From Kordiimonas sp. SCSIO 12603 (lineage in GTDB: Bacteria > Pseudomonadota > Alphaproteobacteria > Sphingomonadales > Kordiimonadaceae): 64,000 nucleotides of DNA. Location of the stretch: NCBI RefSeq assembly GCF_024398035.1, contig NZ_CP073748.1:1034001-1098000 (forward strand), in the 5' to 3' direction. Position numbers and translations under genes: made by a program. The notes under the pieces were generated by a model. It saw only the letters and a program-made list of their open reading frames with translations, made no database searches and had not been told where the DNA came from. The first letter of the stretch is position 1. Every line of letters begins with the position of its first letter. Shown piece after piece: positions 1-64,000 of the stretch.

Positions 1-2
1 TG

Positions 3-875
3 GAAGAAAACGGGGTCTCGCTGGTGCTGCGTTCTGATATGTGTGCCCATGAAAACCTTGATATGCGAAGGTTTTATGCGTCTCGCTGGTGGAGGTCGAA
101 GAAGACAGGGCCGGTTGTGGATGGTCTTGATGCGCTCGGCGGTAACAGTGTGATCGTGAGCGAAGAAGGTTTGCCGGGTATAATGCCGGGGATCCGCAGT
201 ATGCGTGCTTACCCGACTGTGGATGTATTTGCGAAAAAGATTGCTGAATTTTCACCGCGTTTTGATGTGCAGCCGCGCCTGATGTTAAGGCGGCAGGATA
301 AATTTATAGAATCAGTCTATGCCTTCCGTGTGTCACGGGGGATGAATATGAGCTTTCGAGATTTTGTGAAAAAAGTACCAACCGCTGATCTTGATTGGCG
401 GCGATTTACAAAAACGTTTGAAAAAGTCGGTTTGAAAAACAGTGAATTTTATGTACTCGAAGATCTGCAAGGCGAAGGTTTCGCCGGCAAGCTCATAGAG
501 ATGGTTGGATTGAAAGATGTGCTTGAGACGCCAGCGCGTTTGCCAAAAGGGAATGGACGCCAGAGTGTTGAAGCGCTGAAATTGGCTCTTGCTCTTAACA
601 AGGCTGAGTTGCTCACCGTTAGTGATGACCGGAAGCAGTTTGTTTATCGAAAATTTGAAAAGAAGCGCGCTTTAACCGCTGAAGAGTGTTTGTACGAATT
701 ACCAATTAACCCGATTGAAAAAGACCGAGTGCGTTCCCTGATGGAAGAAGAAACTTCCTTTGAGTTCACGGATGAAGAACGTATGAAATTTCTAGCTAAA
801 TATGAAACGGCCAATAGCGAACTATTGGCCCATGATTTCGTTAAAGCAGATGCTGATATCTGGCTAGAAAATTAG
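3..875 (+). CDS. Sulfotransferase-like protein, 5' end missing
   Basis: The reading frame is open to the left edge, so the true start lies outside the window; the first in-frame start codon inside is a GTG at 24. The protein contains an RRQDKFIESVY-type segment (about residues 90-100 counted from that GTG) and an acidic C-terminus with the pattern ANSELLAHDF. Both resemble the conserved parts of sulfotransferase-like proteins that alphaproteobacteria often carry in surface-polysaccharide loci. The P-loop-like N-terminal PAPS-binding part would be outside the window and cannot be checked. The gene converges on the SLC13 transporter, and the two overlap by 12 bases at their stops. The assignment rests on general resemblance only. 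Confidence 0.5.
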   Translation, partial: EENGVSLVLRSDMCAHENLDMRRFYASRWWRSKKTGPVVDGLDALGGNSVIVSEEGLPGIMPGIRSMRAYPTVDVFAKKIAEFSPRFDVQPRLMLRRQDKFIESVYAFRVSRGMNMSFRDFVKKVPTADLDWRRFTKTFEKVGLKNSEFYVLEDLQGEGFAGKLIEMVGLKDVLETPARLPKGNGRQSVEALKLALALNKAELLTVSDDRKQFVYRKFEKKRALTAEECLYELPINPIEKDRVRSLMEEETSFEFTDEERMKFLAKYETANSELLAHDFVKADADIWLEN

Positions 876-2345
876 CGGCAACAGGAAGTAACAAATACTG
901 GATACAGCAAAAGTACCCAGTACATTCAGCCATAAGCCTGCTCGTATCATTTGCGGTACTTTTACTTCCCCGGTTGAGAAAATTACCGCATTTGGCCCGG
1001 TTGCTACCGGTAGCATAAAGGCACAGCTCGCCGCCATTGCAGCAGGTGCTGCCAGCATGATGGGATCAATATTTGCGGTGGTAGCTAAAGCCCCCAAAAC
1101 AGGTACAAGCGCTGCAGTGGTTGCTGTGTTACTTGTCAGTTCCGTAAGGAATGTAATCAGCGCGACAATTGCCAGAATAATCAGGAATAAGTGAGCTGTT
1201 GCAAGGCCACTCATAGCTTCACCGAGCCATAGTGCGAGGCCCGTTGTTTTAATGGCTGCCGCGATGCTGAGACCACCACCAAACAGGAGAATAACCCCCC
1301 ATGGCAGAGTAACTGCACTTTCCCAATCCAGCAGGTTCCCTTTCGTGTTGTCAGAGTCAGCCGGAATAATGAACATGGCAAGGCCCGCAGCCACAGCGAT
1401 ATGCATATCTTTAATTTTTGCAACAAACGGCAGAAGGTCTGTGAGCCAATCCCATTCGGTATAAACCTGCCGGAAACTCCAAGCGAGAGCGAGTGTGGTC
1501 ATAGCAATCGCAACACGTTTTTCCGGTGTTGTTAGTGTGCCCAGTTTCGCTAGTTCTTCTTGAATAACGCTTGATCCGCCTTTGGCAAGGCGTGCCTCAA
1601 AAGGGAAACAGATGCGCGTGAGCACGAGCCATGCCAGTGGTACCATCACCATCACGATAGGCACACCAATCATCATCCATTCATAAAACAGGATTTCCCT
1701 GCCTGTGCTTTCTTCTATGAAACCTGTCACAAACAGGTTTGGTGGTGTGCCGATATAGGTGCCAAGCCCGCCTATGGATGCTGACCACGCACAGCCAATC
1801 AGAAGCGCGATCGTGAAGCGGTGCCCCTTTGCTTGCTCGCCTAAAATGGTGGAAGCTACGGTGATGGCGATGGGGATAATCATCAGTGTTGTGGCTGTGT
1901 TCGATATCCACATAGAGAGAAGCGCACAGGCAGCCATGAAACCGCCAATAAGCGCATATGGATGATCACCAACACGAGCAAGAATATTAAGGGCGATCCT
2001 GCGGTGCAAATTCCATTTTTGCATAGCCATAGCTGCGATAAATCCTCCCAGAAGAAGATAAATTACAGGGCTCGAATAGGGTAGAGATGCGCCCTTTGAA
2101 TCTGTGATACCGAGTAGCGGCAGCAGCACGAGCGGCAAGAGACTTGTTGCAGGTACAGGGATAGCTTCAGTGGCCCACCAAGTGGCGAGGAACAGAGCAA
2201 CAGCTACAGTTTTCCATGCCTCAGGTGATAGGCCTTCTGGCACAGGTAATAACAGAATTAGGCCGAATAAAAGTGGCCCAAGCAGTAGCCCGATTTTTTG
2301 GTATAGCGCTTTGCCTTGCGGTTCGCTTGCAGCAAGCTCCGTCAT
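864..2345 (-). CDS. SLC13/DASS-family sodium:di/tricarboxylate symporter
   Basis: A 493-residue polytopic membrane protein with about a dozen hydrophobic segments, in the inner membrane. It carries the paired SNT signatures of the divalent-anion:Na+ symporter family: SNTATT at about residues 148-153 and TSNTATT near 404-410. These bind substrate carboxylates and sodium. The family imports succinate, malate, fumarate, citrate or sulfate; the exact substrate cannot be read from sequence. The start is an ATG preceded by GGGGAGGA. It diverges from the DUF885 lipoprotein gene across 162 bases. With a complete TCA-cycle block elsewhere in the window, C4-dicarboxylate uptake is a reasonable inference. 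Confidence 0.85.
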   Translation of the reverse strand: MTELAASEPQGKALYQKIGLLLGPLLFGLILLLPVPEGLSPEAWKTVAVALFLATWWATEAIPVPATSLLPLVLLPLLGITDSKGASLPYSSPVIYLLLGGFIAAMAMQKWNLHRRIALNILARVGDHPYALIGGFMAACALLSMWISNTATTLMIIPIAITVASTILGEQAKGHRFTIALLIGCAWSASIGGLGTYIGTPPNLFVTGFIEESTGREILFYEWMMIGVPIVMVMVPLAWLVLTRICFPFEARLAKGGSSVIQEELAKLGTLTTPEKRVAIAMTTLALAWSFRQVYTEWDWLTDLLPFVAKIKDMHIAVAAGLAMFIIPADSDNTKGNLLDWESAVTLPWGVILLFGGGLSIAAAIKTTGLALWLGEAMSGLATAHLFLIILAIVALITFLTELTSNTATTAALVPVLGALATTANIDPIMLAAPAAMAASCAFMLPVATGPNAVIFSTGEVKVPQMIRAGLWLNVLGTFAVSSICYFLLPLIF

Positions 2346-2507
2346 ACAGTCCTCCCCGATTGCAGGCCCCCGCCTGATTTGCGCCCATCATTACCTATGA
2401 AGTTCAGTTTGGAAAAGGTTTAATTGGTCTTTGTTCGCGGAAGTATGACTTGCGAACGGCTGGGCGCTGGGTATGCTCTCTCAAAATAGAGTAGGGAGGA
2501 AGCACAT

Positions 2508-4325
2508 ATGGGCTCGTATGTTTCTAAAGGATTAAGCACTATCGCTGTGGCTGGCAGTATTTTACTGGCAGCATGTTCTGAAGTACCGGCAGAAAAAGCA
2601 GAAAAGCTGTCGCTTGAAGAATTTCAGGAAAAAGTATTCTGGGATGAGGTGAAAGAAAGCCCACAAACGCTTTCAAGCCTTCGTATTCTAGAAGAGCGGG
2701 GCATTACCGAACATAATGGCCGCCTTGATGATCTTTCTGTGGCTAAGCAGAAGGCTGACCTTGAGCGCACTAAGGCGTTGCTGCAAGAACTAAAAGATTT
2801 TGATGATGCTTCGCTCACTGAAGAGCAAAAATTGAATAAGGCCCTTATGGTGCATTCCATGGAACAAGACATCAAAGAATCTCCATATATGTTCCATAAT
2901 TACCCAATTACGCAGCTATACGGTTGGCATAATAATATTGCTGGTTTCCTTACAGGAACGCATGCGATTTCAACGGTTGAAGACGCTGATCATTATATTG
3001 CGCGCCTTAACTCGTTGAGAGGGCAGTTTAACCAAGTGATGGAACAACTCCGGCTTCGCGAAAAGCTTGGTATTATCCCGCCAACTTTCATTATTGAGAA
3101 AGCAGAAAAACAAGTTGAAGGCTTTATTGCCGGACAGCCAAAAGAAAATGCTTTTTATGTTTCCTTTAAAAACAATGTCGAAAACATTGAAGGTATTAGT
3201 GATGTAGATAAATTACGCCTGCTTCAGGAAGCTGCAAAAGCTGTTGAACTGCATGTGTATACAATCTGGGGTGAGCTGAAGGCCTATCTTGCAGGCCTAA
3301 AGGCGCGCTCAAACAATGATGCAGGGGCCTGGAAACTGCCAGACGGAGCTGCTTATTATCAAACCCAGCTGGAGCATTTCACAACAACAGATATGACAGC
3401 TGAGGAAATTCATAACCTTGGTTTGAGTGAAGTGGCCCGTATTCAAGCTGAGATGCTTACGCTGTTTGAGGCAGAGGGATATGACACATCAAAGTCATTC
3501 GCTGATTTAATTAACGGTTTTGCTGCAGAAGATCGCCATTATTATCCTGATACAGATGAGGGTCGCGCTCAAATCCTTAAAGATTATACTGCGATGGTTG
3601 ATGAAATCGCGGCTGGTATTTCTAATCAGTTTAACTTGAAACCAAAAGCGCCGGTTGAGGTTGTGCGAGTGCCGGTGTTCCTCGAACAAGGTGCACCAGG
3701 CGGCTATTATAACAGCCCGGCTCTTGATGGCAGTCGTCCTGGTCGTTTTTATGCGAACCTCTATGATATTAAAGGCACACCAAAATTTGGTATGCGCGCC
3801 TTGACATACCATGAAGCTGTGCCAGGCCATCACTATCAGATTGCGTTGCAGCAGGAGCAGGAAGGCCTGCCAATGTTCCGTAAGTTCCTCGGTTACACGG
3901 CTTATATTGAAGGTTGGGCGCTATATTCCGAACGTGTCGCAGCAGAGATGGGTTTCCTGAAAACCAATTTTGACCGTATTGGTGCCCTTCAATCTGAACT
4001 GTTCCGCGCTGTGCGTTTAGTGGTGGATACAGGTATGCACGCAAAGAAATGGACCCGTGAAGAAGCGATTGATTATATGGCTTCTAATACCGGTATGGCG
4101 ATGAGTGATGTTGTTACAGAAATCGAGCGCTATATTGTTTGGCCAGGGCAGGCAACGGCTTATAAAGTTGGGCAGCTTTCCATTCTAGAGATGCGTGATA
4201 ATGCCCGTGAAAAGATGGGTGATAAGTTTGATATCCGCGAGTTCCATGATCTGGTGCTGAAAGGCGGATCATTACCGCTTACCGTTTTGGAAGCGCGTGT
4301 TGAAAACTATATCAACAGTAAATAA
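2508..4325 (+). CDS. DUF885-family lipoprotein, putative zinc metallopeptidase
   Basis: A 605-residue exported lipoprotein. The N-terminus has a short hydrophobic signal ending in the lipobox LLAAC (Cys about 23), so the mature protein should be anchored to the envelope. The rest is the helical DUF885 fold. It bears the family's zinc-binding signature HEAVPGHHY at residues 435-443 (H435, E436, H441/H442), with the following helix containing EGWALYSE as expected. DUF885 proteins are thought to be peptidases of the thermolysin-like superfamily; substrates are largely unknown. An AGGGAGGAAG ribosome site precedes the ATG. An intrinsic terminator follows at 4339-4366, so it is probably monocistronic. 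Confidence 0.88.
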   Translation: MGSYVSKGLSTIAVAGSILLAACSEVPAEKAEKLSLEEFQEKVFWDEVKESPQTLSSLRILEERGITEHNGRLDDLSVAKQKADLERTKALLQELKDFDDASLTEEQKLNKALMVHSMEQDIKESPYMFHNYPITQLYGWHNNIAGFLTGTHAISTVEDADHYIARLNSLRGQFNQVMEQLRLREKLGIIPPTFIIEKAEKQVEGFIAGQPKENAFYVSFKNNVENIEGISDVDKLRLLQEAAKAVELHVYTIWGELKAYLAGLKARSNNDAGAWKLPDGAAYYQTQLEHFTTTDMTAEEIHNLGLSEVARIQAEMLTLFEAEGYDTSKSFADLINGFAAEDRHYYPDTDEGRAQILKDYTAMVDEIAAGISNQFNLKPKAPVEVVRVPVFLEQGAPGGYYNSPALDGSRPGRFYANLYDIKGTPKFGMRALTYHEAVPGHHYQIALQQEQEGLPMFRKFLGYTAYIEGWALYSERVAAEMGFLKTNFDRIGALQSELFRAVRLVVDTGMHAKKWTREEAIDYMASNTGMAMSDVVTEIERYIVWPGQATAYKVGQLSILEMRDNAREKMGDKFDIREFHDLVLKGGSLPLTVLEARVENYINSK

Positions 4326-4338
4326 CCGTTACTTATTC

Positions 4339-4366
4339 TAAGGGGGCTTCGGCCCCTTTTTCTTTT
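4339..4366 (+). terminator. Rho-independent terminator after the DUF885 gene
   Basis: A GC-rich hairpin (arms GGGGGC and GCCCC around a TTC loop) is followed by TTTTTCTTTT. It lies 14 bases after the upstream stop codon, and it overlaps the longest possible 5' extension of the kinase gene that follows. Confidence 0.85.
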
Positions 4367-4424
4367 GCGGGATCAAAGGGTTTGGTCTAGGCTATGTTCC
4401 GGTGAGGAATTTGAGTGGGCTAGC

Positions 4425-6218
4425 ATGCTGGATCGTTACTTCAAGGCGAACGATAGGATACAAGAGGCGCTTGATCGTCTCTATGTGCAGCAACTAAGCC
4501 GTATTCTTTCTATTGGTGCTTTTTATTATCTGGTTATCAGTGTAGCGCATTTCTTCTTTGTTCCTCGTGACATATTAATCCCGTTGATATCCAGTTCACT
4601 TGCAACAGCGATTGTTTCTGTGATCATTCGTATAGCTGTTCTTCGGGGGGCTCTTACCCCAAAACAGTGCCGGTATGCTTTTATTCCAACAGGGATTTTG
4701 GGAAGTGTAGCCGTTTACCTGCATGTTTACCTGTCAGGGGATATTCTTCAGCTTACTAATAATGCGTTGATTATGTTTGTTATCTGTATGGCTACTCTGT
4801 CAGTGCGGATTTTCTTAGGGTTTTTAGCGCTTACAGCCGGGCTTTATATCTATGCAATGTTGCAGCTTGGCGGCCCGCTTGTGGGCCACTTTGCCTTCCT
4901 GCTGTTTGGTACTGCGGTTGTAAGCATTATGGGCTTTATGGTGCGTTATAAGGCTCTCTATAGCGCTGAAGAATTGGCACTTGAAAATGCAGATAAAGCA
5001 GCACGGCTTGAAGAAGCTAACAAGCTTGTGGAGCGCAAACGAGCGGACGCGGAAAAAGCTGTTGAAGAAGCGCGCAGAGCCAATATCGCCAAGGATGCAT
5101 TTTTGGCCAACACCACCCATGAACTTCGGACACCACTTACTGGCGTGCTGGGTATGCTTGATGTTCTTGAAACAACTGATTTAACAAAAGAACAGGAAGA
5201 AACTGTAAGCGCAGCACAGTTCAGCGCGCGGAGCTTGCTGGTTATTATCAATGACCTTCTGGATATTGCAAAAATCGAAGCAGGAAAATTTGAGTTCAGA
5301 ACCAGAAGCTTTGATCTTGAGGTTATTCTTCAGCAGGTGAAAGGATTGTTATTACCCAAAGCGCAAAATAAGAAAAATGTTCTTATTATCAAAAGGCTTA
5401 CAGGCCCCCGTAAAACATTTCTGGAAGGTGATCCAGTTAGGGTTGGGCAGGTTCTTTTTAACCTGATTGATAATGCGATTAAATTTACAGATGAAGGCTC
5501 GGTTGTTGTCAGTACTCAACTGACTGTCGAAGGTGATTTCGCTCATGTTTCATGTAGTGTTAAAGATCAAGGTGTAGGGTTCCACGCGGAGGAAGCTGAA
5601 AAGCTGTTTCAGCGGTTTGGGCAGATTGATGATACCTCAACAACATCAACAGGCGGCACTGGGCTAGGGCTTCCTATCAGCCGTGAACTGGCGCGTTTAA
5701 TGGATGGTGATGTGGTGGCGGAAGCTATCCCGGGTGAGGGAGCAACCTTCACCTTCACTGCTAAGTTTAAATTGTCTGACGAACAGGAAGCTACTAAATC
5801 CGCAGTGCAGACGGAAGTGCTGCCCTCTATATCCAAAGCGCCACTCCGGGTTCTTATTGCTGAAGATGTTTCCATCAATCAGATGCTGATAGAAAAACTT
5901 TTGGCAAAGCATGCGTGGCAACTTGAGTTTGCTGATGATGGTCAGATTGCCCTTGAGAAAATTGAAGCCAACCCACCGTATGATTTTATTCTTATGGATA
6001 TCAGAATGCCGCGTATGGATGGTGCGCAGGTAATTCACGCTGTGCAGGGAATGGAAAAGGCAAAAGCAGATGTTCCTATCATTGCATTAACGGCCAACGC
6101 TGGCCCTGATGATAGAGCGAGTTATCTGCGAATAGGGGCAGCTGCGGTGGTTGGAAAGCCGATTAAGGAACGCAAGCTTGCTGAAGCTATTAACAGGCTG
6201 GTTTCGGTGAAAGCTTGA
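4425..6218 (+). CDS. Membrane hybrid sensor histidine kinase with receiver domain
   Basis: Domain order: about six hydrophobic segments (residues about 20-170), a coiled coil (about 180-225), a HisKA dimerisation/phosphoacceptor box THELRTPL with the phospho-His at about H232, a HATPase_c domain with N, G1 and G2 boxes (DNAIKFTDEG, GTGLGLPIS), and a C-terminal receiver domain with phospho-acceptor Asp at about D525 in FILMDIRMP. No HPt domain is present, so phosphotransfer to a separate HPt protein is inferred. I chose the ATG at 4425 because the longer frame starts with a TTG inside the preceding terminator. No response regulator lies next to it. The signal sensed is unknown. Confidence 0.87.
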   Translation: MLDRYFKANDRIQEALDRLYVQQLSRILSIGAFYYLVISVAHFFFVPRDILIPLISSSLATAIVSVIIRIAVLRGALTPKQCRYAFIPTGILGSVAVYLHVYLSGDILQLTNNALIMFVICMATLSVRIFLGFLALTAGLYIYAMLQLGGPLVGHFAFLLFGTAVVSIMGFMVRYKALYSAEELALENADKAARLEEANKLVERKRADAEKAVEEARRANIAKDAFLANTTHELRTPLTGVLGMLDVLETTDLTKEQEETVSAAQFSARSLLVIINDLLDIAKIEAGKFEFRTRSFDLEVILQQVKGLLLPKAQNKKNVLIIKRLTGPRKTFLEGDPVRVGQVLFNLIDNAIKFTDEGSVVVSTQLTVEGDFAHVSCSVKDQGVGFHAEEAEKLFQRFGQIDDTSTTSTGGTGLGLPISRELARLMDGDVVAEAIPGEGATFTFTAKFKLSDEQEATKSAVQTEVLPSISKAPLRVLIAEDVSINQMLIEKLLAKHAWQLEFADDGQIALEKIEANPPYDFILMDIRMPRMDGAQVIHAVQGMEKAKADVPIIALTANAGPDDRASYLRIGAAAVVGKPIKERKLAEAINRLVSVKA

Positions 6219-6435
6219 AACCTTTAAAACAGTCCTTTTTCCTTGACTCTCATGCCTTAAAAGCTTAACGAATGCCTGCTTTTACAGCACAACATAGCTA
6301 GAGAGTGTCTACTGAGGTCTACCCAGTGATACCCACCAGTCAGCGAGTTTCGCCCACTGGTGCTATTGGTCTTTGGTTTGAATGTTTTCTGTAATGCTTT
6401 GAATTTGAACCGCTTTTTACGAAGGTGAAGAGAGT

Positions 6436-7845
6436 ATGTTTGATAGTTTGTCCGATCGGTTGAGTGGCATTTTTGATGGCCTGACGCGTCGTGGTGCGCT
6501 GAAGGAATCAGATGTCTCTGCAGCGATGCGCGAAGTGCGTGTAGCACTTCTTGAAGCAGATGTTGCGCTCCCGGTTGTTAAAGACTTTATCAAAAAAGTT
6601 ACTGAAAAAGCGGTTGGTCAGGAAGTTCTTAAGTCGGTTACACCGGGCCAGCAGGTTGTTAAGATCGTTAATGATGAACTTGTTGGTATGCTTGGTTCTG
6701 AAGCCAGCACCATCAATACGGCAGGTGTCCCGCCTGTTGCAATCCTTATGGTGGGTTTGCAGGGTTCTGGTAAAACGACCACAACTGCGAAAATCGCTAA
6801 ACGCCTGACAGAAAAAGATAAGAAAAAAGTATTGATGGCGTCGCTTGACGTACGCCGTCCGGCTGCGCAAGAGCAGCTTAAAGTGCTCGGTGAACAGATT
6901 GGTGTGAAAACGCTGCCAATCATTGCTGGGCAGATGCCTGTTGATATCGCAAAACGCGCTATGGATTCTGCCAAGTTGCAGGGTTTTGATGTTGTAATGC
7001 TTGATACGGCGGGCCGTCTTCATGTTGACCAAAGCCTGATGGCAGAAGTAGTAGCAGTGCGCGATACAACGCAGCCGCTTGAAACACTTCTTGTTGCCGA
7101 CAGCTTAACTGGTCAGGACGCGGTTAATGTCGCGAAAGAATTTGATGCTCAGGTAGGTATCACTGGTGTGGCTCTCACCCGTATGGATGGTGATGGTCGT
7201 GGTGGTGCTGCGCTTTCCATGCGCGCAGTTACTGGCAAGCCGATCAAGCTTGCGGGTACGGGCGAGAAAATGGATGCGCTGGAAGATTTCCATCCTGAGC
7301 GTGTTGCCAGCCGTATTCTCGGCATGGGTGACGTTGTAAGTCTTGTTGAAAAAGCTGCTGAAACCATTGAGCAGGAAGACGCTGAAAAAATGGCCAAGAA
7401 AATGGCCAAAGGCGAATTCGATCTTGATGATCTCAGAACACAGCTTCAGCAAATGTCCAAGCTGGGCGGTATGAAGGGTGTTCTTAATATGTTGCCGGGT
7501 ATCGGCAAGATGAAGAGCGCGCTTAACCAATCTGGTGTGGATGATAAAGTGTTCAAGCGTCAGGAAGCAATCATCTGCTCTATGACGAAGACGGAGCGCA
7601 AGAAACCACAGCTTATCAATGCATCTCGCAAAAAGCGTATTGCCGCTGGTGCGGGCGTTGGTGTGCCTGAGGTGAATAAGCTCCTGAAAATGCACATGCA
7701 AATGGCCAAGATGATGAAGAAAATGTCCAAAATGGGCAAAGGTGGCCGGATGCCTGGATTACCTGGTGGAATGGGCGGAATGCTTGGCGGCGGTGGCTTG
7801 CCGGGCGGCGGTCTTCCTCCTGGGTTCGATAAACTGCTCAAGTAA
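6436..7845 (+). CDS. ffh: Signal recognition particle protein Ffh (SRP54)
   Basis: The protein component of the bacterial signal recognition particle. It binds 4.5S RNA and signal sequences at the ribosome and delivers nascent membrane proteins to FtsY. The 469-residue sequence shows the helical N domain, then the SRP GTPase G domain with P-loop GLQGSGKT (107-114), DVRRPAAQEQL, DTAGR and TRMDGDGRGG. The methionine-rich M domain ends in a glycine/proline-rich tail. A GAAGGTGAAGAGAG stretch precedes the ATG. It heads the ffh-rpsP neighbourhood conserved in many alphaproteobacteria. Confidence 0.97.
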   Translation: MFDSLSDRLSGIFDGLTRRGALKESDVSAAMREVRVALLEADVALPVVKDFIKKVTEKAVGQEVLKSVTPGQQVVKIVNDELVGMLGSEASTINTAGVPPVAILMVGLQGSGKTTTTAKIAKRLTEKDKKKVLMASLDVRRPAAQEQLKVLGEQIGVKTLPIIAGQMPVDIAKRAMDSAKLQGFDVVMLDTAGRLHVDQSLMAEVVAVRDTTQPLETLLVADSLTGQDAVNVAKEFDAQVGITGVALTRMDGDGRGGAALSMRAVTGKPIKLAGTGEKMDALEDFHPERVASRILGMGDVVSLVEKAAETIEQEDAEKMAKKMAKGEFDLDDLRTQLQQMSKLGGMKGVLNMLPGIGKMKSALNQSGVDDKVFKRQEAIICSMTKTERKKPQLINASRKKRIAAGAGVGVPEVNKLLKMHMQMAKMMKKMSKMGKGGRMPGLPGGMGGMLGGGGLPGGGLPPGFDKLLK

Positions 7846-7860
7846 TTTGCGCGAGCCCCC

Positions 7861-7888
7861 CCCTTTAAAATGATTTTATTTTGAAGGG
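7861..7888 (+). promoter_or_regulatory. Hairpin in the ffh-rpsP intergenic region
   Basis: An 11-bp stem (CCCTTTAAAAT against ATTTTGAAGGG, one G-U pair, six-base loop) starts 15 bases after the ffh stop. No T-tract follows, so it is unlikely to be a terminator. It may protect or process the mRNA between ffh and rpsP. Confidence 0.4.
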
Positions 7889-7929
7889 ATAAGGTGAACC
7901 GGATATTGAGCAAAACTAAACTTGAGAAT

Positions 7930-7951
7930 AATCCCATATTGGTTTGGGATT
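7930..7951 (+). promoter_or_regulatory. Hairpin just upstream of the rpsP ribosome-binding site
   Basis: A perfect 7-bp stem (AATCCCA and TGGGATT, eight-base loop) ends a few bases before GAAAGGAAAC, the likely rpsP Shine-Dalgarno region. It could influence translation of S16. No known leader motif was recognised. Confidence 0.35.
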
Positions 7952-7967
7952 CTGAAAGGAAACTAAA

Positions 7968-8357
7968 ATGGCACTAGCAATTCGTCTCGCACGTGGTGGC
8001 GCAAAAAAACGTCCTTACTACCGTATCGTAGTAGCTGACAGCCGCATGCCTCGTGATGGTCGTTTCATCGAGAAAGTTGGCGCATACAACCCAATGCTCG
8101 CTAAAGACGACGAAAACCGCGTAATTCTTATCGAAGACCGCATTAAAGAGTGGATGGGCAAAGGTGCGAAGCCTTCTGACCGTGTGCTACGCTTCCTTGA
8201 AGCTGCTGGTATTGTTGCTGACAAACGCGTTCGCAACAACCCTAACAAAGCGAAGCCTGGTCAAAAAGCTCTAGAGCGTATCGAAGAGCGTAAAGAAAAA
8301 GCTGAAGCTGCTGCAGCCGCTGCTGCGGAAGCTTCAGAAGAAGCTGCTGCTGAATAA
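7968..8357 (+). CDS. rpsP: 30S ribosomal protein S16
   Basis: A small-subunit ribosomal protein needed for 16S rRNA folding. The N-terminus [20 protein letters not shown] and the segment [13 protein letters not shown] are diagnostic. At 129 residues it is longer than the roughly 80-residue minimal form because of a charged, alanine- and glutamate-rich C-terminal tail (from about residue 100), common in alphaproteobacteria. A good AAAGGA site precedes the ATG. A strong terminator follows, so rpsP is transcriptionally separated from the downstream radical-SAM gene and from rimM-trmD-rplS. Confidence 0.97.
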
Positions 8358-8380
8358 GCACACGCTTTTTGCTGTTAAAG

Positions 8381-8414
8381 ATGGTGTACGGTTCGTTCCG
8401 TGCACCATTTTTTT
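8381..8414 (+). terminator. Rho-independent terminator after rpsP
   Basis: An 11-bp hairpin (ATGGTGTACGG and CCGTGCACCAT with one G-U pair, loop TTCGTT) is followed by seven T residues. It cuts the usually continuous rpsP-rimM transcript. Confidence 0.9.
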
Positions 8415-8490
8415 ATGCCTGCCTTATGGTTGTGTGTATATTATTTATAGGATAGTAACAGTGCCCACGATATGACTGTTGGGGGTGGAT

Positions 8491-9654
8491 ATGGCTGACA
8501 TTGGCCTGTTGAAGAAAATCTTTGGTAAAAAGAAACCAAAGAACAAACGAATTAATGATCAGCAAGGTTTGTTGAATGAAGAAAAAGACCTGACCGGTCG
8601 CTTTTGTTCTCTGCCCTTTGAAAAGCTGGAAATCCACGGCAACGGTAATGTGTATTCATGCTGCCCGGGCTGGATTGATCTACCTATTGGTAATGCGCGT
8701 GATAACCATGTTCGTGATTTATGGAATGGGGAAAGTTCACAGAAATTCAGGGAGTCTATCCTTGATGGTTCCTTTCGTTATTGCCGCAAGAAAATCTGCC
8801 CCTCTATTCAGAATGATAGTTTGCCGACCGTTGAAGAGGCGCTGAAAAACCCGAAATATGCTGAGATTATTTCGAAACAAAAACGGATGATTGAAGATAA
8901 ACCTGTTGAGATTGATTTTTCTCATGATCGCTCGTGTAATCTAGAATGCCCAAGTTGCCGAGTGAATAAAATCTTGCTGACTGAAGGGCCTGAGTTTGAT
9001 GAGAAACAATATTTCCATAACCAACTGGTGGAGGAGTATTTCAGTGAGCCATCAGATCATAAATTCTCTATCAAAGTAACAGGCTCGGGTGATCCATTCG
9101 CTTCGAAAATATACCGTGAATTTCTTTCAGACCTTGATGGGGCGGATTATCCTAATCTAACCGTGAACCTTCAGACAAACGGTGTGATGTTCACGCCCAA
9201 AAATTGGGACCGTATTCATAAAATCCACGATAACCTCGGTTTTATTCTGGTAAGTGCTGATGCTGCTACTTCAGAAACCTATGATCCGATCCGGAAAGGT
9301 GGGGATTGGGGTTTGCTGATGCAAAACCTTGAGTTTTTAGGACAGCGCAGAGCAGAGGGGAAATTCACTCATTTCCGTATGGATTTTGTGGTGCAGGATA
9401 CCAATTTCCATGAAATGCCTGCCTATGTGGATTTGTCGAAGAAAATGGGTGCGGATGTTGTTTACTTTATGATTGTCCGTAACTGGGGTACCTGGTCGCC
9501 TGAGGAATTTGATACAAAATGTATCTGGCGGGAAACACACCCGAAGTTTGCTGAATTCATGCAGGTACTTAGGGATCCTCGCCTTGGTGACCCAATGGTC
9601 GATCTTGGAAATGTAACGCACTACCGCAAGCAAGCGCTTGAACAGGTTAGTTGA
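8491..9654 (+). CDS. Radical SAM protein with an N-terminal SPASM-like domain
   Basis: Numbering from the ATG at 8491. The C-terminal two thirds is a radical-SAM core with the [4Fe-4S] motif CNLECPSC (C149, C153, C156, the CxxxCxxC pattern), which cleaves S-adenosylmethionine to generate a radical. In front of it, residues 37-105, is a cysteine-rich SPASM-like module: C39, then GNGNVYSCC (C57, C58), an IGNARD segment, and C98/C103. SPASM modules bind auxiliary Fe-S clusters and normally follow the radical-SAM core, so the order is permuted. The substrate is unknown; SPASM enzymes usually modify peptides or proteins. I prefer ATG 8491, with GGGGGTGG before it, over the upstream TTG. It lies between rpsP and rimM, where no gene is expected. 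Confidence 0.82.
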   Translation: MADIGLLKKIFGKKKPKNKRINDQQGLLNEEKDLTGRFCSLPFEKLEIHGNGNVYSCCPGWIDLPIGNARDNHVRDLWNGESSQKFRESILDGSFRYCRKKICPSIQNDSLPTVEEALKNPKYAEIISKQKRMIEDKPVEIDFSHDRSCNLECPSCRVNKILLTEGPEFDEKQYFHNQLVEEYFSEPSDHKFSIKVTGSGDPFASKIYREFLSDLDGADYPNLTVNLQTNGVMFTPKNWDRIHKIHDNLGFILVSADAATSETYDPIRKGGDWGLLMQNLEFLGQRRAEGKFTHFRMDFVVQDTNFHEMPAYVDLSKKMGADVVYFMIVRNWGTWSPEEFDTKCIWRETHPKFAEFMQVLRDPRLGDPMVDLGNVTHYRKQALEQVS

Positions 9655-9722
9655 GTATCCTCATAATTTATGCTACTCGCGCCTCTCGTTGATAAGATAA
9701 AATGTTAGACCGTGGGTAAAAA

Positions 9723-10322
9723 ATGACACGAGCAAATGAAAAGAACCAGGCTGGAATTGAAGGTGACTGGATTTGTATCGGCGCCTTTGCGGGCTCCCAC
9801 GGTGTGCGTGGTGATGTGAAGCTGAAGTCTTTTACGGAAGAACCTGAAGCCATCTTTACCTATGCCGATATTCATAATGGTGCAGCTGGTCCCAAAATAG
9901 CACTTAAGAAGGTACGTGCGAGTAAAGATGGTTTTGTTGCGCGTGTGGAAGGTGTTACTAATCCTGAAGATGCACTGAAGCTGAAAGGCAAACGCCTTTA
10001 TGTGCCGCGCGATACATTCGCTGTCGAAGAGGATGATGAGTTTTATCTGGCTGACCTGATCGCGTTAACGGCCGTGGATGAATCAGGCAGTGAAATTGGA
10101 TTCGTGAAGTCTGTTGAAAATTTTGGTGCTGAAGATCTTCTGGAACTTATCCTCAACGAGCCAGTAAAAGGCCTCGGGCGCAGTGTATTTATCCCGTTCC
10201 GTAAAGCACTTGTGCCGGTGGTGGATATTAAAGCTGGCCGTGTGGAAATAGCTTTCTCAGAGTGGCAAAAAAGCCAAGTATCAGAAAGAGATACGGATGA
10301 TGCCGCTGGAGGGCAAAACTGA
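9723..10322 (+). CDS. rimM: 16S rRNA processing protein RimM
   Basis: A ribosome-maturation factor that binds S19 and helps assemble the 30S head. The 199-residue protein starts its core with [21 protein letters not shown] (the N-terminal RimM domain signature lies within residues 17-37). It continues into a PRC-barrel-like C-terminal domain (about 95-175) containing [14 protein letters not shown] and [11 protein letters not shown]. The stop overlaps the trmD start as TGATG, which implies translational coupling. Confidence 0.96.
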
Positions 10323-11041
10323 TGGAACCACAGTTTACAGCGCAGCTTTTAACCCTGTTTCCCGAAATGTTTCCGGGCACCCTTGGCCAGTCCCTTGCAG
10401 GGAAAGGGTTAAGGGATGGTAAGTGGGCGCTGAAAACACTGGACATCCGCGATTTTTCAAGCGATAAGCACCGCTCAGTTGACGATACCCCCGCGGGCGG
10501 TGGTCCGGGGATGGTTATGCGTGCTGATATTCTGGGGAAAGCCATTGATGCAGCGAGAGCTGAGGCGAAACCAGAATGGCCACTTGTTTATATGAGCCCG
10601 CGCGGGAAAAGGTTTGATCAATCTGAAGCGCAGCGATGGCAAGATGCAGGTGGTGTTACAATCTTGTGTGGACGCTTCGAAGGCGTTGATGAACGTGTTC
10701 TTGAGGCGCGCGGGGTTGAAGAAATCAGTGTTGGTGATTTTGTGCTGTCAGGCGGTGAGCCAGCAGCGATCGTGATGCTGGATTCGGTTGTGCGGCTTAT
10801 CCCCGGTGTGATGGGGAAGATGAGCACGCTGGATGAAGAGAGTTTTACATCGGGGCTTCTTGAATACCCTCAATATACCAGACCACAGGTTTGGGAGGGC
10901 AAAGAAATTCCGGAGGTGCTAACAAGCGGGCACCATAAAAAAGTCGCTGAATGGCGCCGCGAAAAAGCGGAAGAGTTGACTCGTATACGCCGGCCGGATC
11001 TCTGGTCGACCTATGTGCGGGAAAAAGAAGAAAAGGAATAA
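10322..11041 (+). CDS. trmD: tRNA (guanine-N1)-methyltransferase TrmD
   Basis: Methylates G37 of tRNAs with SAM as donor, preventing +1 frameshifting. The SPOUT trefoil-knot signatures are present: [37 protein letters not shown] and the LEYPQYTRP loop, with the C-terminal helix containing TRIRRPDLW. At 239 residues it has full family length. Its ATG overlaps the rimM stop, and rplS follows after four bases. Confidence 0.97.
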
Positions 11042-11045
11042 TATC

Positions 11046-11417
11046 GTGAATATTATTGAAAAACTAGAGCAAGAACAGATTGCTAAACTTACTGAAGGTA
11101 AAGAAATCCCAACATTTGGTGCTGGTGATACACTTCGCGTAGACGTTAAAGTTCGCGAAGGCGAGCGTGAGCGTATTCAGGCGTTTGAAGGTGTATGTAT
11201 CGCACGTGCTAACAAGGGTATCAGCTCTAACTTCACAGTTCGCAAACTTTCTTACGGCGAAGGCGTTGAGCGTGTATTCCCACTTTATGGTCCAGCTGTA
11301 GACAACATCACTGTTGTGCGTCGCGGTAAAGTACGTCGTGCGAAGCTTTACTACCTACGTGGCCGTACTGGTAAGGCTGCTCGTATCGCTGAGCGCAAAG
11401 ACTGGATGAGGAAATAA
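11046..11417 (+). CDS. rplS: 50S ribosomal protein L19
   Basis: A large-subunit protein at the 30S-50S interface. The GTG at 11046 gives the canonical L19 start ([11 protein letters not shown]) and has AGGA eight bases upstream. A longer frame beginning inside trmD is not credible. Diagnostic segments are [32 protein letters not shown] and [14 protein letters not shown]. The product has 123 residues. It ends the rimM-trmD-rplS operon, with a terminator at 11494-11528. Confidence 0.96.
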
Positions 11418-11493
11418 GTCTTTGAAATAATATTTCAAAATTCAGCATTTAAGCTATTATTAAGTTGCTTAGTACTGGAGGCGAGATTAAAGA

Positions 11494-11528
11494 ACGGGGG
11501 CAGGATTAATTTCCTGCTCCCGTTTTTT
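11494..11528 (+). terminator. Rho-independent terminator after rplS
   Basis: A 12-bp hairpin (ACGGGGGCAGGA and TCCTGCTCCCGT, one G-U pair, loop TTAATT) with a TTTTTT tail. Confidence 0.9.
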
Positions 11529-11603
11529 ATTGTCTGATATCATTGGGTCAATCAGGCCAAAGGCGGGATATGTGATTTAACCGGCGATGAGCGGAGCATT
11601 TTC

Positions 11604-13016
11604 ATGTCAGGTACCATGCCACAAACGATGTATGATAAGATTTGGGAACACCATGTTGTTGAAGAGCGTGAAGGTGGTGTGGCTCTCCTCTATATCGACA
11701 GGCATCTGGTGCATGAAGTAACAAGCCCTCAGGCTTTTGATGGGCTTCGTGCAGCTGGCCGTAAAATCCACAGATCCGATAGTATTATCGCAGTGCCGGA
11801 TCATAACGTACCTACGAAAAACAGGCATCTTCCGAACCCTGATCCAATGTCTACGGCACAACTCACAGCCCTTGAAGCGAACGTGAAAGAGTTCGGCCTT
11901 GAGTATATTGCTATGGATGATGTGCGGCAGGGCATTGTGCACGTGATCGGCCCGGAGCAGGGCTTTACCCAACCAGGTGTAACACTGGTGTGTGGTGATA
12001 GTCATACCTCTACCCACGGTGCTTTTGGTGCGCTTGCGTTCGGTATCGGTACCAGTGAGGTTGAGCATGTAATGGCAACCCAAACACTGGTTCTTAAGAA
12101 ATCCAAGAACATGCGGGTAACAGTGAATGGTACCTTGCCTGTTGGCTGCACGGCCAAAGATGTGGCGCTTGCCATTATTGGCAAGATCGGTACTGGCGGC
12201 GGCACGGGCTATGTTATTGAATATGCAGGTTCGGTTATCGAAGGGCTTTCGATGGAAGGCCGGATGACGCTCTGTAATATGTCGATTGAAGCAGGAGCGC
12301 GCGCGGGCCTTGTGGCGCCTGATGAGAAAACTTTTGAGTATCTAAGAGGCAAGCCAAAGTCTCCAAAAGCAGGGCAGTGGGATGCCGCTGTTAGCTACTG
12401 GAAAACGCTGGGCTCCGATGAAGGTGCTTCGTTTGATACGGAGGTCATATTAAACGGCGATGATATCGTGCCGCAGGTAACGTGGGGCACAAGCCCGGAG
12501 GATGTAGCACCTGTTACTGGTTTTGTACCAGAAGCATCGGATATTCAGGATGAGCATAAGAGTGCATCATTAGAGGCAGCACTGAAATATATGGGGCTGG
12601 AAGAAGGGCAGGCAATTACAGATATCCCGGTAGACCGAGTGTTCGTGGGTTCATGCACTAACAGTCGCATAGAGGATATTCGTGCAGTGGCGGAAATCGC
12701 TAAGGGTAGAAAGATTGCCGACCGGATTATAGAAGCGATTGTTGTACCGGGTTCAGGCCTGGTAAAAGAGCAAGCGGAAGCTGAAGGGCTTGATAAAGTT
12801 CTCACAGACGCAGGTTTTGAATGGCGGGAGCCGGGGTGCTCTATGTGCCTTGCTATGAATCCTGATAAAGCAGGTGCAGGTGAGCATGTTGCTTCCACAA
12901 GTAACCGGAATTTTGTTGGGCGACAGGGCCCCGGTGCGCGTACGCATCTTGTAAGCCCTGCGATGGCAGCAGCTGCGGCAATTGCTGGCCATTTTGTTGA
13001 TGTTCGTGATTTTTAA
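11604..13016 (+). CDS. leuC: 3-isopropylmalate dehydratase large subunit
   Basis: The catalytic subunit of isopropylmalate isomerase, which interconverts 2- and 3-isopropylmalate in leucine synthesis. It is an aconitase-family protein with the three [4Fe-4S] cysteines visible as C351 ([11 protein letters not shown]) and C412/C415 ([11 protein letters not shown]). The 470-residue length is normal. The ATG at 11604 has GGAG upstream; an internal ATG at 11616 ([10 protein letters not shown]) matches the family N-terminus slightly better. It is followed by leuD after 15 bases and then leuB, a leuCDB operon. No leader peptide or T-box was found in the 75 bases upstream. Confidence 0.97.
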
Positions 13017-13031
13017 GGCGGGGGAAGAGAG

Positions 13032-13637
13032 ATGGAAAAATTTACGCAGGTAACCTCAATCGCAACCCCTTATATGCGGGCGAATGTTGATACGGATATC
13101 ATTATCCCGGCGAAGCATCTGAAATCAATCAAACGCACAGGGTTTGGTGAGCATGCATTCGAAACGGTTCGTTTTGACGCGGATGGTAACCGTATTGCAG
13201 ATAATGTTTTTGATAGTGACCGTTATAAAGGAGCGAAAATTCTTGTAACCGGTGATAACTTTGGCTGTGGTTCAAGCCGTGAGCATGCACCGTGGGCGAT
13301 CGCCGAACTTGGTTTCCGCTGTATTATAGCACCAAGCTTTGCTGATATTTTCGCGGGTAACTGTGTGAAAAACGGTATCCTTACAGTGGCACTGCCTCAG
13401 GCCGAGGTGGATGCAATTGCTATGGCTGCCGAAGGCGGGCAGGATATTACGGTGAACCTTGAAGATCAGACCGTAGAAGTTGGCAACAGCAAATATGAGT
13501 TTGACTATAACGCGGCACACAAACATATGCTGCTGAACGGGCTTGATAGTATTGGACAAACGCTTCAGGCATCGGCCGCAATTTCCGCCTTTGAAGAAAA
13601 GCAAAAACATATGACACCGTGGCTCTACCGGGCATAA
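13032..13637 (+). CDS. leuD: 3-isopropylmalate dehydratase small subunit
   Basis: The swivel-domain partner of LeuC. The 201-residue sequence has the family hallmarks DTDIIIPAKHLKSIKRTGFG near the N-terminus and GDNFGCGSSREHAPWA around residues 77-92. The start has GGGGAAGAGAG upstream. It is closely spaced between leuC and leuB, so the three should be co-transcribed and made in stoichiometric amounts. Confidence 0.96.
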   Translation: MEKFTQVTSIATPYMRANVDTDIIIPAKHLKSIKRTGFGEHAFETVRFDADGNRIADNVFDSDRYKGAKILVTGDNFGCGSSREHAPWAIAELGFRCIIAPSFADIFAGNCVKNGILTVALPQAEVDAIAMAAEGGQDITVNLEDQTVEVGNSKYEFDYNAAHKHMLLNGLDSIGQTLQASAAISAFEEKQKHMTPWLYRA

Positions 13638-13659
13638 GCGGCAAGGGATTTAATACATT

Positions 13660-14745
13660 ATGACAACACATAATATTATGCTTTTGCCGGGTGACGGCAT
13701 CGGCCCAGAAATTATGGCGCAGGTTCGCCGTGTAATGGCGTGGGTTGAAGGCGCTTACGGTGTTACTTTCAATGTGGATGAAGGCCTTATTGGTGGCTGC
13801 GCATATGATACGGAAGGTGTGCCACTTTCAGATGATACACTTGCAAAAGCTAAAGCATCAGACGCTATTGTCATGGGCTGTGTTGGTGGCCCCAAGTGGG
13901 ACGGCAAAACTGATTATGATAAGCGCCCGGAAGCTGGTTTATTACGCCTCCGTAAAGATCTTGATTTGTTTGCGAATTTGCGCCCGGCTATGTGCTTTGA
14001 TGCGCTTGCGGATGCATCAAGCCTGAAGCGTGATCTGGTTGCAGGCCTTGATATTCTGTTCGTTCGGGAACTTGCGGGCGGTGTTTATTTTGGTGAACCA
14101 CGCGGTATTGAAGAATTGCCGGGTGGTGGCCGTGTTGGTATCAACACACAGCGCTATACGGATGCTGAAATTATCCGAATTTCCCGCGTAGCCTTTGATA
14201 TGGCGCGTAAGCGTGGTGGGCGTGTGCACAGTGCTGAAAAAGCCAATGTAATGGAGGCGGGCCTCTTGTGGAGAGAAGAAGTAACCAAACTTCATGCGGA
14301 AGAATACTCTGATGTGAAGCTTGAACATATTCTTGCAGATAACTGTGCTATGCAGCTTGTGAAAGCACCAAAGCAGTTTGATGTGATCCTTACCGATAAT
14401 TTGTTTGGGGATATTCTTTCTGATGCAGCAGCTATGCTTACGGGCTCGCTTGGTATGCTGCCTTCTGCTTCGCTTGGTGATGGTGGGCCGGGGCTTTATG
14501 AACCTGTTCACGGTTCAGCCCCTGATATTGCAGGACAGGGTATTGCAAACCCAATCGCTGCTATTCTCAGTTTTGCTATGGCACTTCGCTACAGCCTGAA
14601 TATGGGTGATGCAGCGGACAAGGTTGAGGCTGCAGTATCCGAGGCGCTAGCTCAGGGGCTGAGAACAGGAGATCTGCTGTCTGATGGTATGACAGAAGTG
14701 AATACTGAAGGCATGGGAGACGGTATCCTTAAAGCGCTTGGCTAG
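13660..14745 (+). CDS. leuB: 3-isopropylmalate dehydrogenase
   Basis: An NAD-dependent oxidative decarboxylase giving 2-ketoisocaproate, the last dedicated carbon step of leucine synthesis. Visible motifs are [10 protein letters not shown] at the N-terminus, the substrate Arg-rich [16 protein letters not shown], and [20 protein letters not shown] (metal-binding Asp residues). The 361-residue length is typical. It is the third gene of leuCDB. A weak terminator-like hairpin lies between it and asd. Confidence 0.97.
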
Positions 14746-14802
14746 TATAGTGGAATAAGAAAAATTGATTCACCACACTATGCATTAGTGTTTGACCATT
14801 AA

Positions 14803-14837
14803 GGGGGCTCCCGTCATTAAGGAGCCTCAAAATTTTT
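14803..14837 (+). terminator. Probable terminator between leuB and asd
   Basis: The arms GGGGCTCC and GGAGCCTC form an 8-bp stem with one G-U pair. They are followed by AAAATTTTTT, so the T-tract begins a few bases late. It lies 60 bases after leuB and just before the asd ribosome site. Confidence 0.55.
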
Positions 14838-14855
14838 TACCCACAGGAGAGTATA

Positions 14856-15878
14856 ATGGGTTTTCGTGTCGCTGTTGTAGGTGCGACTGGTAATGTCGGT
14901 CGTGAAGTACTTAATATTCTAGCTGAGCGTGGTTTCACAGCTAAGGAAGTTATCGCGATTGCATCCCGAAAATCCATCGGTCAACAGGTGGGTTACGGTG
15001 ATAAAGATCTCGATATCGTAGCGCTGGATACTTTTGATCCAAAAGGTGTTGATATCGCATTTTTTGCAGCGGGTTCAGGTGTTTCAAAAGAGTTCGCGCC
15101 AAAGTTTGCAGAAGCCGGTTGTGTGGTGATTGATAACTCATCACTTTACCGTATGGACCCTGATGTACCACTTGTTGTGCCAGAGGTGAACGCAAAGGCG
15201 CTTGAAGGCTTCTCTAAGAAAAACATCATTGCGAACCCAAACTGTTCAACTGCACAGATGCTTGTGGCGCTGAAGCCACTTCATGACGCCGCGAAAATCA
15301 AGCGTGTGGTTGTGTCTACATACCAGTCTGTTTCTGGTTCTGGTAATGCTGCGATGGATGAGCTCTTCAACCAGACACGCGCTGTGTTTGTAAACGATCC
15401 TATCGTAAACGAAGTGTACCCGAAGCAGATTGCTTTCAACGTTATCCCGCACATCGATGTGTTTATGGATGATGGTTCCACCAAAGAAGAGTGGAAGATG
15501 GTTGCTGAAACACACAAGATGCTTGATCCAGATATTGAGCTAACAGCAACATGTGTGCGTGTGCCTGTATTCATTGGTCACTCAGAAGCTGTAAATATCG
15601 AGTTTGAAAAACCGATCAGCCATATTGAAGCGCGTGAAATCCTTCGGGAAGCACCGGGCTGTTTGGTTGTGGATAAGCGCGAAGATGGTGGTTACACAAC
15701 ACCAACAGAATGTGTGGGTGATTTTGCAACATACATTTCTCGCATCCGTGAAGATAAAACCGTTAAAAACGGCCTGAATATCTGGGTGGTTTCAGATAAT
15801 CTGCGTAAGGGTGCAGCACTGAACGCTGTACAGATTGCAGAATCTCTTGTGAACCAAGGCCTTATTTCTGCTGGATAA
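14856..15878 (+). CDS. asd: Aspartate-semialdehyde dehydrogenase
   Basis: Reduces aspartyl-4-phosphate to aspartate-semialdehyde with NADPH, the branch point to lysine/diaminopimelate, threonine and methionine. It has the dinucleotide motif VGATGNVGRE at the N-terminus and the catalytic cysteine C130 in NPNCSTAQM. The 340-residue length is usual. CAGGAGAG precedes the ATG. A hairpin at 15906-15931 separates it from the convergent kinase gene. Confidence 0.97.
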   Translation: MGFRVAVVGATGNVGREVLNILAERGFTAKEVIAIASRKSIGQQVGYGDKDLDIVALDTFDPKGVDIAFFAAGSGVSKEFAPKFAEAGCVVIDNSSLYRMDPDVPLVVPEVNAKALEGFSKKNIIANPNCSTAQMLVALKPLHDAAKIKRVVVSTYQSVSGSGNAAMDELFNQTRAVFVNDPIVNEVYPKQIAFNVIPHIDVFMDDGSTKEEWKMVAETHKMLDPDIELTATCVRVPVFIGHSEAVNIEFEKPISHIEAREILREAPGCLVVDKREDGGYTTPTECVGDFATYISRIREDKTVKNGLNIWVVSDNLRKGAALNAVQIAESLVNQGLISAG

Positions 15879-15905
15879 GCAGTGCTGACAATTAGAATTC
15901 AAGGG

Positions 15906-15931
15906 AAGGCGGCTTTAGATAAAGTCGCCTT
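15906..15931. terminator. Shared hairpin between asd and the convergent kinase gene
   Basis: An 11-bp stem (AAGGCGGCTTT and AAAGTCGCCTT, four-base loop, one G-U pair) overlaps the stop codon of the minus-strand kinase. The pyrimidine tails on both sides are weak (CTTTGTCT on the plus side), so bidirectional termination is plausible but not certain. Confidence 0.5.
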
Positions 15932-17180
15932 CTTTGTCTGACAGCAGTTCTTTTGGGAAATGTAGGCGTACTGTTGTGCCTTCACCCTCTTCACTTTCAA
16001 TAGAAAGCTGGCCGCCTTGTTTTTCCATCATCATGATAGAGAGTGGTATCCCTAACCCTGAACCATTTTGATGAAATTCATAAGTGCTGCCAATATCTTT
16101 CATAGGCTTGGTGATCACAGATATCTTCGCGGCAGACATACCAATGCCAGTATCTTTAACCGCTATCTCAGCGCCATTTTCATCTTTGGAAACGCTGATT
16201 TCAATCTCGCCATTTTCTGTATATTTCACAGCATTAATAAGCACATTTAGAAGTGCTTTTTTGGTGAGAGTAACATCGCCAGTTATATAAACAGGTTCAG
16301 TTTGCTTAATTGGCAATATCTTAAGGTTTTTGCTGGCGGCCTGTTGCATTTGCATACGTTTGCCAGCAATCGCGGTATCCGTTAAATCAAAAGTTTCCCT
16401 GGCAATTGAATTGCCCCAAAGCTCCAGCGAGGAGAGAGAGATAATATCGCTGACAAGCGCTTGCAGCGTTTCACCAATGGTACATATGCTATTGGCAAAA
16501 TCCCTAACTTCTTTTGGGTCGACTTGACCGTCCCTGATAAGGGCTGCATATCCAATCATGGAGGCAAGTGGATTATGCATTTCGTGGCTGATATTCGCCA
16601 TAAACATAGATTTTGTATAGTTCAGTATTAAGGAATCGCTCAGCGTATCCTGTAGTTTTTTCTGCAAGATATAATGCTGCAATTCTGCTCTGGTTCTGGC
16701 CGCGGCGATGCGTGCGAAATCCATGATCAGGCTGTCTACTTCGATAGGCTGCTGGCTGAGAGCAATGATAGCCCCTATTGTTTTGCCGTTTTCATCGATG
16801 AGCGGATAGCCGATATAGCCTTCAATGGCATCGTCCACTAAATCCTGATCATCGGGGAATTCATGCTGAACACCTTTACGGTATATGCAGTAATCGCGAG
16901 TGACCGTTTCTGCGCACGGTGTGCCCTTAAGGCCATATTGAAGATCATCAACATGTTCGCCAAAACGGTACATAGCGATGGTTTGCATGCTTTGGCGGTC
17001 TTCGCTTAATTGCCCAACGAGTGCGATATCAGCGCCGAGCGCATCACATATGCTTTTAGAAACTGCTTTCAGATAGGTTATGCCGGAAACGTTTGCCAAG
17101 CCTTCTAGTAAGGCCTTGATGGTGGGATTGATTTCTAAATTACTTCCAAAACTCTGAACGGTATCTGGCATATATGACAT
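15915..17180 (-). CDS. GAF-domain sensor histidine kinase
   Basis: A cytoplasmic kinase of 421 residues with no membrane segment. A GAF-like sensor occupies about residues 20-170, including CAETV and IGYPLIDENGKTIGAI, the usual GAF core. The HisKA box is atypical, ISHEMHNPL, with H199 as the probable phosphoacceptor. The HATPase_c domain shows NVLINAVKYTENG, DTGIGM and GSGLGIPLS. It lacks a receiver domain, and no response regulator is adjacent, so the partner must be elsewhere. The ligand is unknown. AAGGTG lies before the ATG. Confidence 0.85.
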   Translation of the reverse strand: MSYMPDTVQSFGSNLEINPTIKALLEGLANVSGITYLKAVSKSICDALGADIALVGQLSEDRQSMQTIAMYRFGEHVDDLQYGLKGTPCAETVTRDYCIYRKGVQHEFPDDQDLVDDAIEGYIGYPLIDENGKTIGAIIALSQQPIEVDSLIMDFARIAAARTRAELQHYILQKKLQDTLSDSLILNYTKSMFMANISHEMHNPLASMIGYAALIRDGQVDPKEVRDFANSICTIGETLQALVSDIISLSSLELWGNSIARETFDLTDTAIAGKRMQMQQAASKNLKILPIKQTEPVYITGDVTLTKKALLNVLINAVKYTENGEIEISVSKDENGAEIAVKDTGIGMSAAKISVITKPMKDIGSTYEFHQNGSGLGIPLSIMMMEKQGGQLSIESEEGEGTTVRLHFPKELLSDKEGDFI

Positions 17181-17364
17181 AGCAGCACCTTCTTATTACC
17201 CCTATGCATATACTTTACTAAATTGTGTTGAAAAGAAAGCTGTATTTTACTTCGGTTTAACTTTGCTTGACTGTCTGTAAGTTATGTTCGGTTGACAGTG
17301 ATGGCCGGATTTGTCAGACCGGATAGGTGAATAATATAACAAAATCTATCAGGAGGGGCTTGAT

Positions 17365-19200
17365 ATGAGGAATATGAAATCCGGTTTATCAAAACTTGCG
17401 ATTTTGACTGCGGCATCCATGGTGATGGCTGCATGTTCGCCAGCAACTAATGATGCCCGTGTTGCAGTACAGGCTGAAAGAACACCAACGCTTGCGGAAG
17501 CTCAGGCTTTTATCTTGGATGCGGAAAAACAACTAGATGCTGAAGGTTTGGCTTATGGTCGCGCTCTTTGGGTGCAGGCAAATTTCGTAACCACAGATAC
17601 AAACCAACTAGCTGCAAGCGCTGATGAAAAATTCACGCTTCTTACCGTTGATTTGGCTACAAAGGCAAAGCGCTTTAATGACGTTGAAATGCCTGCCGAA
17701 CTGCGCCGGAAGTTTAACAAGCTGAAGTTCCTTCTTGATCTGCCAGCTCCTCAGAATAAAGAGCGTACTGCAGAACTTGCGACCATCAAGGCAAATCTTG
17801 GGGCAACATATGCAACGGGTAAACTTACGCTGGACGGTAAAGAAGCTACGCTTGGTGATGCTTCTGATGTGCTCGCGAGAGAACGTGATCCTGCTAAGCT
17901 TCTTGAAGCATGGAATGGCTGGCGTGAAGTTTCCGTGCCGATGAAAGATCAATATGCTCGCATGGTGGAAATTGCCAACGAAGGCGCCATTGAAATGGGT
18001 TTTGATGATATTGGCGGCATGTGGCGCGGCCAGTATGAAATGGAAGATTTCGCGGGTGAAGCTGACCGTCTCTGGGGGCAGGTGAAGCCACTTTATGATT
18101 CTCTTCACTGTCATGTACGGGCCAAGCTTAATGAAAACTATGGCGATGAAGTTGTCTCAAAAACTGAAGCTATTCCAGCACACCTGCTCGGTAATATGTG
18201 GGCACAGAGCTGGGGCAATATCTATGATATGGTGAAGCCTGAAGGTGATGCCAAAACCTTTGATCTTACAGAGCGCCTTGTAGCCAATGGGTATGACGCG
18301 AGGAAAATGGCAGGTGCTGCGGATGATTTCTTCCAGTCGCTTGGTTTTGAACCACTGCCGGACACATTCTGGGAACGTTCACTGTTTGTGAAGCCGCGTG
18401 ACCGGGAAGTGCAGTGCCATGCTTCTGCATGGAACCTGGATGCGAAAGACGATATCCGTATTAAGATGTGTACAAAGGTGAATGGTGAAGATTTTGCCAC
18501 CATGCACCATGAAGTTGGCCATAACATCTACCAGCGTGCTTACAAACACCAGTCTGGTCTTGATCAAGGCGGTGCGCACGGCGGCTTCCATGAAGCAATT
18601 GGTGATATGATCGCGCTTTCCATCACACCAGAATATCTGAAAACAATTGGCTTGATTGATGAAGTGCCATCAGCTGATGCAGATATTCCACTTCTTATGA
18701 AGCAGGCGCTTGAAAAGGTAGCGTTCCTACCGTTTGGCTTGATGGTTGATCAGTGGCGCTGGAAGGTGTTTTCTGGTGAAGTAACACCAGCAGGCTACAA
18801 TGATGCCTGGTGGCAACTGCGTGAGAAATACCAGGGTGTGAAAGCACCGAATGAGCGCCCAGCTGATGCGTTTGATCCGGGTGCCAAATATCATATCCCG
18901 AATAACACATCTTACACACGTTACTTCCTGGCACATATTCTACAGTTCCAGTTCCACCAGACAGCCTGTGAAGATGCTGGTTGGGAAGGTCCACTGCACC
19001 GTTGTTCTATTTACGGCAACAAGGAAGTTGGCGCCAAGTTTAAGGCAATGCAGGAACTGGGTTCATCAAAGCCGTGGCCTGATGCTCTTGAAGTGTTCAC
19101 AGGAACACGTGAGATGAATGGTTCTTCCGTTGTGGCATATTTCGCACCGCTTAAAGAATGGCTTGATGAGCAAAACAAAAACCGTTCGTGTGGTTGGTAA
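17365..19200 (+). CDS. M2-family (ACE-like) peptidyl-dipeptidase lipoprotein
   Basis: A 611-residue exported zinc metallopeptidase related to angiotensin-converting enzyme, which removes C-terminal dipeptides. The signal peptide ends in a lipobox (MAACS, Cys about 24). The zinc site is complete: HHEVGH with H382, E383 and H386, and HEAIGD with the third ligand E410. A chloride/substrate-region motif, NNTSYTRYFLAHILQFQFH, lies near residue 520. An AGGAGGGG ribosome site precedes the ATG. It is likely monocistronic, with a terminator at 19240-19270. Together with the DUF885 lipoprotein and the prolyl oligopeptidase it suggests active use of extracellular peptides. Confidence 0.93.
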   Translation: MRNMKSGLSKLAILTAASMVMAACSPATNDARVAVQAERTPTLAEAQAFILDAEKQLDAEGLAYGRALWVQANFVTTDTNQLAASADEKFTLLTVDLATKAKRFNDVEMPAELRRKFNKLKFLLDLPAPQNKERTAELATIKANLGATYATGKLTLDGKEATLGDASDVLARERDPAKLLEAWNGWREVSVPMKDQYARMVEIANEGAIEMGFDDIGGMWRGQYEMEDFAGEADRLWGQVKPLYDSLHCHVRAKLNENYGDEVVSKTEAIPAHLLGNMWAQSWGNIYDMVKPEGDAKTFDLTERLVANGYDARKMAGAADDFFQSLGFEPLPDTFWERSLFVKPRDREVQCHASAWNLDAKDDIRIKMCTKVNGEDFATMHHEVGHNIYQRAYKHQSGLDQGGAHGGFHEAIGDMIALSITPEYLKTIGLIDEVPSADADIPLLMKQALEKVAFLPFGLMVDQWRWKVFSGEVTPAGYNDAWWQLREKYQGVKAPNERPADAFDPGAKYHIPNNTSYTRYFLAHILQFQFHQTACEDAGWEGPLHRCSIYGNKEVGAKFKAMQELGSSKPWPDALEVFTGTREMNGSSVVAYFAPLKEWLDEQNKNRSCGW

Positions 19201-19239
19201 ATTGCCACATTAGATAATCCAGTACTGGATAATTACGAA

Positions 19240-19270
19240 AGCCCGGGTAGAATGCTCGGGCTTTTTTTTC
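19240..19270 (+). terminator. Rho-independent terminator after the M2 peptidase
   Basis: A stem of AGCCCGGG and CTCGGGCT with a seven-base loop and a run of eight Ts. Confidence 0.92.
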
Positions 19271-19292
19271 TACCTTTATGAAGGATTTCGCA

Positions 19293-20162
19293 GTGTCTGA
19301 TTTTCGCCCCCGTCGCAGTGTTCTATTTATGCCTGCCAGTAACGCACGTGCACTTGAAAAAGCGAAAACACTGGCCTGTGACGCTGTGATTTTTGATCTC
19401 GAAGATGCGGTTAGCCCGGACGCTAAGGAAGAAGCACGAGAACAGGCAGTAGCCACCATCAAATTTGGTGAGTACGGCCACAGGGAACGTATCATTCGCA
19501 TCAATGGCTTGAATACTGATTGGTGGCAAGATGATCTGGCCGCCGCTGCATCTGTTAAACCGGATGCTATTTTAGTGCCGAAGATTGAATCGGCGAATGA
19601 TGTGAAAGCCATTGCTGGTGCTCTTTTGGCTCAAGGCGATATGGATACAGCGATTTGGGCCATGATGGAAACACCACTTGGGTTCTTGAACGCACAGGAA
19701 ATTGTGGGCGCGTCAGAACGGCTTCAGTGTGTAGTGATTGGTACTAATGATTTAGTGAAAGATTTGGGGGCAAGCCATACGCCATCAAGAGAGCCGGTCA
19801 TTACAGCTCTTGGGCTTGCCATGCTCGCGGCACGTACACGAGATATCACTATTCTGGATGGTGTTTATAATGATTTTAAAAACACTGAAGGATTACATGC
19901 TGAATGCGAACAGGCGAAGGCAATGGGTTTTGATGGTAAAACCCTTATCCATCCTTCGCAGATTGAAACGGTGAATAATGTTTTTGCTCCATCTCCTGAA
20001 GAAGTTGCCTTTGCGGAACGTATGATTAGTGCTTTTGATAAGGCAAAAGCCGATGGCAAAGGTGTGGCGGTGCTGGACGGCAAGATGATTGAAGAACTAC
20101 ATGTAGAGCAAGCTAGAAAGATAAAAGCAACTGCCGAAGCAATTGCTGATATTGGCCACTAG
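19293..20162 (+). CDS. CitE-like CoA-ester lyase (HpcH/HpaI aldolase family)
   Basis: A TIM-barrel metal-dependent C-C lyase or thioesterase acting on CoA esters such as malyl-CoA, citramalyl-CoA or beta-methylmalyl-CoA. Diagnostic segments are FRPRRSVLFMPASN at the N-terminus, VIFDLEDAVSPDAKEEAR (metal-binding acidic residues) and MMETPLGFLNAQEIV. I prefer the GTG at 19293, with AAGGA eight bases upstream, over the ATG at 19278, which abuts the preceding terminator and has no ribosome site. No citrate-lyase alpha or gamma subunits are nearby, so it is not part of a citrate lyase complex. The precise substrate is undetermined. Confidence 0.85.
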   Translation: MSDFRPRRSVLFMPASNARALEKAKTLACDAVIFDLEDAVSPDAKEEAREQAVATIKFGEYGHRERIIRINGLNTDWWQDDLAAAASVKPDAILVPKIESANDVKAIAGALLAQGDMDTAIWAMMETPLGFLNAQEIVGASERLQCVVIGTNDLVKDLGASHTPSREPVITALGLAMLAARTRDITILDGVYNDFKNTEGLHAECEQAKAMGFDGKTLIHPSQIETVNNVFAPSPEEVAFAERMISAFDKAKADGKGVAVLDGKMIEELHVEQARKIKATAEAIADIGH

Positions 20163-20176
20163 CAGTATATCGGCCT

Positions 20177-20983
20177 CTATATATAACCCGCCATCCTTAG
20201 TTCTGCTGCGACGGATATAGTTAAACCGGCTAAGGCAAAATATATGGCTGTGGATAAAAGCAGAGAGATCAACAAGCCAGACCAAGTTAGCTTAAAGAAA
20301 ACTTTTGAACCATACGCAAACATGAACAGAAGAACTGCTGAATAAACCCATAGATTAAAATAAGAAAGCATGCCGAAGAGAAGCATAGTGAGAAGAATGG
20401 GAATATTGATCAGGGCCGTATGCGCGAAGATATAACAGAGAAAACTGGCAACCTCGGCATAGTTTCTGCGTTTTCTATAATGTAGTAACCTCAGGAAAAG
20501 GGCTGCAATTGGGATCAGTATCAATTGCATTGGTTGAAGGTACTCTGAGTAAACCTCAACGGTGGCTTTTTGCCGAGCTTTTGCATACTTGAGAACAGCG
20601 TCATTTAAGTCTTTTGATTGTTCCTGCCACGCCAGATTGGCTGTGGTTACTTTCTCTACAGTTTGGTCAATCTGGCCAGAGAGATGCATAATCGCCAGAA
20701 TAAGTGCGAAAATGGTGATGCAGTATTTCACCGGGTTCAGGTAAGCAACGCGCGCACCACCTATGTAATTAAGAGCAACTTGGCCGGGGTTCAGGGTAAG
20801 TTCTTTAATTGTTCGGAATACTTTTGAATCCAGTTCCATAAGCGCTTTAAAAGCGCCACCAAGAAGTGTCTTAATTTCAAGTCGCTGAGTATCGGTTTTT
20901 TGCCCACACTGATTGCAGTAGAGGCCAGTAATGGTATTTTCGCAATTTACACATGTTCCTTCATGCGGTGAAAATACTGTCAT
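20177..20983 (-). CDS. DUF3667-like membrane protein with N-terminal zinc ribbon
   Basis: The 268-residue protein starts with a CxxC-(8)-CxxC zinc-ribbon pattern (C11, C14, C23, C26, in the segment ending NQCGQK). A conserved-looking stretch follows, LTLNPGQVALNYIGGARVAY, then four or five transmembrane segments with a charged coiled region at about residues 110-150. This layout fits DUF3667 proteins, whose function is unknown. GAGG precedes the ATG. It is transcribed toward the CoA-lyase gene and ends 14 bases from it. Confidence 0.72.
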   Translation of the reverse strand: MTVFSPHEGTCVNCENTITGLYCNQCGQKTDTQRLEIKTLLGGAFKALMELDSKVFRTIKELTLNPGQVALNYIGGARVAYLNPVKYCITIFALILAIMHLSGQIDQTVEKVTTANLAWQEQSKDLNDAVLKYAKARQKATVEVYSEYLQPMQLILIPIAALFLRLLHYRKRRNYAEVASFLCYIFAHTALINIPILLTMLLFGMLSYFNLWVYSAVLLFMFAYGSKVFFKLTWSGLLISLLLSTAIYFALAGLTISVAAELRMAGYI

Positions 20984-21024
20984 GCTGGCCTCATTAAATT
21001 TTATTTTGCTATACGCAAAATATC

Positions 21025-22938
21025 TTAGCTACCAAGATGTTCTTTCAGGAACTTCTCTGTTGCTTCCAACATCTTCTTTCTGTTGTCAGAGGTATACATG
21101 GAATGTCCGCCTTCTTCGAACAGGATATATTCGCTCTTTGTACCTTGTTTTTTAAGTGCTTTATGCATATCAGCTGAATGTTCGTATGGAACACGAGCAT
21201 CATCTTTTGTTGCAATAAGCATTACAGGAATATTGAACTCAGTTGCGCGGTGGTAAGGGGAAACGTCTCTATCGTTTTTATCCTCGTGCCCCATTCGTTT
21301 GATCCAGGCACTACCACCAATGGTGCTTTTCTTATCTGTCACCTTGAGACGCGGTAGATTGGCAACACCGTTAATGGAAATGGCACATTTATAAAGGCCT
21401 GGTTCCTTGATTGGTCCCATAAGTGAAGCGTAGCCACCATATGACCAACCAACAATGCATACTTTTTCAGGATCAGTATAGCCTTGATCAATAACCCACT
21501 TTGTAGCGTCAGTAACATCATCTTGCATCAAACCACCCCACTGTTTTACACCTTTGGCATAGTGGTGGTCGCCATAACCGCCGGAACCACGGAAATTAGG
21601 CTGAACTACCAAGTATCCACGGCTTGCATAAAACTGTGTCCAGTAATTCCAGTGTGCATCATCTCTAACACCGTATGGACCACCGTGTGGTAGGATAATC
21701 GTTGGCATGTTTTTCGGTGTTTCAATGCCATTTGGTACGGTGATGTATGTAGGTACTGCATCATCATCCCGTGTTGGAACGTTTACAGATAAAACTGAAG
21801 CCATTTGTTTCGGATCAATGAAATCTCTGGCTGAAGCGAAATAGCCCAGTTTTTTATTTTCCCGGTCATATACATAATAACTGCCAGGGTCCGTATCATT
21901 AGAGAGCACAAACATATAGAGCTCTCTATCGCGGGCAGAGCTGATCAATGTTACGTTTTTGCTTTTAAGAGCCTTAGCAATGCTGCGCTGAATTTTTGAT
22001 AGTGTTTTATCAAAATATTTCGTGTGCTGGAAATCAGTTGTGTATGTCACGCCTGCTGGCTTGTTAGTGATAGGATTTAAGGTAATAAAATCCATATCGA
22101 CCATTTCATGGATAAACAGGCTTTCCACAATTTCACCGGATTGCAGATCAAGAGTGAAAAGGCCATTAGTACCGTGATCTGTTTGGCCACTTACATAAAT
22201 GATATTGGGGTCTGTTGTGAAACCTTCAAAAGTGTATTTCTGGTACCAATCTGTGTTTGAAAGATCCTGCCATTCGCCTTTAGCATTTTTAAAGCGAATG
22301 TTAAATGTTTCTCCTGAGAAACCAGTCCCTAAGCGTACTTCAGAACTGTAATCTGTAAACCAGTTTTGAATACCCTGACGTGCAGGTTTAACGGAGCGAT
22401 ATTTACCAGAATGAACATTTGCTTTGTAAACGGTTGAAGCGCCATCAAGCTCAAAATCCATTTGCAGAAGCACATGGTCAGGATCATCAAGAAGAAGATC
22501 CACGATACGCTCATTCTGCGACATACGCTTGTTTTTCTTCGGTTTAGCAAGCCAACGAAGTTTGTTTTTCTTTAGATCGTATGATTGAACCCGTGTTTCA
22601 TGCACCTTTGTGCGAAATTCATCACGTTTACTGGTGCCGCCTGATGTTAAAATCATGATATTGTCGGTTTTCCAGTAGAAGGCCTCAATACTGGTATTTG
22701 CAGGTGCCGGAATAACCTTTGGGTTCTCACCGTCAATATTTTGCACAAAAAGGGCACTTTTCCCTTTCAGGTCGATAAAGAAACCTAGCTTTGTTCCGCT
22801 AGGTGATAGTTTTGGCTGACTGATGTTTGGAAGCTTTGAGAAAGCTTCAACTGGTATGATTTTGTCTTTTGCAAGTACACTTGCTTCCATGGATGTTGTG
22901 AAGAAAAGTGCAGTGAATACGCACAAAAATCTAAGCAT
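21025..22938 (-). CDS. Secreted prolyl oligopeptidase, S9 family
   Basis: A serine peptidase with an N-terminal beta-propeller and a C-terminal alpha/beta-hydrolase domain. The catalytic triad is visible: S499 in GWSYGGY, D580 in TKDDARVP and H612 in EEGGHSMY (numbering from the ATG at 22938). That ATG is preferred because it begins a good signal peptide (LRFLCVFTALFFTTS) and has GGGGGAG upstream; the longer frame adds 22 non-signal-like residues. The product should be periplasmic or secreted. The gene is followed by the DUF3667-like gene in the same direction, 41 bases away. Confidence 0.9.
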   Translation of the reverse strand: MLRFLCVFTALFFTTSMEASVLAKDKIIPVEAFSKLPNISQPKLSPSGTKLGFFIDLKGKSALFVQNIDGENPKVIPAPANTSIEAFYWKTDNIMILTSGGTSKRDEFRTKVHETRVQSYDLKKNKLRWLAKPKKNKRMSQNERIVDLLLDDPDHVLLQMDFELDGASTVYKANVHSGKYRSVKPARQGIQNWFTDYSSEVRLGTGFSGETFNIRFKNAKGEWQDLSNTDWYQKYTFEGFTTDPNIIYVSGQTDHGTNGLFTLDLQSGEIVESLFIHEMVDMDFITLNPITNKPAGVTYTTDFQHTKYFDKTLSKIQRSIAKALKSKNVTLISSARDRELYMFVLSNDTDPGSYYVYDRENKKLGYFASARDFIDPKQMASVLSVNVPTRDDDAVPTYITVPNGIETPKNMPTIILPHGGPYGVRDDAHWNYWTQFYASRGYLVVQPNFRGSGGYGDHHYAKGVKQWGGLMQDDVTDATKWVIDQGYTDPEKVCIVGWSYGGYASLMGPIKEPGLYKCAISINGVANLPRLKVTDKKSTIGGSAWIKRMGHEDKNDRDVSPYHRATEFNIPVMLIATKDDARVPYEHSADMHKALKKQGTKSEYILFEEGGHSMYTSDNRKKMLEATEKFLKEHLGS

Positions 22939-23632
22939 ATTTCTCCCCCGAAAAATAAGAATGCCCAATTTTGTAGAAGATCTGGCGACTTCTACCCCCG
23001 ACAAGAGTTATACATCATTATTCCTAAAGTGTAAGACTTTAGTTCGAAATGGTTTCAACAGGTACTAAATTAGCGGAAGTTTGAGTAGATGCTGGTATAA
23101 TCAATAATGTATTCACAAAGTGTAGTATTTTAAAAACCCTCCTACAGGATACTCCTATAAAGAGTTCGTTTGTCTGTAATTGTTGATGGCACCTTCTGAA
23201 GGTGACGGTGGCCTCTATGCGATATGAAATACGCTAGTGTTGTGCCACCTGAAGATATTTAAACATTATCCAGAGCAGTTAGTAGGCCGGTAAATCGATC
23301 AATAGGGATTTGTGTAGTTTGTTGGTCGCTGTTTATCGAAAATATGTGAAATACAGTAAAAAATTAATACCACATCCAACGAGCACGACGCCATCCCCCT
23401 TTGTGTCATTCTAGTGCTTTATAAATTTGGATTGTACAATTAGAAGTTGTGCTTGAATGAGGCAATATCTTTCCTCAACGATAGTTCTAATTGCTGCATG
23501 TGCGAAATATTGTCCCGAAAATGATATCTTTTCTTGCAGTTGCATAGGGTTGAAGGCTAAAAGTAAACTCGAATCAAAGCGTCCGTCAGTGGCGCCGGGT
23601 CAACAATGTTAATTTCTGTCAGGGGACTTTTC
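22939..23632. other. Long non-coding stretch upstream of sdhC
   Basis: About 690 bases between the divergent peptidase gene and sdhC. No convincing gene, tRNA or repeat array is visible. It holds a small hairpin, ACCTTC-T-GAAGGT (about 23191-23203), and a 10-base palindrome, ATTGTACAAT (23431-23440). An AT-rich part near 23341-23440 is the likely promoter region for the TCA-cycle operon sdhCDAB. The length is unusual for this gene-dense window. Confidence 0.5.
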
Positions 23633-24028
23633 ATGGCAAAAGCGAAGCGTCCGCTTTCCCCCCACCTTCAGGTTTACCGCTGGGGTGCACATATGGCTGT
23701 TTCCATATTGCACCGTGCTACAGGGTCAGCTCTTGCTGTTGGCTCAATCCTGCTTGCGTGGTGGCTCGTTGCAATGGCAACAGGGCACGATTACTTCAAC
23801 ACTGTTCAGGGATACGCAGGCTCAGCGCTTGGCCGTATCGTTCTGTTCGGTCTTACATTTGCGCTGATGCAGCATTTAGCATCAGGTATCCGCCACCTTT
23901 ATATGGATGCAGGCAAATTGTATGATCTGAAAGTGAACACTCTTTCCGCTAAAGCAACTTTCGTTGTTTCGATTGTCCTAACAATCGTGATCTGGGTTGC
24001 AGCCTATAAAGTGATGGGAGTGCTTTAA
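23633..24028 (+). CDS. sdhC: Succinate dehydrogenase cytochrome b556 subunit
   Basis: One of the two membrane anchors of complex II. The 131-residue protein begins RPLSPHLQVYRW, the SdhC signature, and has three transmembrane segments. The haem-ligand region HLASGIRHLYMD is present. I chose the ATG at 23633, preceded by AGGGGA, over the longer start at 23606. It is the first gene of sdhCDAB; the stop directly abuts the sdhD start. Confidence 0.95.
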   Translation: MAKAKRPLSPHLQVYRWGAHMAVSILHRATGSALAVGSILLAWWLVAMATGHDYFNTVQGYAGSALGRIVLFGLTFALMQHLASGIRHLYMDAGKLYDLKVNTLSAKATFVVSIVLTIVIWVAAYKVMGVL

Positions 24029-24412
24029 ATGACAGATTATAAAACACCACTCGCGAAAGTGCGCGGCCTTGGTTCTGCCAAGGATGGAACCCACCACTGG
24101 TTCACACACCGCATCACAGCGCTTGCCAACATTCCACTGGTAATCTTTTTCGTGGTTTCCTTCGTAGGAAATGCAGGTAAAGGACACGACGAATGGGTGG
24201 CATGGCTTAAGCAGCCGCTGGTTTCAGTGTTGATGATTTTATTCGTTGCAAACTTTACGCATCATATGCGCCTTGGTTTGCAGGTGTTGATTGAAGATTA
24301 TGTTCATACGCCGGGTACAAAAATGTTCTCGCTTATTATGGTGAACTTCGCTTGCATTCTGATTGCAGCAATCAGCATCTTTTCTGTTCTACGTATTGCA
24401 TTCGGGGGCTAG
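24029..24412 (+). CDS. sdhD: Succinate dehydrogenase hydrophobic anchor subunit
   Basis: The second membrane anchor of complex II, 127 residues with three transmembrane segments. The N-terminus YKTPLAKVRGLGSAKDGTHH is the alphaproteobacterial SdhD signature. The segment NFTHHMRLGLQVLIEDYVH supplies the haem-axial His region. It starts immediately after the sdhC stop and ends four bases before sdhA. Confidence 0.93.
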   Translation: MTDYKTPLAKVRGLGSAKDGTHHWFTHRITALANIPLVIFFVVSFVGNAGKGHDEWVAWLKQPLVSVLMILFVANFTHHMRLGLQVLIEDYVHTPGTKMFSLIMVNFACILIAAISIFSVLRIAFGG

Positions 24413-24415
24413 GCC

Positions 24416-26203
24416 ATGACTGCAGCTTATCCTATTGAACATCACACCTATGATGCCGTTGTTGTCGGCGCAGGTGGTTCTGGTTTGCGTGCAACGATGG
24501 GCCTTGCGGAAGCTGGCCTACGTACAGCATGTATTACAAAAGTTTTCCCAACACGTTCACACACTGTGGCAGCACAGGGTGGTATCGCGGCATCCCTTGG
24601 TAACATGGGCCCAGATACATGGCAGTGGCATATGTATGACACTGTTAAAGGCTCTGACTGGCTTGGTGATCAGGATGCGATTGAATATATGGTGCGCGAA
24701 GCACCAGCTGCTGTTTACGAGCTTGAGCACTACGGTGTGCCATTCTCTCGTACAGAAGAAGGTAAGATTTACCAGCGTGCGTTTGGTGGTATGACAACTG
24801 AGTTCGGTGAAGGCCCTGCGGCACAGCGTACATGTGCGGCGGCTGACCGTACTGGCCACGCGATGCTTCATGCGCTTTACCAGCAGTCTTTGAAGTATGA
24901 CAGTGATTTCTACATTGAGTATTTCGCGATCGACCTGATTATGGAAGACGGCGAATGTCGCGGTGTGATTGCCATGAACATGGAAGATGGTTCTATCCAC
25001 GCCTTCCGTGCCAAGTCTGTTGTGCTTGCAACAGGTGGCTATGGCCGTGCTTACTTCTCTGCAACATCAGCGCACACATGTACTGGTGATGGCGGTGGTA
25101 TGGTTCTCCGTGCTGGTCTGTCTATGCAAGACCTTGAGTTCGTACAGTTCCACCCAACTGGTATTTACGGTGCCGGCGTTCTGATTACAGAAGGCGCGCG
25201 CGGTGAAGGTGGTATCCTGATCAACTCTGAAGGTGAGCGTTTCATGGAACGTTATGCACCGTCTGCGAAAGACCTTGCGTCTCGCGATGTGGTATCTCGT
25301 TCAATCTCTAACGAAATCCGTGAAGGCCGTGGTGTTGGTCCTGATAAAGATCATATGTATCTTCATCTGGATCATCTTGAGCCTTCAATTCTCGCTGAGC
25401 GCCTGCCGGGTATTTCTGAATCTGCGAAAATCTTCGCAGGTGTGGATGTAACCAAAGAGCCGATCCCGATTATTCCGACAGTTCACTATAACATGGGCGG
25501 TATTCCAACCAACTATCATGGTGAGGTGATTAACCCAACAGCTGACAATCCTGATGCGGTTGTACCTGGCCTGTTCGCGGTTGGTGAAGCTGCTTGTGTA
25601 TCTGTTCACGGTGCGAACCGCCTTGGTTCCAACTCTCTTATTGACCTTGTGGTATTTGGCCGCGCGGTTGGTAAGCGTATTCCAGAAACTATCAACAAGA
25701 ACGAAGCGTTTAAGCCTCTACCAAAAGGCTTTGATGAAATGGCTCTTGGTCGTCTGGATGCAGCACGCTATGCAGATGGTGGTATTCCAACGGCGGAACT
25801 TCGCCTTGAAATGCAGCGCACGATGCAAAATAACTGTGCGGTATTCCGTACAGAAGAAGTTCTTGCAGAAGGTGTTGAGAAAATCGATGCGGTGGCTGCA
25901 AAAGCTGGCGACGTTAAGACAACTGATCGTTCACTTGTGTGGAACAGTGACCTTATCGAAACGCTTGAGCTTCAGAACCTGATCCCGCAGGCAGTACTTA
26001 CAATGCATGGTGCTGCAGCGCGTAAGGAAAGCCGCGGTGCACATATGCATGAAGATTATCCAGACCGTGATGACGTAAACTGGATGAAGCACTCAATGAC
26101 ATGGTTCGACGGTAAGAAAGTGACAATGGGTGAGCGCCCAGTGCACGATTATACGCTTACTGAAGAAGTTGAATACATCAAACCTAAAGCTCGGGTTTAC
26201 TAA
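24416..26203 (+). CDS. sdhA: Succinate dehydrogenase flavoprotein subunit
   Basis: Oxidises succinate to fumarate and passes electrons to SdhB. The 595-residue sequence has the FAD-binding GAGGSGLRA, the His that carries covalent FAD (H49 in [12 protein letters not shown]), the active-site segment [12 protein letters not shown], and [11 protein letters not shown]. It lies in the middle of sdhCDAB, with sdhB 15 bases downstream. Confidence 0.98.
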
Positions 26204-26218
26204 GGGAGGGTATGAACA

Positions 26219-26995
26219 ATGGCTGAATTTTCACTTCCCGCTAACTCCAAAGTTGGTAAGGGTAAATCTGTAAAAGCTGATGGTGCTACAAACACCAAGA
26301 ATTTTAGTGTTTACCGTTGGAACCCGGATGACGGTGAAAACCCGCGCATGGATACTTTTGAAGTAGACATGGATAACTGTGGTCCGATGGTGCTGGATGC
26401 GCTCATTAAAATCAAAAATGAGATGGACAGTACTGTAACGTTCCGCCGTTCCTGCCGTGAAGGTGTTTGTGGTTCATGTGCCATGAACATCGACGGTAAA
26501 AACGGTTTGGCGTGTACAACTGCTATTGAAGATGTGAAAGGTGATGTATCTATCACACCACTTCCGCACATGGAAGTTGTGAAGGATCTTGTGCCGAACA
26601 TGTCAAACTTCTATGCGCAGTATGCTTCGATCAAACCGTGGATGCGTACTCAGAGCCCAACGCCTGAAGAAGAGCGCCTTCAATCACCAGAGGACCGTAA
26701 AAAGCTTGATGGCCTTTACGAGTGTATCCTTTGTGCTTGTTGTTCTACTTCTTGCCCAAGCTACTGGTGGAACGGTGATAAATATCTTGGCCCAGCTATC
26801 CTCTTGCAGGCATACCGCTGGCTGATTGATAGCCGTGACGAGACAACAGGTGAACGTCTGGATGAACTTGAAGATCCATTCCGTCTCTACCGCTGTCACA
26901 CTATCATGAACTGTTCAAACGCTTGTCCAAAGGGCTTGAACCCAGCGAAGGCGATTGCAGAAACTAAGAAAATGATGGTTGAACGCAAGTATTAA
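26219..26995 (+). CDS. sdhB: Succinate dehydrogenase iron-sulfur subunit
   Basis: Carries electrons from SdhA to quinone through three clusters. The [2Fe-2S] ligands are in [13 protein letters not shown]. The [4Fe-4S] ligands are in [16 protein letters not shown] and the [3Fe-4S] ligands in [15 protein letters not shown]. It has 258 residues, a normal length. GGGAGGG precedes the ATG. It ends the operon, with a terminator at 27022-27057. Confidence 0.98.
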
Positions 26996-27021
26996 TTACG
27001 CGTTTGATTTCTAAGTTATTG

Positions 27022-27057
27022 AAAAGGCATGGCTTGTTGGCTGTGCCTTTTTCTTTT
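27022..27057 (+). terminator. Rho-independent terminator after sdhB
   Basis: A 12-bp stem (AAAAGGCATGGC pairing with GCTGTGCCTTTT, two G-U pairs, loop TTGTTG) with a T-rich tail. Confidence 0.85.
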
Positions 27058-27104
27058 GGTTGATTTAGAGGGGAATAACTAAGTTTTAACATCTTCTATG
27101 CATA

Positions 27105-27860
27105 ATGCGCCGCATGAAATGGAAAGACATATTTCTTCGGAATGGGGCAATGGTGGGTGCCGCACTAATATTTGGTGCGGCTTCTTTTTTGCTGCCTGTA
27201 AGTAGCGTGTATGCCGAAGATAAAGTTATTGCAGGTATTTCAAAACAAAGTGTGTTGCGCACCGCGTGGCGAGCAATACTTGACGAAACAGGCTTGTCAA
27301 TCGAACTTAAGACCCTTCAGGCAAAGGACCGAAGGTTACAGTTTGTTGAGGGGCGCATAGATCTTGATTGTTGCTCAATCCCTGAATGGCGAACAAAACC
27401 TGAAGAAATGGCAGTGCAGCTTTATACAGAGCCGTTTTTTGTGTCTGCTCAGTTTTTTATCTACCACGAAACAATGCCGTTTCACTATAAAACGCCAGCT
27501 GATCTGAAATCAAAAACCATTGCCATTATCAGGGGGCATGATCATCTCCATCAGGAGTATTTTGGCGATAAGGTTTTGGTTAATGATTTCAGGGAACTGT
27601 TTGAAGCGGTGTCTGATGGCCGTGCGGATATTGCAATTGTGAACGAACAGGAATTTAAGTTCCAGATGTCGCAGTATGATTTTCCTGTGGCGCAGGGGGA
27701 TGTGTTTCACCGTTTGGCGGCTAGGGCCAGAGTTCATAAAAGCCGGGCTGACCTGCTGCCCAAGTTAAATGGTGCAATCAAAAGGCTGAAAAGCAGCGGT
27801 GAAATCAATATGCTTATTGGCCGCGAGATGCGTAAGAGAATGTATCAATCCAAGCCTTAA
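27105..27860 (+). CDS. Orphan periplasmic solute-binding protein (SBP_bac_3-like)
   Basis: A 251-residue protein with a signal peptide (hydrophobic core about residues 13-35, cleavage probably after VYAE). The mature part resembles the small family-3 periplasmic binding proteins used for amino acids. No permease or ATPase genes are adjacent, so it may act as a sensor-type or stand-alone receptor. The ATG at 27105 lacks a clear Shine-Dalgarno; GAGGGG lies too far upstream, and an alternative ATG is at 27114. It converges on the phosphatase gene, and the two stop codons share the bases TTAA. Confidence 0.65.
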   Translation: MRRMKWKDIFLRNGAMVGAALIFGAASFLLPVSSVYAEDKVIAGISKQSVLRTAWRAILDETGLSIELKTLQAKDRRLQFVEGRIDLDCCSIPEWRTKPEEMAVQLYTEPFFVSAQFFIYHETMPFHYKTPADLKSKTIAIIRGHDHLHQEYFGDKVLVNDFRELFEAVSDGRADIAIVNEQEFKFQMSQYDFPVAQGDVFHRLAARARVHKSRADLLPKLNGAIKRLKSSGEINMLIGREMRKRMYQSKP

Positions 27861-28651
27861 GCTAGGTATATATCTCTCAGCTTTTCCAGGCGGTCATCAT
27901 CTAAACCAAGGGCCTCAGCGAAATAATTTTGCAAGCTGCCATAGTGTTTTTCAATAGAAGCATAGGCTGCATGCAGGAATGAGGCTTCAACTCCTGCCAG
28001 TGGTACAACGTCAGTCGGTTTGATGGTGCGTCCAGCTTTCTTTGAAATCCACTGTGCAATTTCTTCTGTTGCTGTGTCCAAGTTTACCGCGCGGTTGGTA
28101 AGCAGGAAATCTTCCATAATCTGCTCATCAGGAATATCCAGTGCCTTCATAAGAAGGGCGCCTGCAATCCCGGTGCGATCTTTCCCTGCGGTACAGTGGA
28201 AAAGAACCGCATTGCCTTTATGATCGTCAATCAGCGTGTTGAAAAATTCTCTCAGGCCTTCCGCATTCTCAATAGGGATAGTTTCAAAAGCTTTGATGAA
28301 TTGTTCATGTAACTCTTTTGCTGGGAAATCACTGTCTGAAAGACGGTCATAAAGTTCTTTAACCCATGCGGCTGCATTCCCGCCGATTGGTACTGCGTGA
28401 TAATCGGGTATCCAGCTGTTCGGCCAGCGAACAGGGTGGCGATCTTTCTCTCGGGGTGAGCGAAAATCAATCACTGTTTCGATATCGCGAGCGAACATCT
28501 CTGTGCCGCAATCTTCTGTCATATCTGATAAATGGCCAGATCTGAAAATGCGGCCTGGGCGCATATACCTGCCGTCTCTTGCGCGGTAGCCTGCCATATC
28601 GCGGAAATTTTTTACACCGCATAGGGGCACGATACGTGAATCGACGTTCAT
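27857..28651 (-). CDS. Tyrosine-protein phosphatase (IphP/Y_phosphatase3 type)
   Basis: A cysteine-dependent phosphatase of about 264 residues. The catalytic CX5R loop is HCTAGKDRTG, with C153 and R159 in the chosen numbering. The N-terminal region VKNFRDMAGYRARDG and DFRSPREKD are typical of this bacterial and fungal family. It may act on phosphotyrosine or phosphoinositides. I favour the ATG at 28651, which has AAAGG eight bases upstream; ATGs at 28684 and 28693 would add up to 14 residues. It is cytoplasmic, since there is no signal peptide. Its target is unknown. Confidence 0.85.
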   Translation of the reverse strand: MNVDSRIVPLCGVKNFRDMAGYRARDGRYMRPGRIFRSGHLSDMTEDCGTEMFARDIETVIDFRSPREKDRHPVRWPNSWIPDYHAVPIGGNAAAWVKELYDRLSDSDFPAKELHEQFIKAFETIPIENAEGLREFFNTLIDDHKGNAVLFHCTAGKDRTGIAGALLMKALDIPDEQIMEDFLLTNRAVNLDTATEEIAQWISKKAGRTIKPTDVVPLAGVEASFLHAAYASIEKHYGSLQNYFAEALGLDDDRLEKLRDIYLA

Positions 28652-28836
28652 AAACAGGCCTTTCTTAGGGTCGCGCGTATCCATACGACTCATGATACCG
28701 CAAAATTACTAAAACATTATGATTACGTAATGTTTTCTTAGGGCGAAATTAGCAGCTTTCAATTTCTTTTACAGGCTTGTCATTCAGTGTGCTTTCGCTA
28801 CATGATACGGAGACGAAAAGATAATAGAGGTTTTCA

Positions 28837-30042
28837 GTGTCCGAAACCATGCACCCTGAGGGGCCACTCGCAGCTTATGCTGCCTTGGAAAAAGAAGGTG
28901 AAATCCGTGCGGATGATGATCAGCGCAGGGTTCTTGAGTATTTTGAGCGCCTTTATGGGGAATTGAAGGATTATCCCGAAGTTGGGGATAAGTCGGGCGG
29001 GCTTGCGCTAAAGAACTGGCGTTTTTCCCGCTTGTTTCAGTGGTCGGGTAAGGACAGAAAGCCTCCCCGCGGTCTTTACGTATATGGCGGTGTAGGGCGC
29101 GGCAAATCCATGATTATGGATTTGTTCTATGAGATCGCTCCGGTAAAAGCGAAACGCCGGGTGCATTTCCATGAGTTTATGCTGGATGTGCATGCGCGGC
29201 TGAAAGAGTGGCGTTCTTTATCTGGTAAGGAACGTGCGGCACGTGGCGGAAGGGCTTCAGAAGATGATCCAATCCCGCCCGTTGCACGGCAATTGGCGGC
29301 TGAGGCAACACTCCTTTGTTTTGATGAAATGCAGATCACCGATATTGCGGATGCGATGGTAATCGCCCGTCTCTTTAAGGAAATGATGGAATGTGGTGTT
29401 GTGGTTGTGGCTACATCGAACCGGCCGCCGAATGATCTTTATAAAGATGGCCTGAACCGTCAGCTGTTCTTGCCGTTCATTGATAAACTCAATACCGATT
29501 TTGACGTGATCACTTTAAATGGCCCAACGGATTACCGCTATGACCGCCTTAAAGGGGTGGATACATATTACACCCCGGTGAATAGTGAAACCACGGCCAA
29601 GCTCTCTGAAGCCTTTTTTCGTCTGACGGACCGGGATGTTGAGAACCGGGATAAAGTACCTTCTGATGAGTTAACCGTTCACGGGCGTAAGCTGTTCGTT
29701 CCGAAAGCGGCTCGTGGTGTAGCGGTTTTCTCATTCAAGCGTTTGTGTGCCAATCCTCTTGGTTCTGCTGATTATTTGGCTATCGCGCGTGCCTATCACA
29801 CAGTGATCATGGTGGCGATCCCGCAGCTCAGCAAAGAGAAGCGTAATGAAGCGAAGCGTTTCGTAACCTTCATCGACGCGCTTTATGAGCACGGCGTTAA
29901 ATTCCTTTGCTCCGCTGAGGTAGCTCCAGAAGAACTTTATCCAGCTGGTGACGGCTCGTTTGAATTTGAACGCACCGTTTCTCGTTTGATGGAAATGCAG
30001 TCGGAAGACTATCTTGCCAGAGGGCACGGTATAGAGGCTTAG
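28837..30042 (+). CDS. zapE: Cell-division ATPase ZapE (AFG1-like)
   Basis: An AAA+-type ATPase of 401 residues. It has Walker A GGVGRGKS (84-91), Walker B LLCFDEMQITD near residue 165, and the sensor-1 segment VVATSNRPPNDLYKDGLNR. In E. coli ZapE affects Z-ring stability; mitochondrial AFG1 is linked to respiratory-complex quality control. The start is a GTG with AGAGG upstream. It sits upstream of the mdh-suc operon, a common alphaproteobacterial arrangement, but is separated from it by 371 bases. Confidence 0.93.
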   Translation: MSETMHPEGPLAAYAALEKEGEIRADDDQRRVLEYFERLYGELKDYPEVGDKSGGLALKNWRFSRLFQWSGKDRKPPRGLYVYGGVGRGKSMIMDLFYEIAPVKAKRRVHFHEFMLDVHARLKEWRSLSGKERAARGGRASEDDPIPPVARQLAAEATLLCFDEMQITDIADAMVIARLFKEMMECGVVVVATSNRPPNDLYKDGLNRQLFLPFIDKLNTDFDVITLNGPTDYRYDRLKGVDTYYTPVNSETTAKLSEAFFRLTDRDVENRDKVPSDELTVHGRKLFVPKAARGVAVFSFKRLCANPLGSADYLAIARAYHTVIMVAIPQLSKEKRNEAKRFVTFIDALYEHGVKFLCSAEVAPEELYPAGDGSFEFERTVSRLMEMQSEDYLARGHGIEA

Positions 30043-30413
30043 GATAGTTTCTCTGCATTGATGAGGGGCTTTTGGTTCGAGTCGTTAGAAAATAGGCTAA
30101 ATTTCACTGATATTTCCGCTTAGTTGATGGTTAGGCTTTTAATTCAGTTGAGTTTTGTTCATAAAAAATTGAAGAATATTTCCAATTATGTGTCTGGTAC
30201 GCACTAAATGCATAGCTGATGGGCTGAAAAAGTACGGCAAATGGGGTGTTTTTTTACTATGGTAACGTTTCGTCAACATATACGGGGCTAGGTAGAGTAA
30301 TCATGGCTTGTCTGAGGGACATAAACGCGCTAGTTACCACCTTGAATATTCTTTCGTTTTCAGTAGCGACCTCAAGCTCGTTGTCGCCAAACACTTTGCT
30401 GGAGCATAATTAA
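30043..30413. other. Non-coding stretch between zapE and mdh
   Basis: 371 bases without a recognisable gene or RNA. It probably holds the promoter and leader of the mdh-suc-lpd block; the best sigma-70-like match is listed separately. No terminator hairpin was found directly after zapE. Confidence 0.5.
30308..30336 (+). promoter_or_regulatory. Possible promoter for the mdh-suc-lpd block
   Basis: TTGTCT and TAGTTA are separated by 17 bases, about 80 bases before the mdh start. This is a fair -35 and an imperfect -10, so confidence is low. Confidence 0.3.
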
Positions 30414-31376
<963 letters not shown>

Positions 31377-31408
31377 TAGTAGGGGCACTCCTTTAGGGGT
31401 TTTGAATA

Positions 31409-32578
31409 ATGAATATTCATGAGTATCAGGCGAAAGGCCTGCTAAAAAAATACGGCGCACCTGTTCTTGCAGGCGGTGTCGCTTACACAGCAGCGGAAGC
31501 TGTTGACGCTGCAAAAGAGCTTGGCGGTCCTGTTTGGGTTGTTAAAGCGCAGATCCACGCTGGTGGCCGCGGTAAAGCGGGCGGTGTGAAAGTTGTTAAG
31601 TCTCTTGATGATGTTGAAGCAACAGCAAAAGAGCTTATCGGCAAAACACTGGTAACGCACCAGACTGGCCCAGAAGGTAAAGAAGTAAAGCGTGTATACG
31701 TTGAAGATGGCTGTGCTATCAAAAACGAATTCTACCTTTCCATGCTTCTTGACCGTGCATCTGGCAAGCTAGCGATCATGGCGTCTACAGAAGGCGGTAT
31801 GGATATTGAAGAAGTTGCTGAAGCAACTCCTGAGAAAATCGTAACAATCACGATCGACCCGGTAACTGGCCTTCAGCCTTACCACTGTCGCCGTGTTGCG
31901 TTTGGTCTGAACCTTGAAGGTGCAGCTGCTAAAGAATGTCAGAAAGTTGTGGCATCTCTTTATAATGCATACACAGATCTTGATGCCTCTCTTCTTGAAG
32001 TGAACCCACTTGTTCTTACTGAAGATGACAAGATGGTTGTTCTTGATGCGAAGATGTCATTCGATGGTAACGCTCTGTTCCGTCACGCTGACGTTCGTGA
32101 ACTTCGTGATGAGAGCGAAGAAGATCCGAAAGAAATCGAAGCTTCAAAGCACGACCTTAACTATATCAGCCTTGATGGTTCCATCGGCTGTATGGTGAAC
32201 GGTGCTGGTCTTGCGATGGCAACTATGGACATCATTAAGCTTAAAGGCGGCGAGCCTGCGAACTTCCTTGATGTTGGTGGTGGCGCAACAAAAGAGCGTG
32301 TAACCGAAGCATTCAAAATCATCCTTTCTGACGACAATGTAGAAGGCATCCTTGTGAACATCTTCGGCGGTATCATGCGCTGTGATGTGATCGCGGAAGG
32401 CGTTGTGGCAGCTGCTCGCGAAGTAGCGCTGGCTGTGCCGCTTGTTGTACGTCTTGAAGGTACAAACGTTGAACTCGGCAAGAAGATCATGGCTGAAAGC
32501 GGCCTTCCGATCATCACTGCTGACGATCTAAATGATGCGGCTGAGAAAGTCGTTAAGGCCGTGAAGGAGGCCGCGTAA
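31409..32578 (+). CDS. sucC: Succinyl-CoA synthetase beta subunit
   Basis: The nucleotide-binding subunit of succinyl-CoA synthetase (ADP- or GDP-forming). The N-terminus [19 protein letters not shown] and the ATP-grasp segment [18 protein letters not shown] are canonical. [15 protein letters not shown] lies in the C-terminal power-helix domain. It has 389 residues. The stop overlaps the sucD start as TAATG, indicating coupled translation. Confidence 0.98.
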
Positions 32579-33453
32579 TGTCTGTTCTTGTTGGAAAAGA
32601 TACAAAAGTTATCTGTCAGGGTTTCACTGGTGCGCAAGGCACTTTCCACTCTGAGCAAGCAATCGCATACGGCACAAACATGGTTGGTGGTGTAACACCG
32701 GGTAAAGGCGGCTCTAAGCACCTTGATCTTCCTGTGTTTGATACAGTGGCTGATGCACGTGAAGCAACAGATGCGAACGCTTCTGTAATTTACGTTCCTC
32801 CTCCATTCGCTGCGGACGCTATTCTTGAAGCAATCGATGCTGAAATCGAACTTGCTGTATGTATCACGGAAGGTATTCCTGTGATGGATATGGTTCGTGT
32901 GAAGCGCGCGCTTAAGAATTCTAAAACACGTCTTGTTGGCCCGAACTGCCCAGGCGTTATCACTCCAGGCGAATGTAAAATCGGTATTATGCCGGGCCAC
33001 ATTCACAAGCCAGGTAACGTTGGTATCGTTTCTCGCTCTGGTACACTTACATATGAAGCTGTTGCACAGACAACTGCTGCTGGTCTTGGCCAGTCAACAT
33101 GTATCGGTATTGGTGGTGATCCGGTAAACGGTACAAACTTTATCGATTGTCTGGATATGTTCCTTGGTGACGAAGATACGCACTCAATCATTATGATTGG
33201 TGAAATCGGCGGTTCCGCGGAAGAAGAAGCTGCTGAATTCCTGAAGCAAAGCAAAGTGAAAAAGCCTGTAGCTGGCTTCATCGCTGGCCGTACAGCGCCT
33301 CCGGGTCGTACAATGGGTCACGCTGGTGCTATTGTTTCTGGTGGTCAGGGCGGTGCTGAAGACAAGATCGAAGCTATGCGTTCTGCTGGCATCGTTGTGT
33401 CTGACAGCCCAGCAGGCCTCGGTACAACACTTCTTCAAGCTATTGGTGCTTAA
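32578..33453 (+). CDS. sucD: Succinyl-CoA synthetase alpha subunit
   Basis: The CoA-binding and phospho-histidine subunit. It has the CoA-site segment [15 protein letters not shown] and [19 protein letters not shown]. The phosphorylated His lies in [11 protein letters not shown] near residue 249. The 291-residue length is standard. It overlaps sucC by one base and precedes sucA by 15 bases. Confidence 0.98.
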
Positions 33454-33468
33454 CTACTAAACAGAGGG

Positions 33469-36405
33469 GTGCGGCGTTATACCCGCACCATTTTGCCCAT
33501 GGGTGCAGACCTAGATCAAATCGCCGCGCTGGAAGGCGTAAGCCCACAATTCGTTGAAACACTTTATGAACAGTATATTGCTGATCCTACATCCGTAGAT
33601 CAGGGATGGCAGAATTACTTCTCCTCCCTTGAAGCGGGTATTTCAGCATCTGGCCCTAGCTGGGGTCGGTCTGATTGGCCACTTCGCCCGGATGATGACC
33701 TTACTACCGGTCTTGACGCGACAGACATGTTCATTGAAGCCAAAGGTGACAAACCTAAAGGCGCTTCGCTTTCAAGCGAAGATGTGCGCGCAGCGACAAT
33801 CGACAGTATCCGCGCTCTGATGATGGTACGTACATACCGTGTACGTGGCCACCTGATGGCAAACCTTGATCCTCTGGGACTTGAAGAACGTCCAACAAAT
33901 ATTGAGCTGGAGCCGGCAACGTACGGCTTCGGCCCGAACGATATGGATCGTCCTATCTTTATGGACGGTGTGCTTGGTATTGAAACCGCAACGGTTCGCG
34001 AAATTATCGCCATCCTTAAGCGTACATATTGTTCAAACATTGGCGTTGAATTTATGCACATTAACGATCCGGATGAGAAATCCTGGATCCAGCGTAAAAT
34101 CGAAGGCCGTAATAACGAGATTGAATTTACTGACAAGGGTAAAATCGCGATCCTGAACAAGCTGATTGAAGCTGTTCAGTTTGAACGCTTCCTTGGCAAG
34201 AAATACACAGGTACCAAACGTTTCGGCCTTGATGGCGGTGAAGCAATGGTACCGGCTCTAGAAGCTATTATGAAAACCGGTGGTCAGCACGGCCTTGATG
34301 AAATCATCATCGGTATGCCGCACCGCGGCCGCTTGAACGTTCTCGCGAACGTAATGCAGAAGCCGTACCGTGCGATCTTTAACGAGTTCTCTGGCGGTAG
34401 CTTCAAGCCTGATGATGTGCAGGGTTCTGGTGACGTGAAATATCACCTCGGTACATCTGCTGACCGTGAGTTTGACGGCAATAAAATTCACCTGTCCCTG
34501 AACGCGAACCCATCGCACCTAGAAGCGGTGAACCCGGTTGTTATCGGTAAAACACGCGCGAAGCAGGAACAGAAAAAAGATACTGGCGAACATAAAACAA
34601 CCCTTTCGCTTTTGCTGCACGGTGATGCTGCGTTTGCAGGGCAGGGTATTGTTGCAGAATGTTTCGGTATGTCTGGCCTTCGTGGTTATAACACGGGTGG
34701 TACTGTCCACTTCATCGTGAATAACCAGATTGGCTTTACAACAAGCCCGCAGTTTGCACGCTCAAGCCCATATCCATCAGATGTTGCGAAAATGGTGCAG
34801 GCACCGATTTTCCACGTGAATGGTGATGATCCGGAAGCCGTGGTATTCGCAACAAAGCTTGCGACTGAGTTCCGCCAGGAATTCAAGCGTGATGTTGTAA
34901 TCGACATGTTCTGTTACCGCCGCTTTGGCCACAACGAATCTGATGAACCAGCGTTCACACAGCCGCTTATGTATGCTGCAATTAAGAAGCATCCAAGCGT
35001 TGTGAACCTGTATGCTGACCGCTTGATCGCAGCCGGCGTTATTACCGCGGAGCAGTTTGCAAGCATGGAAAATGAATTTATCAGCTACCTCGAAGACGAG
35101 TTCGAAGCTGGTAAAGATTATTCAGTGAATAAAGCGGACTGGTTTGAAGGTAAATGGCAAGGTCTTGGCCTTGCTGATGAAGACCACGAGAAACGCCGCG
35201 CTGAAACAGGTGTTGCTGAAATTATGCTCCGCGAAGTTGGTGAGCATATCACGCAGTATCCGGAGAGTTTCAATATTCACCGTACGCTGAAGCGTGTGCT
35301 TGATAACAAACACAAGATGTTTGAAGAAGGCGCTGGGTTTGACTGGGCAACAGCGGAAGCAATGGCTTTCGGTACTCTGCTTCGTGAAGGTTACGGTGTT
35401 CGCCTTTCTGGTCAGGACTGTGGTCGCGGTACCTTCTCGCACCGCCATGCAGTGTTCGTGGATCAAAAAACTGAAGACCGTTATGTGCCACTGAAAACTA
35501 TTTCAGATAAAGCACACTTTGAGGTGCTGGATAGCCACCTTTCAGAATATGGTGTGATGGGCTTTGAGTATGGTTACTCAATGGCAGAACCAAATTCCCT
35601 TACCCTTTGGGAAGGTCAGTTTGGTGATTTCGCAAACGGCGCTCAGATTATTATCGATCAGTTCATCAGTTCTGCGGAAGCGAAATGGCTTCGTATGTCT
35701 GGTCTGACACTTCTCCTACCGCACGGTTACGAAGGTCAGGGGCCTGAGCACTCATCAGCGCGTCTTGAACGTTACCTACAGCTTTCTGCTGAAGATAACT
35801 GGCAAGTTGTGAACTGTACGACGCCAGCGAACTATTTCCACGTTCTGCGCCGTCAGATGCACCGTCCATTCCGTAAGCCACTTGTGATTATGACGCCTAA
35901 ATCGCTTCTGCGTCACAAGCGCTGTATTTCGAACCTTGAAGATTTTGGCCCGGGCTCTCAGTTCCACCGTGTACTTTGGGACCATGCTGAAAACGAAGTT
36001 GGTGGTTCTATCAAGCTGAAATCTGATGATCAGATTAAGCGCGTAGTTCTATGTTCTGGTAAGGTTTACTACGACCTTCTCGACGAGCGTGATAAGCGCG
36101 GCCTAGATGATACGTATCTTCTTCGTGTTGAGCAGCTCTTCCCATTCCCGGTGAATGCACTTTCAAAAGAGCTTACACGCTTCAAGAATGCGGAAAGCAT
36201 TATCTGGTGTCAGGAAGAACCTAAGAACCAGGGTTCATGGAACCATATTAACGAACCGCTTGAAGATACTCTTATCAGCCTTGATCTGAAGGTTAAGCGC
36301 CCTGTTTATGCAGGCCGTGCTGCAAGTGCTGCTACTGCAACGGGCCTTGCGTCCAAGCACGCAGCTGAGCAAGCAGCGCTGGTAAATGAAGCACTTGGTG
36401 GTTAA
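33469..36405 (+). CDS. sucA: 2-oxoglutarate dehydrogenase E1 component
   Basis: The thiamine-diphosphate-dependent decarboxylase of the 2-oxoglutarate dehydrogenase complex. The 978-residue sequence shows the E1o N-terminal segment (FVETLYEQYIADPTSVDQGW), GMPHRGRLNVLANV, the TPP/Mg region HGDAAFAGQGIVAE, and YRRFGHNESDEP. The start is uncertain. The GTG at 33469 has AGAGG too close to be ideal, and the ATG at 33499 (MGADLDQIAALEG) has no clear ribosome site but fits the family N-terminus. It is co-directional with sucB 59 bases downstream. Confidence 0.97.
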   Translation: MRRYTRTILPMGADLDQIAALEGVSPQFVETLYEQYIADPTSVDQGWQNYFSSLEAGISASGPSWGRSDWPLRPDDDLTTGLDATDMFIEAKGDKPKGASLSSEDVRAATIDSIRALMMVRTYRVRGHLMANLDPLGLEERPTNIELEPATYGFGPNDMDRPIFMDGVLGIETATVREIIAILKRTYCSNIGVEFMHINDPDEKSWIQRKIEGRNNEIEFTDKGKIAILNKLIEAVQFERFLGKKYTGTKRFGLDGGEAMVPALEAIMKTGGQHGLDEIIIGMPHRGRLNVLANVMQKPYRAIFNEFSGGSFKPDDVQGSGDVKYHLGTSADREFDGNKIHLSLNANPSHLEAVNPVVIGKTRAKQEQKKDTGEHKTTLSLLLHGDAAFAGQGIVAECFGMSGLRGYNTGGTVHFIVNNQIGFTTSPQFARSSPYPSDVAKMVQAPIFHVNGDDPEAVVFATKLATEFRQEFKRDVVIDMFCYRRFGHNESDEPAFTQPLMYAAIKKHPSVVNLYADRLIAAGVITAEQFASMENEFISYLEDEFEAGKDYSVNKADWFEGKWQGLGLADEDHEKRRAETGVAEIMLREVGEHITQYPESFNIHRTLKRVLDNKHKMFEEGAGFDWATAEAMAFGTLLREGYGVRLSGQDCGRGTFSHRHAVFVDQKTEDRYVPLKTISDKAHFEVLDSHLSEYGVMGFEYGYSMAEPNSLTLWEGQFGDFANGAQIIIDQFISSAEAKWLRMSGLTLLLPHGYEGQGPEHSSARLERYLQLSAEDNWQVVNCTTPANYFHVLRRQMHRPFRKPLVIMTPKSLLRHKRCISNLEDFGPGSQFHRVLWDHAENEVGGSIKLKSDDQIKRVVLCSGKVYYDLLDERDKRGLDDTYLLRVEQLFPFPVNALSKELTRFKNAESIIWCQEEPKNQGSWNHINEPLEDTLISLDLKVKRPVYAGRAASAATATGLASKHAAEQAALVNEALGG

Positions 36406-36464
36406 GGTTTAACAAATTTTAGTCTGAATTTTCGACTTATTGATAAAGGGTAGGAGCACACCCA

Positions 36465-37706
36465 ATGGCAATCGAAGAAATTGTAATCCCGCAAATGGGC
36501 GAATCTGTCGCTGAGGGTACGATTGGCACATGGCTGAAACAAGTTGGTGAAGCCGTGGCTCAAGACGAGCCTATTGTTGAAGTAGAAACTGATAAAGTTG
36601 CGATGGAAGTACCAAGCCCTGTGGCTGGTGTACTTGTTGAGCATATTGTTGCTGAAGGCGATACCGTGGAAATCGGCGCACTGATTGCGAAGATTGATAC
36701 AGAAGGCGCAGCAACGGCGGCACCAAAGGCTGAAGCTGCTGCTCCAGCCCCTGCAGCAGCACCAGCAGCGGCCCCAGCGGCAGCGCCTGCACCTGCGGCT
36801 GCTCCGGCACCAGCGCCTGAAGCATTGATGCCAATGTCTCCAGCTGTTCGCCGCATTGTTGAAGATTATAATCTTGATCCAACATCAATTGCTGGCACAG
36901 GCAAAGATGGCCGCCTTACAAAAGGCGACGTGATGAAAGCGATTGAGGCAGGTTCTGCTCGTACACTTTCAGCACCAGTTGCAGCATCTGGCCCGGTATC
37001 GAATGAGCCACGCGAAGAGCGCGTGAAGATGACACGTCTTCGCAAAACAATTGCTCAGCGCTTGAAGGATGCTCAAAACACTGCAGCGATGCTTACAACA
37101 TACAACGAAGTTGATATGACAGCAGTGATGGCAGCGCGCGCGAAATACAAAGATCTGTTCGCGAAAAAGCACAACATCAAACTTGGCTTCATGAGCTTCT
37201 TTACAAAAGCATGTTGCCTGGCACTTAAAGAAGTACCTGCCGTAAACGCGCAAATCGATGGCGATGAAATTGTTTACAACAACTTCGCAAACGTTGGTGT
37301 GGCGGTATCTTCTCCTAAAGGTTTGGTTGTTCCGGTTCTTCGTGATGCGCAGGATATGTCTTTTGCTGATACCGAGCTTGCGATTGCAGGTTACGGTAAG
37401 AAAGCCCGTGATGGTAAGCTGACAATTGAAGATATGCAGGGTGGTACCTTCACTATCTCCAACGGTGGTATCTTTGGTTCACTTCTTTCAAGCCCTATCC
37501 TGAATGCACCGCAGTCGGGTATTCTTGGTATGCACAAAATCCAGGAACGCCCAATGGCGATTAATGGTCAGGTTGAAATTCGCCCGATGATGTATCTAGC
37601 GCTTTCATATGATCACCGCATCATTGATGGCCGTGAAGCGGTGACCTTCCTCGTACGTGTGAAAGAAGCACTTGAGGATCCAACCCGTCTTCTACTGGAC
37701 ATGTAG
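36465..37706 (+). CDS. sucB: Dihydrolipoyl succinyltransferase, E2 of 2-oxoglutarate dehydrogenase
   Basis: The core acyltransferase of the complex. It has one lipoyl domain (residues 1-78) with lipoylated K44 in [10 protein letters not shown]. An alanine/proline-rich flexible linker (about 83-123) precedes a peripheral subunit-binding domain (about 125-165). The catalytic domain ends with the active-site [11 protein letters not shown]. It has 413 residues. GGAG lies upstream of the ATG. The repetitive linker produces a spurious Gly/Ala-rich frame on the other strand. Confidence 0.97.
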
Positions 37707-37784
37707 TAATCGGCAGATTGATCAATATTTAAATGGGTGGAGCATTCAGTGGTTCCACCCGTTCTTGTTAAAAAGGGACATAAA

Positions 37785-39191
37785 ATGTCTGACACATTTG
37801 ATGTAGTAGTAATTGGCGCTGGTCCTGGCGGTTATGTAGCAGCTATTCGTGCAGCGCAGCTTGGCCTCAAGACAGCGTGTATTGAAAAGCGTGAAACACT
37901 GGGCGGAACATGCCTTAACGTTGGCTGTATGCCTTCTAAGGCGCTTCTGCATGCTTCACACCTGTATGACGAAGCAAACCATGATTTTGAAAAGTTCGGC
38001 TTGAGCGTTAAGGGCCTCGATTATGATATCGAGAAGGTTCTTGCGACAAAGGACGAAACTGTAAAAGGCCTTACTGGCGGTATCGAATTCCTCTTTAAGA
38101 AAAACAAAGTGGAGTGGATTAAAGGCGCTGGTAAATTTACTGGTAAAGACACTATTGAAGTTGCTCTCAATGAAGGTGGTTCCCGCACAATCACTGCGAA
38201 GAACACTATCATTGCAACAGGTAGTGACGTAGCGAACTTGCCGGGCGTAGAAATTGACGAGAAAACAATTGTTTCTTCAACGGGTGCACTTGAACTGAAC
38301 CCTGTACCGAAGAGCATGGTTGTAATCGGCGGCGGTGTTATTGGCCTTGAGCTTGGTTCCGTTTGGCGCCGTTTCGGTACTGAAGTTACCGTTGTTGAGT
38401 TTATGGATCAGGTTCTGCCGGGCATGGATATGGAAGTGCGTAAGAACTTTGGCCGTATGCTGAAGAAACAGGGCATGACCCTTAAACTTTCTTCCAAGGT
38501 AACTGCTGTTGAGAAAACAGGTAACGGTGCGAAAGTAACGTTCGAGCCTGTTAAAGGTGGCGATGCCACAACGCTTGAGGTTGATGTGGTTCTTGTATCC
38601 ATTGGTCGCCGTCCGTACACAGACGGCCTTGGTCTTGAGACAATTGGCGTTGAAATGGATGAACGTTCACGTATTAAAATCGGCCATGATTTCTCAACAA
38701 ATGTACCGGGTGTTTATGCGATCGGTGATGTGGTTGAAGGCCCAATGCTTGCGCACAAAGCGGAAGATGAAGGTGTTGCAGCAGCTGAGAACATTGCAGG
38801 TCTTACTGGTTATGTGAACCATGATGTGATCCCGGGTGTTGTTTACACATACCCTGAAGTGGCATCTGTTGGTAAAACGGAAGAAGAACTTAAAGAAGTT
38901 GGTATTGCCTACAATGCTGGTAAGTTCCCATTCACAGCAAACAGCCGTGCGAAGGCAAATCTTGCAACAGATGGCTTTGTGAAAATCCTTGCGGATAAAG
39001 AAACAGACCGCGTTCTTGGTGTGCACATTATCGGTGCTGACGCTGGTAACATGATTGCGCAAGCGGCAACTGCGATGGAATTTGGTGCATCTGCTGAAGA
39101 TATCGCTCTTACATGCCATGCGCACCCAACAGAAACAGAAGCAATGAAAGAAGCAGCGCTCGCAGTTCACAAGCGCACAATTCATATGTAA
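37785..39191 (+). CDS. lpd: Dihydrolipoyl dehydrogenase (E3)
   Basis: An FAD enzyme that reoxidises the lipoyl arm with NAD+. The ATG at 37785 has AAAGGGA upstream and gives the family start SDTFDVVVIGAGPGGY; the longer frame from 37737 is rejected. The redox disulfide is C43/C48 in GGTCLNVGCMPSK. The catalytic His-Glu is in HAHPTETEAM near the C-terminus. It has 468 residues. It is the last gene of the mdh-suc-lpd block and is followed by a strong terminator. Confidence 0.97.
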   Translation: MSDTFDVVVIGAGPGGYVAAIRAAQLGLKTACIEKRETLGGTCLNVGCMPSKALLHASHLYDEANHDFEKFGLSVKGLDYDIEKVLATKDETVKGLTGGIEFLFKKNKVEWIKGAGKFTGKDTIEVALNEGGSRTITAKNTIIATGSDVANLPGVEIDEKTIVSSTGALELNPVPKSMVVIGGGVIGLELGSVWRRFGTEVTVVEFMDQVLPGMDMEVRKNFGRMLKKQGMTLKLSSKVTAVEKTGNGAKVTFEPVKGGDATTLEVDVVLVSIGRRPYTDGLGLETIGVEMDERSRIKIGHDFSTNVPGVYAIGDVVEGPMLAHKAEDEGVAAAENIAGLTGYVNHDVIPGVVYTYPEVASVGKTEEELKEVGIAYNAGKFPFTANSRAKANLATDGFVKILADKETDRVLGVHIIGADAGNMIAQAATAMEFGASAEDIALTCHAHPTETEAMKEAALAVHKRTIHM

Positions 39192-39215
39192 TCAGTTTCT
39201 GATTTAAGCATTTAA

Positions 39216-39255
39216 AAAGCCCTCGCAGATTGCTCTGCGGGGGCTTTGTTTTTTA
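39216..39255 (+). terminator. Rho-independent terminator after lpd
   Basis: A 14-bp stem (AAAGCCCTCGCAGA and TCTGCGGGGGCTTT, one G-U pair, loop TTGC) followed by GTTTTTT. Confidence 0.93.
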
Positions 39256-39270
39256 GATGTTAGGCTGTTA

Positions 39271-39708
39271 TTACGGCACAAGCACAATTGGAATGCCGAT
39301 CACGTGCGCAAGCTTGTTTGCCACGCTACCGAGCAGTAGATCAGAAATGCGAGAGCGACCACGACGACCAATGAATACCTGGTTTACATGCAGGTCTTTC
39401 ACCCGCTTGCGGATCACCTCAACAGGGTCACCCCAATGGAACTCTGTATCAATTTCAACACCGTCTGCAGCATATTTCTCAACAAGGGGCTTTAGAACGT
39501 CCTCTTTGGCGTGGCGCTCTTCTTCCGCTTTTTCCAGCGGGCGGTGCGCCATTTCATCAAGGGTCATAGGTTGGAAACCAGACCACGGGATAACAGTGAT
39601 CAGTTTCACTGCTGCTCCTGTCTGTTTTGCCATAAAGGCCGCATGCCTTGCAGCGCGCTCACCCCACTCACTACCGTCTACTGCTACTAGATAAAGTTGC
39701 TTGGTCAT
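39271..39708 (-). CDS. Universal stress protein, UspA family
   Basis: A single-domain 145-residue Usp. The N-terminus YLVAVDGSEWGERAARHA and the ATP-binding motif GRRGRSRISDLLLGSVANKL (G-2X-G-9X-GS) place it in the nucleotide-binding subgroup. GGAGACC precedes the ATG. It converges on lpd across the terminator. Confidence 0.93.
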   Translation of the reverse strand: MTKQLYLVAVDGSEWGERAARHAAFMAKQTGAAVKLITVIPWSGFQPMTLDEMAHRPLEKAEEERHAKEDVLKPLVEKYAADGVEIDTEFHWGDPVEVIRKRVKDLHVNQVFIGRRGRSRISDLLLGSVANKLAHVIGIPIVLVP

Positions 39709-39787
39709 GTCTGGTCTCCAGAATCATTTGCTTCCGATGAGCCATATTATACAGGAGTAGATTTGTAAGGATTTGACTGTGGTCAAA

Positions 39788-40261
39788 TCAGGCGCGTTCT
39801 ATACGGCACTGAAAGCAATTATATTTTGTGGTGCGAACATGGAGATATGCCACCTCAGGGTTTTGCAGTAGTGCTCTACATTCGCGCTCCAATTCTGCAG
39901 TTTTAATGACCTTGGCAGCGAGATAGTCAATCCGGTTATCTTTACTATAGCCTCGCACAATTACTTCATCCCAGCGGCTGAAAATTTCCGGTTTCTTTGA
40001 TGTGTTCGAATAAGCATCGCAAGTTTCCTTATGCAGGAAGATTGGGCCCGTTTCTGCATATGGTTGATTTTCTTCAAAAGGTTGGTAGGCGAGCACTAAC
40101 ATATTATCACCCGCTGCGATGGTGGTCAGGCAGTGGCGACAGTGGCAGCCGGGACCGGATGAAGGATGCACCTCTGGCATCATCCCGTAAGCATCCTTAC
40201 TGCTTGTTTGAAGGGCTTGAGCATCGACCGTTGGAATGCCGATAAATTTGAGCGCGGTCAT
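39788..40261 (-). CDS. DUF1203-family protein
   Basis: A 157-residue cytoplasmic protein. It matches the DUF1203 layout: a CHCRHC cysteine cluster near residue 38, AAGDNMLVLAYQPFEENQPYAETGPIFLH in the middle (quoted motif core YAETGPIFLH), and a C-terminal NCFQCRIERA. The function is unknown; the conserved cysteines suggest metal binding. I chose the ATG at 40261, with AGGAAA upstream, over the ATG at 40321. It lies in a leftward cluster with the DNA-alkylation-repair genes, but is separated from ogt by 80 bases. Confidence 0.8.
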   Translation of the reverse strand: MTALKFIGIPTVDAQALQTSSKDAYGMMPEVHPSSGPGCHCRHCLTTIAAGDNMLVLAYQPFEENQPYAETGPIFLHKETCDAYSNTSKKPEIFSRWDEVIVRGYSKDNRIDYLAAKVIKTAELERECRALLQNPEVAYLHVRTTKYNCFQCRIERA

Positions 40262-40341
40262 ATTATGTTTCCTATTATCTGGGCATGCGAAAGGGTTTGC
40301 TCCCAGTGGGAGCATTGCCAAATTTTACCGTGTTGAGTGAA

Positions 40342-40845
40342 TTAGAGGTTCAGGAGTGCACCTTCGTGCTTCAACAGCCATTCCTTGCGGTCAAGGCCAC
40401 CTGCATAGCCTGTAAGGCTACCATCAGCGCCAATAACCCTGTGACAGGGATGGATAAGGCATACGGGGTTTCTGCCGTTTGCTCGCCCAATGGCCCGAGG
40501 GCTAGAGCCGAGCTGTTTTGCTAACTCGCCGTAACTCATGGTGTTACCTGCGGGTATCTCTTGTAGTGCCTTCCAAACGGATTGTTCGTAAGGTGTGCCA
40601 ATCGGGCCTGACGGAATAGAGTTCAGAATATCTCGATCACCAGCAAAATAGGCTTCAAGCTTTTCTCTTAGGCTTTCAGGAAGTGGCACTTCGGTGATTT
40701 CATGGTTCGGGTAGAATCGTTTTATCTGTTCTTCCACTCGGTGTTGGCGATCAGCAAATTCGCAGATCACCATTGTATCGCCTTCCAGCAAAATGGTGAG
40801 GCCCCCAACAGGTGTGGAGAAGGTGGATTTATGAAGTGTAGCCAT
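40342..40845 (-). CDS. ogt: Methylated-DNA-[protein]-cysteine S-methyltransferase
   Basis: A suicide repair enzyme that moves O6-alkyl groups from guanine to its own cysteine. The acceptor is C134 in PCHRVIGADGSLTGYAGG, and the DNA-binding helix has SSPRAIGRANGRNP. The ATG at 40845 has GGAG at the right distance. It overlaps the upstream AraC-type Ada gene by 17 bases. The pair therefore corresponds to the two halves of E. coli Ada, as in the split AdaA/AdaB of Bacillus. Confidence 0.95.
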   Translation of the reverse strand: MATLHKSTFSTPVGGLTILLEGDTMVICEFADRQHRVEEQIKRFYPNHEITEVPLPESLREKLEAYFAGDRDILNSIPSGPIGTPYEQSVWKALQEIPAGNTMSYGELAKQLGSSPRAIGRANGRNPVCLIHPCHRVIGADGSLTGYAGGLDRKEWLLKHEGALLNL

Positions 40846-41401
40846 GTGAAGTTCTCCATTCACTTGGGGATATTTTATAGTGTTGCCTGAATGCCGTATT
40901 AAATCGTCTCAGACTTTTGAAGCCGGATGCGAAAGCGATATCAGCAATCTGGGAAGTTGGGTCCGTAAGCATTGCTTCAGCCAGGTAAAGGCGGTTTTCA
41001 TTCCTGATTTCGATGGGGGACCGGCCCAAATGTTTCTGGAAAAGCCTTCTTAAGTGACGATCAGAAACACCAAGCTCGTCTGCCAGTTCTGCCATACTAT
41101 CTGGGCTGTCGCCGCGTGCTAGTATACGCATGGCACGAATGATTGTGGCTTCGGTACCTTTCCAGGCAGGGCTTCCCGGGCGTGCTTCGGGACGGCAGCG
41201 TTTGCAGGCTCTGAACCCAGCTATCTGCGGCGCATCAGCATCTGAAAAATAGAGCACATTTTCTGGCTTGGGTTTTCGGGCCGGGCAGATTGGTCTGCAA
41301 AATATTCCTGTGCTGGTAACCGCAAAAAACATCTTGCCGTCATACCTTGCGTCTCTCTTCAGCAGAATATCATAGAGAATATGTCTGGGTGTATCGTTCA
41401 T
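40829..41401 (-). CDS. AdaA-like methylphosphotriester sensor and activator
   Basis: The 190-residue protein joins the Ada zinc-binding sensor domain (C35, C39, C66, C69, in GIFCRPICPAR and ACKRCRP) with an AraC-type DNA-binding domain (about 90-185). In Ada, methyl transfer from DNA phosphotriesters to the first zinc cysteine (here C35) turns the protein into an activator. All four ligands are intact. It lacks the O6-methylguanine transferase domain, which is supplied by the overlapping downstream ogt gene. Autoregulation of this pair is inferred. Confidence 0.92.
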   Translation of the reverse strand: MNDTPRHILYDILLKRDARYDGKMFFAVTSTGIFCRPICPARKPKPENVLYFSDADAPQIAGFRACKRCRPEARPGSPAWKGTEATIIRAMRILARGDSPDSMAELADELGVSDRHLRRLFQKHLGRSPIEIRNENRLYLAEAMLTDPTSQIADIAFASGFKSLRRFNTAFRQHYKISPSEWRTSHGYTS

Positions 41402-41455
41402 GTTGGCGAGTATAGCAGAGGCTTTGGAAATTACTCGCCGTTTTCGGACCTGTAT

Positions 41456-41749
41456 CTAGATGCCGCTGAAAAGCCTGATAGCGATGATGAGGGTAATAGA
41501 GATTGTCAGGAAAGGCCATAGGTCCAACTTTGGTATATCCCTGCTTTCCTTCAGGTGCTTAAAGAATAGAAGCATGGCACGCAGGTTTAATATTGCAGAA
41601 GTGAAGCTCAGAAAGGCCAAGCCGATAAGTATCATTGGTATTTCAGCTATGTTGTTCGACAGCTGGTAACAGGTGTAGAGAATAAGAAGTGAAATAACGC
41701 CAAGAACGCCATATAAGGCAGCTATAGTCCAGCCTCTGAATTGCTCCAC
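41456..41749 (-). CDS. Small membrane protein of unknown function
   Basis: A 97-residue protein with three strongly hydrophobic segments (about residues 8-27, 37-65 and 79-95) joined by short charged loops. It starts with GTG, with GAGGA about nine bases upstream, which supports it as real. It lies 22 bases after xerC in the same direction, so it may be co-transcribed. No family was recognised. Confidence 0.6.
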   Translation of the reverse strand: MEQFRGWTIAALYGVLGVISLLILYTCYQLSNNIAEIPMILIGLAFLSFTSAILNLRAMLLFFKHLKESRDIPKLDLWPFLTISITLIIAIRLFSGI

Positions 41750-41771
41750 GTAACGATCCTCTCAAAACTAA

Positions 41772-42791
41772 CTAACGGCGGAATGCTTTATCATACACAT
41801 CACGAAGGCGGGCGCTATCCACTTCTGTATAAACTTGTGTCGCTTTCAAGTCAGCGTGTCCGAGAAGTTCCTGAATAGTGCGCAGATCGCCCCCACGGGA
41901 TAGCAGATGGGTTGCAAAACTATGCCGCATTGCATGGGGCGTTGCGCTTTCAGGCAGACCCAGCACTGCACGAACTTGTTGCATGGTGGTCTGGATAATA
42001 CGGGCATTGAGCCTGCCACCACGGGTGCCGCGGAACAGGGCTTCACCAATATCAAGCGTGTGCGGGCATTTCCTTGCGTAATCGTCAACGGCACTATGAA
42101 CTACCGGTAACAGAGGAACGATACGCTCTTTGCCTCGTTTACCAATAATGCGCATGCTGTCTCCCGGCGGGATATCGCCCATATTAAGGGAAAGTGCTTC
42201 ACCTATACGAAGACCACATGCATATAGAAGTGTGATAACCGCGGTATCTCGAGCGGCCTCCCAATCGGTTTTCGCGAAATCACCAGCTGCTTCAAGTACG
42301 GTTTTTGCACCTTCTTCATTTAAGGGGCGAGGCACGCGGTGTGGAACCTTTGGCCCCTGAACAGCTTTAATAGCATCATTAGTAATGCCTTCGGTGCGTG
42401 CCAGAAAGCGGTAAAAATTCCGAATTGCTGAAAGGCTTCTAGCTGCTGTTCTTGCTGAGATATCATCCTGACGTCTGTTTGCGAGAAATGCACGGAAATC
42501 GCGGATTGTTAGCGAACCTAAAGCGTTAGGCGATAGAGCCATATTTTTATGGGATGCCATGAATCGAATGAAGCTGCTGAAATCCCTGCCGTACCCATCA
42601 ACTGTATGGGCAGACATTCGTTTTTCGCTAGTAAGATAACGGTGCCAACGTTCCAGTAACAGGCGTGCGGCATCATCCAGCCCCGTAAGGCTTTCACCAT
42701 CCAGAAACGGTTTTTGTGGGGCCAAGGTTAGTGGCTCGTCGGGTAACGAAGGCGGCCAAGAAAGCCTGAAAGCGATGGCATTTTTTCGCAC
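41772..42791 (-). CDS. xerC: Site-specific tyrosine recombinase XerC
   Basis: Resolves chromosome dimers at dif with XerD and FtsK. The catalytic set is complete: R195 in ACGLRIGEAL, a Lys near 218-222, H286 and R289 in HAMRHSFATHLL, H312 in LLGHADL, and nucleophile Y321 in TQVYTEV. The N-terminal SAM-like core-binding domain covers about residues 40-130. The 339-residue form starts at a GTG and overlaps the COQ9-like gene by 64 bases; an internal TTG at 42725 (LAPQKPF) would remove the overlap. Proximity to lpd is common for xerC in alphaproteobacteria. Confidence 0.9.
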   Translation of the reverse strand: MRKNAIAFRLSWPPSLPDEPLTLAPQKPFLDGESLTGLDDAARLLLERWHRYLTSEKRMSAHTVDGYGRDFSSFIRFMASHKNMALSPNALGSLTIRDFRAFLANRRQDDISARTAARSLSAIRNFYRFLARTEGITNDAIKAVQGPKVPHRVPRPLNEEGAKTVLEAAGDFAKTDWEAARDTAVITLLYACGLRIGEALSLNMGDIPPGDSMRIIGKRGKERIVPLLPVVHSAVDDYARKCPHTLDIGEALFRGTRGGRLNARIIQTTMQQVRAVLGLPESATPHAMRHSFATHLLSRGGDLRTIQELLGHADLKATQVYTEVDSARLRDVYDKAFRR

Positions 42792-43393
42792 GCGTTACGC
42801 ATTTGAAATTTGGCTTTCTCGATTTTCATCACATCTTCGATGCGGCGATCAAGAAAGGCCCATGTATCAGCGAAATCTTCGCTTTCGTCGTTCAGCCAAT
42901 ACATCACGACAGCACTGTAAACACCGCTTAGTGTCATACGCTTGGTGTACCAGTTATGATCTGTGCTGGTATCTCCTGCAGCGCGCCACATGGTATCCGC
43001 CGTAGCCCAAAGTGCTTTGGAGCCGAGTGCCAGATTTTGTGGCATCGCAAGTGTTGCCAAGCCTCTTCTAACAACCTCACGGTTTGGCGTTTGTTGTTCA
43101 AGGCGTGTGCGGACGGCTACTGTAATACGGTCACGGATTTTCATGGATTGAATATCCATCTCATCCAGTTTTTCGGCAAGCGCCTTATCTGCTTCTTCAA
43201 GATGTAGCTCTAGGACTTCAATAACACCACGAGGAAAAGCAAGTTCAGCCAACTCGCGTGAGATATTTAAATCCTCTGCAGCCATTTTAAGTGCTGTCTC
43301 TGTCCAGCCATCGAACGCTACATGTGGTAGAATCGCTTCAAGTATTGGAAGGCGAAGTTCAAGTGGTGTTCTATCGTCTGAAGCTGAAGTCAT
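42728..43393 (-). CDS. COQ9-family protein (ubiquinone biosynthesis accessory)
   Basis: A 221-residue TetR-fold relative. In mitochondria COQ9 binds lipids and presents ubiquinone intermediates to COQ7. Family segments seen are DLNISRELAELAFPRGVIEV, NWYTKRMTLSGVYSAVVMYW and TWAFLDRRIEDVMKIEKAK. It diverges from rpsU, a conserved alphaproteobacterial arrangement that supports the call. It should act at the inner membrane surface. The xerC gene follows and overlaps its 3' end. Confidence 0.9.
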   Translation of the reverse strand: MTSASDDRTPLELRLPILEAILPHVAFDGWTETALKMAAEDLNISRELAELAFPRGVIEVLELHLEEADKALAEKLDEMDIQSMKIRDRITVAVRTRLEQQTPNREVVRRGLATLAMPQNLALGSKALWATADTMWRAAGDTSTDHNWYTKRMTLSGVYSAVVMYWLNDESEDFADTWAFLDRRIEDVMKIEKAKFQMRNACEKMPSLSGFLGRLRYPTSH

Positions 43394-43664
43394 GAGATGT
43401 CTCGCGATTCGCAGGTTTTTACTTATCAGCTATATTCTTAGCATGCTTAAGTGCCTGATGCGAGAGACATAGTGCCGCAATTTTGCGTTATGGTTCCAAA
43501 AATGGTATGCTTCCGGCATGAAAAGAGGTTGCTGCAGTTAGGAAACTTTGCAGAACCCTCTACTTGTGTTGAAAATACTTGTGCCATACATGGGGATTTG
43601 CTAAAGAGCGCGTGCCCATGCGAACTTGTTCGTAAATTATGGCTATGGAAGGAGTGTGAAACCC

Positions 43665-43883
43665 ATGGAGGTTTCCGTTCGTGATAATAATGTGGATCAA
43701 GCTCTTCGTGCTCTGAAGAAAAAACTTCAGCGTGAAGGTGTTTACCGCGAGATGAAAATGCGCCGCTTCTACGAAAAGCCATCTGAAAAGAAGGCTCGTG
43801 AGCAAGCTGCAGCTGTACGTCGTGCACGTAAGCTAGAGCGTAAACGCCTTGAGCGTGATGGTCTGGTTACTAAGAATCGTTAA
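43665..43883 (+). CDS. rpsU: 30S ribosomal protein S21
   Basis: A 72-residue basic ribosomal protein that helps initiation on natural mRNAs. The ATG at 43665, after AAGGAG, gives the canonical N-terminus [20 protein letters not shown]. Upstream in-frame extension to 43626 is rejected. It is followed directly by a terminator. The 271 bases upstream hold no gene; a weak TTGTGT-17-TACATG promoter-like pair is visible near 43564. Confidence 0.96.
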
Positions 43884-43912
43884 TTCGTTTTTTAAAACAG
43901 CATAAAGCATTT

Positions 43913-43950
43913 AAAAAACCCCTCGGGATATGTCCTGAGGGGTTTTTTTA
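43913..43950. terminator. Bidirectional terminator between rpsU and the DUF3892 gene
   Basis: A near-perfect hairpin (AAACCCCTC...GAGGGGTTT, loop TATG) is flanked by A-run and T-run. It can therefore serve both convergent genes. Confidence 0.9.
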
Positions 43951-43951
43951 T

Positions 43952-44245
43952 TTATGCGTCTGCAGGTAATTTCAATAGCCGCAGCGGTTCATATCGATCA
44001 AGCTCACTTTTTATAAAAGTGTCGCCGTAAATGCTTGTTCCGATTATTAGTTTTTCGATGCCTGATCCGTCTTTAAGGCTGATAAAATATTCAGACCTGC
44101 CAGAACGGATGTTTTCAACAGCCTCATCATGAGAGACGAGCCACTCAATACCATTGTCTAAACGACCCCCGATATGAGTAACAACCTCCTTGCCGCCCGA
44201 ATCTCGCTTCCGCTTGGCAAGGTTCACCATGTGTTTCAGTGTCAT
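43952..44245 (-). CDS. DUF3892-like small protein
   Basis: A 97-residue soluble protein. The pattern of WLVSHDEAVENIRSG, YFISLKDGSG and a C-terminal LRLLKLP resembles the DUF3892 fold, a small beta-rich domain of unknown function. AAGGGAAG precedes the ATG. It is transcribed away from the neighbouring ligase gene's end and stands alone. I cannot assign a role. Confidence 0.6.
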   Translation of the reverse strand: MTLKHMVNLAKRKRDSGGKEVVTHIGGRLDNGIEWLVSHDEAVENIRSGRSEYFISLKDGSGIEKLIIGTSIYGDTFIKSELDRYEPLRLLKLPADA

Positions 44246-44312
44246 TACTTCCCTTCGACCTCTTGAACTACAGCCTGAGGTGTGGGCGAAACTACTGATA
44301 TTTGTACAACTG

Positions 44313-44338
44313 AAAAGGGAAAATTAAATTCCCTTTTT
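44313..44338. terminator. Hairpin downstream of the ligase gene
   Basis: A perfect 9-bp AT-flanked stem (AAAAGGGAA and TTCCCTTTT) with a seven-base loop lies about 140 bases after the leftward DUF2170-PspA-ligase operon. It probably ends that transcript. It is a weaker candidate in the other direction. Confidence 0.5.
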
Positions 44339-44480
44339 ATAGTAATGCTTTGAAAATTTTACGAAAATTTGAAACTTCTAATCAATCCACGAATCAGTGC
44401 AAATCACTATTAATAGTGGTTTGTAATGTGAGTTGCCTTGACGTTGTTGCACTGTTTGCGGGGGTAAATTATATGCTCAG

Positions 44481-45638
44481 TCAGGCTTCAATGATGTGGG
44501 GTAAAAACCGTGAAAGATCTTTTGTTATGGGGCTTTTATCTTCCCTTATCGCCATTCCAGCGGGTTCGTCGCCTACAATCCAGCTACCAATCACGGTGTG
44601 ATTATCATCAAATTGTGGAAGTGGGTGAAGGCGTTGGTAAATATAACCTTCTTCGCCATACTCCCCATCAGCGCTTTCTATAACGTCACCATTTTCCATG
44701 ATGCTAACATTTGCGCCCTCGCGGGAAAATATGGGTTTTTTGACAAAAGAAGATCCTAACTCTTCGCTGTTATCAGAAAAACTAGCGGGTAATAAATTAG
44801 GATGCCCCTTGTTGAATTCCCATATAAGTGGGAGGAGTGCCTTATTGGAAAGCACAGCTTTCCATGCGGGTTCTAGGAACATTACATCGCTTGGTAGTAA
44901 GAACTTGGAGTAAACCTCTCTGAGCATATCTTCCCAGGGGTACAGTTTGAACAGGCTTTGTATCAGCGCACCATTATGATCAGCAAATTCACCAGCCGTA
45001 TTAACACCAATATCTTCAAGATATGTGAAATGAGGGAAGTGACCAGCCTGTGCAGCACAATCTTCAATATAGCGAACAGTTTGTCTGTCTTCATCGGTTC
45101 CTTTGCAGGAAGAGAAATGAATATGGCTGCCTTTTTCAAACAGCCTTTCAAATCGGCTGATTAGCTTTTCCTGTATAGAATTATATTGATCTGTTTCGTC
45201 AGGAAAGTCTCCGCATTCAATTTTATCATCCAGCCATAACCACTGAAAGTATGCGCTTTCATAAAGTGATGTTGGTGTGTCTGCATTAAATTCCAGCATT
45301 TTTGCTGGGCTAGTGCCATCGTAACTAAGGTCAAACCTACCGTAAAGTGATGGGTCTTTTGCATGCCAACTGGTGGCGATTACATCCCACATATCCTTAG
45401 GGATGGCTAGTTTAGTTAAAAGTTCTTCGCTGCGTACGGCACGGTCTACCACATCAAGGCACATTGTATAAAGCTCTGCGCTTGGGTCTTCGATGTGATT
45501 TTCAACTTGTTCCAGAGTAAAGCTGTAATAGGCACGTTCGTCCCAATATTGTTCCCCATACATGGTGTGGAAGATAAAGCCGAGTTGTTCGGCTTTATCC
45601 TTCCAATCAGGCCGTTCAGCCGTTTGTATACGCTTCAT
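44481..45638 (-). CDS. Glutathionylspermidine synthetase-like ATP-grasp ligase (YjfC/YgiC type)
   Basis: The 385-residue protein consists only of the GSP-synthetase C-terminal domain and lacks the amidase half found in E. coli Gsp. Family landmarks are WDERAYYSFTLEQVE near residue 33, the ADTPTSLYESAYFQW loop, FVKKPIFSREGANV, and the C-terminal GSWIVGDEPAGMAIRED. These ligases join a carboxylate to an amine using ATP. The substrate of YjfC/YgiC members is not established. It begins eight bases after the PspA-like gene and is clearly part of the same operon. A polyamine or peptide modification linked to membrane stress is an inference. Confidence 0.88.
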   Translation of the reverse strand: MKRIQTAERPDWKDKAEQLGFIFHTMYGEQYWDERAYYSFTLEQVENHIEDPSAELYTMCLDVVDRAVRSEELLTKLAIPKDMWDVIATSWHAKDPSLYGRFDLSYDGTSPAKMLEFNADTPTSLYESAYFQWLWLDDKIECGDFPDETDQYNSIQEKLISRFERLFEKGSHIHFSSCKGTDEDRQTVRYIEDCAAQAGHFPHFTYLEDIGVNTAGEFADHNGALIQSLFKLYPWEDMLREVYSKFLLPSDVMFLEPAWKAVLSNKALLPLIWEFNKGHPNLLPASFSDNSEELGSSFVKKPIFSREGANVSIMENGDVIESADGEYGEEGYIYQRLHPLPQFDDNHTVIGSWIVGDEPAGMAIREDKSPITKDLSRFLPHIIEA

Positions 45639-45646
45639 GGATCAAG

Positions 45647-46315
45647 TTAGAGTTTCGAAAGAAAGTCGTCAGTGTCGCTTTTGCCGCCGTCAAGAGCAGC
45701 TAATTCGCTATCCAGTGATGTGCCGGACAGAACGTCATCTAATTCGTTCGCTGCTTCAAGGCGTGCTGCCTTTTCTGCCTGACGAGCTTTCAGGCGGTCT
45801 AGTGATTGGGATGCATCAGAAAAGCTGTTGTTCACATTGGCATGGCTTGATGCCAACATTTCCTGTGATTTCTGCATTTGTTCTGTTGCTTTTACTGTAT
45901 CCACCTCAGCGCGCATACGTTCTTTTTTGGCGGTAAGTGCTTTGATGTTGTTGCGAATATTATTTTCGGCTGTTGCATATTGATCGCGTAACGCAGTTGC
46001 TGCTTTCAAATCACCCTGAAGTCCCATTACGCGCTCCGCAGCCTGACGAGCCAGGTCCATATTTTCGGCAGCTTTCGCTTTGCGTGCGCCATCCGTATAT
46101 TTTTCGATATCTACCTCAATATCGCTGATTTTCTTGTCTTGCAGATTGCGTTTTGCAGCCATGGAGGTGAGGCTCTTCTTGGATTCCTCAAGGCTTTGAT
46201 CGCATTCGCGAAGTAGCTGGTCTAGTTCCGTAAGTGCATTCGCATCTGCAATTGCTTCACCAGCTTCATTTACGTGGCCTTTAACAACTGTAATCAAACG
46301 TTTGAAAATACTCAT
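45647..46315 (-). CDS. PspA/IM30 (ESCRT-III-like) membrane-remodelling protein, YjfJ type
   Basis: The 222-residue protein is almost wholly alpha-helical coiled coil. It starts MSIFKRLITVVKGHVNEAGE, an amphipathic helix of the PspA type. It continues through heptad-rich helices rich in K, E and Q, and ends in an acidic DDFLSKL tail. PspA/Vipp1 proteins polymerise on damaged inner membrane. Its position between a DUF2170 gene and a GSP-synthetase-like gene identifies it as the YjfJ branch rather than the classical PspA of pspABC. CGGAGC precedes the ATG. Confidence 0.9.
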   Translation of the reverse strand: MSIFKRLITVVKGHVNEAGEAIADANALTELDQLLRECDQSLEESKKSLTSMAAKRNLQDKKISDIEVDIEKYTDGARKAKAAENMDLARQAAERVMGLQGDLKAATALRDQYATAENNIRNNIKALTAKKERMRAEVDTVKATEQMQKSQEMLASSHANVNNSFSDASQSLDRLKARQAEKAARLEAANELDDVLSGTSLDSELAALDGGKSDTDDFLSKL

Positions 46316-46350
46316 GAGATTGCTCCGGTTATTCTTTTCTTATTATGGGC

Positions 46351-46989
46351 TTAGGCAGCGTTTGCTACTTCAACGAATGCAGATACGACTTCTTCATAAT
46401 TTTCAGCAAGGGCTGCAATTTCTGTTGCAACACTTGTTAATAATGAGCGGGAAGAGAGTGCGCCAAACAATTCGTAATAGTCCTGACCGTTAATCGTTGT
46501 AATGCCAATTGTGCTGAGAGGCAGATATTTGTGTGCTTTCAGAAGTTGTTCGTTCAAAGCGGTTTGGTCTGCAACGTCTGCGATTGGGCAAATCAGGAGC
46601 GAAACAAGAATTTGTTCGCCGTGGACTGCCATGATAGCTGTGCGGTCTAGGTCAGTGTATGTAATTTCAATAGAAGGGTTCATACCTTCCACGAGCTTGA
46701 GGCTGATCGCGTCCTGATCGAATAAATCAGAAGAGCTGAGTTCTTCGAAAAGTGCTTTGGCTGTCCATGGTGATACATCAGTCATGAAGTTAGATCCCTT
46801 GCTTGTCATCATTTCTTGCGTAAGTGTATGGGGTGGGAAAACACAGATGGCAGAACCTTCTCTTAGGGCTGGTTCCGTATCTTTTAGTTGCTTTTTCATG
46901 CGCTCAGGCACATATACTTCTACTTTATGAAGGTTTTTCTCCTTCATAAGTTGCCTTCTGCGTGTAGCTGCATTTGTCTTTGCGGGCAT
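46351..46989 (-). CDS. DUF2170 protein (YjfI type) with basic N-terminal extension
   Basis: A 212-residue protein from the ATG at 46989, which has AAGG upstream. Residues about 8-45 are strongly basic (TRRRQLMKEKNLHKVEVYVP), resembling a short ribbon-helix-helix-type DNA-binding segment. The rest is a DUF2170 domain, including VLISLLICPIA-like strands and a Leu/Ala-rich C-terminal helix. E. coli YjfI is the first gene of the yjfIJKLMC set. The arrangement suggests a regulator or adaptor for the PspA-like protein downstream, which is an inference. The longer start at 47016 is less likely. Confidence 0.8.
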   Translation of the reverse strand: MPAKTNAATRRRQLMKEKNLHKVEVYVPERMKKQLKDTEPALREGSAICVFPPHTLTQEMMTSKGSNFMTDVSPWTAKALFEELSSSDLFDQDAISLKLVEGMNPSIEITYTDLDRTAIMAVHGEQILVSLLICPIADVADQTALNEQLLKAHKYLPLSTIGITTINGQDYYELFGALSSRSLLTSVATEIAALAENYEEVVSAFVEVANAA

Positions 46990-47129
46990 CTGCCTTTTCT
47001 TCCGATATCTTTTCAATTTGTGATCGATAAATTGAAAATAATGTTCGCGAACCCCTTTCGCGAATTAAATATATGTGTTAAGCGGTAATTGTGCAACCCT
47101 AAATGGGTTATTTTTTCGGGGAGGAAATT

Positions 47130-48167
47130 GTGTCCGCACTTGGGGTGCTTTTTTCAAAGATTTATTTAAAGTGCGTTGAGCTCGATTGGTCTGTTCTCGC
47201 GCTTGTTGCCGTGCTTCATTATATGGCTAGTTATTTCGGTTTTATGATGCTGGGCGAGGCCGGCTTGTTGGCTGATGGCGTGTTTGCTTACTATTATTTC
47301 ACCACTGTTTCGACAGTGGGGTACGGCGATTACAGCCCTGTTTCTGAGAGTGGCCGGCTATTCTTTATTCTATTCATGCTGCCAGGTGGTTTAACTATTT
47401 TTACCGTTGTTCTTGGTAAGGCTGTGAGTGGGTTTTCTCAATATTTTAAAAAAAAGGCGAACGGCATGGGTGATTACTCAAAGCTTGAAGGCGCTACTGT
47501 TATTGTGGGCTATCACCCTCAGCGTACCCGTAAAATGGTGGCGGAAATTAAGGCTGGTTCAAATGGTGATGATACGCCACTTGTTCTTATAAGTAAGAAA
47601 GATGTGCCAAGTAATCCTGATTGGCGATTTATCAAAACGGAAAGCCTATCAAGTTTTGATGATCTCAAGCGTGCTGCAGTAGAATATGCCGCCCGTGTTA
47701 TCGTTTATGCAGATACCGATGATCTTACGCTTGCTGCGGTACTTGCGGTGCGAGCACTGAATAAAGACGCACATGTAGTGTGTTTCTTTTCAAGTGCTGA
47801 GAAAGCGCAGCTGTTGGGTAGTAACTGTGATGCAGAGATCGTGGTTTCTTCCAGTGTGGAAATGGTTGCACGCGAACTTACAGATCCTGGTTCAAACGCG
47901 TTTTTATCGGATTTGATGTCAGCGCAGAGCGGCGTGGCAGCATTTCGAATGGATGTACCTGAAGGAGAAGCAGGTATTTCAAGAACGCAACTTTCAAAGG
48001 AATTAATTGAAAAGGCAGGAGCTACACTGATTTCTGTGAAGCCAAAAGAAGTTGCACAACCAATTTACGATCCCAGATCTATAAAAGAATTACATGCTGG
48101 CGATACTTTCTTTTACATCGCTGACAAACGATTAGATCCTAACGATATTAATTGGCGAGGAGCATAA
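47130..48167 (+). CDS. Two-TM potassium channel with TrkA-N (RCK) domain
   Basis: The 345-residue protein has TM1 at about residues 20-42, a pore loop with the potassium selectivity filter TVGYGD (62-67) and TM2 at about 74-100. A cytosolic RCK/TrkA-N domain follows (from VIVGYHPQRT), ending in a TrkA-C-like portion. I chose the GTG at 47130, preceded by GGGGAGG, over the ATG at 47103. It leads the rightward half of the divergent stress locus and is followed one base later by the DUF2491 gene. A K+ channel in a yjf-type set is not found in E. coli. Confidence 0.9.
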   Translation: MSALGVLFSKIYLKCVELDWSVLALVAVLHYMASYFGFMMLGEAGLLADGVFAYYYFTTVSTVGYGDYSPVSESGRLFFILFMLPGGLTIFTVVLGKAVSGFSQYFKKKANGMGDYSKLEGATVIVGYHPQRTRKMVAEIKAGSNGDDTPLVLISKKDVPSNPDWRFIKTESLSSFDDLKRAAVEYAARVIVYADTDDLTLAAVLAVRALNKDAHVVCFFSSAEKAQLLGSNCDAEIVVSSSVEMVARELTDPGSNAFLSDLMSAQSGVAAFRMDVPEGEAGISRTQLSKELIEKAGATLISVKPKEVAQPIYDPRSIKELHAGDTFFYIADKRLDPNDINWRGA

Positions 48168-48168
48168 A

Positions 48169-48807
48169 ATGGGGTTGTTTGATTTTTTCAAAAACAAAAA
48201 AGACGAGATGAAAGAACCTGTGTTGCCGGTTATTCACGATATTTCCTTTGGTCGCACAGTAGTGATTGATCCTTTGGCGATTTCTCTTCTGGGCGCGGAT
48301 CACCGAATGAAATTATCTACACCTTCATTAACGATAACGGGGCAAGGCACGGTACCATTTGAAGACGGCGTATGGTTACACCGTTTTTATACGGATAATC
48401 ATGAATTACTTCAGATCATGGGTGGTGATGGCAAGCATGATTTTGGCGTGCAGCAAATCAGCCTGTTTAGTGTTTACGACAGTATTGAACCTGCAAATGA
48501 AGCGGCGCTTGAGGCAGAAATTGCAAAGTTGAAAGCGGATACCTACACACTGGATGGTGTTGAATATAAGCGTGTTTGGTTTGATGGGGATGGCCCGACA
48601 GAGCCTGTACAGTTTCATGAAACTGTTTATCTGGATGAAGGTGGTGCGGAAAATTATGGGATTCAACAGCAATGCATGTTGTTTGGTCGCGAAGTGGATG
48701 GGCAAGAAGAAAGCTTGCTTGTAACACATGAAAAAACAGATCAAGGGGATGAGAGCGTGACGTTGATGGTCGGCGCCGTTCTTTCTCCTAATGATATTTC
48801 AATCTAG
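48169..48807 (+). CDS. DUF2491 protein (YjfK type)
   Basis: A 212-residue soluble protein. It opens with MGLFDFFKNKK, a short amphipathic start, followed by a beta-rich body typical of DUF2491/YjfK. The function is unknown. GAGGAG precedes the ATG. The gene begins one base after the channel stop and 17 bases before the DUF350 gene, so translation is likely coupled. Membrane association through the N-terminal helix is plausible. Confidence 0.82.
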   Translation: MGLFDFFKNKKDEMKEPVLPVIHDISFGRTVVIDPLAISLLGADHRMKLSTPSLTITGQGTVPFEDGVWLHRFYTDNHELLQIMGGDGKHDFGVQQISLFSVYDSIEPANEAALEAEIAKLKADTYTLDGVEYKRVWFDGDGPTEPVQFHETVYLDEGGAENYGIQQQCMLFGREVDGQEESLLVTHEKTDQGDESVTLMVGAVLSPNDISI

Positions 48808-48824
48808 GGAAAGTAACGAGGTAA

Positions 48825-49244
48825 ATGATGATGGATGTAATCTATGATTCAGTTGAGGGGGTGCTCCCGTTTCTAATGTATTTCGGTGCAGCAATTGTGG
48901 CGTTAGCTGCTTTTGCACGGATATATAGCTGGGTAACTCCTTATGATGAAGTTGAGCTTATTAAGAATAATAATCCGGCAGCTGCTACAACATTTGTGGG
49001 TGCAATGCTGGGGTTTGGTATCCCGGTTTATAGCGCGCTTGATAACTCGTTAAGTCTGATTGATTTTGCGGTTTGGGCCACCATTGCGCTGGTTGTTCAG
49101 GTATTAACGTTCGTTCTGCTGCGTAAGCTTGTGTATCCAAAACTTGTTGAACGTATTGAGCAAGGTGAAATCGCTGCCGCTATTAAAATTGCAGGTGTTT
49201 CAATTGTTGTTGGCCTGATTAATGCGGGCAGCATGACATATTAA
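48825..49244 (+). CDS. DUF350 membrane protein (YjfL type)
   Basis: A 139-residue integral membrane protein with about four hydrophobic segments (near residues 13-33, 50-72, 78-98 and 112-135). This is the DUF350 layout, with KNNNPAAATTFVGAMLGFGIP as the recognisable core. The function is unknown; the family recurs beside PspA homologues and GSP-synthetase-like ligases. Three in-frame ATGs open the gene, after AACGAGGTAA. Confidence 0.85.
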   Translation: MMMDVIYDSVEGVLPFLMYFGAAIVALAAFARIYSWVTPYDEVELIKNNNPAAATTFVGAMLGFGIPVYSALDNSLSLIDFAVWATIALVVQVLTFVLLRKLVYPKLVERIEQGEIAAAIKIAGVSIVVGLINAGSMTY

Positions 49245-49254
49245 GAGGTGAATT

Positions 49255-49857
49255 ATGAAGAGAGCTAAAAAACTTTCCCTCACCTTGATGGCCGTTGGTA
49301 GTGCTACAACGCTTGCAGCCTGTGGTGATGGCGATAAACGGGAAGAGGTTGAATCCTATAAAGACCTTGAGAGTTGCCTTTCTGCTGGAGTGTTCAGCGA
49401 TCAGCAGTGCGAGGATGCTTACGATAAGGCAAAGGAAACTCATGATAGCAGTGCGCCGCGTTATGATAAGGTCGGTCTGTGTGAAGAGCAATTTGGTGTA
49501 GGGCAGTGTGAGCAACGTACAAATCATAATGGCGGGTCGTTCTGGTCACCATTTTTTACCGGCTATATTATTTCCAGCTTGTTAAACCAACCTTCCTATG
49601 GTGGCGGTTATTATTCTACACCTTATTATCAAACACGCTATGGCCGTAGGGCTACGTGGAACGGTGACTATATTAAAACCTATAGGGATTCGAATGGCCG
49701 TATCCAACACCGTGTGAATAAGGAATCGTTCCAGAAACCGAAACCAGCAAAAGTATTGAACCGCACAGCAGTGATTTCCCGTGGTGGGTTTGGCACTCGT
49801 CCAAAGGCCAGAGCTTCAAAAAGCCGAAGTCGAGGTGGTCGCAGTTGGGGTGGTTAA
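49255..49857 (+). CDS. DUF1190 lipoprotein (YjfM type)
   Basis: A 200-residue exported lipoprotein with lipobox TLAAC (Cys about 21). A conserved cysteine-containing region (ESCLSAGVFSDQQCEDAYDKA) is followed by a low-complexity Gly/Tyr/Ser-rich middle and a basic Arg/Gly-rich tail ending SRGGRSWGG. This fits DUF1190/YgiB-like lipoproteins, whose function is unknown. It is the last gene of the rightward operon, with a strong terminator 13 bases after it. Confidence 0.85.
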   Translation: MKRAKKLSLTLMAVGSATTLAACGDGDKREEVESYKDLESCLSAGVFSDQQCEDAYDKAKETHDSSAPRYDKVGLCEEQFGVGQCEQRTNHNGGSFWSPFFTGYIISSLLNQPSYGGGYYSTPYYQTRYGRRATWNGDYIKTYRDSNGRIQHRVNKESFQKPKPAKVLNRTAVISRGGFGTRPKARASKSRSRGGRSWGG

Positions 49858-49870
49858 TATCCTGATTAAG

Positions 49871-49898
49871 AAAAGGCAGCTTAAGCTGCCTTTTTTAT
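49871..49898. terminator. Terminator between the DUF1190 and TPP-enzyme genes
   Basis: A perfect 10-bp stem (AAAAGGCAGC and GCTGCCTTTT, loop TTAA) with T-runs on both strands. It likely serves both convergent transcripts. Confidence 0.92.
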
Positions 49899-49900
49899 TG

Positions 49901-51556
49901 TTAAATCTGCCTGAGGGAACTGATAGTTGCGGTGGGTGCAATGGCTTCGGGATCTACCATCACTTCAATAAGAGCTGGCTTGCCGGATGCCTGTGCAGCT
50001 TTCAGCGCTGGCGCAAAATCTTCAGTTTTTTCAACACGAACGGCGTGAAAGCCGTAGCTTTCAGCCATAGGCACAAAATCAGGGTTAGTAAGCTCTGTGC
50101 CTGAAATACGCTCAGGATAATTTTTTTCCTGATGCATACGAATAGTGCCAAACATGCTGTTATTGAACACGAGGAAAATCACATTCGCCCCATAACGAGC
50201 AGCTGTTGCAAGCTCCATCACACTCATCATGAAGCAGCCATCGCCTGCACAGCAAACCACTGTTTTTTCCGGTGAAATGATTTTGGCTGCGATGGCCGCA
50301 GGCACACCGTATCCCATAGCGCCAGATGTGGGCGCTAATTGGGTTGGGAACCCTCTATACTGATAAAAGCGGTGGAGCCAACTGGCGTAATTACCAGCAC
50401 CATTACAGAAGATAGTATCGGCAGGTAAATCTTCACGCATATGAGCATAAAGTTCAGCTAGCTGCACATCCCCCGGATTTGGGAGTGGCTTTTGCCATTC
50501 TGTATATTCGTTTTTTGCATCTATCACATGATCTGCCCAATTTGTGCTACTGATGTCCCAGTCTTTGATAAGGGAGAGCAGTGTTGTTGGTGTGGCATTG
50601 ATCGCGAGATCAGGTTGGTAAACGCGGCCAAGTTCTTCTGCACCTTGATGCATGTGAATAAGAGTTTGTTCAGGAACAGGGGCTGATATCCGGCCATAAC
50701 CGTCTGTTGTCATTTCCCCTAAGCGAGGGCCAAGGGCTAGAATGACATCAGCGTCCTGCATGCGTTTTACAAGTTTTGGATTTGCGCCGATCCCCATATC
50801 TCCCACATAATTAGGGTGACGATTGTCCATTCTGTCCTGACAGCGGAAGGACGCGGCGACAGGTAAGTTATTCTTTTCTGCAAATTTTTGCAGCATATCA
50901 ACAGCTTCAGCTGACCATCCACTGCCGCCTGCAAGTACAAAGGGACGTTTCGCGTTCTGGAGCATGGATTTCATGTTTTCCAGATCAGCGGCTCCAGGGT
51001 GTGCAGTGGCTGCGGTGTATGGCACTGTTTTCTGAGGTGCACATAGTTGACGTAGCATGTCTTCTGGAAGGGCTAGTGCAACAGGGCCGGGTCTGCCTGA
51101 CGTGGCAACCCTGAATGCGCGGCCAATATATTCGGAAATACGCGAGGCATCATTAATTTCCGCAGTCCACTTGGTTACTTCAGAAAGGAACCTACGGTAA
51201 TCGATTTCCTGAAAAGCTTCTCGCTCTACCTGATCAGCAGCAACCTGCCCAATGAGCATAATCATGGGGGTGCTGTCTTGAAAAGCGGTGTGAAGGCCAA
51301 TTGAAGCATGGGTGGCGCCAGGGCCGCGCGTTACGAAACAAATGCCGGGCTTGCCTGTCATTTTACCATAAGCTTCGGCCATGTTGGCTGCGCCTGCTTC
51401 GTGGCGGCAGGTAATAAAACGCAGTTTATCTTCGGTATCATGTAGGGCATCAAGAGCGGCAAGGTAGCTTTCACCCGGAACTCCAAACGCGATGTCTGCA
51501 CCGTTTGCAATAAGTGCATCAATTAAGGCTACGCCGCCAGAAACTTGGTCCGCCAC
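49901..51556 (-). CDS. Thiamine-diphosphate-dependent enzyme, acetolactate-synthase-like
   Basis: The 551-residue protein has the three-domain layout of the POX/ALS family. The catalytic Glu is E29 in FGVPGES. The phosphate/PYR domain comes first, and the C-terminal PP domain has the TPP motif GDGCFMM followed by VFNNSMFG. No regulatory ilvN-type subunit is adjacent, so an anabolic acetolactate synthase role is doubtful. Catabolic ALS, an oxalyl-CoA-type or a benzoylformate-type decarboxylase are alternatives. It is single-gene by position, between a terminator and a divergent hydrolase gene. Confidence 0.85.
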   Translation of the reverse strand: MADQVSGGVALIDALIANGADIAFGVPGESYLAALDALHDTEDKLRFITCRHEAGAANMAEAYGKMTGKPGICFVTRGPGATHASIGLHTAFQDSTPMIMLIGQVAADQVEREAFQEIDYRRFLSEVTKWTAEINDASRISEYIGRAFRVATSGRPGPVALALPEDMLRQLCAPQKTVPYTAATAHPGAADLENMKSMLQNAKRPFVLAGGSGWSAEAVDMLQKFAEKNNLPVAASFRCQDRMDNRHPNYVGDMGIGANPKLVKRMQDADVILALGPRLGEMTTDGYGRISAPVPEQTLIHMHQGAEELGRVYQPDLAINATPTTLLSLIKDWDISSTNWADHVIDAKNEYTEWQKPLPNPGDVQLAELYAHMREDLPADTIFCNGAGNYASWLHRFYQYRGFPTQLAPTSGAMGYGVPAAIAAKIISPEKTVVCCAGDGCFMMSVMELATAARYGANVIFLVFNNSMFGTIRMHQEKNYPERISGTELTNPDFVPMAESYGFHAVRVEKTEDFAPALKAAQASGKPALIEVMVDPEAIAPTATISSLRQI

Positions 51557-51783
51557 AATTATCCTCCCCAGGCTGCAACGCTTCGAAAGATCGTAGGCTG
51601 GCCCAAAAAAAAATCAAATGGAACTAAAAGTTTGAAAATTATTATTTTTCACAGGATCAAACCTGCTGTGGTATGAGATTTGGGGTACCTTCACCAAGCT
51701 GTGAATAATGGTTACTGTTTCATGGGAAATATATGTCGCATATGGTTTAGGGAACTCGAATTGTTATTCAGTATGAGGGTAGA

Positions 51784-52716
51784 GTGTCGGAACTAAATAC
51801 CAGCAATAAGCCACCGGCTGTCGCAAGTCCGTTAGTGGCAAAAGAGCTGCGTAAACACGCGGAATATGGTTTGATCAGACAGGTGGCGGACGGCATTTTG
51901 TGCGTGCTTGCAGATAATCCAAAAGATTATACCGGACCCGGAACAAACACATATGTGATTGGTGAAGAGGCTGTGTGGATACTTGATCCAGGCCCAAATA
52001 GCCAAAAGCATATTGATGCGGTTTTGGCAGCGGTGAACGGGCGCGGTGTTGAAGGTATTCTTGTTACCCACACACATTTGGACCATAGTCCAGCGGCTAA
52101 TCCACTGAAAGAAATTACCGGGGCAAAAACATATGGCTTTGGTGCGCTCTCTAAAGATATTCTTGCGCTGACTGATGAAGATATTGACGAAGATTTCGTT
52201 CCTGATGAGGCGCTTTCACACGGCCAGATGTTGGGTGAAGGCGATTACCGTATTGAAGCACTTCACACGCCGGGGCACTTCCCAAACCATATGTGTTACC
52301 GTTTGTGGAATAAGGATGTTCTCTTTTCCGGTGATCATGTAATGGGCTGGTCAACAACTGTCGTTGTACCGCCTCTTGGGCACCTTGGTGAATACCTACA
52401 GAGCCTGAATGTGTTGGAAGCCTGTGAAGCGTCCTTGATGCTACCCAGCCATGGTGATCCTGTTGATAATCCGAATGGTCGTATACACGAAGTGCGCGAA
52501 CACCGTATGATGCGGCATGCACAGGTAGCGGATTGTATGGCCGAAGGCCTTAAGTGCCCAGAAAAGATCGTTGAAAAATTGTATGTGGATCTTACGCCTC
52601 GTCTGATTGAAGCGGCAAAAGGATGCGTTCAAGCTCATATTGAACTGCTTGAAGAAGAAGCCACAATGAGAGCACCAGTGAAAGAGTCTTTTGCATTTGA
52701 TGTTGTTGCCCCTTAA
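51784..52716 (+). CDS. Metallo-beta-lactamase-fold hydrolase (LACTB2-like)
   Basis: The 310-residue enzyme has the binuclear zinc motif THTHLDH (H96, H98, D100, H101). Further metal ligands lie in EALHTPGHFPNHMCY and in FSGDHVMGW, and in PSHGDP. A C-terminal helical extension resembles the LACTB2 nuclease/hydrolase group. The natural substrate is unknown. The start is a GTG with GAGGG upstream. The YheT-type gene follows 31 bases later and may be co-transcribed. Confidence 0.88.
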   Translation: MSELNTSNKPPAVASPLVAKELRKHAEYGLIRQVADGILCVLADNPKDYTGPGTNTYVIGEEAVWILDPGPNSQKHIDAVLAAVNGRGVEGILVTHTHLDHSPAANPLKEITGAKTYGFGALSKDILALTDEDIDEDFVPDEALSHGQMLGEGDYRIEALHTPGHFPNHMCYRLWNKDVLFSGDHVMGWSTTVVVPPLGHLGEYLQSLNVLEACEASLMLPSHGDPVDNPNGRIHEVREHRMMRHAQVADCMAEGLKCPEKIVEKLYVDLTPRLIEAAKGCVQAHIELLEEEATMRAPVKESFAFDVVAP

Positions 52717-52747
52717 ATAAAGCGTGTAGCTTTTAAGGGAAAACAGA

Positions 52748-53746
52748 GTGCAGATTGTTGGCGCCGGTTTACAGGCATTTCTAAAAGAACAGGGCGGTGA
52801 TCTATTGCCGCCTTTCAAACAGCGTTTCCCATGGTTGGGGGCTGATCTTCAAACCGTCCGTAATAGCTTTTCTCGTAATAAGCCTGTAGTTGAGATGCAT
52901 AACCGCCTTTATGCACCGCTTGAAAGTGGAGAGGCCATAAGTGTTGCGGTTACAGAGCCTCAAATACCTTCAGTGCAAAAATCTTTAGTATTAATCCACG
53001 GTTTGGGTGGGAACGAAGATAGCCACTATATGAAAGAGACGGCTCTAGCTTTCTCTCAGCTTGGCTGGCATGTATTCCGTATGAATGCTCGGGGTGTTGG
53101 GCCCTCTCGGGAAACTTCAAAACCTCCCTATAGTGCGGGGTTAACAAAAGATCTTAGGTCTGTTCTTGCTGCGGTTCATAAGCATCATCCTGAGAATAAG
53201 ATTTATGCTATGGGTTTTTCGCTTGGTGGGCAGTTGCTGCTGCGGACCTTAGGTGAAGGCGAATTGCCTGTTGATTTAATTGCTGGTGTATCTGTATCTG
53301 CACCCCTTGATCTGTCAGCCAGTCAGCAAAAACTGGAGCGCCGCAGAAACGGTGTTTATGTGGATTATCTCGTTAAGAATATGCGAGCTGACCTGGAAGG
53401 TACAAAATCGCCAACGCATGATATTGCTCTTGAGGATATTAAAACTATCCGAGGGTTTGACGAATATATCATTGGCCCATATTTCGGCTTTAAAGGGGCT
53501 GATGATTATTATTCGGGTATTTCCTGTAAATCAGTTATCGCAGATATTAAACAACCTGTTCTAGCTATTCATAGCGCCGATGACCCTTGGATACCTGTTG
53601 AAGATTATAGAGATGCCAATTGGCCATCTGATGTAGCAGCCGGGGCCGTCGTGCTTCCGAAAGGAGGGCACGTGGGTTTCCACTGTAAGTATGCTGACAT
53701 TCCCTGGTATATTGGTGCGGCGAAACAATTCTTTGAAGCGATTTAG
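52748..53746 (+). CDS. YheT-family alpha/beta hydrolase
   Basis: The 332-residue protein has the YheT N-terminal signature FKQRFPWLGADLQTVRNSF and oxyanion segment LVLIHGLGGNEDSHY. The nucleophile is S158 in GFSLGG. The acid is in HSADDPWIP, and the His is in KGGHVGFH. Hydrolases of this group act on esters or lipids; the substrate is uncertain. The start is a GTG with AAGGGA upstream. It is cytoplasmic, since no signal peptide is visible. Confidence 0.9.
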   Translation: MQIVGAGLQAFLKEQGGDLLPPFKQRFPWLGADLQTVRNSFSRNKPVVEMHNRLYAPLESGEAISVAVTEPQIPSVQKSLVLIHGLGGNEDSHYMKETALAFSQLGWHVFRMNARGVGPSRETSKPPYSAGLTKDLRSVLAAVHKHHPENKIYAMGFSLGGQLLLRTLGEGELPVDLIAGVSVSAPLDLSASQQKLERRRNGVYVDYLVKNMRADLEGTKSPTHDIALEDIKTIRGFDEYIIGPYFGFKGADDYYSGISCKSVIADIKQPVLAIHSADDPWIPVEDYRDANWPSDVAAGAVVLPKGGHVGFHCKYADIPWYIGAAKQFFEAI

Positions 53747-53769
53747 AAACAATTTTATTAAAATGATTC

Positions 53770-53784
53770 TATCTATGATAGATA
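53770..53784. repeat. Perfect 15-bp inverted repeat upstream of the DUF2336 genes
   Basis: TATCTAT-G-ATAGATA, in an AT-rich stretch 110 bases before the first DUF2336 gene. It could be an operator; no regulator is adjacent. Confidence 0.4.
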
Positions 53785-53893
53785 AAAATTTATCCATAAG
53801 TTGACTAATTAACAATCTTATCTGACTATTCTTTCTCTCATCGGGCAATTGAATCGGAATTAAAGTCACTTCAGGCGTAAGTGAAATAAACTG

Positions 53894-54859
53894 GTGAATG
53901 CGGGAAAGAATGCATTGGTAGATGTAGCGAAATTAGAGAAGATGCTTCTTGCCAAGCAGGTAGGCCAGTTCTTGTGTGGTGACCATAATGCTGAGGAACG
54001 CACAACTGTGGAAGCCGCTGCCCGTAAACTTGCCGAAGATGTTTGCCGATATGTGCGTGAAACTTTAGCTTTTGAACTTCGCAAGTGCGATGATTTAGCG
54101 CCGGATCTGGCTGAGAAAATTGCGCGGGATATTGAGCCGGTTTCCAGCCCGTTTTTAGAAGAAACCAATGCTTTTTCCACAGCAACACTTATTCGGTTAA
54201 TCCCCCAGTTAAAAGAATATGCCCGTGCAGCGATCGCGCGCCGGACAGACCTGAATGAGGATGTGCAGGAAGCGCTGATTAAGTCGTCTTCTGAACAAGG
54301 TGTTACCAACCTTGTCCGAAATGACAGAATAGAAATGCCTGAGAAAAACTGCAGCATCTTGGTGCGCAGATTTCAGGATAATGTGCGGGTGATGGATCAG
54401 TTCTCGGCTCGTAATGATTTACCGCTGATTATTATCGAAAAGATTGTGAATAAAGTCTCCACCCACTGTCGGAATATGCTTGTTGAAACATATTCTATTC
54501 AGAATGTGGTGGCGGATGAGTTGGCTGAAAATACTCAGTTTGAAGCTATGTGGCAGAAAGTAGCCGGGGCTACAGCAAGCCAGATCCACGGCTATGTAAC
54601 AGATTTAAGAGATGAAAGACGGCTTAATCATCCACTGACTATCAAAGTGGCAAATCGCGGGTGTTTAACATTCCTTGAAAGCGCACTTGCGCTTGAAGCG
54701 GGTTTGCCAACTGGGCGGGTGAAGGAAATGCTCAGTCTTGAAGATCAAGCTGCATTTGTTCGTCTGATGCAGATGGCAAATGTTGATAAGAAGTATGCAC
54801 CTCAATACTTGAAGATTGCGAAGGCAAACTATTTGCCGGAAGGTAAAAAAGCGGCATAA
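53894..54859 (+). CDS. DUF2336-family protein, copy 1
   Basis: A 321-residue, mostly helical, HEAT-like cytoplasmic protein. The DUF2336 family is largely alphaproteobacterial and of unknown function, with suspected links to signalling or motility. Conserved segments shared with the next gene are LEKMLLAKQVGQFL, VRETLAFELR and NRGCLTFLESALALE. The GTG start at 53894 aligns with the ATG of copy 2; the ribosome site is weak. Two such genes in tandem point to a local duplication. Confidence 0.85.
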   Translation: MNAGKNALVDVAKLEKMLLAKQVGQFLCGDHNAEERTTVEAAARKLAEDVCRYVRETLAFELRKCDDLAPDLAEKIARDIEPVSSPFLEETNAFSTATLIRLIPQLKEYARAAIARRTDLNEDVQEALIKSSSEQGVTNLVRNDRIEMPEKNCSILVRRFQDNVRVMDQFSARNDLPLIIIEKIVNKVSTHCRNMLVETYSIQNVVADELAENTQFEAMWQKVAGATASQIHGYVTDLRDERRLNHPLTIKVANRGCLTFLESALALEAGLPTGRVKEMLSLEDQAAFVRLMQMANVDKKYAPQYLKIAKANYLPEGKKAA

Positions 54860-54996
54860 CTTTATACTGTGTAAGGGTTTGAAGTGTAAAACTGGATAGA
54901 GAAAAATTTTATCCAATGATTCAGCTTTTATAAAGTTAAAGAATGCCATACTTTGTTTCGGAACATTGAATGTTCCGGATGTTTTGGAGCGGGTTA

Positions 54997-55935
54997 ATGA
55001 GTTTAAACACTGTAGACATTGTAAATGCTGCAACGCTTGAGAAGGTTGTTCTTGCCAAGCGTATTTCTGCATTTTTACGTGATGAGCACTCTGAAGAAGA
55101 GCGCGCTACAGTGGAAAATGTTGCCAGAATGCTGGCGCAGGATATCGCGCTGCAAGTGCGTGAAACACTCGCTTTCGAACTTCGTACATGCAATGCTCTG
55201 CCTTATGACTTGGCGGCCAAATTGGCGTCTGATGTAGAAAGTGTGGCGTGCCCGTTTCTTGCGTCCACCTTGGCGTTCACTGATATGCAGCTTGCGGGTC
55301 TCGTACCGCATCTTGAAGAATATGCTCATATAACGCTCGCACGTCGCCCTGACTTGGGGCCTCAGACATGTCAGGCGATTGTAACGGTGGGTTCTGATAA
55401 AACTGCCACATATGTGGTGCGGAATGACCATATCACGCTATCAGATCAAACCTGCGATATTCTGGTTAAGAAACATGCGGAAAACCAAGGTGTGATGGAC
55501 CATCTTTCCCGCCGCACAGATCTTCCATTGTCTACTGTTGAAATGATCATGCATAAGGTCTCTGCCGAGTGCAGAGCGGCACTTGTGGAGCATTACAGTA
55601 TTGATCGGTCTGTTGCCGAGGAAGTGACAGGTAATAGCATGTTTGAGGCGATGTGGCGGCAGCTGGAAAAAGCCAGCCCAACACAGGTGCATGCTTATGT
55701 TATCGACCTGAAACGTTCTGGCAGACTTACCCATGATCTGGTGAAAGATATCGCTGGCCGTGGTTGTTTGGCCTTTTTGGAAAGCATGCTAGCTCTTGAA
55801 ACAGGGTTAACATTAGGGGCTGTGCGGGAAGTTCTCTATGCAGGTGATACAAAAGCCTTTGTGGGCCTGATGCAAAAGGCGAAGATCAATAAATCAGCTG
55901 CTCAGGATTACCACCGGATCGTTAACGGCCAATAA
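54997..55935 (+). CDS. DUF2336-family protein, copy 2
   Basis: A 312-residue paralogue of the preceding gene, aligning along its whole length (LEKVVLAKRISAFL, VRETLAFELR, GRGCLAFLESMLALE). The ATG at 54997 has GGAG upstream and gives the same N-terminal length as copy 1; the longer start at 54970 is rejected. It is separated from copy 1 by 137 bases. A terminator follows at 55961-55988. Confidence 0.85.
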   Translation: MSLNTVDIVNAATLEKVVLAKRISAFLRDEHSEEERATVENVARMLAQDIALQVRETLAFELRTCNALPYDLAAKLASDVESVACPFLASTLAFTDMQLAGLVPHLEEYAHITLARRPDLGPQTCQAIVTVGSDKTATYVVRNDHITLSDQTCDILVKKHAENQGVMDHLSRRTDLPLSTVEMIMHKVSAECRAALVEHYSIDRSVAEEVTGNSMFEAMWRQLEKASPTQVHAYVIDLKRSGRLTHDLVKDIAGRGCLAFLESMLALETGLTLGAVREVLYAGDTKAFVGLMQKAKINKSAAQDYHRIVNGQ

Positions 55936-55960
55936 TTATTCTGTTGAAAACAGGTCTAAA

Positions 55961-55988
55961 AAAGGGCGCTTCGTAGCGCCCCTTTTTG
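55961..55988 (+). terminator. Terminator after the second DUF2336 gene
   Basis: A stem of GGGCGCT and AGCGCCC, loop TCGT, followed by CTTTTT. The A-run on the left may also serve the convergent DoxX-like gene. Confidence 0.88.
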
Positions 55989-55989
55989 T

Positions 55990-56454
55990 TTATGCTTCTG
56001 TCGCTTCTGGCTTCTTGCCAAGCAGCGCCAAAATTTCATCCTGACGGCGATACATCATGTAAAGTGCGAAAATCAAAACGATCACAGCAGTATTAGCGAG
56101 TGTATCATCCACGTGCTCTACACCTGCTTCATCTGTAAAGCGTACTACCCAGCCAAGTGGGCTGAAAAGGTGGAAGAAGATCGCACCAGCCATTGTGCCT
56201 GCGGCCAGAATCGCACCGTATAGGCGCAGATTTGGGATAATCAGCAAAATTGAAGCAGCAAGTTCAATCACACCAGTGATTATCGCACCGTACTGAGAGA
56301 ACCAATCCATACCAAGCCAGGTGCCGATTGTAGTAAAAATATGTCGAGGTTCTGCAGCCTCCAGGATTTCAAATTTGAAAGGTAGACTGCCCCCCAAAAT
56401 TGCTACCATAAAAATAACTAAAGCCCATTCATGATGTTTCTTAATAAAATCCAT
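55990..56454 (-). CDS. DoxX-like membrane protein
   Basis: A 154-residue protein with four transmembrane segments (about 11-31, 54-78, 82-104 and 118-136), the DoxX/MauE-like layout. The loop between TM3 and TM4 is acidic. The family is linked in some bacteria to oxidative stress or quinone-related redox work, but this member's role is unknown. GGAAGAGAGAG precedes the ATG. It lies downstream of the ATP-grasp and DedA genes in the same direction, 46 bases away. Confidence 0.7.
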   Translation of the reverse strand: MDFIKKHHEWALVIFMVAILGGSLPFKFEILEAAEPRHIFTTIGTWLGMDWFSQYGAIITGVIELAASILLIIPNLRLYGAILAAGTMAGAIFFHLFSPLGWVVRFTDEAGVEHVDDTLANTAVIVLIFALYMMYRRQDEILALLGKKPEATEA

Positions 56455-56500
56455 GATGCTCTCTCTTCCTTTAGTTCTGGTTATGCCCCAGTTGTGCGAT

Positions 56501-57634
56501 TTAGTGTGTTATCGGATATTGTTTTGTTAGTTGTTTTTCACGCCACCAAGCTTTTGCAAGTTTTCTCAATGACGTAGGGGCATGGCCCCGCTTCCTGTTT
56601 TTTGCACCAATAGCATATAAGTGCCCATATTGCTGCATCAGCGTTTTATAGGCTTGCCATAAGGTTGTACGCGAATCCCATATATGTGTTGGCTCGCCAC
56701 CAGCACCGTTCACTTCTATGATTTTGAAATCTTCCCCATTCTGGAACTTATCAAAACTTCCAAAGCGTACATCAAAACGGCCTACGTGGAATTCGTTCAT
56801 GGTTTTGGCAATTTCGTCGAAACGTTTCACCATACCTTCGGTGATATGTTCGTTGCCGTTTCTGAAAATAGTGCCCTTGCTGTGGTTGCCTGCAAACGCC
56901 AGTTTAATTGCTTCACCGGAAGGAATAACTTCTTCAAGGCGATCTTTGTGCCGCTCTAAATATAAGTGCGGTACCTTGCCTGCGCGCGGGTCTGCCATAA
57001 TAAGTTCCCGGAGCGTAGCTTTGCCATCACCATACACACGAGGGAAATATTTAAGAGTGAGGCTGATGATTTGGCCTTTTTCTTCGCCGGGATGCTTGAT
57101 GTAATAAACCCCAGCTTCGCCTTCTTCATCCACAAGGGTCTGCAGCATAAATTCAGCGCCAGCCGGATAGCTTTCAATATACGCATCAAGCTCCGTATCT
57201 GTTTTAACGAGTTGCACCCCAGCCCCGCGCATGCCCATATCAGGTTTCGCTACAAGAGGTAGGGCAAGGCCTGCTTCTTTCATTGCCTGCCTTGCGTCCT
57301 TCAGGCTGCGCTTCAGAGCGCCATCACCGCTCCATCGGACGCATTTCACATACGGAGAAACATAATCTCGCGCAGAGCCCGTAATTTCTTCCATCACTTC
57401 ATATTTGCTTTCACCAACGAGACCGGAGAAAGGCAAATGTGGGTTTGTGTTGGTTGGAAGGGTTAAGCCCATATGACGCAGCATCAGCCAGCCGCAATAA
57501 AGCGCTACTGGAGCATAAAAAAGATGCGATGGAGCGAACTCAAACCATGAGATATCAGCAGCTGACGCATCAAGCGCAGGCATACCAGCATGTGGTTCAT
57601 TGTTATGTTGTGTTTTTAAGCTAGTTGCTTCCAC
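56501..57634 (-). CDS. ATP-grasp ligase of unknown substrate
   Basis: A carboxylate-amine ligase-like protein of about 377 residues. It has the ATP-grasp landmarks: a Lys-containing PLVAKPDMGMRGAGVQLVK strand, a central acidic EFMLQTLVDEEGEAGVYY, and the C-terminal metal-binding FKIIEVNGAGGEPTHIWD. The N-terminus has a weak hydrophobic stretch (FAPSHLFYAPVALYCGWLML). The start is uncertain: GTG 57634 is chosen, with TTG 57646 as an alternative that overlaps the DedA-like gene. It resembles D-alanine ligase or glutamate-ligase folds, but the product cannot be predicted. Confidence 0.75.
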   Translation of the reverse strand: MEATSLKTQHNNEPHAGMPALDASAADISWFEFAPSHLFYAPVALYCGWLMLRHMGLTLPTNTNPHLPFSGLVGESKYEVMEEITGSARDYVSPYVKCVRWSGDGALKRSLKDARQAMKEAGLALPLVAKPDMGMRGAGVQLVKTDTELDAYIESYPAGAEFMLQTLVDEEGEAGVYYIKHPGEEKGQIISLTLKYFPRVYGDGKATLRELIMADPRAGKVPHLYLERHKDRLEEVIPSGEAIKLAFAGNHSKGTIFRNGNEHITEGMVKRFDEIAKTMNEFHVGRFDVRFGSFDKFQNGEDFKIIEVNGAGGEPTHIWDSRTTLWQAYKTLMQQYGHLYAIGAKNRKRGHAPTSLRKLAKAWWREKQLTKQYPITH

Positions 57635-58280
57635 GTGAAGTCTCAAAATTAGGGGGTAATGGTAGGTCTTCTTTTTCCTCAGCAGGATCAGGCAACTGGG
57701 TTGATAGGCCTGACGTCTTAATAAAGCGAGGAATAAGGATGATCATGGCTAAGGCAACAATAACAGCTGCAGAAATACTGGCGATACTGCCGTATTCAGA
57801 AAATGCCTGCTGGATTTCGCTGACGAACAGTACCATTGCTGTAACCCAGACAATGGCCGCTGCACCCATAACAATCACAAAACGAGTGAAAGATAGCTTC
57901 AAAAAACCAAATGTCAGATAGGTTACTAAGCGAGTGCCGGGTGTGAAACGCGAAAAGAAAAGAACACCCGATTCTTTACCCTTTAACCAGCGTCTTAATT
58001 TTCTGGTTTTGCCAATTGGCAGTTTTTTACGCAGATAATTATTATCTCTGGCTGTCCAGCCAAGGCCGTAAAGCCCGATATCACCAACCAAAATGCCTGT
58101 GGCAATTGCTGTTATGGCAAATAGCGGGCTAACCACTCCCATACCAACGAGAATGCTGCCAGCAATTAGGGTACCGTCTTCTGTAGCGAAGGTGGCTAAA
58201 GCAAGTGCTAAACCCAGCAATAGTGGGTCATGCGCCAGACTTTCCAGTAGCTGGATGATATTTTCTGGTGACAAATCCAT
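57621..58280 (-). CDS. DedA/VTT-family membrane protein
   Basis: The 219-residue protein has about five hydrophobic segments and the VTT core. The core includes FATEDGTLIAGSILVG, a conserved acidic re-entrant segment, and RFTPGTRLVTYLTFG. DedA proteins are now seen as lipid scramblases or flippases involved in recycling undecaprenyl phosphate and in envelope homeostasis. The C-terminal tail is proline- and acid-rich. The gene overlaps the ATP-grasp gene that follows by about 14 bases, which suggests joint expression. Confidence 0.85.
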   Translation of the reverse strand: MDLSPENIIQLLESLAHDPLLLGLALALATFATEDGTLIAGSILVGMGVVSPLFAITAIATGILVGDIGLYGLGWTARDNNYLRKKLPIGKTRKLRRWLKGKESGVLFFSRFTPGTRLVTYLTFGFLKLSFTRFVIVMGAAAIVWVTAMVLFVSEIQQAFSEYGSIASISAAVIVALAMIILIPRFIKTSGLSTQLPDPAEEKEDLPLPPNFETSRGSN

Positions 58281-58655
58281 TACTTTTTACATCGTTTCCT
58301 TAGACCAGTTTGGGTATCTGGTGGCTTGTGTCAAGTTTCTGCTCTTTGGTCAACTGCTTCATTGCCACAAAAGATTACCTAAACTCAGCGTTCTGAAAAC
58401 CTAATTTTAGGTGATAATAAGCGCGCGCTTACACACGGGTTTGTGAAATAAATGTGTAGCATCAGTTTATAGATAACAGTTTAGAAAGCCTCTATTCTAA
58501 AGTTTATTTAGGGTGCGATTGGAAAAATATCGCTGTTTTTTGAGATTGTTTAGTTTTGCCCTTGCGAATGCAATACACATTCTTGTGGGTAGAGTAAGCA
58601 AAAGTTAATGGGAACTCAGCATCAAGAACTGAGGCGGTAATAACTGTAATGATGA
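58281..58655. other. Non-coding stretch between the DedA-like gene and apt
   Basis: 375 bases between divergent genes. It contains an AAGCGCGCGCTT palindrome at about 58419-58430 and AT-rich tracts suited to promoters. A 72-codon frame on the minus strand overlaps apt and has no ribosome site, so it is not called. Confidence 0.5.
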
Positions 58656-59201
58656 GTGAGACAGCAAGTGATAGAACAGCAACGAATTGATGGATATATC
58701 CGCACGATTCCGGATTTCCCAAAACCGGGCATTGAGTTCAAAGATGTAACAAGCCTGTTTGCTGATGCGGAAGGTTTTCGCTTACTGCTGGATAAGTTTC
58801 AGCAAAAACTAACTGGGTACCGTATTGATGCGGTGGCTGGTATTGATGCACGTGGTTTTATCATTGGTGGCGCGCTTGCTGATCGCCTGCGGTGCGGGTT
58901 TGTTGCTATCCGGAAAAAAGGGAAGCTTCCAGCTGATACCATTTCTGAAGCATATGAACTGGAATATGGTGAGGAAATCTTAGAAATTCACAGTGATGCA
59001 ATCCAAAAAGGACAACGTGTTCTTTTGGTGGATGACGTGTTGGCAACTGGTGGTACTGCAAAAGCTGGCGTTAAGCTGATTGAGCGTATTGGCGGTGAGA
59101 TTGTTATGTGTGCCTTCGCGGTCGATTTAGCGAATCTGGGCGGCCATGATGCGCTTGAAAGCGATGGCTATGAAGTTTTCAGCCTTAGCCAATTTAACTA
59201 A
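58656..59201 (+). CDS. apt: Adenine phosphoribosyltransferase
   Basis: Salvages adenine to AMP using PRPP. The 181-residue sequence has IRTIPDFPKPGIEFKDVTSL at the N-terminus, the active-site AGIDARGFIIGGALAD, and the PRPP-binding motif VLLVDDVLATGGTAKAG. The GTG at 58656 directly follows an in-frame TGA; a second GTG at 58668 is possible. The 3' end of the coding region forms part of a terminator hairpin. Confidence 0.97.
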   Translation: MRQQVIEQQRIDGYIRTIPDFPKPGIEFKDVTSLFADAEGFRLLLDKFQQKLTGYRIDAVAGIDARGFIIGGALADRLRCGFVAIRKKGKLPADTISEAYELEYGEEILEIHSDAIQKGQRVLLVDDVLATGGTAKAGVKLIERIGGEIVMCAFAVDLANLGGHDALESDGYEVFSLSQFN

Positions 59202-59217
59202 GGCTGATTTTTTTAAA
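59181..59217 (+). terminator. Terminator overlapping the apt 3' end
   Basis: A perfect 8-bp stem (AGCCTTAG and CTAAGGCT), with the left arm inside the last codons of apt, followed by GATTTTTTT. Confidence 0.8.
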
Positions 59218-59228
59218 TTATTTTAAGC

Positions 59229-60353
59229 TTATAGCTCATCTACCATATGGTGGAGCGTATCAATACATGCGCGTGCCAAGTGGCGGCAACGTTGTGGGCT
59301 CCAACCAAATTCTGGATCTGGTAGATCATCATTGTCTTTGAATGGCATTTCCAAAGTCATCGCCAAACAGCCATGTGTTTCAGCCACATAATCAGTACAT
59401 TTTTTCATGTCTGCTGAACCTGGGGCATCAACGTCATAACCGAATTCCTGCTGGAAATCTGGCGAGATGATGCAAAGCAGATCTTGATATATTTTCAGAA
59501 GTTTCATCTGCTTTTCTGTAAGCGAAGGGATGCCCTCGAAGCCTGCGATAAAGTTATAAGGCAGTGCTTCATCACCGTGTACATCCAGATGAAAATCAAC
59601 ACCTGTCTCTGCCATCTTTTCACGCACAAGGTACACTTCCGGGCTGCGATCCATGCTTGGGTTTGCCCATTCACGGTTCAGATTGGCGCCCGCCGCGTTT
59701 GTACGTAGATGGCCGCGTTTTGAACCATCTGGGTTCATGTTAGGTACAATATAGAAATGGCACTTTTCGAGAAGGGCCGTGGCAACCGGGTTATCCTGAT
59801 CAAGAAGGTAATCAAAAGCACCTTCCATCCACCATTCTGCCATGCTTTCACCAGGATGCTGGCGGGCGATAAGCCATACTTTCTTCCGGCCTTCTGGGCC
59901 GTAGCCAATTTCTACAAGGTCAAGATCTTGGCCATCTAGTGTGTGGCCAAGGACGCTTGTGGAAACAAGAGGGCTATCTGAAACCTCTGCAATCATATCC
60001 GCATGGCGTTCCATAGAAAATGGTGCAAAATACGCGAAATAGAGGCTGTCTTGCTCCGGTTCAATTTCCCATGAAAGGGTGGTGCCGTCATATTCAGTTT
60101 CAATGCGGAACCAGCTTTCTCTGTCATAGGAAGCGCAAACTTTATATTCTTCCCAGCCTTCGGCGTAAGCTGCACCACCTGCATTTTCGATTGTCAGCTT
60201 GCAAGGGGTATCTTCCACACCGGAAACACGGAAGTGGAACCACTGATAAAAATCGGAATTATTGTCCTTACGAATTGCGAGTCGCACATCTGACGGGTCA
60301 TCCGCCTTAATAATTTCGATATTTCCACTATCAAACGCACTTGAAATAAGCAT
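59229..60353 (-). CDS. M14-family zinc carboxypeptidase, cytosolic CCP-like
   Basis: The 374-residue enzyme has an N-terminal beta-sandwich (about residues 1-125) typical of cytosolic carboxypeptidases (Nna1/CCP), then the M14 domain. Zinc ligands are H166 and E169 (RQHPGES) and H259 (LDVHGDE). The catalytic Glu is E335 (MTLEMPF). PNMNPDGSKRGHLRTN is the substrate-binding strand. There is no signal peptide, so it acts in the cytoplasm. AGGAGCC precedes the ATG. Eukaryotic relatives trim polyglutamate from tubulin; the bacterial substrate is unknown. Confidence 0.92.
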   Translation of the reverse strand: MLISSAFDSGNIEIIKADDPSDVRLAIRKDNNSDFYQWFHFRVSGVEDTPCKLTIENAGGAAYAEGWEEYKVCASYDRESWFRIETEYDGTTLSWEIEPEQDSLYFAYFAPFSMERHADMIAEVSDSPLVSTSVLGHTLDGQDLDLVEIGYGPEGRKKVWLIARQHPGESMAEWWMEGAFDYLLDQDNPVATALLEKCHFYIVPNMNPDGSKRGHLRTNAAGANLNREWANPSMDRSPEVYLVREKMAETGVDFHLDVHGDEALPYNFIAGFEGIPSLTEKQMKLLKIYQDLLCIISPDFQQEFGYDVDAPGSADMKKCTDYVAETHGCLAMTLEMPFKDNDDLPDPEFGWSPQRCRHLARACIDTLHHMVDEL

Positions 60354-60501
60354 GCTTGTGGCTCCTGAGCTTGGTTTCTCAATAAATGTAATTTGCCTTT
60401 GCCTATCGCCTTTTAGGGGCTTTGGTCAATCAGCAAGTTTGTGAACCTTAACGGAAACCTTAGGGAAACGCTAAGGTTCGTATCGAAAAAACGTGAAAAA
60501 T

Positions 60502-60520
60502 TAGTACAGATATTGTACTA
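60502..60520. promoter_or_regulatory. Operator-like palindrome
   Basis: TAGTACA-GATAT-TGTACTA has perfect 7-base arms with a 5-base spacer. It overlaps a TTGTAC that could serve as a -35 for a transcript running into the terminator at 60580, with TATGCG 18 bases further on. Confidence 0.4.
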
Positions 60521-60544
60521 TCATGTTACTGACGCATATGCGTG

Positions 60545-60616
60545 AGAGGACTACCCTTGCTATCTAACAGGGGAATTTGAGGCGCTTTCTGCCAAGGCGG
60601 GAAGCGCCTTCCTTTT
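60545..60616 (+). ncRNA. Candidate small RNA ending in a strong terminator
   Basis: Two adjacent hairpins lie between the palindrome and rpmJ: CCCTTG/CAGGGG (60554-60573), then a 13-bp terminator stem. No open reading frame of note runs through the segment. It is inferred from the orphan terminator and does not match a known RNA family I can name. Confidence 0.3.
60580..60616 (+). terminator. Orphan Rho-independent terminator
   Basis: A 13-bp stem (AGGCGCTTTCTGC and GCGGGAAGCGCCT, two G-U pairs, CAAG loop) is followed by TCCTTTT. The gene on its left is divergent, so it cannot end an annotated plus-strand gene. Confidence 0.85.
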
Positions 60617-60655
60617 GAAAGTACCATTTTCTTCTATGAAACGAGGCGCAACCTA

Positions 60656-60684
60656 TTGACAGATTGGGCATCCCCCCTTATGTT
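60656..60684 (+). promoter_or_regulatory. Sigma-70-type promoter of rpmJ
   Basis: A perfect -35 TTGACA, a 17-base spacer and TATGTT as -10, about 100 bases before the rpmJ start. It is the best promoter match noticed in the window. Confidence 0.7.
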
Positions 60685-60787
60685 CCGCCGCCAATGGATT
60701 CGAGGAATAACAGATTCGTTGTTCCCGCCGATTTCCGGTTTTCTGGGTCGGTGTAATTGTTAACTGGTTTAAGGAAGGGCCCGCGCT

Positions 60788-60913
60788 ATGAAAGTTCGCA
60801 ACAGCCTGAAGTCCCTAAAGTCTCGTCACCGCGATTGCCGTGTGATTCGTCGTAAGGGCCGCACATACGTAATTAATAAGACTCAGCGTCGTTTTAAAGC
60901 GCGCCAAGGCTAA
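60788..60913 (+). CDS. rpmJ: 50S ribosomal protein L36
   Basis: A 41-residue protein, [20 protein letters not shown] at the N-terminus and [13 protein letters not shown] at the end. It keeps only one cysteine (C17), so it is the zinc-independent form of L36, as usual in alphaproteobacteria. AAGGAAG lies upstream of the ATG. It has its own promoter and terminator, so it is a monocistronic gene with a leader of about 100 bases. Confidence 0.95.
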
Positions 60914-60941
60914 TCCTAGACTAGCCAGAGCATTATTGATT

Positions 60942-60977
60942 AAACCGCGCACTCTCATGTAGAGTTGCGCGGTTTTT
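60942..60977 (+). terminator. Terminator after rpmJ
   Basis: Long stem AAACCGCGC...TCT / AGA...GCGCGGTTT with a CATGT loop and a T-tail. Confidence 0.88.
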
Positions 60978-60996
60978 GTGTTTGTGGGGTTGAGCA

Positions 60997-61605
60997 ATGG
61001 CAGCTGTTAAAATTGTACTCTTTGATATTGGTAATGTGTTTGTGCACTGGGACCCTCGGTTCCTTTATGAGAAGCTTATTCCTGATAGCGATGAATTAGA
61101 TCGTTTTCTAAAGGACGTAGTGACCCTTGAATGGCACACGGAGCATGATAAGGGTAAAAGCTTCAAGGAAGGCACCTCAGAGCTTGCTATGCGCTTCCCT
61201 GAGTATGAAGACCTTATCAAAGTATATGATACCCGCTGGACAGAAACTATCAGTGGCCAGATAGACGAAACAGTCCATATCCTTGAAAGACTCGTGGAGC
61301 GGGGCATCCGTGTTTATGCTCTTACAAATTTCTCTGCGGAGAAATGGCCACCCTTTTGCCACGAATATGCTTTTACAGATTTATTTGAAGGTGTTGTGGT
61401 TTCCGGCGAAGAAAAGCTTGTGAAACCTGACCCGGCTATTTTCCAAATCGCTATAGACCGATACAGCCTTGATGCTGAAGCCACTCTTTATGTGGATGAT
61501 CGGCTGGAGAATGTGGAAGCAGCGGAGGCAAAAAAAATGCAGGGCCATCATTTTACGGACCCTGCAAAATTACTTGCTGATTTAGAGGCGAGAGGCCTGC
61601 TTTAA
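60997..61605 (+). CDS. HAD-superfamily phosphatase (YihX-like)
   Basis: The 202-residue protein has motif I LFDIGNVFVHWD (nucleophile D10), motif II LTNFS, motif III Lys in EKLVKPDPAIF, and motif IV YVDDRLENV. A helical cap (about residues 20-85) is of the C1 type. It resembles YihX-like sugar-phosphate phosphatases; the substrate is not assignable. The gene ends four bases before the convergent pyk stop. Confidence 0.88.
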   Translation: MAAVKIVLFDIGNVFVHWDPRFLYEKLIPDSDELDRFLKDVVTLEWHTEHDKGKSFKEGTSELAMRFPEYEDLIKVYDTRWTETISGQIDETVHILERLVERGIRVYALTNFSAEKWPPFCHEYAFTDLFEGVVVSGEEKLVKPDPAIFQIAIDRYSLDAEATLYVDDRLENVEAAEAKKMQGHHFTDPAKLLADLEARGLL

Positions 61606-61609
61606 GGTA

Positions 61610-63067
61610 TTAAACCTCGCTACCATCCACCCAAGCGATATGAAGTACGTTTGTGGCGCCTGGTGTGCCGAATGGTACACCAGCGGTTACCACAATGCGG
61701 TCACCAGCTTTTGCAAGGTTACTGCGCAGCGCCATGCGCTTAGCTTTGCCAATCATTTCTTCAAACGAATCTACATCCTTGGTCTTCACTGTGTGCAAGC
61801 CCCATACAATCGCCATGCGGCGTGCGATAGGTGTGCTTGGTGTTAGTGTAAGGATTGGTGCACTTGGGCGCTCACGTGATGCGCGGATCGCTGTGGCACC
61901 AGATGTGGTGAACGTTACGATTGCTTCAGCGCCGATCGATTTCGTTACTTGGCGTGCAGCCGCTGTAATCGCATCCTCTGTGCGGGAATTGGCATTCGCC
62001 AGCTCCTGACCTGTTGCCATATAATCTGGTTCAGCTTCCACACGTTTTGCTACACGGTCCATCACAGCTACGGCTTCACATGGGAAATCACCAACAGCTG
62101 ATTCAGCAGAAAGCATCACAGCGTCTGCACCATCTGCAACAGCTGTTGCGACATCAGTTACTTCCGCACGCGTCGGTACAGGTGACTGAATCATGGATTC
62201 GAGCATCTGTGTGGCAACCACAACAGGTTTACCAGCGTGGCGTGCTTTACGGATAATTTTCTTCTGGATACCCGGAACCTTTTCAACAGGTTCTTCAACA
62301 CCCAAATCACCACGGGCCACCATCACGCCGTCAGACAGTTCAATGATTTCATCCAGAGCATCAACAGCTGCTGGCTTTTCAATCTTCGCCATAACAGCAG
62401 CTTTGCCGCCAACCAGTTTCTTCGCTTCTGCAACATCGGCAGAGCGCTGTACGAAAGAAAGTGCAATCCAGTCAGCACCAGCTTTTAGGGCGAAAGCAAG
62501 GTCAGCACGGTCTTTTTCTGTAAGGGCAGCAAGCGGGAGAACCGCATTGGGAACGTTCACGCCTTTGCGGTCTGAAAGATAACCACCTACAAGTACAGTT
62601 GTGTGGGCCTTACCGTCTTCGATTTCAGTAACTTCAAGGCGGATTTTACCATCATCAAGAAGGATGTTTGTGCCAACCTCAATTGCATCAAAGATTTCTT
62701 TGTGCGGTAGGCCAACACGTTCTTTCGTGCCCGGTACATCGGTAAGGTCAAGCGTGAAACGTTGGCCTTCTTCAAGAAGGACTTTACCATCAGCGAAGGT
62801 GCCGCAGCGTAGTTTTGGGCCTTGCAGGTCTGCAAGAATGGCGATAGGACGACCAACTTCTTCTTCAACACTGCGGATAATCTTTACAAGGTCTTCTTTG
62901 CCAGCATGGTCACCGTGGCTCATATTCAGGCGGAATACGTCAACGCCTGCTTCAAAGAGAGCTTTAATACGTTCATGAGAACTTGATGCTGGGCCAAGGG
63001 TGGCGACAATACGAGTTTTACGCTCACGTCGGAATGCGGAAAACTCAGTATGGGTATAGGCGGTCAA
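61610..63067 (-). CDS. pyk: Pyruvate kinase
   Basis: Converts phosphoenolpyruvate and ADP to pyruvate and ATP. The 485-residue sequence contains TRIVATLGPASSSHERI and FRLNMSHGDH. The catalytic signature AVMAKIEKP and the helix MVARGDLGVEEP follow. The start is a TTG with a strong GGAGG at the right spacing, and no ATG or GTG lies further upstream in a credible position. The C-terminal domain is of the allosteric type. It is transcribed divergently from the N-formylglutamate amidohydrolase gene. Confidence 0.96.
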   Translation of the reverse strand: MTAYTHTEFSAFRRERKTRIVATLGPASSSHERIKALFEAGVDVFRLNMSHGDHAGKEDLVKIIRSVEEEVGRPIAILADLQGPKLRCGTFADGKVLLEEGQRFTLDLTDVPGTKERVGLPHKEIFDAIEVGTNILLDDGKIRLEVTEIEDGKAHTTVLVGGYLSDRKGVNVPNAVLPLAALTEKDRADLAFALKAGADWIALSFVQRSADVAEAKKLVGGKAAVMAKIEKPAAVDALDEIIELSDGVMVARGDLGVEEPVEKVPGIQKKIIRKARHAGKPVVVATQMLESMIQSPVPTRAEVTDVATAVADGADAVMLSAESAVGDFPCEAVAVMDRVAKRVEAEPDYMATGQELANANSRTEDAITAAARQVTKSIGAEAIVTFTTSGATAIRASRERPSAPILTLTPSTPIARRMAIVWGLHTVKTKDVDSFEEMIGKAKRMALRSNLAKAGDRIVVTAGVPFGTPGATNVLHIAWVDGSEV

Positions 63068-63210
63068 TGTTGCCTCCAGAAAGGGGGGTTATAGTTCAAC
63101 TTGCATGCATATGGGGGCTTTAATTTTTGCGCATGCTGCTTTAAACCTTGCGAAAGGTCCAGTTATTTTTTCAACTGAAACTAAATAATCATATATGTTA
63201 GGCCCTTCTT

Positions 63211-63978
63211 ATGACTGTAGCAGCATACGCGCCAGAAATCATCAATCCTGACGCTACGGAAAATTTGGTAATTTTGTGTGAACACGCCAGCAATCATATC
63301 CCTGCGGATTTGAATAATCTGGGATTGCCCGCTGAGGAACTGAAACGTCATATTGCATGGGATATTGGCGCGGAAGCCGTTACTCGCAAAATGTGCGAAA
63401 TGATGGGCGTTTCTGCTGTGGTAGCTAAGGCTTCGCGGCTTGTACTTGATGCGAACCGCGAACCCGATCACACCACGCTTATTCCGCTTGAAAGTGACGG
63501 TACCCTCATTCCGGGAAACCAAAATCTGAGTGTTGAAGATATTCAAAGCCGTAAAGAGGCTTTTTATGATCCGTTCCACCAAACAGCAGATGCGGTGATT
63601 GAACGGCATCTGGAAGCAGGCGTTAACCCGATCGTGATTGGCATGCACAGCTTTACTTCTCATATGGATAGTTTCGACAGACCTTGGCAGATCGGTTTCT
63701 TGTGGAACAAGGATCAACGGCTCGCGCAAGCGATGATAGGCCTTCTTGAGCGAGAGACAGATCTTACCATTGGGGATAACGAGCCATATTCAGGACAGGA
63801 GCTATATTATACCATGCAGCGGCATGGGGCTGATCGAGGTTTGCCGCAAACCACTATTGAAATCCGGCAGGATTTGCTTGCGGATGATAATATGGTTACC
63901 CAGTGGGCAGCACTTCTTGCAGAATGCCTTGATGAATGTATGGGGCGGGCTGATCTGATGAAACGTGAATATTTTTAG
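63211..63978 (+). CDS. N-formylglutamate amidohydrolase-family protein
   Basis: The 255-residue FGase-family protein has the conserved LVILCEHASNHIPADLNNLG, HIAWDIGAEAVTRKM, and GMHSFTS segments. The family hydrolyses N-formyl-L-glutamate in histidine degradation, but no hut genes are nearby. Its recurrent placement beside pyk in alphaproteobacteria hints at another role. The following gene starts 10 bases after its stop. Confidence 0.9.
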   Translation: MTVAAYAPEIINPDATENLVILCEHASNHIPADLNNLGLPAEELKRHIAWDIGAEAVTRKMCEMMGVSAVVAKASRLVLDANREPDHTTLIPLESDGTLIPGNQNLSVEDIQSRKEAFYDPFHQTADAVIERHLEAGVNPIVIGMHSFTSHMDSFDRPWQIGFLWNKDQRLAQAMIGLLERETDLTIGDNEPYSGQELYYTMQRHGADRGLPQTTIEIRQDLLADDNMVTQWAALLAECLDECMGRADLMKREYF

Positions 63979-63988
63979 GAGCAGATAA

Positions 63989-64000
63989 ATGAGTAAAGAA
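63989..64000 (+). CDS. Start of a further gene, cut by the window edge
   Basis: An ATG at 63989 with AGGAG eight bases upstream opens a frame (MSKE) that runs off the window. It is closely spaced after the amidohydrolase and probably co-transcribed. The product cannot be identified from four codons; a DUF1244-type small protein would fit the usual neighbourhood, as a guess. Confidence 0.45.

What the first reader, a model, noticed from the sequence alone, without database searches (positions are those of the whole stretch)
44481..49857. Divergent PspA / ATP-grasp ligase / K+ channel locus: a rearranged yjf-type membrane-stress system
Seven genes flank a short divergent gap. Leftward are DUF2170, PspA/IM30 and a GSP-synthetase-like ligase; rightward are a TVGYGD potassium channel, DUF2491, DUF350 and a DUF1190 lipoprotein. 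The gene set matches E. coli yjfI-J-K-L-M-C, but split into two operons and joined by a channel. A PspA polymer, a membrane DUF350 protein, an amide-forming ligase and a potassium channel suggest a response that seals or remodels the inner membrane, adjusts K+ flux and makes a modified peptide or polyamine. That function is inferred and, as far as I know, not established.
Basis: partly seen in the sequence, partly recalled or inferred. Interest (0 to 1): 0.82.

Follow-up and report, generated by a model that had tools for sequence, protein, structure and literature searches.

The report
PspA stress locus with spermidine ligase
This is a known kind of bacterial membrane-stress gene cluster in the divergent layout usual for its class, and comparing many genomes suggests that its ligase attaches the polyamine spermidine to the tail of the neighbouring envelope lipoprotein, which can be tested directly.

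Summary
The seven genes are real, intact and correctly named. The set, including the K+ channel, is not a new assembly: Ravi et al. 2024 (PMC11237479) describe it as a CesT/Tir-PspA, ATP-grasp ligase, K+ channel, DUF350, DUF1190, DUF2491 group. In 57 loci holding the six core genes, 41 have the channel. All 31 from the window's class are divergent and all 26 others are one operon, so the split layout is the alphaproteobacterial form. The ligase belongs to the E. coli YgiC/YjfC family, titled 'peptide-spermidine ligases'; its natural acceptor is unknown to me. New here: DUF1190 lipoproteins beside these ligases carry a conserved flexible tail, RGGFG plus a C-terminal Gly-Gly (48 of 66 non-redundant; shuffled expectation 4; 0 of 7 without a ligase). 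Where no DUF1190 is recognised, the neighbouring ORF usually still has the tail (24/28 motif, 18/28 motif plus GG), against 0/14 beside true glutathionylspermidine synthetases. I propose that this tail is the ligase's acyl substrate. The divergent gap carries a palindrome, and the DUF2170 protein has a possible DNA-binding N-terminal extension, suggesting shared autoregulation. No biochemistry was possible. Main difficulty: the ligase needs cytosolic ATP while the lipoprotein is exported.

The parts
44481..45638 (-). YgiC/YjfC-type ATP-grasp acid-amine (peptide-spermidine) ligase, 385 aa, no amidase domain
   Evidence: PF03738 510.6 bits; best solved relatives E. coli YgiC 7uk8 (491 bits) and YjfC 7uk6 (452 bits); R101, D103, E116, N118, K260, K266, K301, R306, R365 and E366 invariant in the 11-sequence alignment
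45647..46315 (-). YjfJ-type PspA/IM30 protein, 222 aa
   Evidence: PF04012 109.5 bits; second PspA paralogue of the genome, the first lies in a separate pspF/pspA/pspB/pspC-like locus
46351..46989 (-). YjfI/BacA-type DUF2170 protein, 212 aa, CesT-like domain plus N-terminal extension of possible DNA-binding (MazE-like) kind
   Evidence: PF09938 126.2 bits; AlphaFold model matches BacA 8q8o, TM 0.89 by target length; extension matches MazE-like above cut-off only in relative L047 (22.9 vs 22), weakly in L080 (14.2)
46990..47102 (.). divergent intergenic region shared by both operons
   Evidence: lies between the start of the DUF2170 gene and the ATG of the channel gene
47044..47064 (.). inverted repeat TTCGCGAACCCCTTTCGCGAA, candidate operator
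   Evidence: conserved in the same-genus relative L080 (GTCGCGAACCTCTTTCGCGAA); none of 60 shuffles of the stretch scores as well
47103..48167 (+). K+ channel with a TVGYGD filter and a C-terminal RCK/TrkA-like region, 354 aa
   Evidence: PF07885 37.7 bits; TrkA_N 20.9 bits, below cut-off
48169..48807 (+). YjfK-type DUF2491 protein, 212 aa
   Evidence: PF10679 149.9 bits
48825..49244 (+). YjfL-type DUF350 membrane protein, 139 aa
   Evidence: PF03994 139.8 bits
49255..49857 (+). YjfM/YgiB-type DUF1190 lipoprotein, 200 aa: lipobox LAAC23, four invariant Cys, flexible tail
   Evidence: PF06693 126.3 bits; core residues about 31-100 and 121-160 pLDDT about 92-97, last 30 residues about 53
49777..49854 (+). 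DUF1190 C-terminal tail SRGGFGTRPKARASKSRSRGGRSWGG, proposed ligase substrate
   Evidence: RGGFG motif and terminal GG are the most conserved features of DUF1190 apart from the cysteines

Best explanation
The locus is the divergent, alphaproteobacterial form of the known yjf/PspA-ligase envelope-stress system. Proposed working: (1) the DUF2170 protein, CesT-like domain plus an N-terminal extension, binds a palindrome in the shared gap and controls both operons; (2) the ATP-grasp ligase activates the C-terminal Gly-Gly carboxylate of the DUF1190 pre-lipoprotein and joins it to spermidine, recognising the RGGFG tail; (3) the lipoprotein, now with a polycationic tail, is exported to the envelope; (4) PspA and the DUF350 protein act at the inner membrane and the RCK-type channel adjusts K+. 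Shown here: gene set, conservation, layout rule, tail-ligase association, spermidine genes in the genome, palindrome. From literature: family title of the ligase, PspA membrane remodelling. Inferred: steps 1-4.
For: Set already described (PMC11237479). 57 six-gene loci; 31 of 31 in the window's class divergent, 26 of 26 others single operon. Ligase: 491 bits to YgiC, RefSeq product 'peptide--spermidine ligase'. DUF1190 tail: 48 of 66 non-redundant proteins next to a ligase end in GG, shuffles give 4.1 on average and 12 at most; 62 of 66 have G[FYL]G; 0 of 7 without a ligase have either. In an alignment with 19% mean identity the invariant columns are four Cys, both Gly of GFG, and G199. Test on ligases without a recognised DUF1190 neighbour: motif in an adjacent ORF in 24 of 28, motif plus GG in 18 of 28; 0 of 14 beside bifunctional glutathionylspermidine synthetases. 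Tail predicted flexible. The genome encodes AdoMet decarboxylase and spermidine synthase. Precedent: spermidine joins the LGG-COOH end of SUMO and ubiquitin (PMC12270671). Palindromes: 10 of 16 loci with the DUF2170 extension against 5 of 37 without.
Against: The ligase needs cytosolic ATP while DUF1190 has a lipobox and conserved cysteines, so modification would have to precede export. About a quarter of non-redundant tails do not end in GG (mostly in Ser). Gene association does not show catalysis; the tail could be a structural or sorting element that merely travels with the ligase. The loci are not phylogenetically independent, so the P values are optimistic. The N-terminal extension gives no family match in the window's own protein. 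No expression data.
Confidence: 0.5

Rival explanations
1. The ligase makes a small polyamine-peptide metabolite (for example a glutathionylspermidine-like compound), and the GG tail of DUF1190 is an envelope-binding or sorting element unrelated to catalysis.
For: Relatives GspSA and trypanothione synthetase act on glutathione (one search lists them as homologues). DUF1190 is exported while the ligase is cytosolic (lipobox; YgiB listed as lipoprotein in PMC3210124).
Against: True glutathionylspermidine synthetases have no such neighbour (0 of 14), whereas YgiC/YjfC-type ligases nearly always do, even where the DUF1190 fold is no longer recognisable.
Confidence: 0.27
2. The ligase joins the DUF1190 tail carboxylate to another amine (a protein lysine, an aminolipid or another polyamine) and so makes a cross-link or tag rather than a spermidine amide.
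For: ATP-grasp amidoligases accept varied amines (general knowledge); the tail evidence concerns the acyl side only.
Against: The E. coli homologues are titled peptide-spermidine ligases (reference; product names), and the genome makes spermidine.
Confidence: 0.13
3. One reading: one response in which PspA seals the membrane and the channel adjusts K+, with the ligase and DUFs as accessories and no specific ligase-lipoprotein pair.
For: Channel in 41 of 57 loci; PspA family remodels membranes (cited in PMC12492005).
Against: The channel is missing in 16 of 57 loci, E. coli among them, while the ligase-tail pair also occurs without PspA (ygiBC; DUF350-tail-ligase loci).
Confidence: 0.1

Closest known systems
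CesT/Tir-PspA, ATP-grasp, K+ channel, DUF350, DUF1190, DUF2491 group of Ravi et al. 2024 (mSystems, PMC11237479)
   Same: Identical seven families, channel included
   Different: Described there as an operon; here two divergent operons with the ligase on the PspA side. The tail, the palindrome and the DUF2170 extension are not mentioned in the passages read.
E. coli yjfIJKLM-yjfC
   Same: Six of the seven families
   Different: No channel, single operon, YjfI of 133 aa without the N-terminal extension
E. coli ygiB-ygiC
   Same: DUF1190 ending in GG next to the same ligase family
   Different: No PspA, DUF2170, DUF2491, DUF350 or channel; downstream of tolC
Pseudomonas aeruginosa bac system, BacA/BacB (PMC10948618)
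   Same: DUF2170 plus PspA pair; BacA is the closest solved structure of the window's DUF2170 domain
   Different: The families of the other bac genes were not compared here
Bifunctional glutathionylspermidine synthetase/amidase (2io7) and trypanothione synthetase (2vob)
   Same: Same synthetase superfamily; conserved blocks align
   Different: The window protein lacks the amidase domain, scores far higher with YgiC/YjfC, and sits near a tail protein that true GspSA loci lack
SUMO/ubiquitin-spermidine conjugation (PMC12270671)
   Same: Spermidine joined to a protein C-terminal Gly-Gly with ATP
   Different: E1/E2 enzymes in eukaryotes; works-like comparison only, no homology

Membership tests
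Ravi et al. 2024 CesT/Tir-PspA plus ATP-grasp group | DUF2170 (CesT/Tir) and PspA adjacent | tested here: met
Ravi et al. 2024 CesT/Tir-PspA plus ATP-grasp group | GSP-synthetase-related ATP-grasp ligase, K+ channel, DUF350, DUF1190, DUF2491 together | tested here: met
Ravi et al. 2024 CesT/Tir-PspA plus ATP-grasp group | all genes in one operon (how the group is described; I treat it as layout, not as a defining feature) | tested here: not met
   two divergent transcription directions; the same in all 31 loci of the window's class
YgiC/YjfC peptide-spermidine ligases | full-length sequence relationship without amidase domain | tested here: met
   491 and 452 bits over the full length; 385 aa
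YgiC/YjfC peptide-spermidine ligases | conserved candidate active-site residues | tested here: met
   R101, D103, E116, N118, K260, K266, K301, R306, R365, E366 invariant in the 11-sequence alignment; their catalytic role is from memory of GspS structures
YgiC/YjfC peptide-spermidine ligases | ligation of spermidine to a peptide | not testable with these tools
   needs biochemistry
Bifunctional glutathionylspermidine synthetase/amidase | N-terminal amidase domain | tested here: not met
   only GSP_synth over residues 12-383 of 385
Canonical PspF-PspABC system | pspB/pspC next to pspA and divergent pspF | tested here: not met
   absent at this locus; a pspF/pspA/pspB/pspC-like locus lies elsewhere in the genome (read from sequence)
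DUF1190 (YgiB/YjfM) lipoproteins | Pfam PF06693, lipobox, four Cys, RGGFG and C-terminal GG | tested here: met
MazE-like/ribbon-helix-helix DNA-binding (DUF2170 extension) | family match of the N-terminal extension | tested here: inconclusive
   no match in the window protein, 14.2 bits in L080, 22.9 (cut-off 22) in L047; monomer model shows helices 7-17 and 29-43

The most novel reading that the evidence does not exclude
YgiC/YjfC-type ATP-grasp ligases are dedicated protein-tail modifiers: they amidate the C-terminal Gly-Gly of a partner envelope protein carrying an RGGFG recognition motif with spermidine, a bacterial protein-polyamine conjugation widespread in Pseudomonadota (GSP_synth-family ligases in 101 of 398 sampled genomes, true GspSA included).
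Probability: 0.45. Interest if true: 0.87.

Novelty: new member of a known kind. Interest (0 to 1): 0.62.

Why it matters
The natural acceptor of YgiC/YjfC is, as far as the held library shows, unknown, and DUF1190 has no established function there. If the tail is the substrate, a reaction known as an activity with peptides becomes a dedicated protein modification of envelope lipoproteins, present in E. coli K-12 twice (ygiBC, yjfMC) and so easy to test. It would explain the recurrent link of PspA systems to polyamine genes as covalent decoration rather than polyamine sensing.

Tried and rejected
Channel as an addition peculiar to this genome: rejected, 41 of 57 loci have it. Divergence as a peculiarity of this genome: rejected, it holds in 31 of 31 loci of the class. 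Tails of the other cluster proteins as ligase substrate: PspA, DUF2491, DUF2170 and channel C-termini show no shared terminal motif of this kind (by eye); DUF350 ends in a conserved segment that I did not pursue. GG as a by-product of a Gly-rich tail: rejected by shuffling. DUF1190 fold search in the PDB: no match with E below 0.001. A DUF2491 alignment was too diverse for the genome scan, so the ligase was used. TIGR01047 (nspC) is absent from the genome; the AdoMet decarboxylase route is present instead. Pederick 2023 is not in the held library and Iyer et al. 2009 (ATP-grasp amidoligases, recalled from memory) did not come up in any search, so whether they already propose DUF1190 as substrate could not be checked.
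Full report
OBSERVATION. The window holds the seven genes as described. Leftward: DUF2170, PspA, GSP-synthetase-like ligase; rightward: K+ channel, DUF2491, DUF350, DUF1190 lipoprotein. All Pfam matches pass their cut-offs except the TrkA_N part of the channel (20.9 vs 23.8 bits). The DUF2170 gene most likely starts at ATG 46989, giving 212 aa with an N-terminal extension.

ALREADY KNOWN. Ravi et al. 2024 (PMC11237479, section 19) describe this set, channel included, as the third group of CesT/Tir-PspA neighbourhoods and suggest that it links envelope stress to polyamines. E. coli yjfIJKL was upregulated in strains evolved to grow at 45 C (PMC12492005). The ligase's nearest solved relatives are E. 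coli YgiC and YjfC, named peptide-spermidine ligases in RefSeq and in the title of Pederick et al. 2023, which I know only from its citation. The DUF2170 domain matches the BacA crystal structure.

CONSERVATION AND LAYOUT. Loci were gathered by DUF2491, DUF2170, DUF1190 and ligase searches and scored with profiles built from the window proteins. Of 57 loci with all six core genes, 41 have the channel. All 31 from the window's class (named ones: Sphingomonas, Brevundimonas, Caulobacter, Labrenzia, Pseudovibrio, Rhizobium) are divergent, with the ligase on either side; all 26 others, gammaproteobacterial where named, are single operons. The set is rare and patchy: DUF2491 in 9 of 289 genomes of the class and 32 of 398 of the phylum, DUF2170 in 6 of 201 genomes of the order. 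In the one other genome of the window's genus that has DUF2170, all seven genes are together in the same layout (L080).

THE TAIL. DUF1190 proteins have a lipobox, four invariant cysteines and a Ser/Gly/Arg-rich tail with RGGFG and a terminal Gly-Gly, usually after an aromatic residue. Among 66 proteins non-redundant at 60% identity beside a ligase, 48 end in GG; shuffling the last 25 residues gives 4.1 on average and at most 12 in 2000 trials; 62 of 66 have G[FYL]G. Seven DUF1190 proteins with no ligase nearby have neither (Fisher P = 0.0003). Four second DUF1190 paralogues downstream of ligases (L138 twice, L232, L234) do not end in GG either; they are counted among the 66. In the 48-sequence alignment (mean identity 19%) the invariant columns are C41, C52, C76, C85, G178, G180 and G199. 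E. coli YgiB and YjfM both end in GG. The AlphaFold model has a confident core and a flexible tail.

TEST ON LOCI NOT CHOSEN FOR THE TAIL. Two ligase loci from the genome scan and 26 ligase loci from a sample of 398 genomes had no DUF1190 neighbour recognised in the first searches. In 24 of 28 an adjacent ORF carries the GGF-type motif near its end, and in 18 it also ends in GG. Six have the motif but end otherwise (L244, L245, L247, L248, L249, L279); four have none (L258, L259, L274, L277). These small proteins are lipoproteins or have an N-terminal membrane segment, and several have lost recognisable DUF1190 similarity. Fourteen bifunctional glutathionylspermidine synthetases, whose acyl substrate is glutathione, have no such neighbour (0 of 14). 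Fisher P is 4e-5 for motif plus GG and 6e-8 for the motif. Limits: the loci fall into fewer lineages (five or six come from one genus of family f145, five from family f167), the motif was read with slightly different patterns, the GspSA loci were examined with the pattern only, and the final tally was by eye.

MECHANISM. In glutathionylspermidine synthetase the glycine carboxylate of glutathione is activated with ATP and joined to spermidine (established knowledge). A protein ending in Gly-Gly next to a ligase of the same superfamily is the natural candidate for the acyl substrate, with RGGFG as possible recognition element. Spermidine is available: AdoMet decarboxylase (PF01536, 180.5 bits) and spermidine synthase (217.8 bits) lie side by side in the genome. 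Spermidine addition to a protein LGG-COOH is known for SUMO and ubiquitin (PMC12270671). The weak point is topology: ATP is cytosolic and the lipoprotein is exported, so modification would precede translocation. What the cationic tail does, for example contact with anionic lipid or LPS, is speculation.

CO-REGULATION. The gap contains TTCGCGAACCCCTTTCGCGAA at 47044-47064, kept in L080. Loci whose DUF2170 has the N-terminal extension tend to have a palindrome in a fixed stretch upstream of it: in 10 of 16 at most 2 of 60 shuffles score as well, against 5 of 37 without the extension (the counts are mine from the printed table, the two classes were measured from slightly different anchors, and relatives are not independent). 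Examples: TTCATGTTACGCGTAACATGAA (L065), TTACATGTAACACTTGTTACATGTAA (L211), ACATACGCGTATGT (L070). The extension resembles MazE-like antitoxins in L047 (22.9 bits, cut-off 22) and weakly in L080; the window's own protein gives no match. Shared autoregulation of the two halves is therefore plausible but not shown. The BacA study calls BacA a possible regulator but crystallised 139 residues and does not mention DNA binding.

VERDICT. The locus is a new member of a described kind in the layout usual for its class. The interest lies in the tail-ligase association, which gives a concrete and easily tested substrate for an enzyme family with an unsettled natural role.

Noticed in passing
genome G000:C1 about 1832400-1834200 (L238): AdoMet decarboxylase of Pfam family PF01536 directly upstream of spermidine synthase in this alphaproteobacterium; from memory PF01536 is the mainly eukaryotic type.
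   Followed up: partly
G000:C1:3729000-3746000 (L083): Separate canonical-looking psp locus: sigma54-activator-like pspF divergent from pspA, pspB-like and pspC-like ORFs. The genome thus has two PspA systems.
   Followed up: partly
L049 7822-10670; L053 7090-10772; also L050-L052: In other alphaproteobacteria DUF2491 is the C-terminal part of a protein of about 500 aa or more, followed by DUF350; in L049 and L053 a coiled-coil protein that reads like PspA but matches no PspA model comes next. A possible further PspA-like arrangement.
   Followed up: partly
L240-L243, L278 (family f145) and L251-L253, L275, L276 (family f167): Very small membrane-anchored proteins (about 100-130 aa where the start is clear) beside the ligase that keep little of DUF1190 except the RGGFG...GG tail.
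   Followed up: yes
L138, L232, L234: Second, tail-less DUF1190-like ORFs just downstream of the ligase.
   Followed up: no
window 48825-49244 and DUF350 of the other loci: DUF350 proteins end in a strongly conserved segment at the very C-terminus (for example LINAGSMTY here, LLNAACMTY elsewhere).
   Followed up: no
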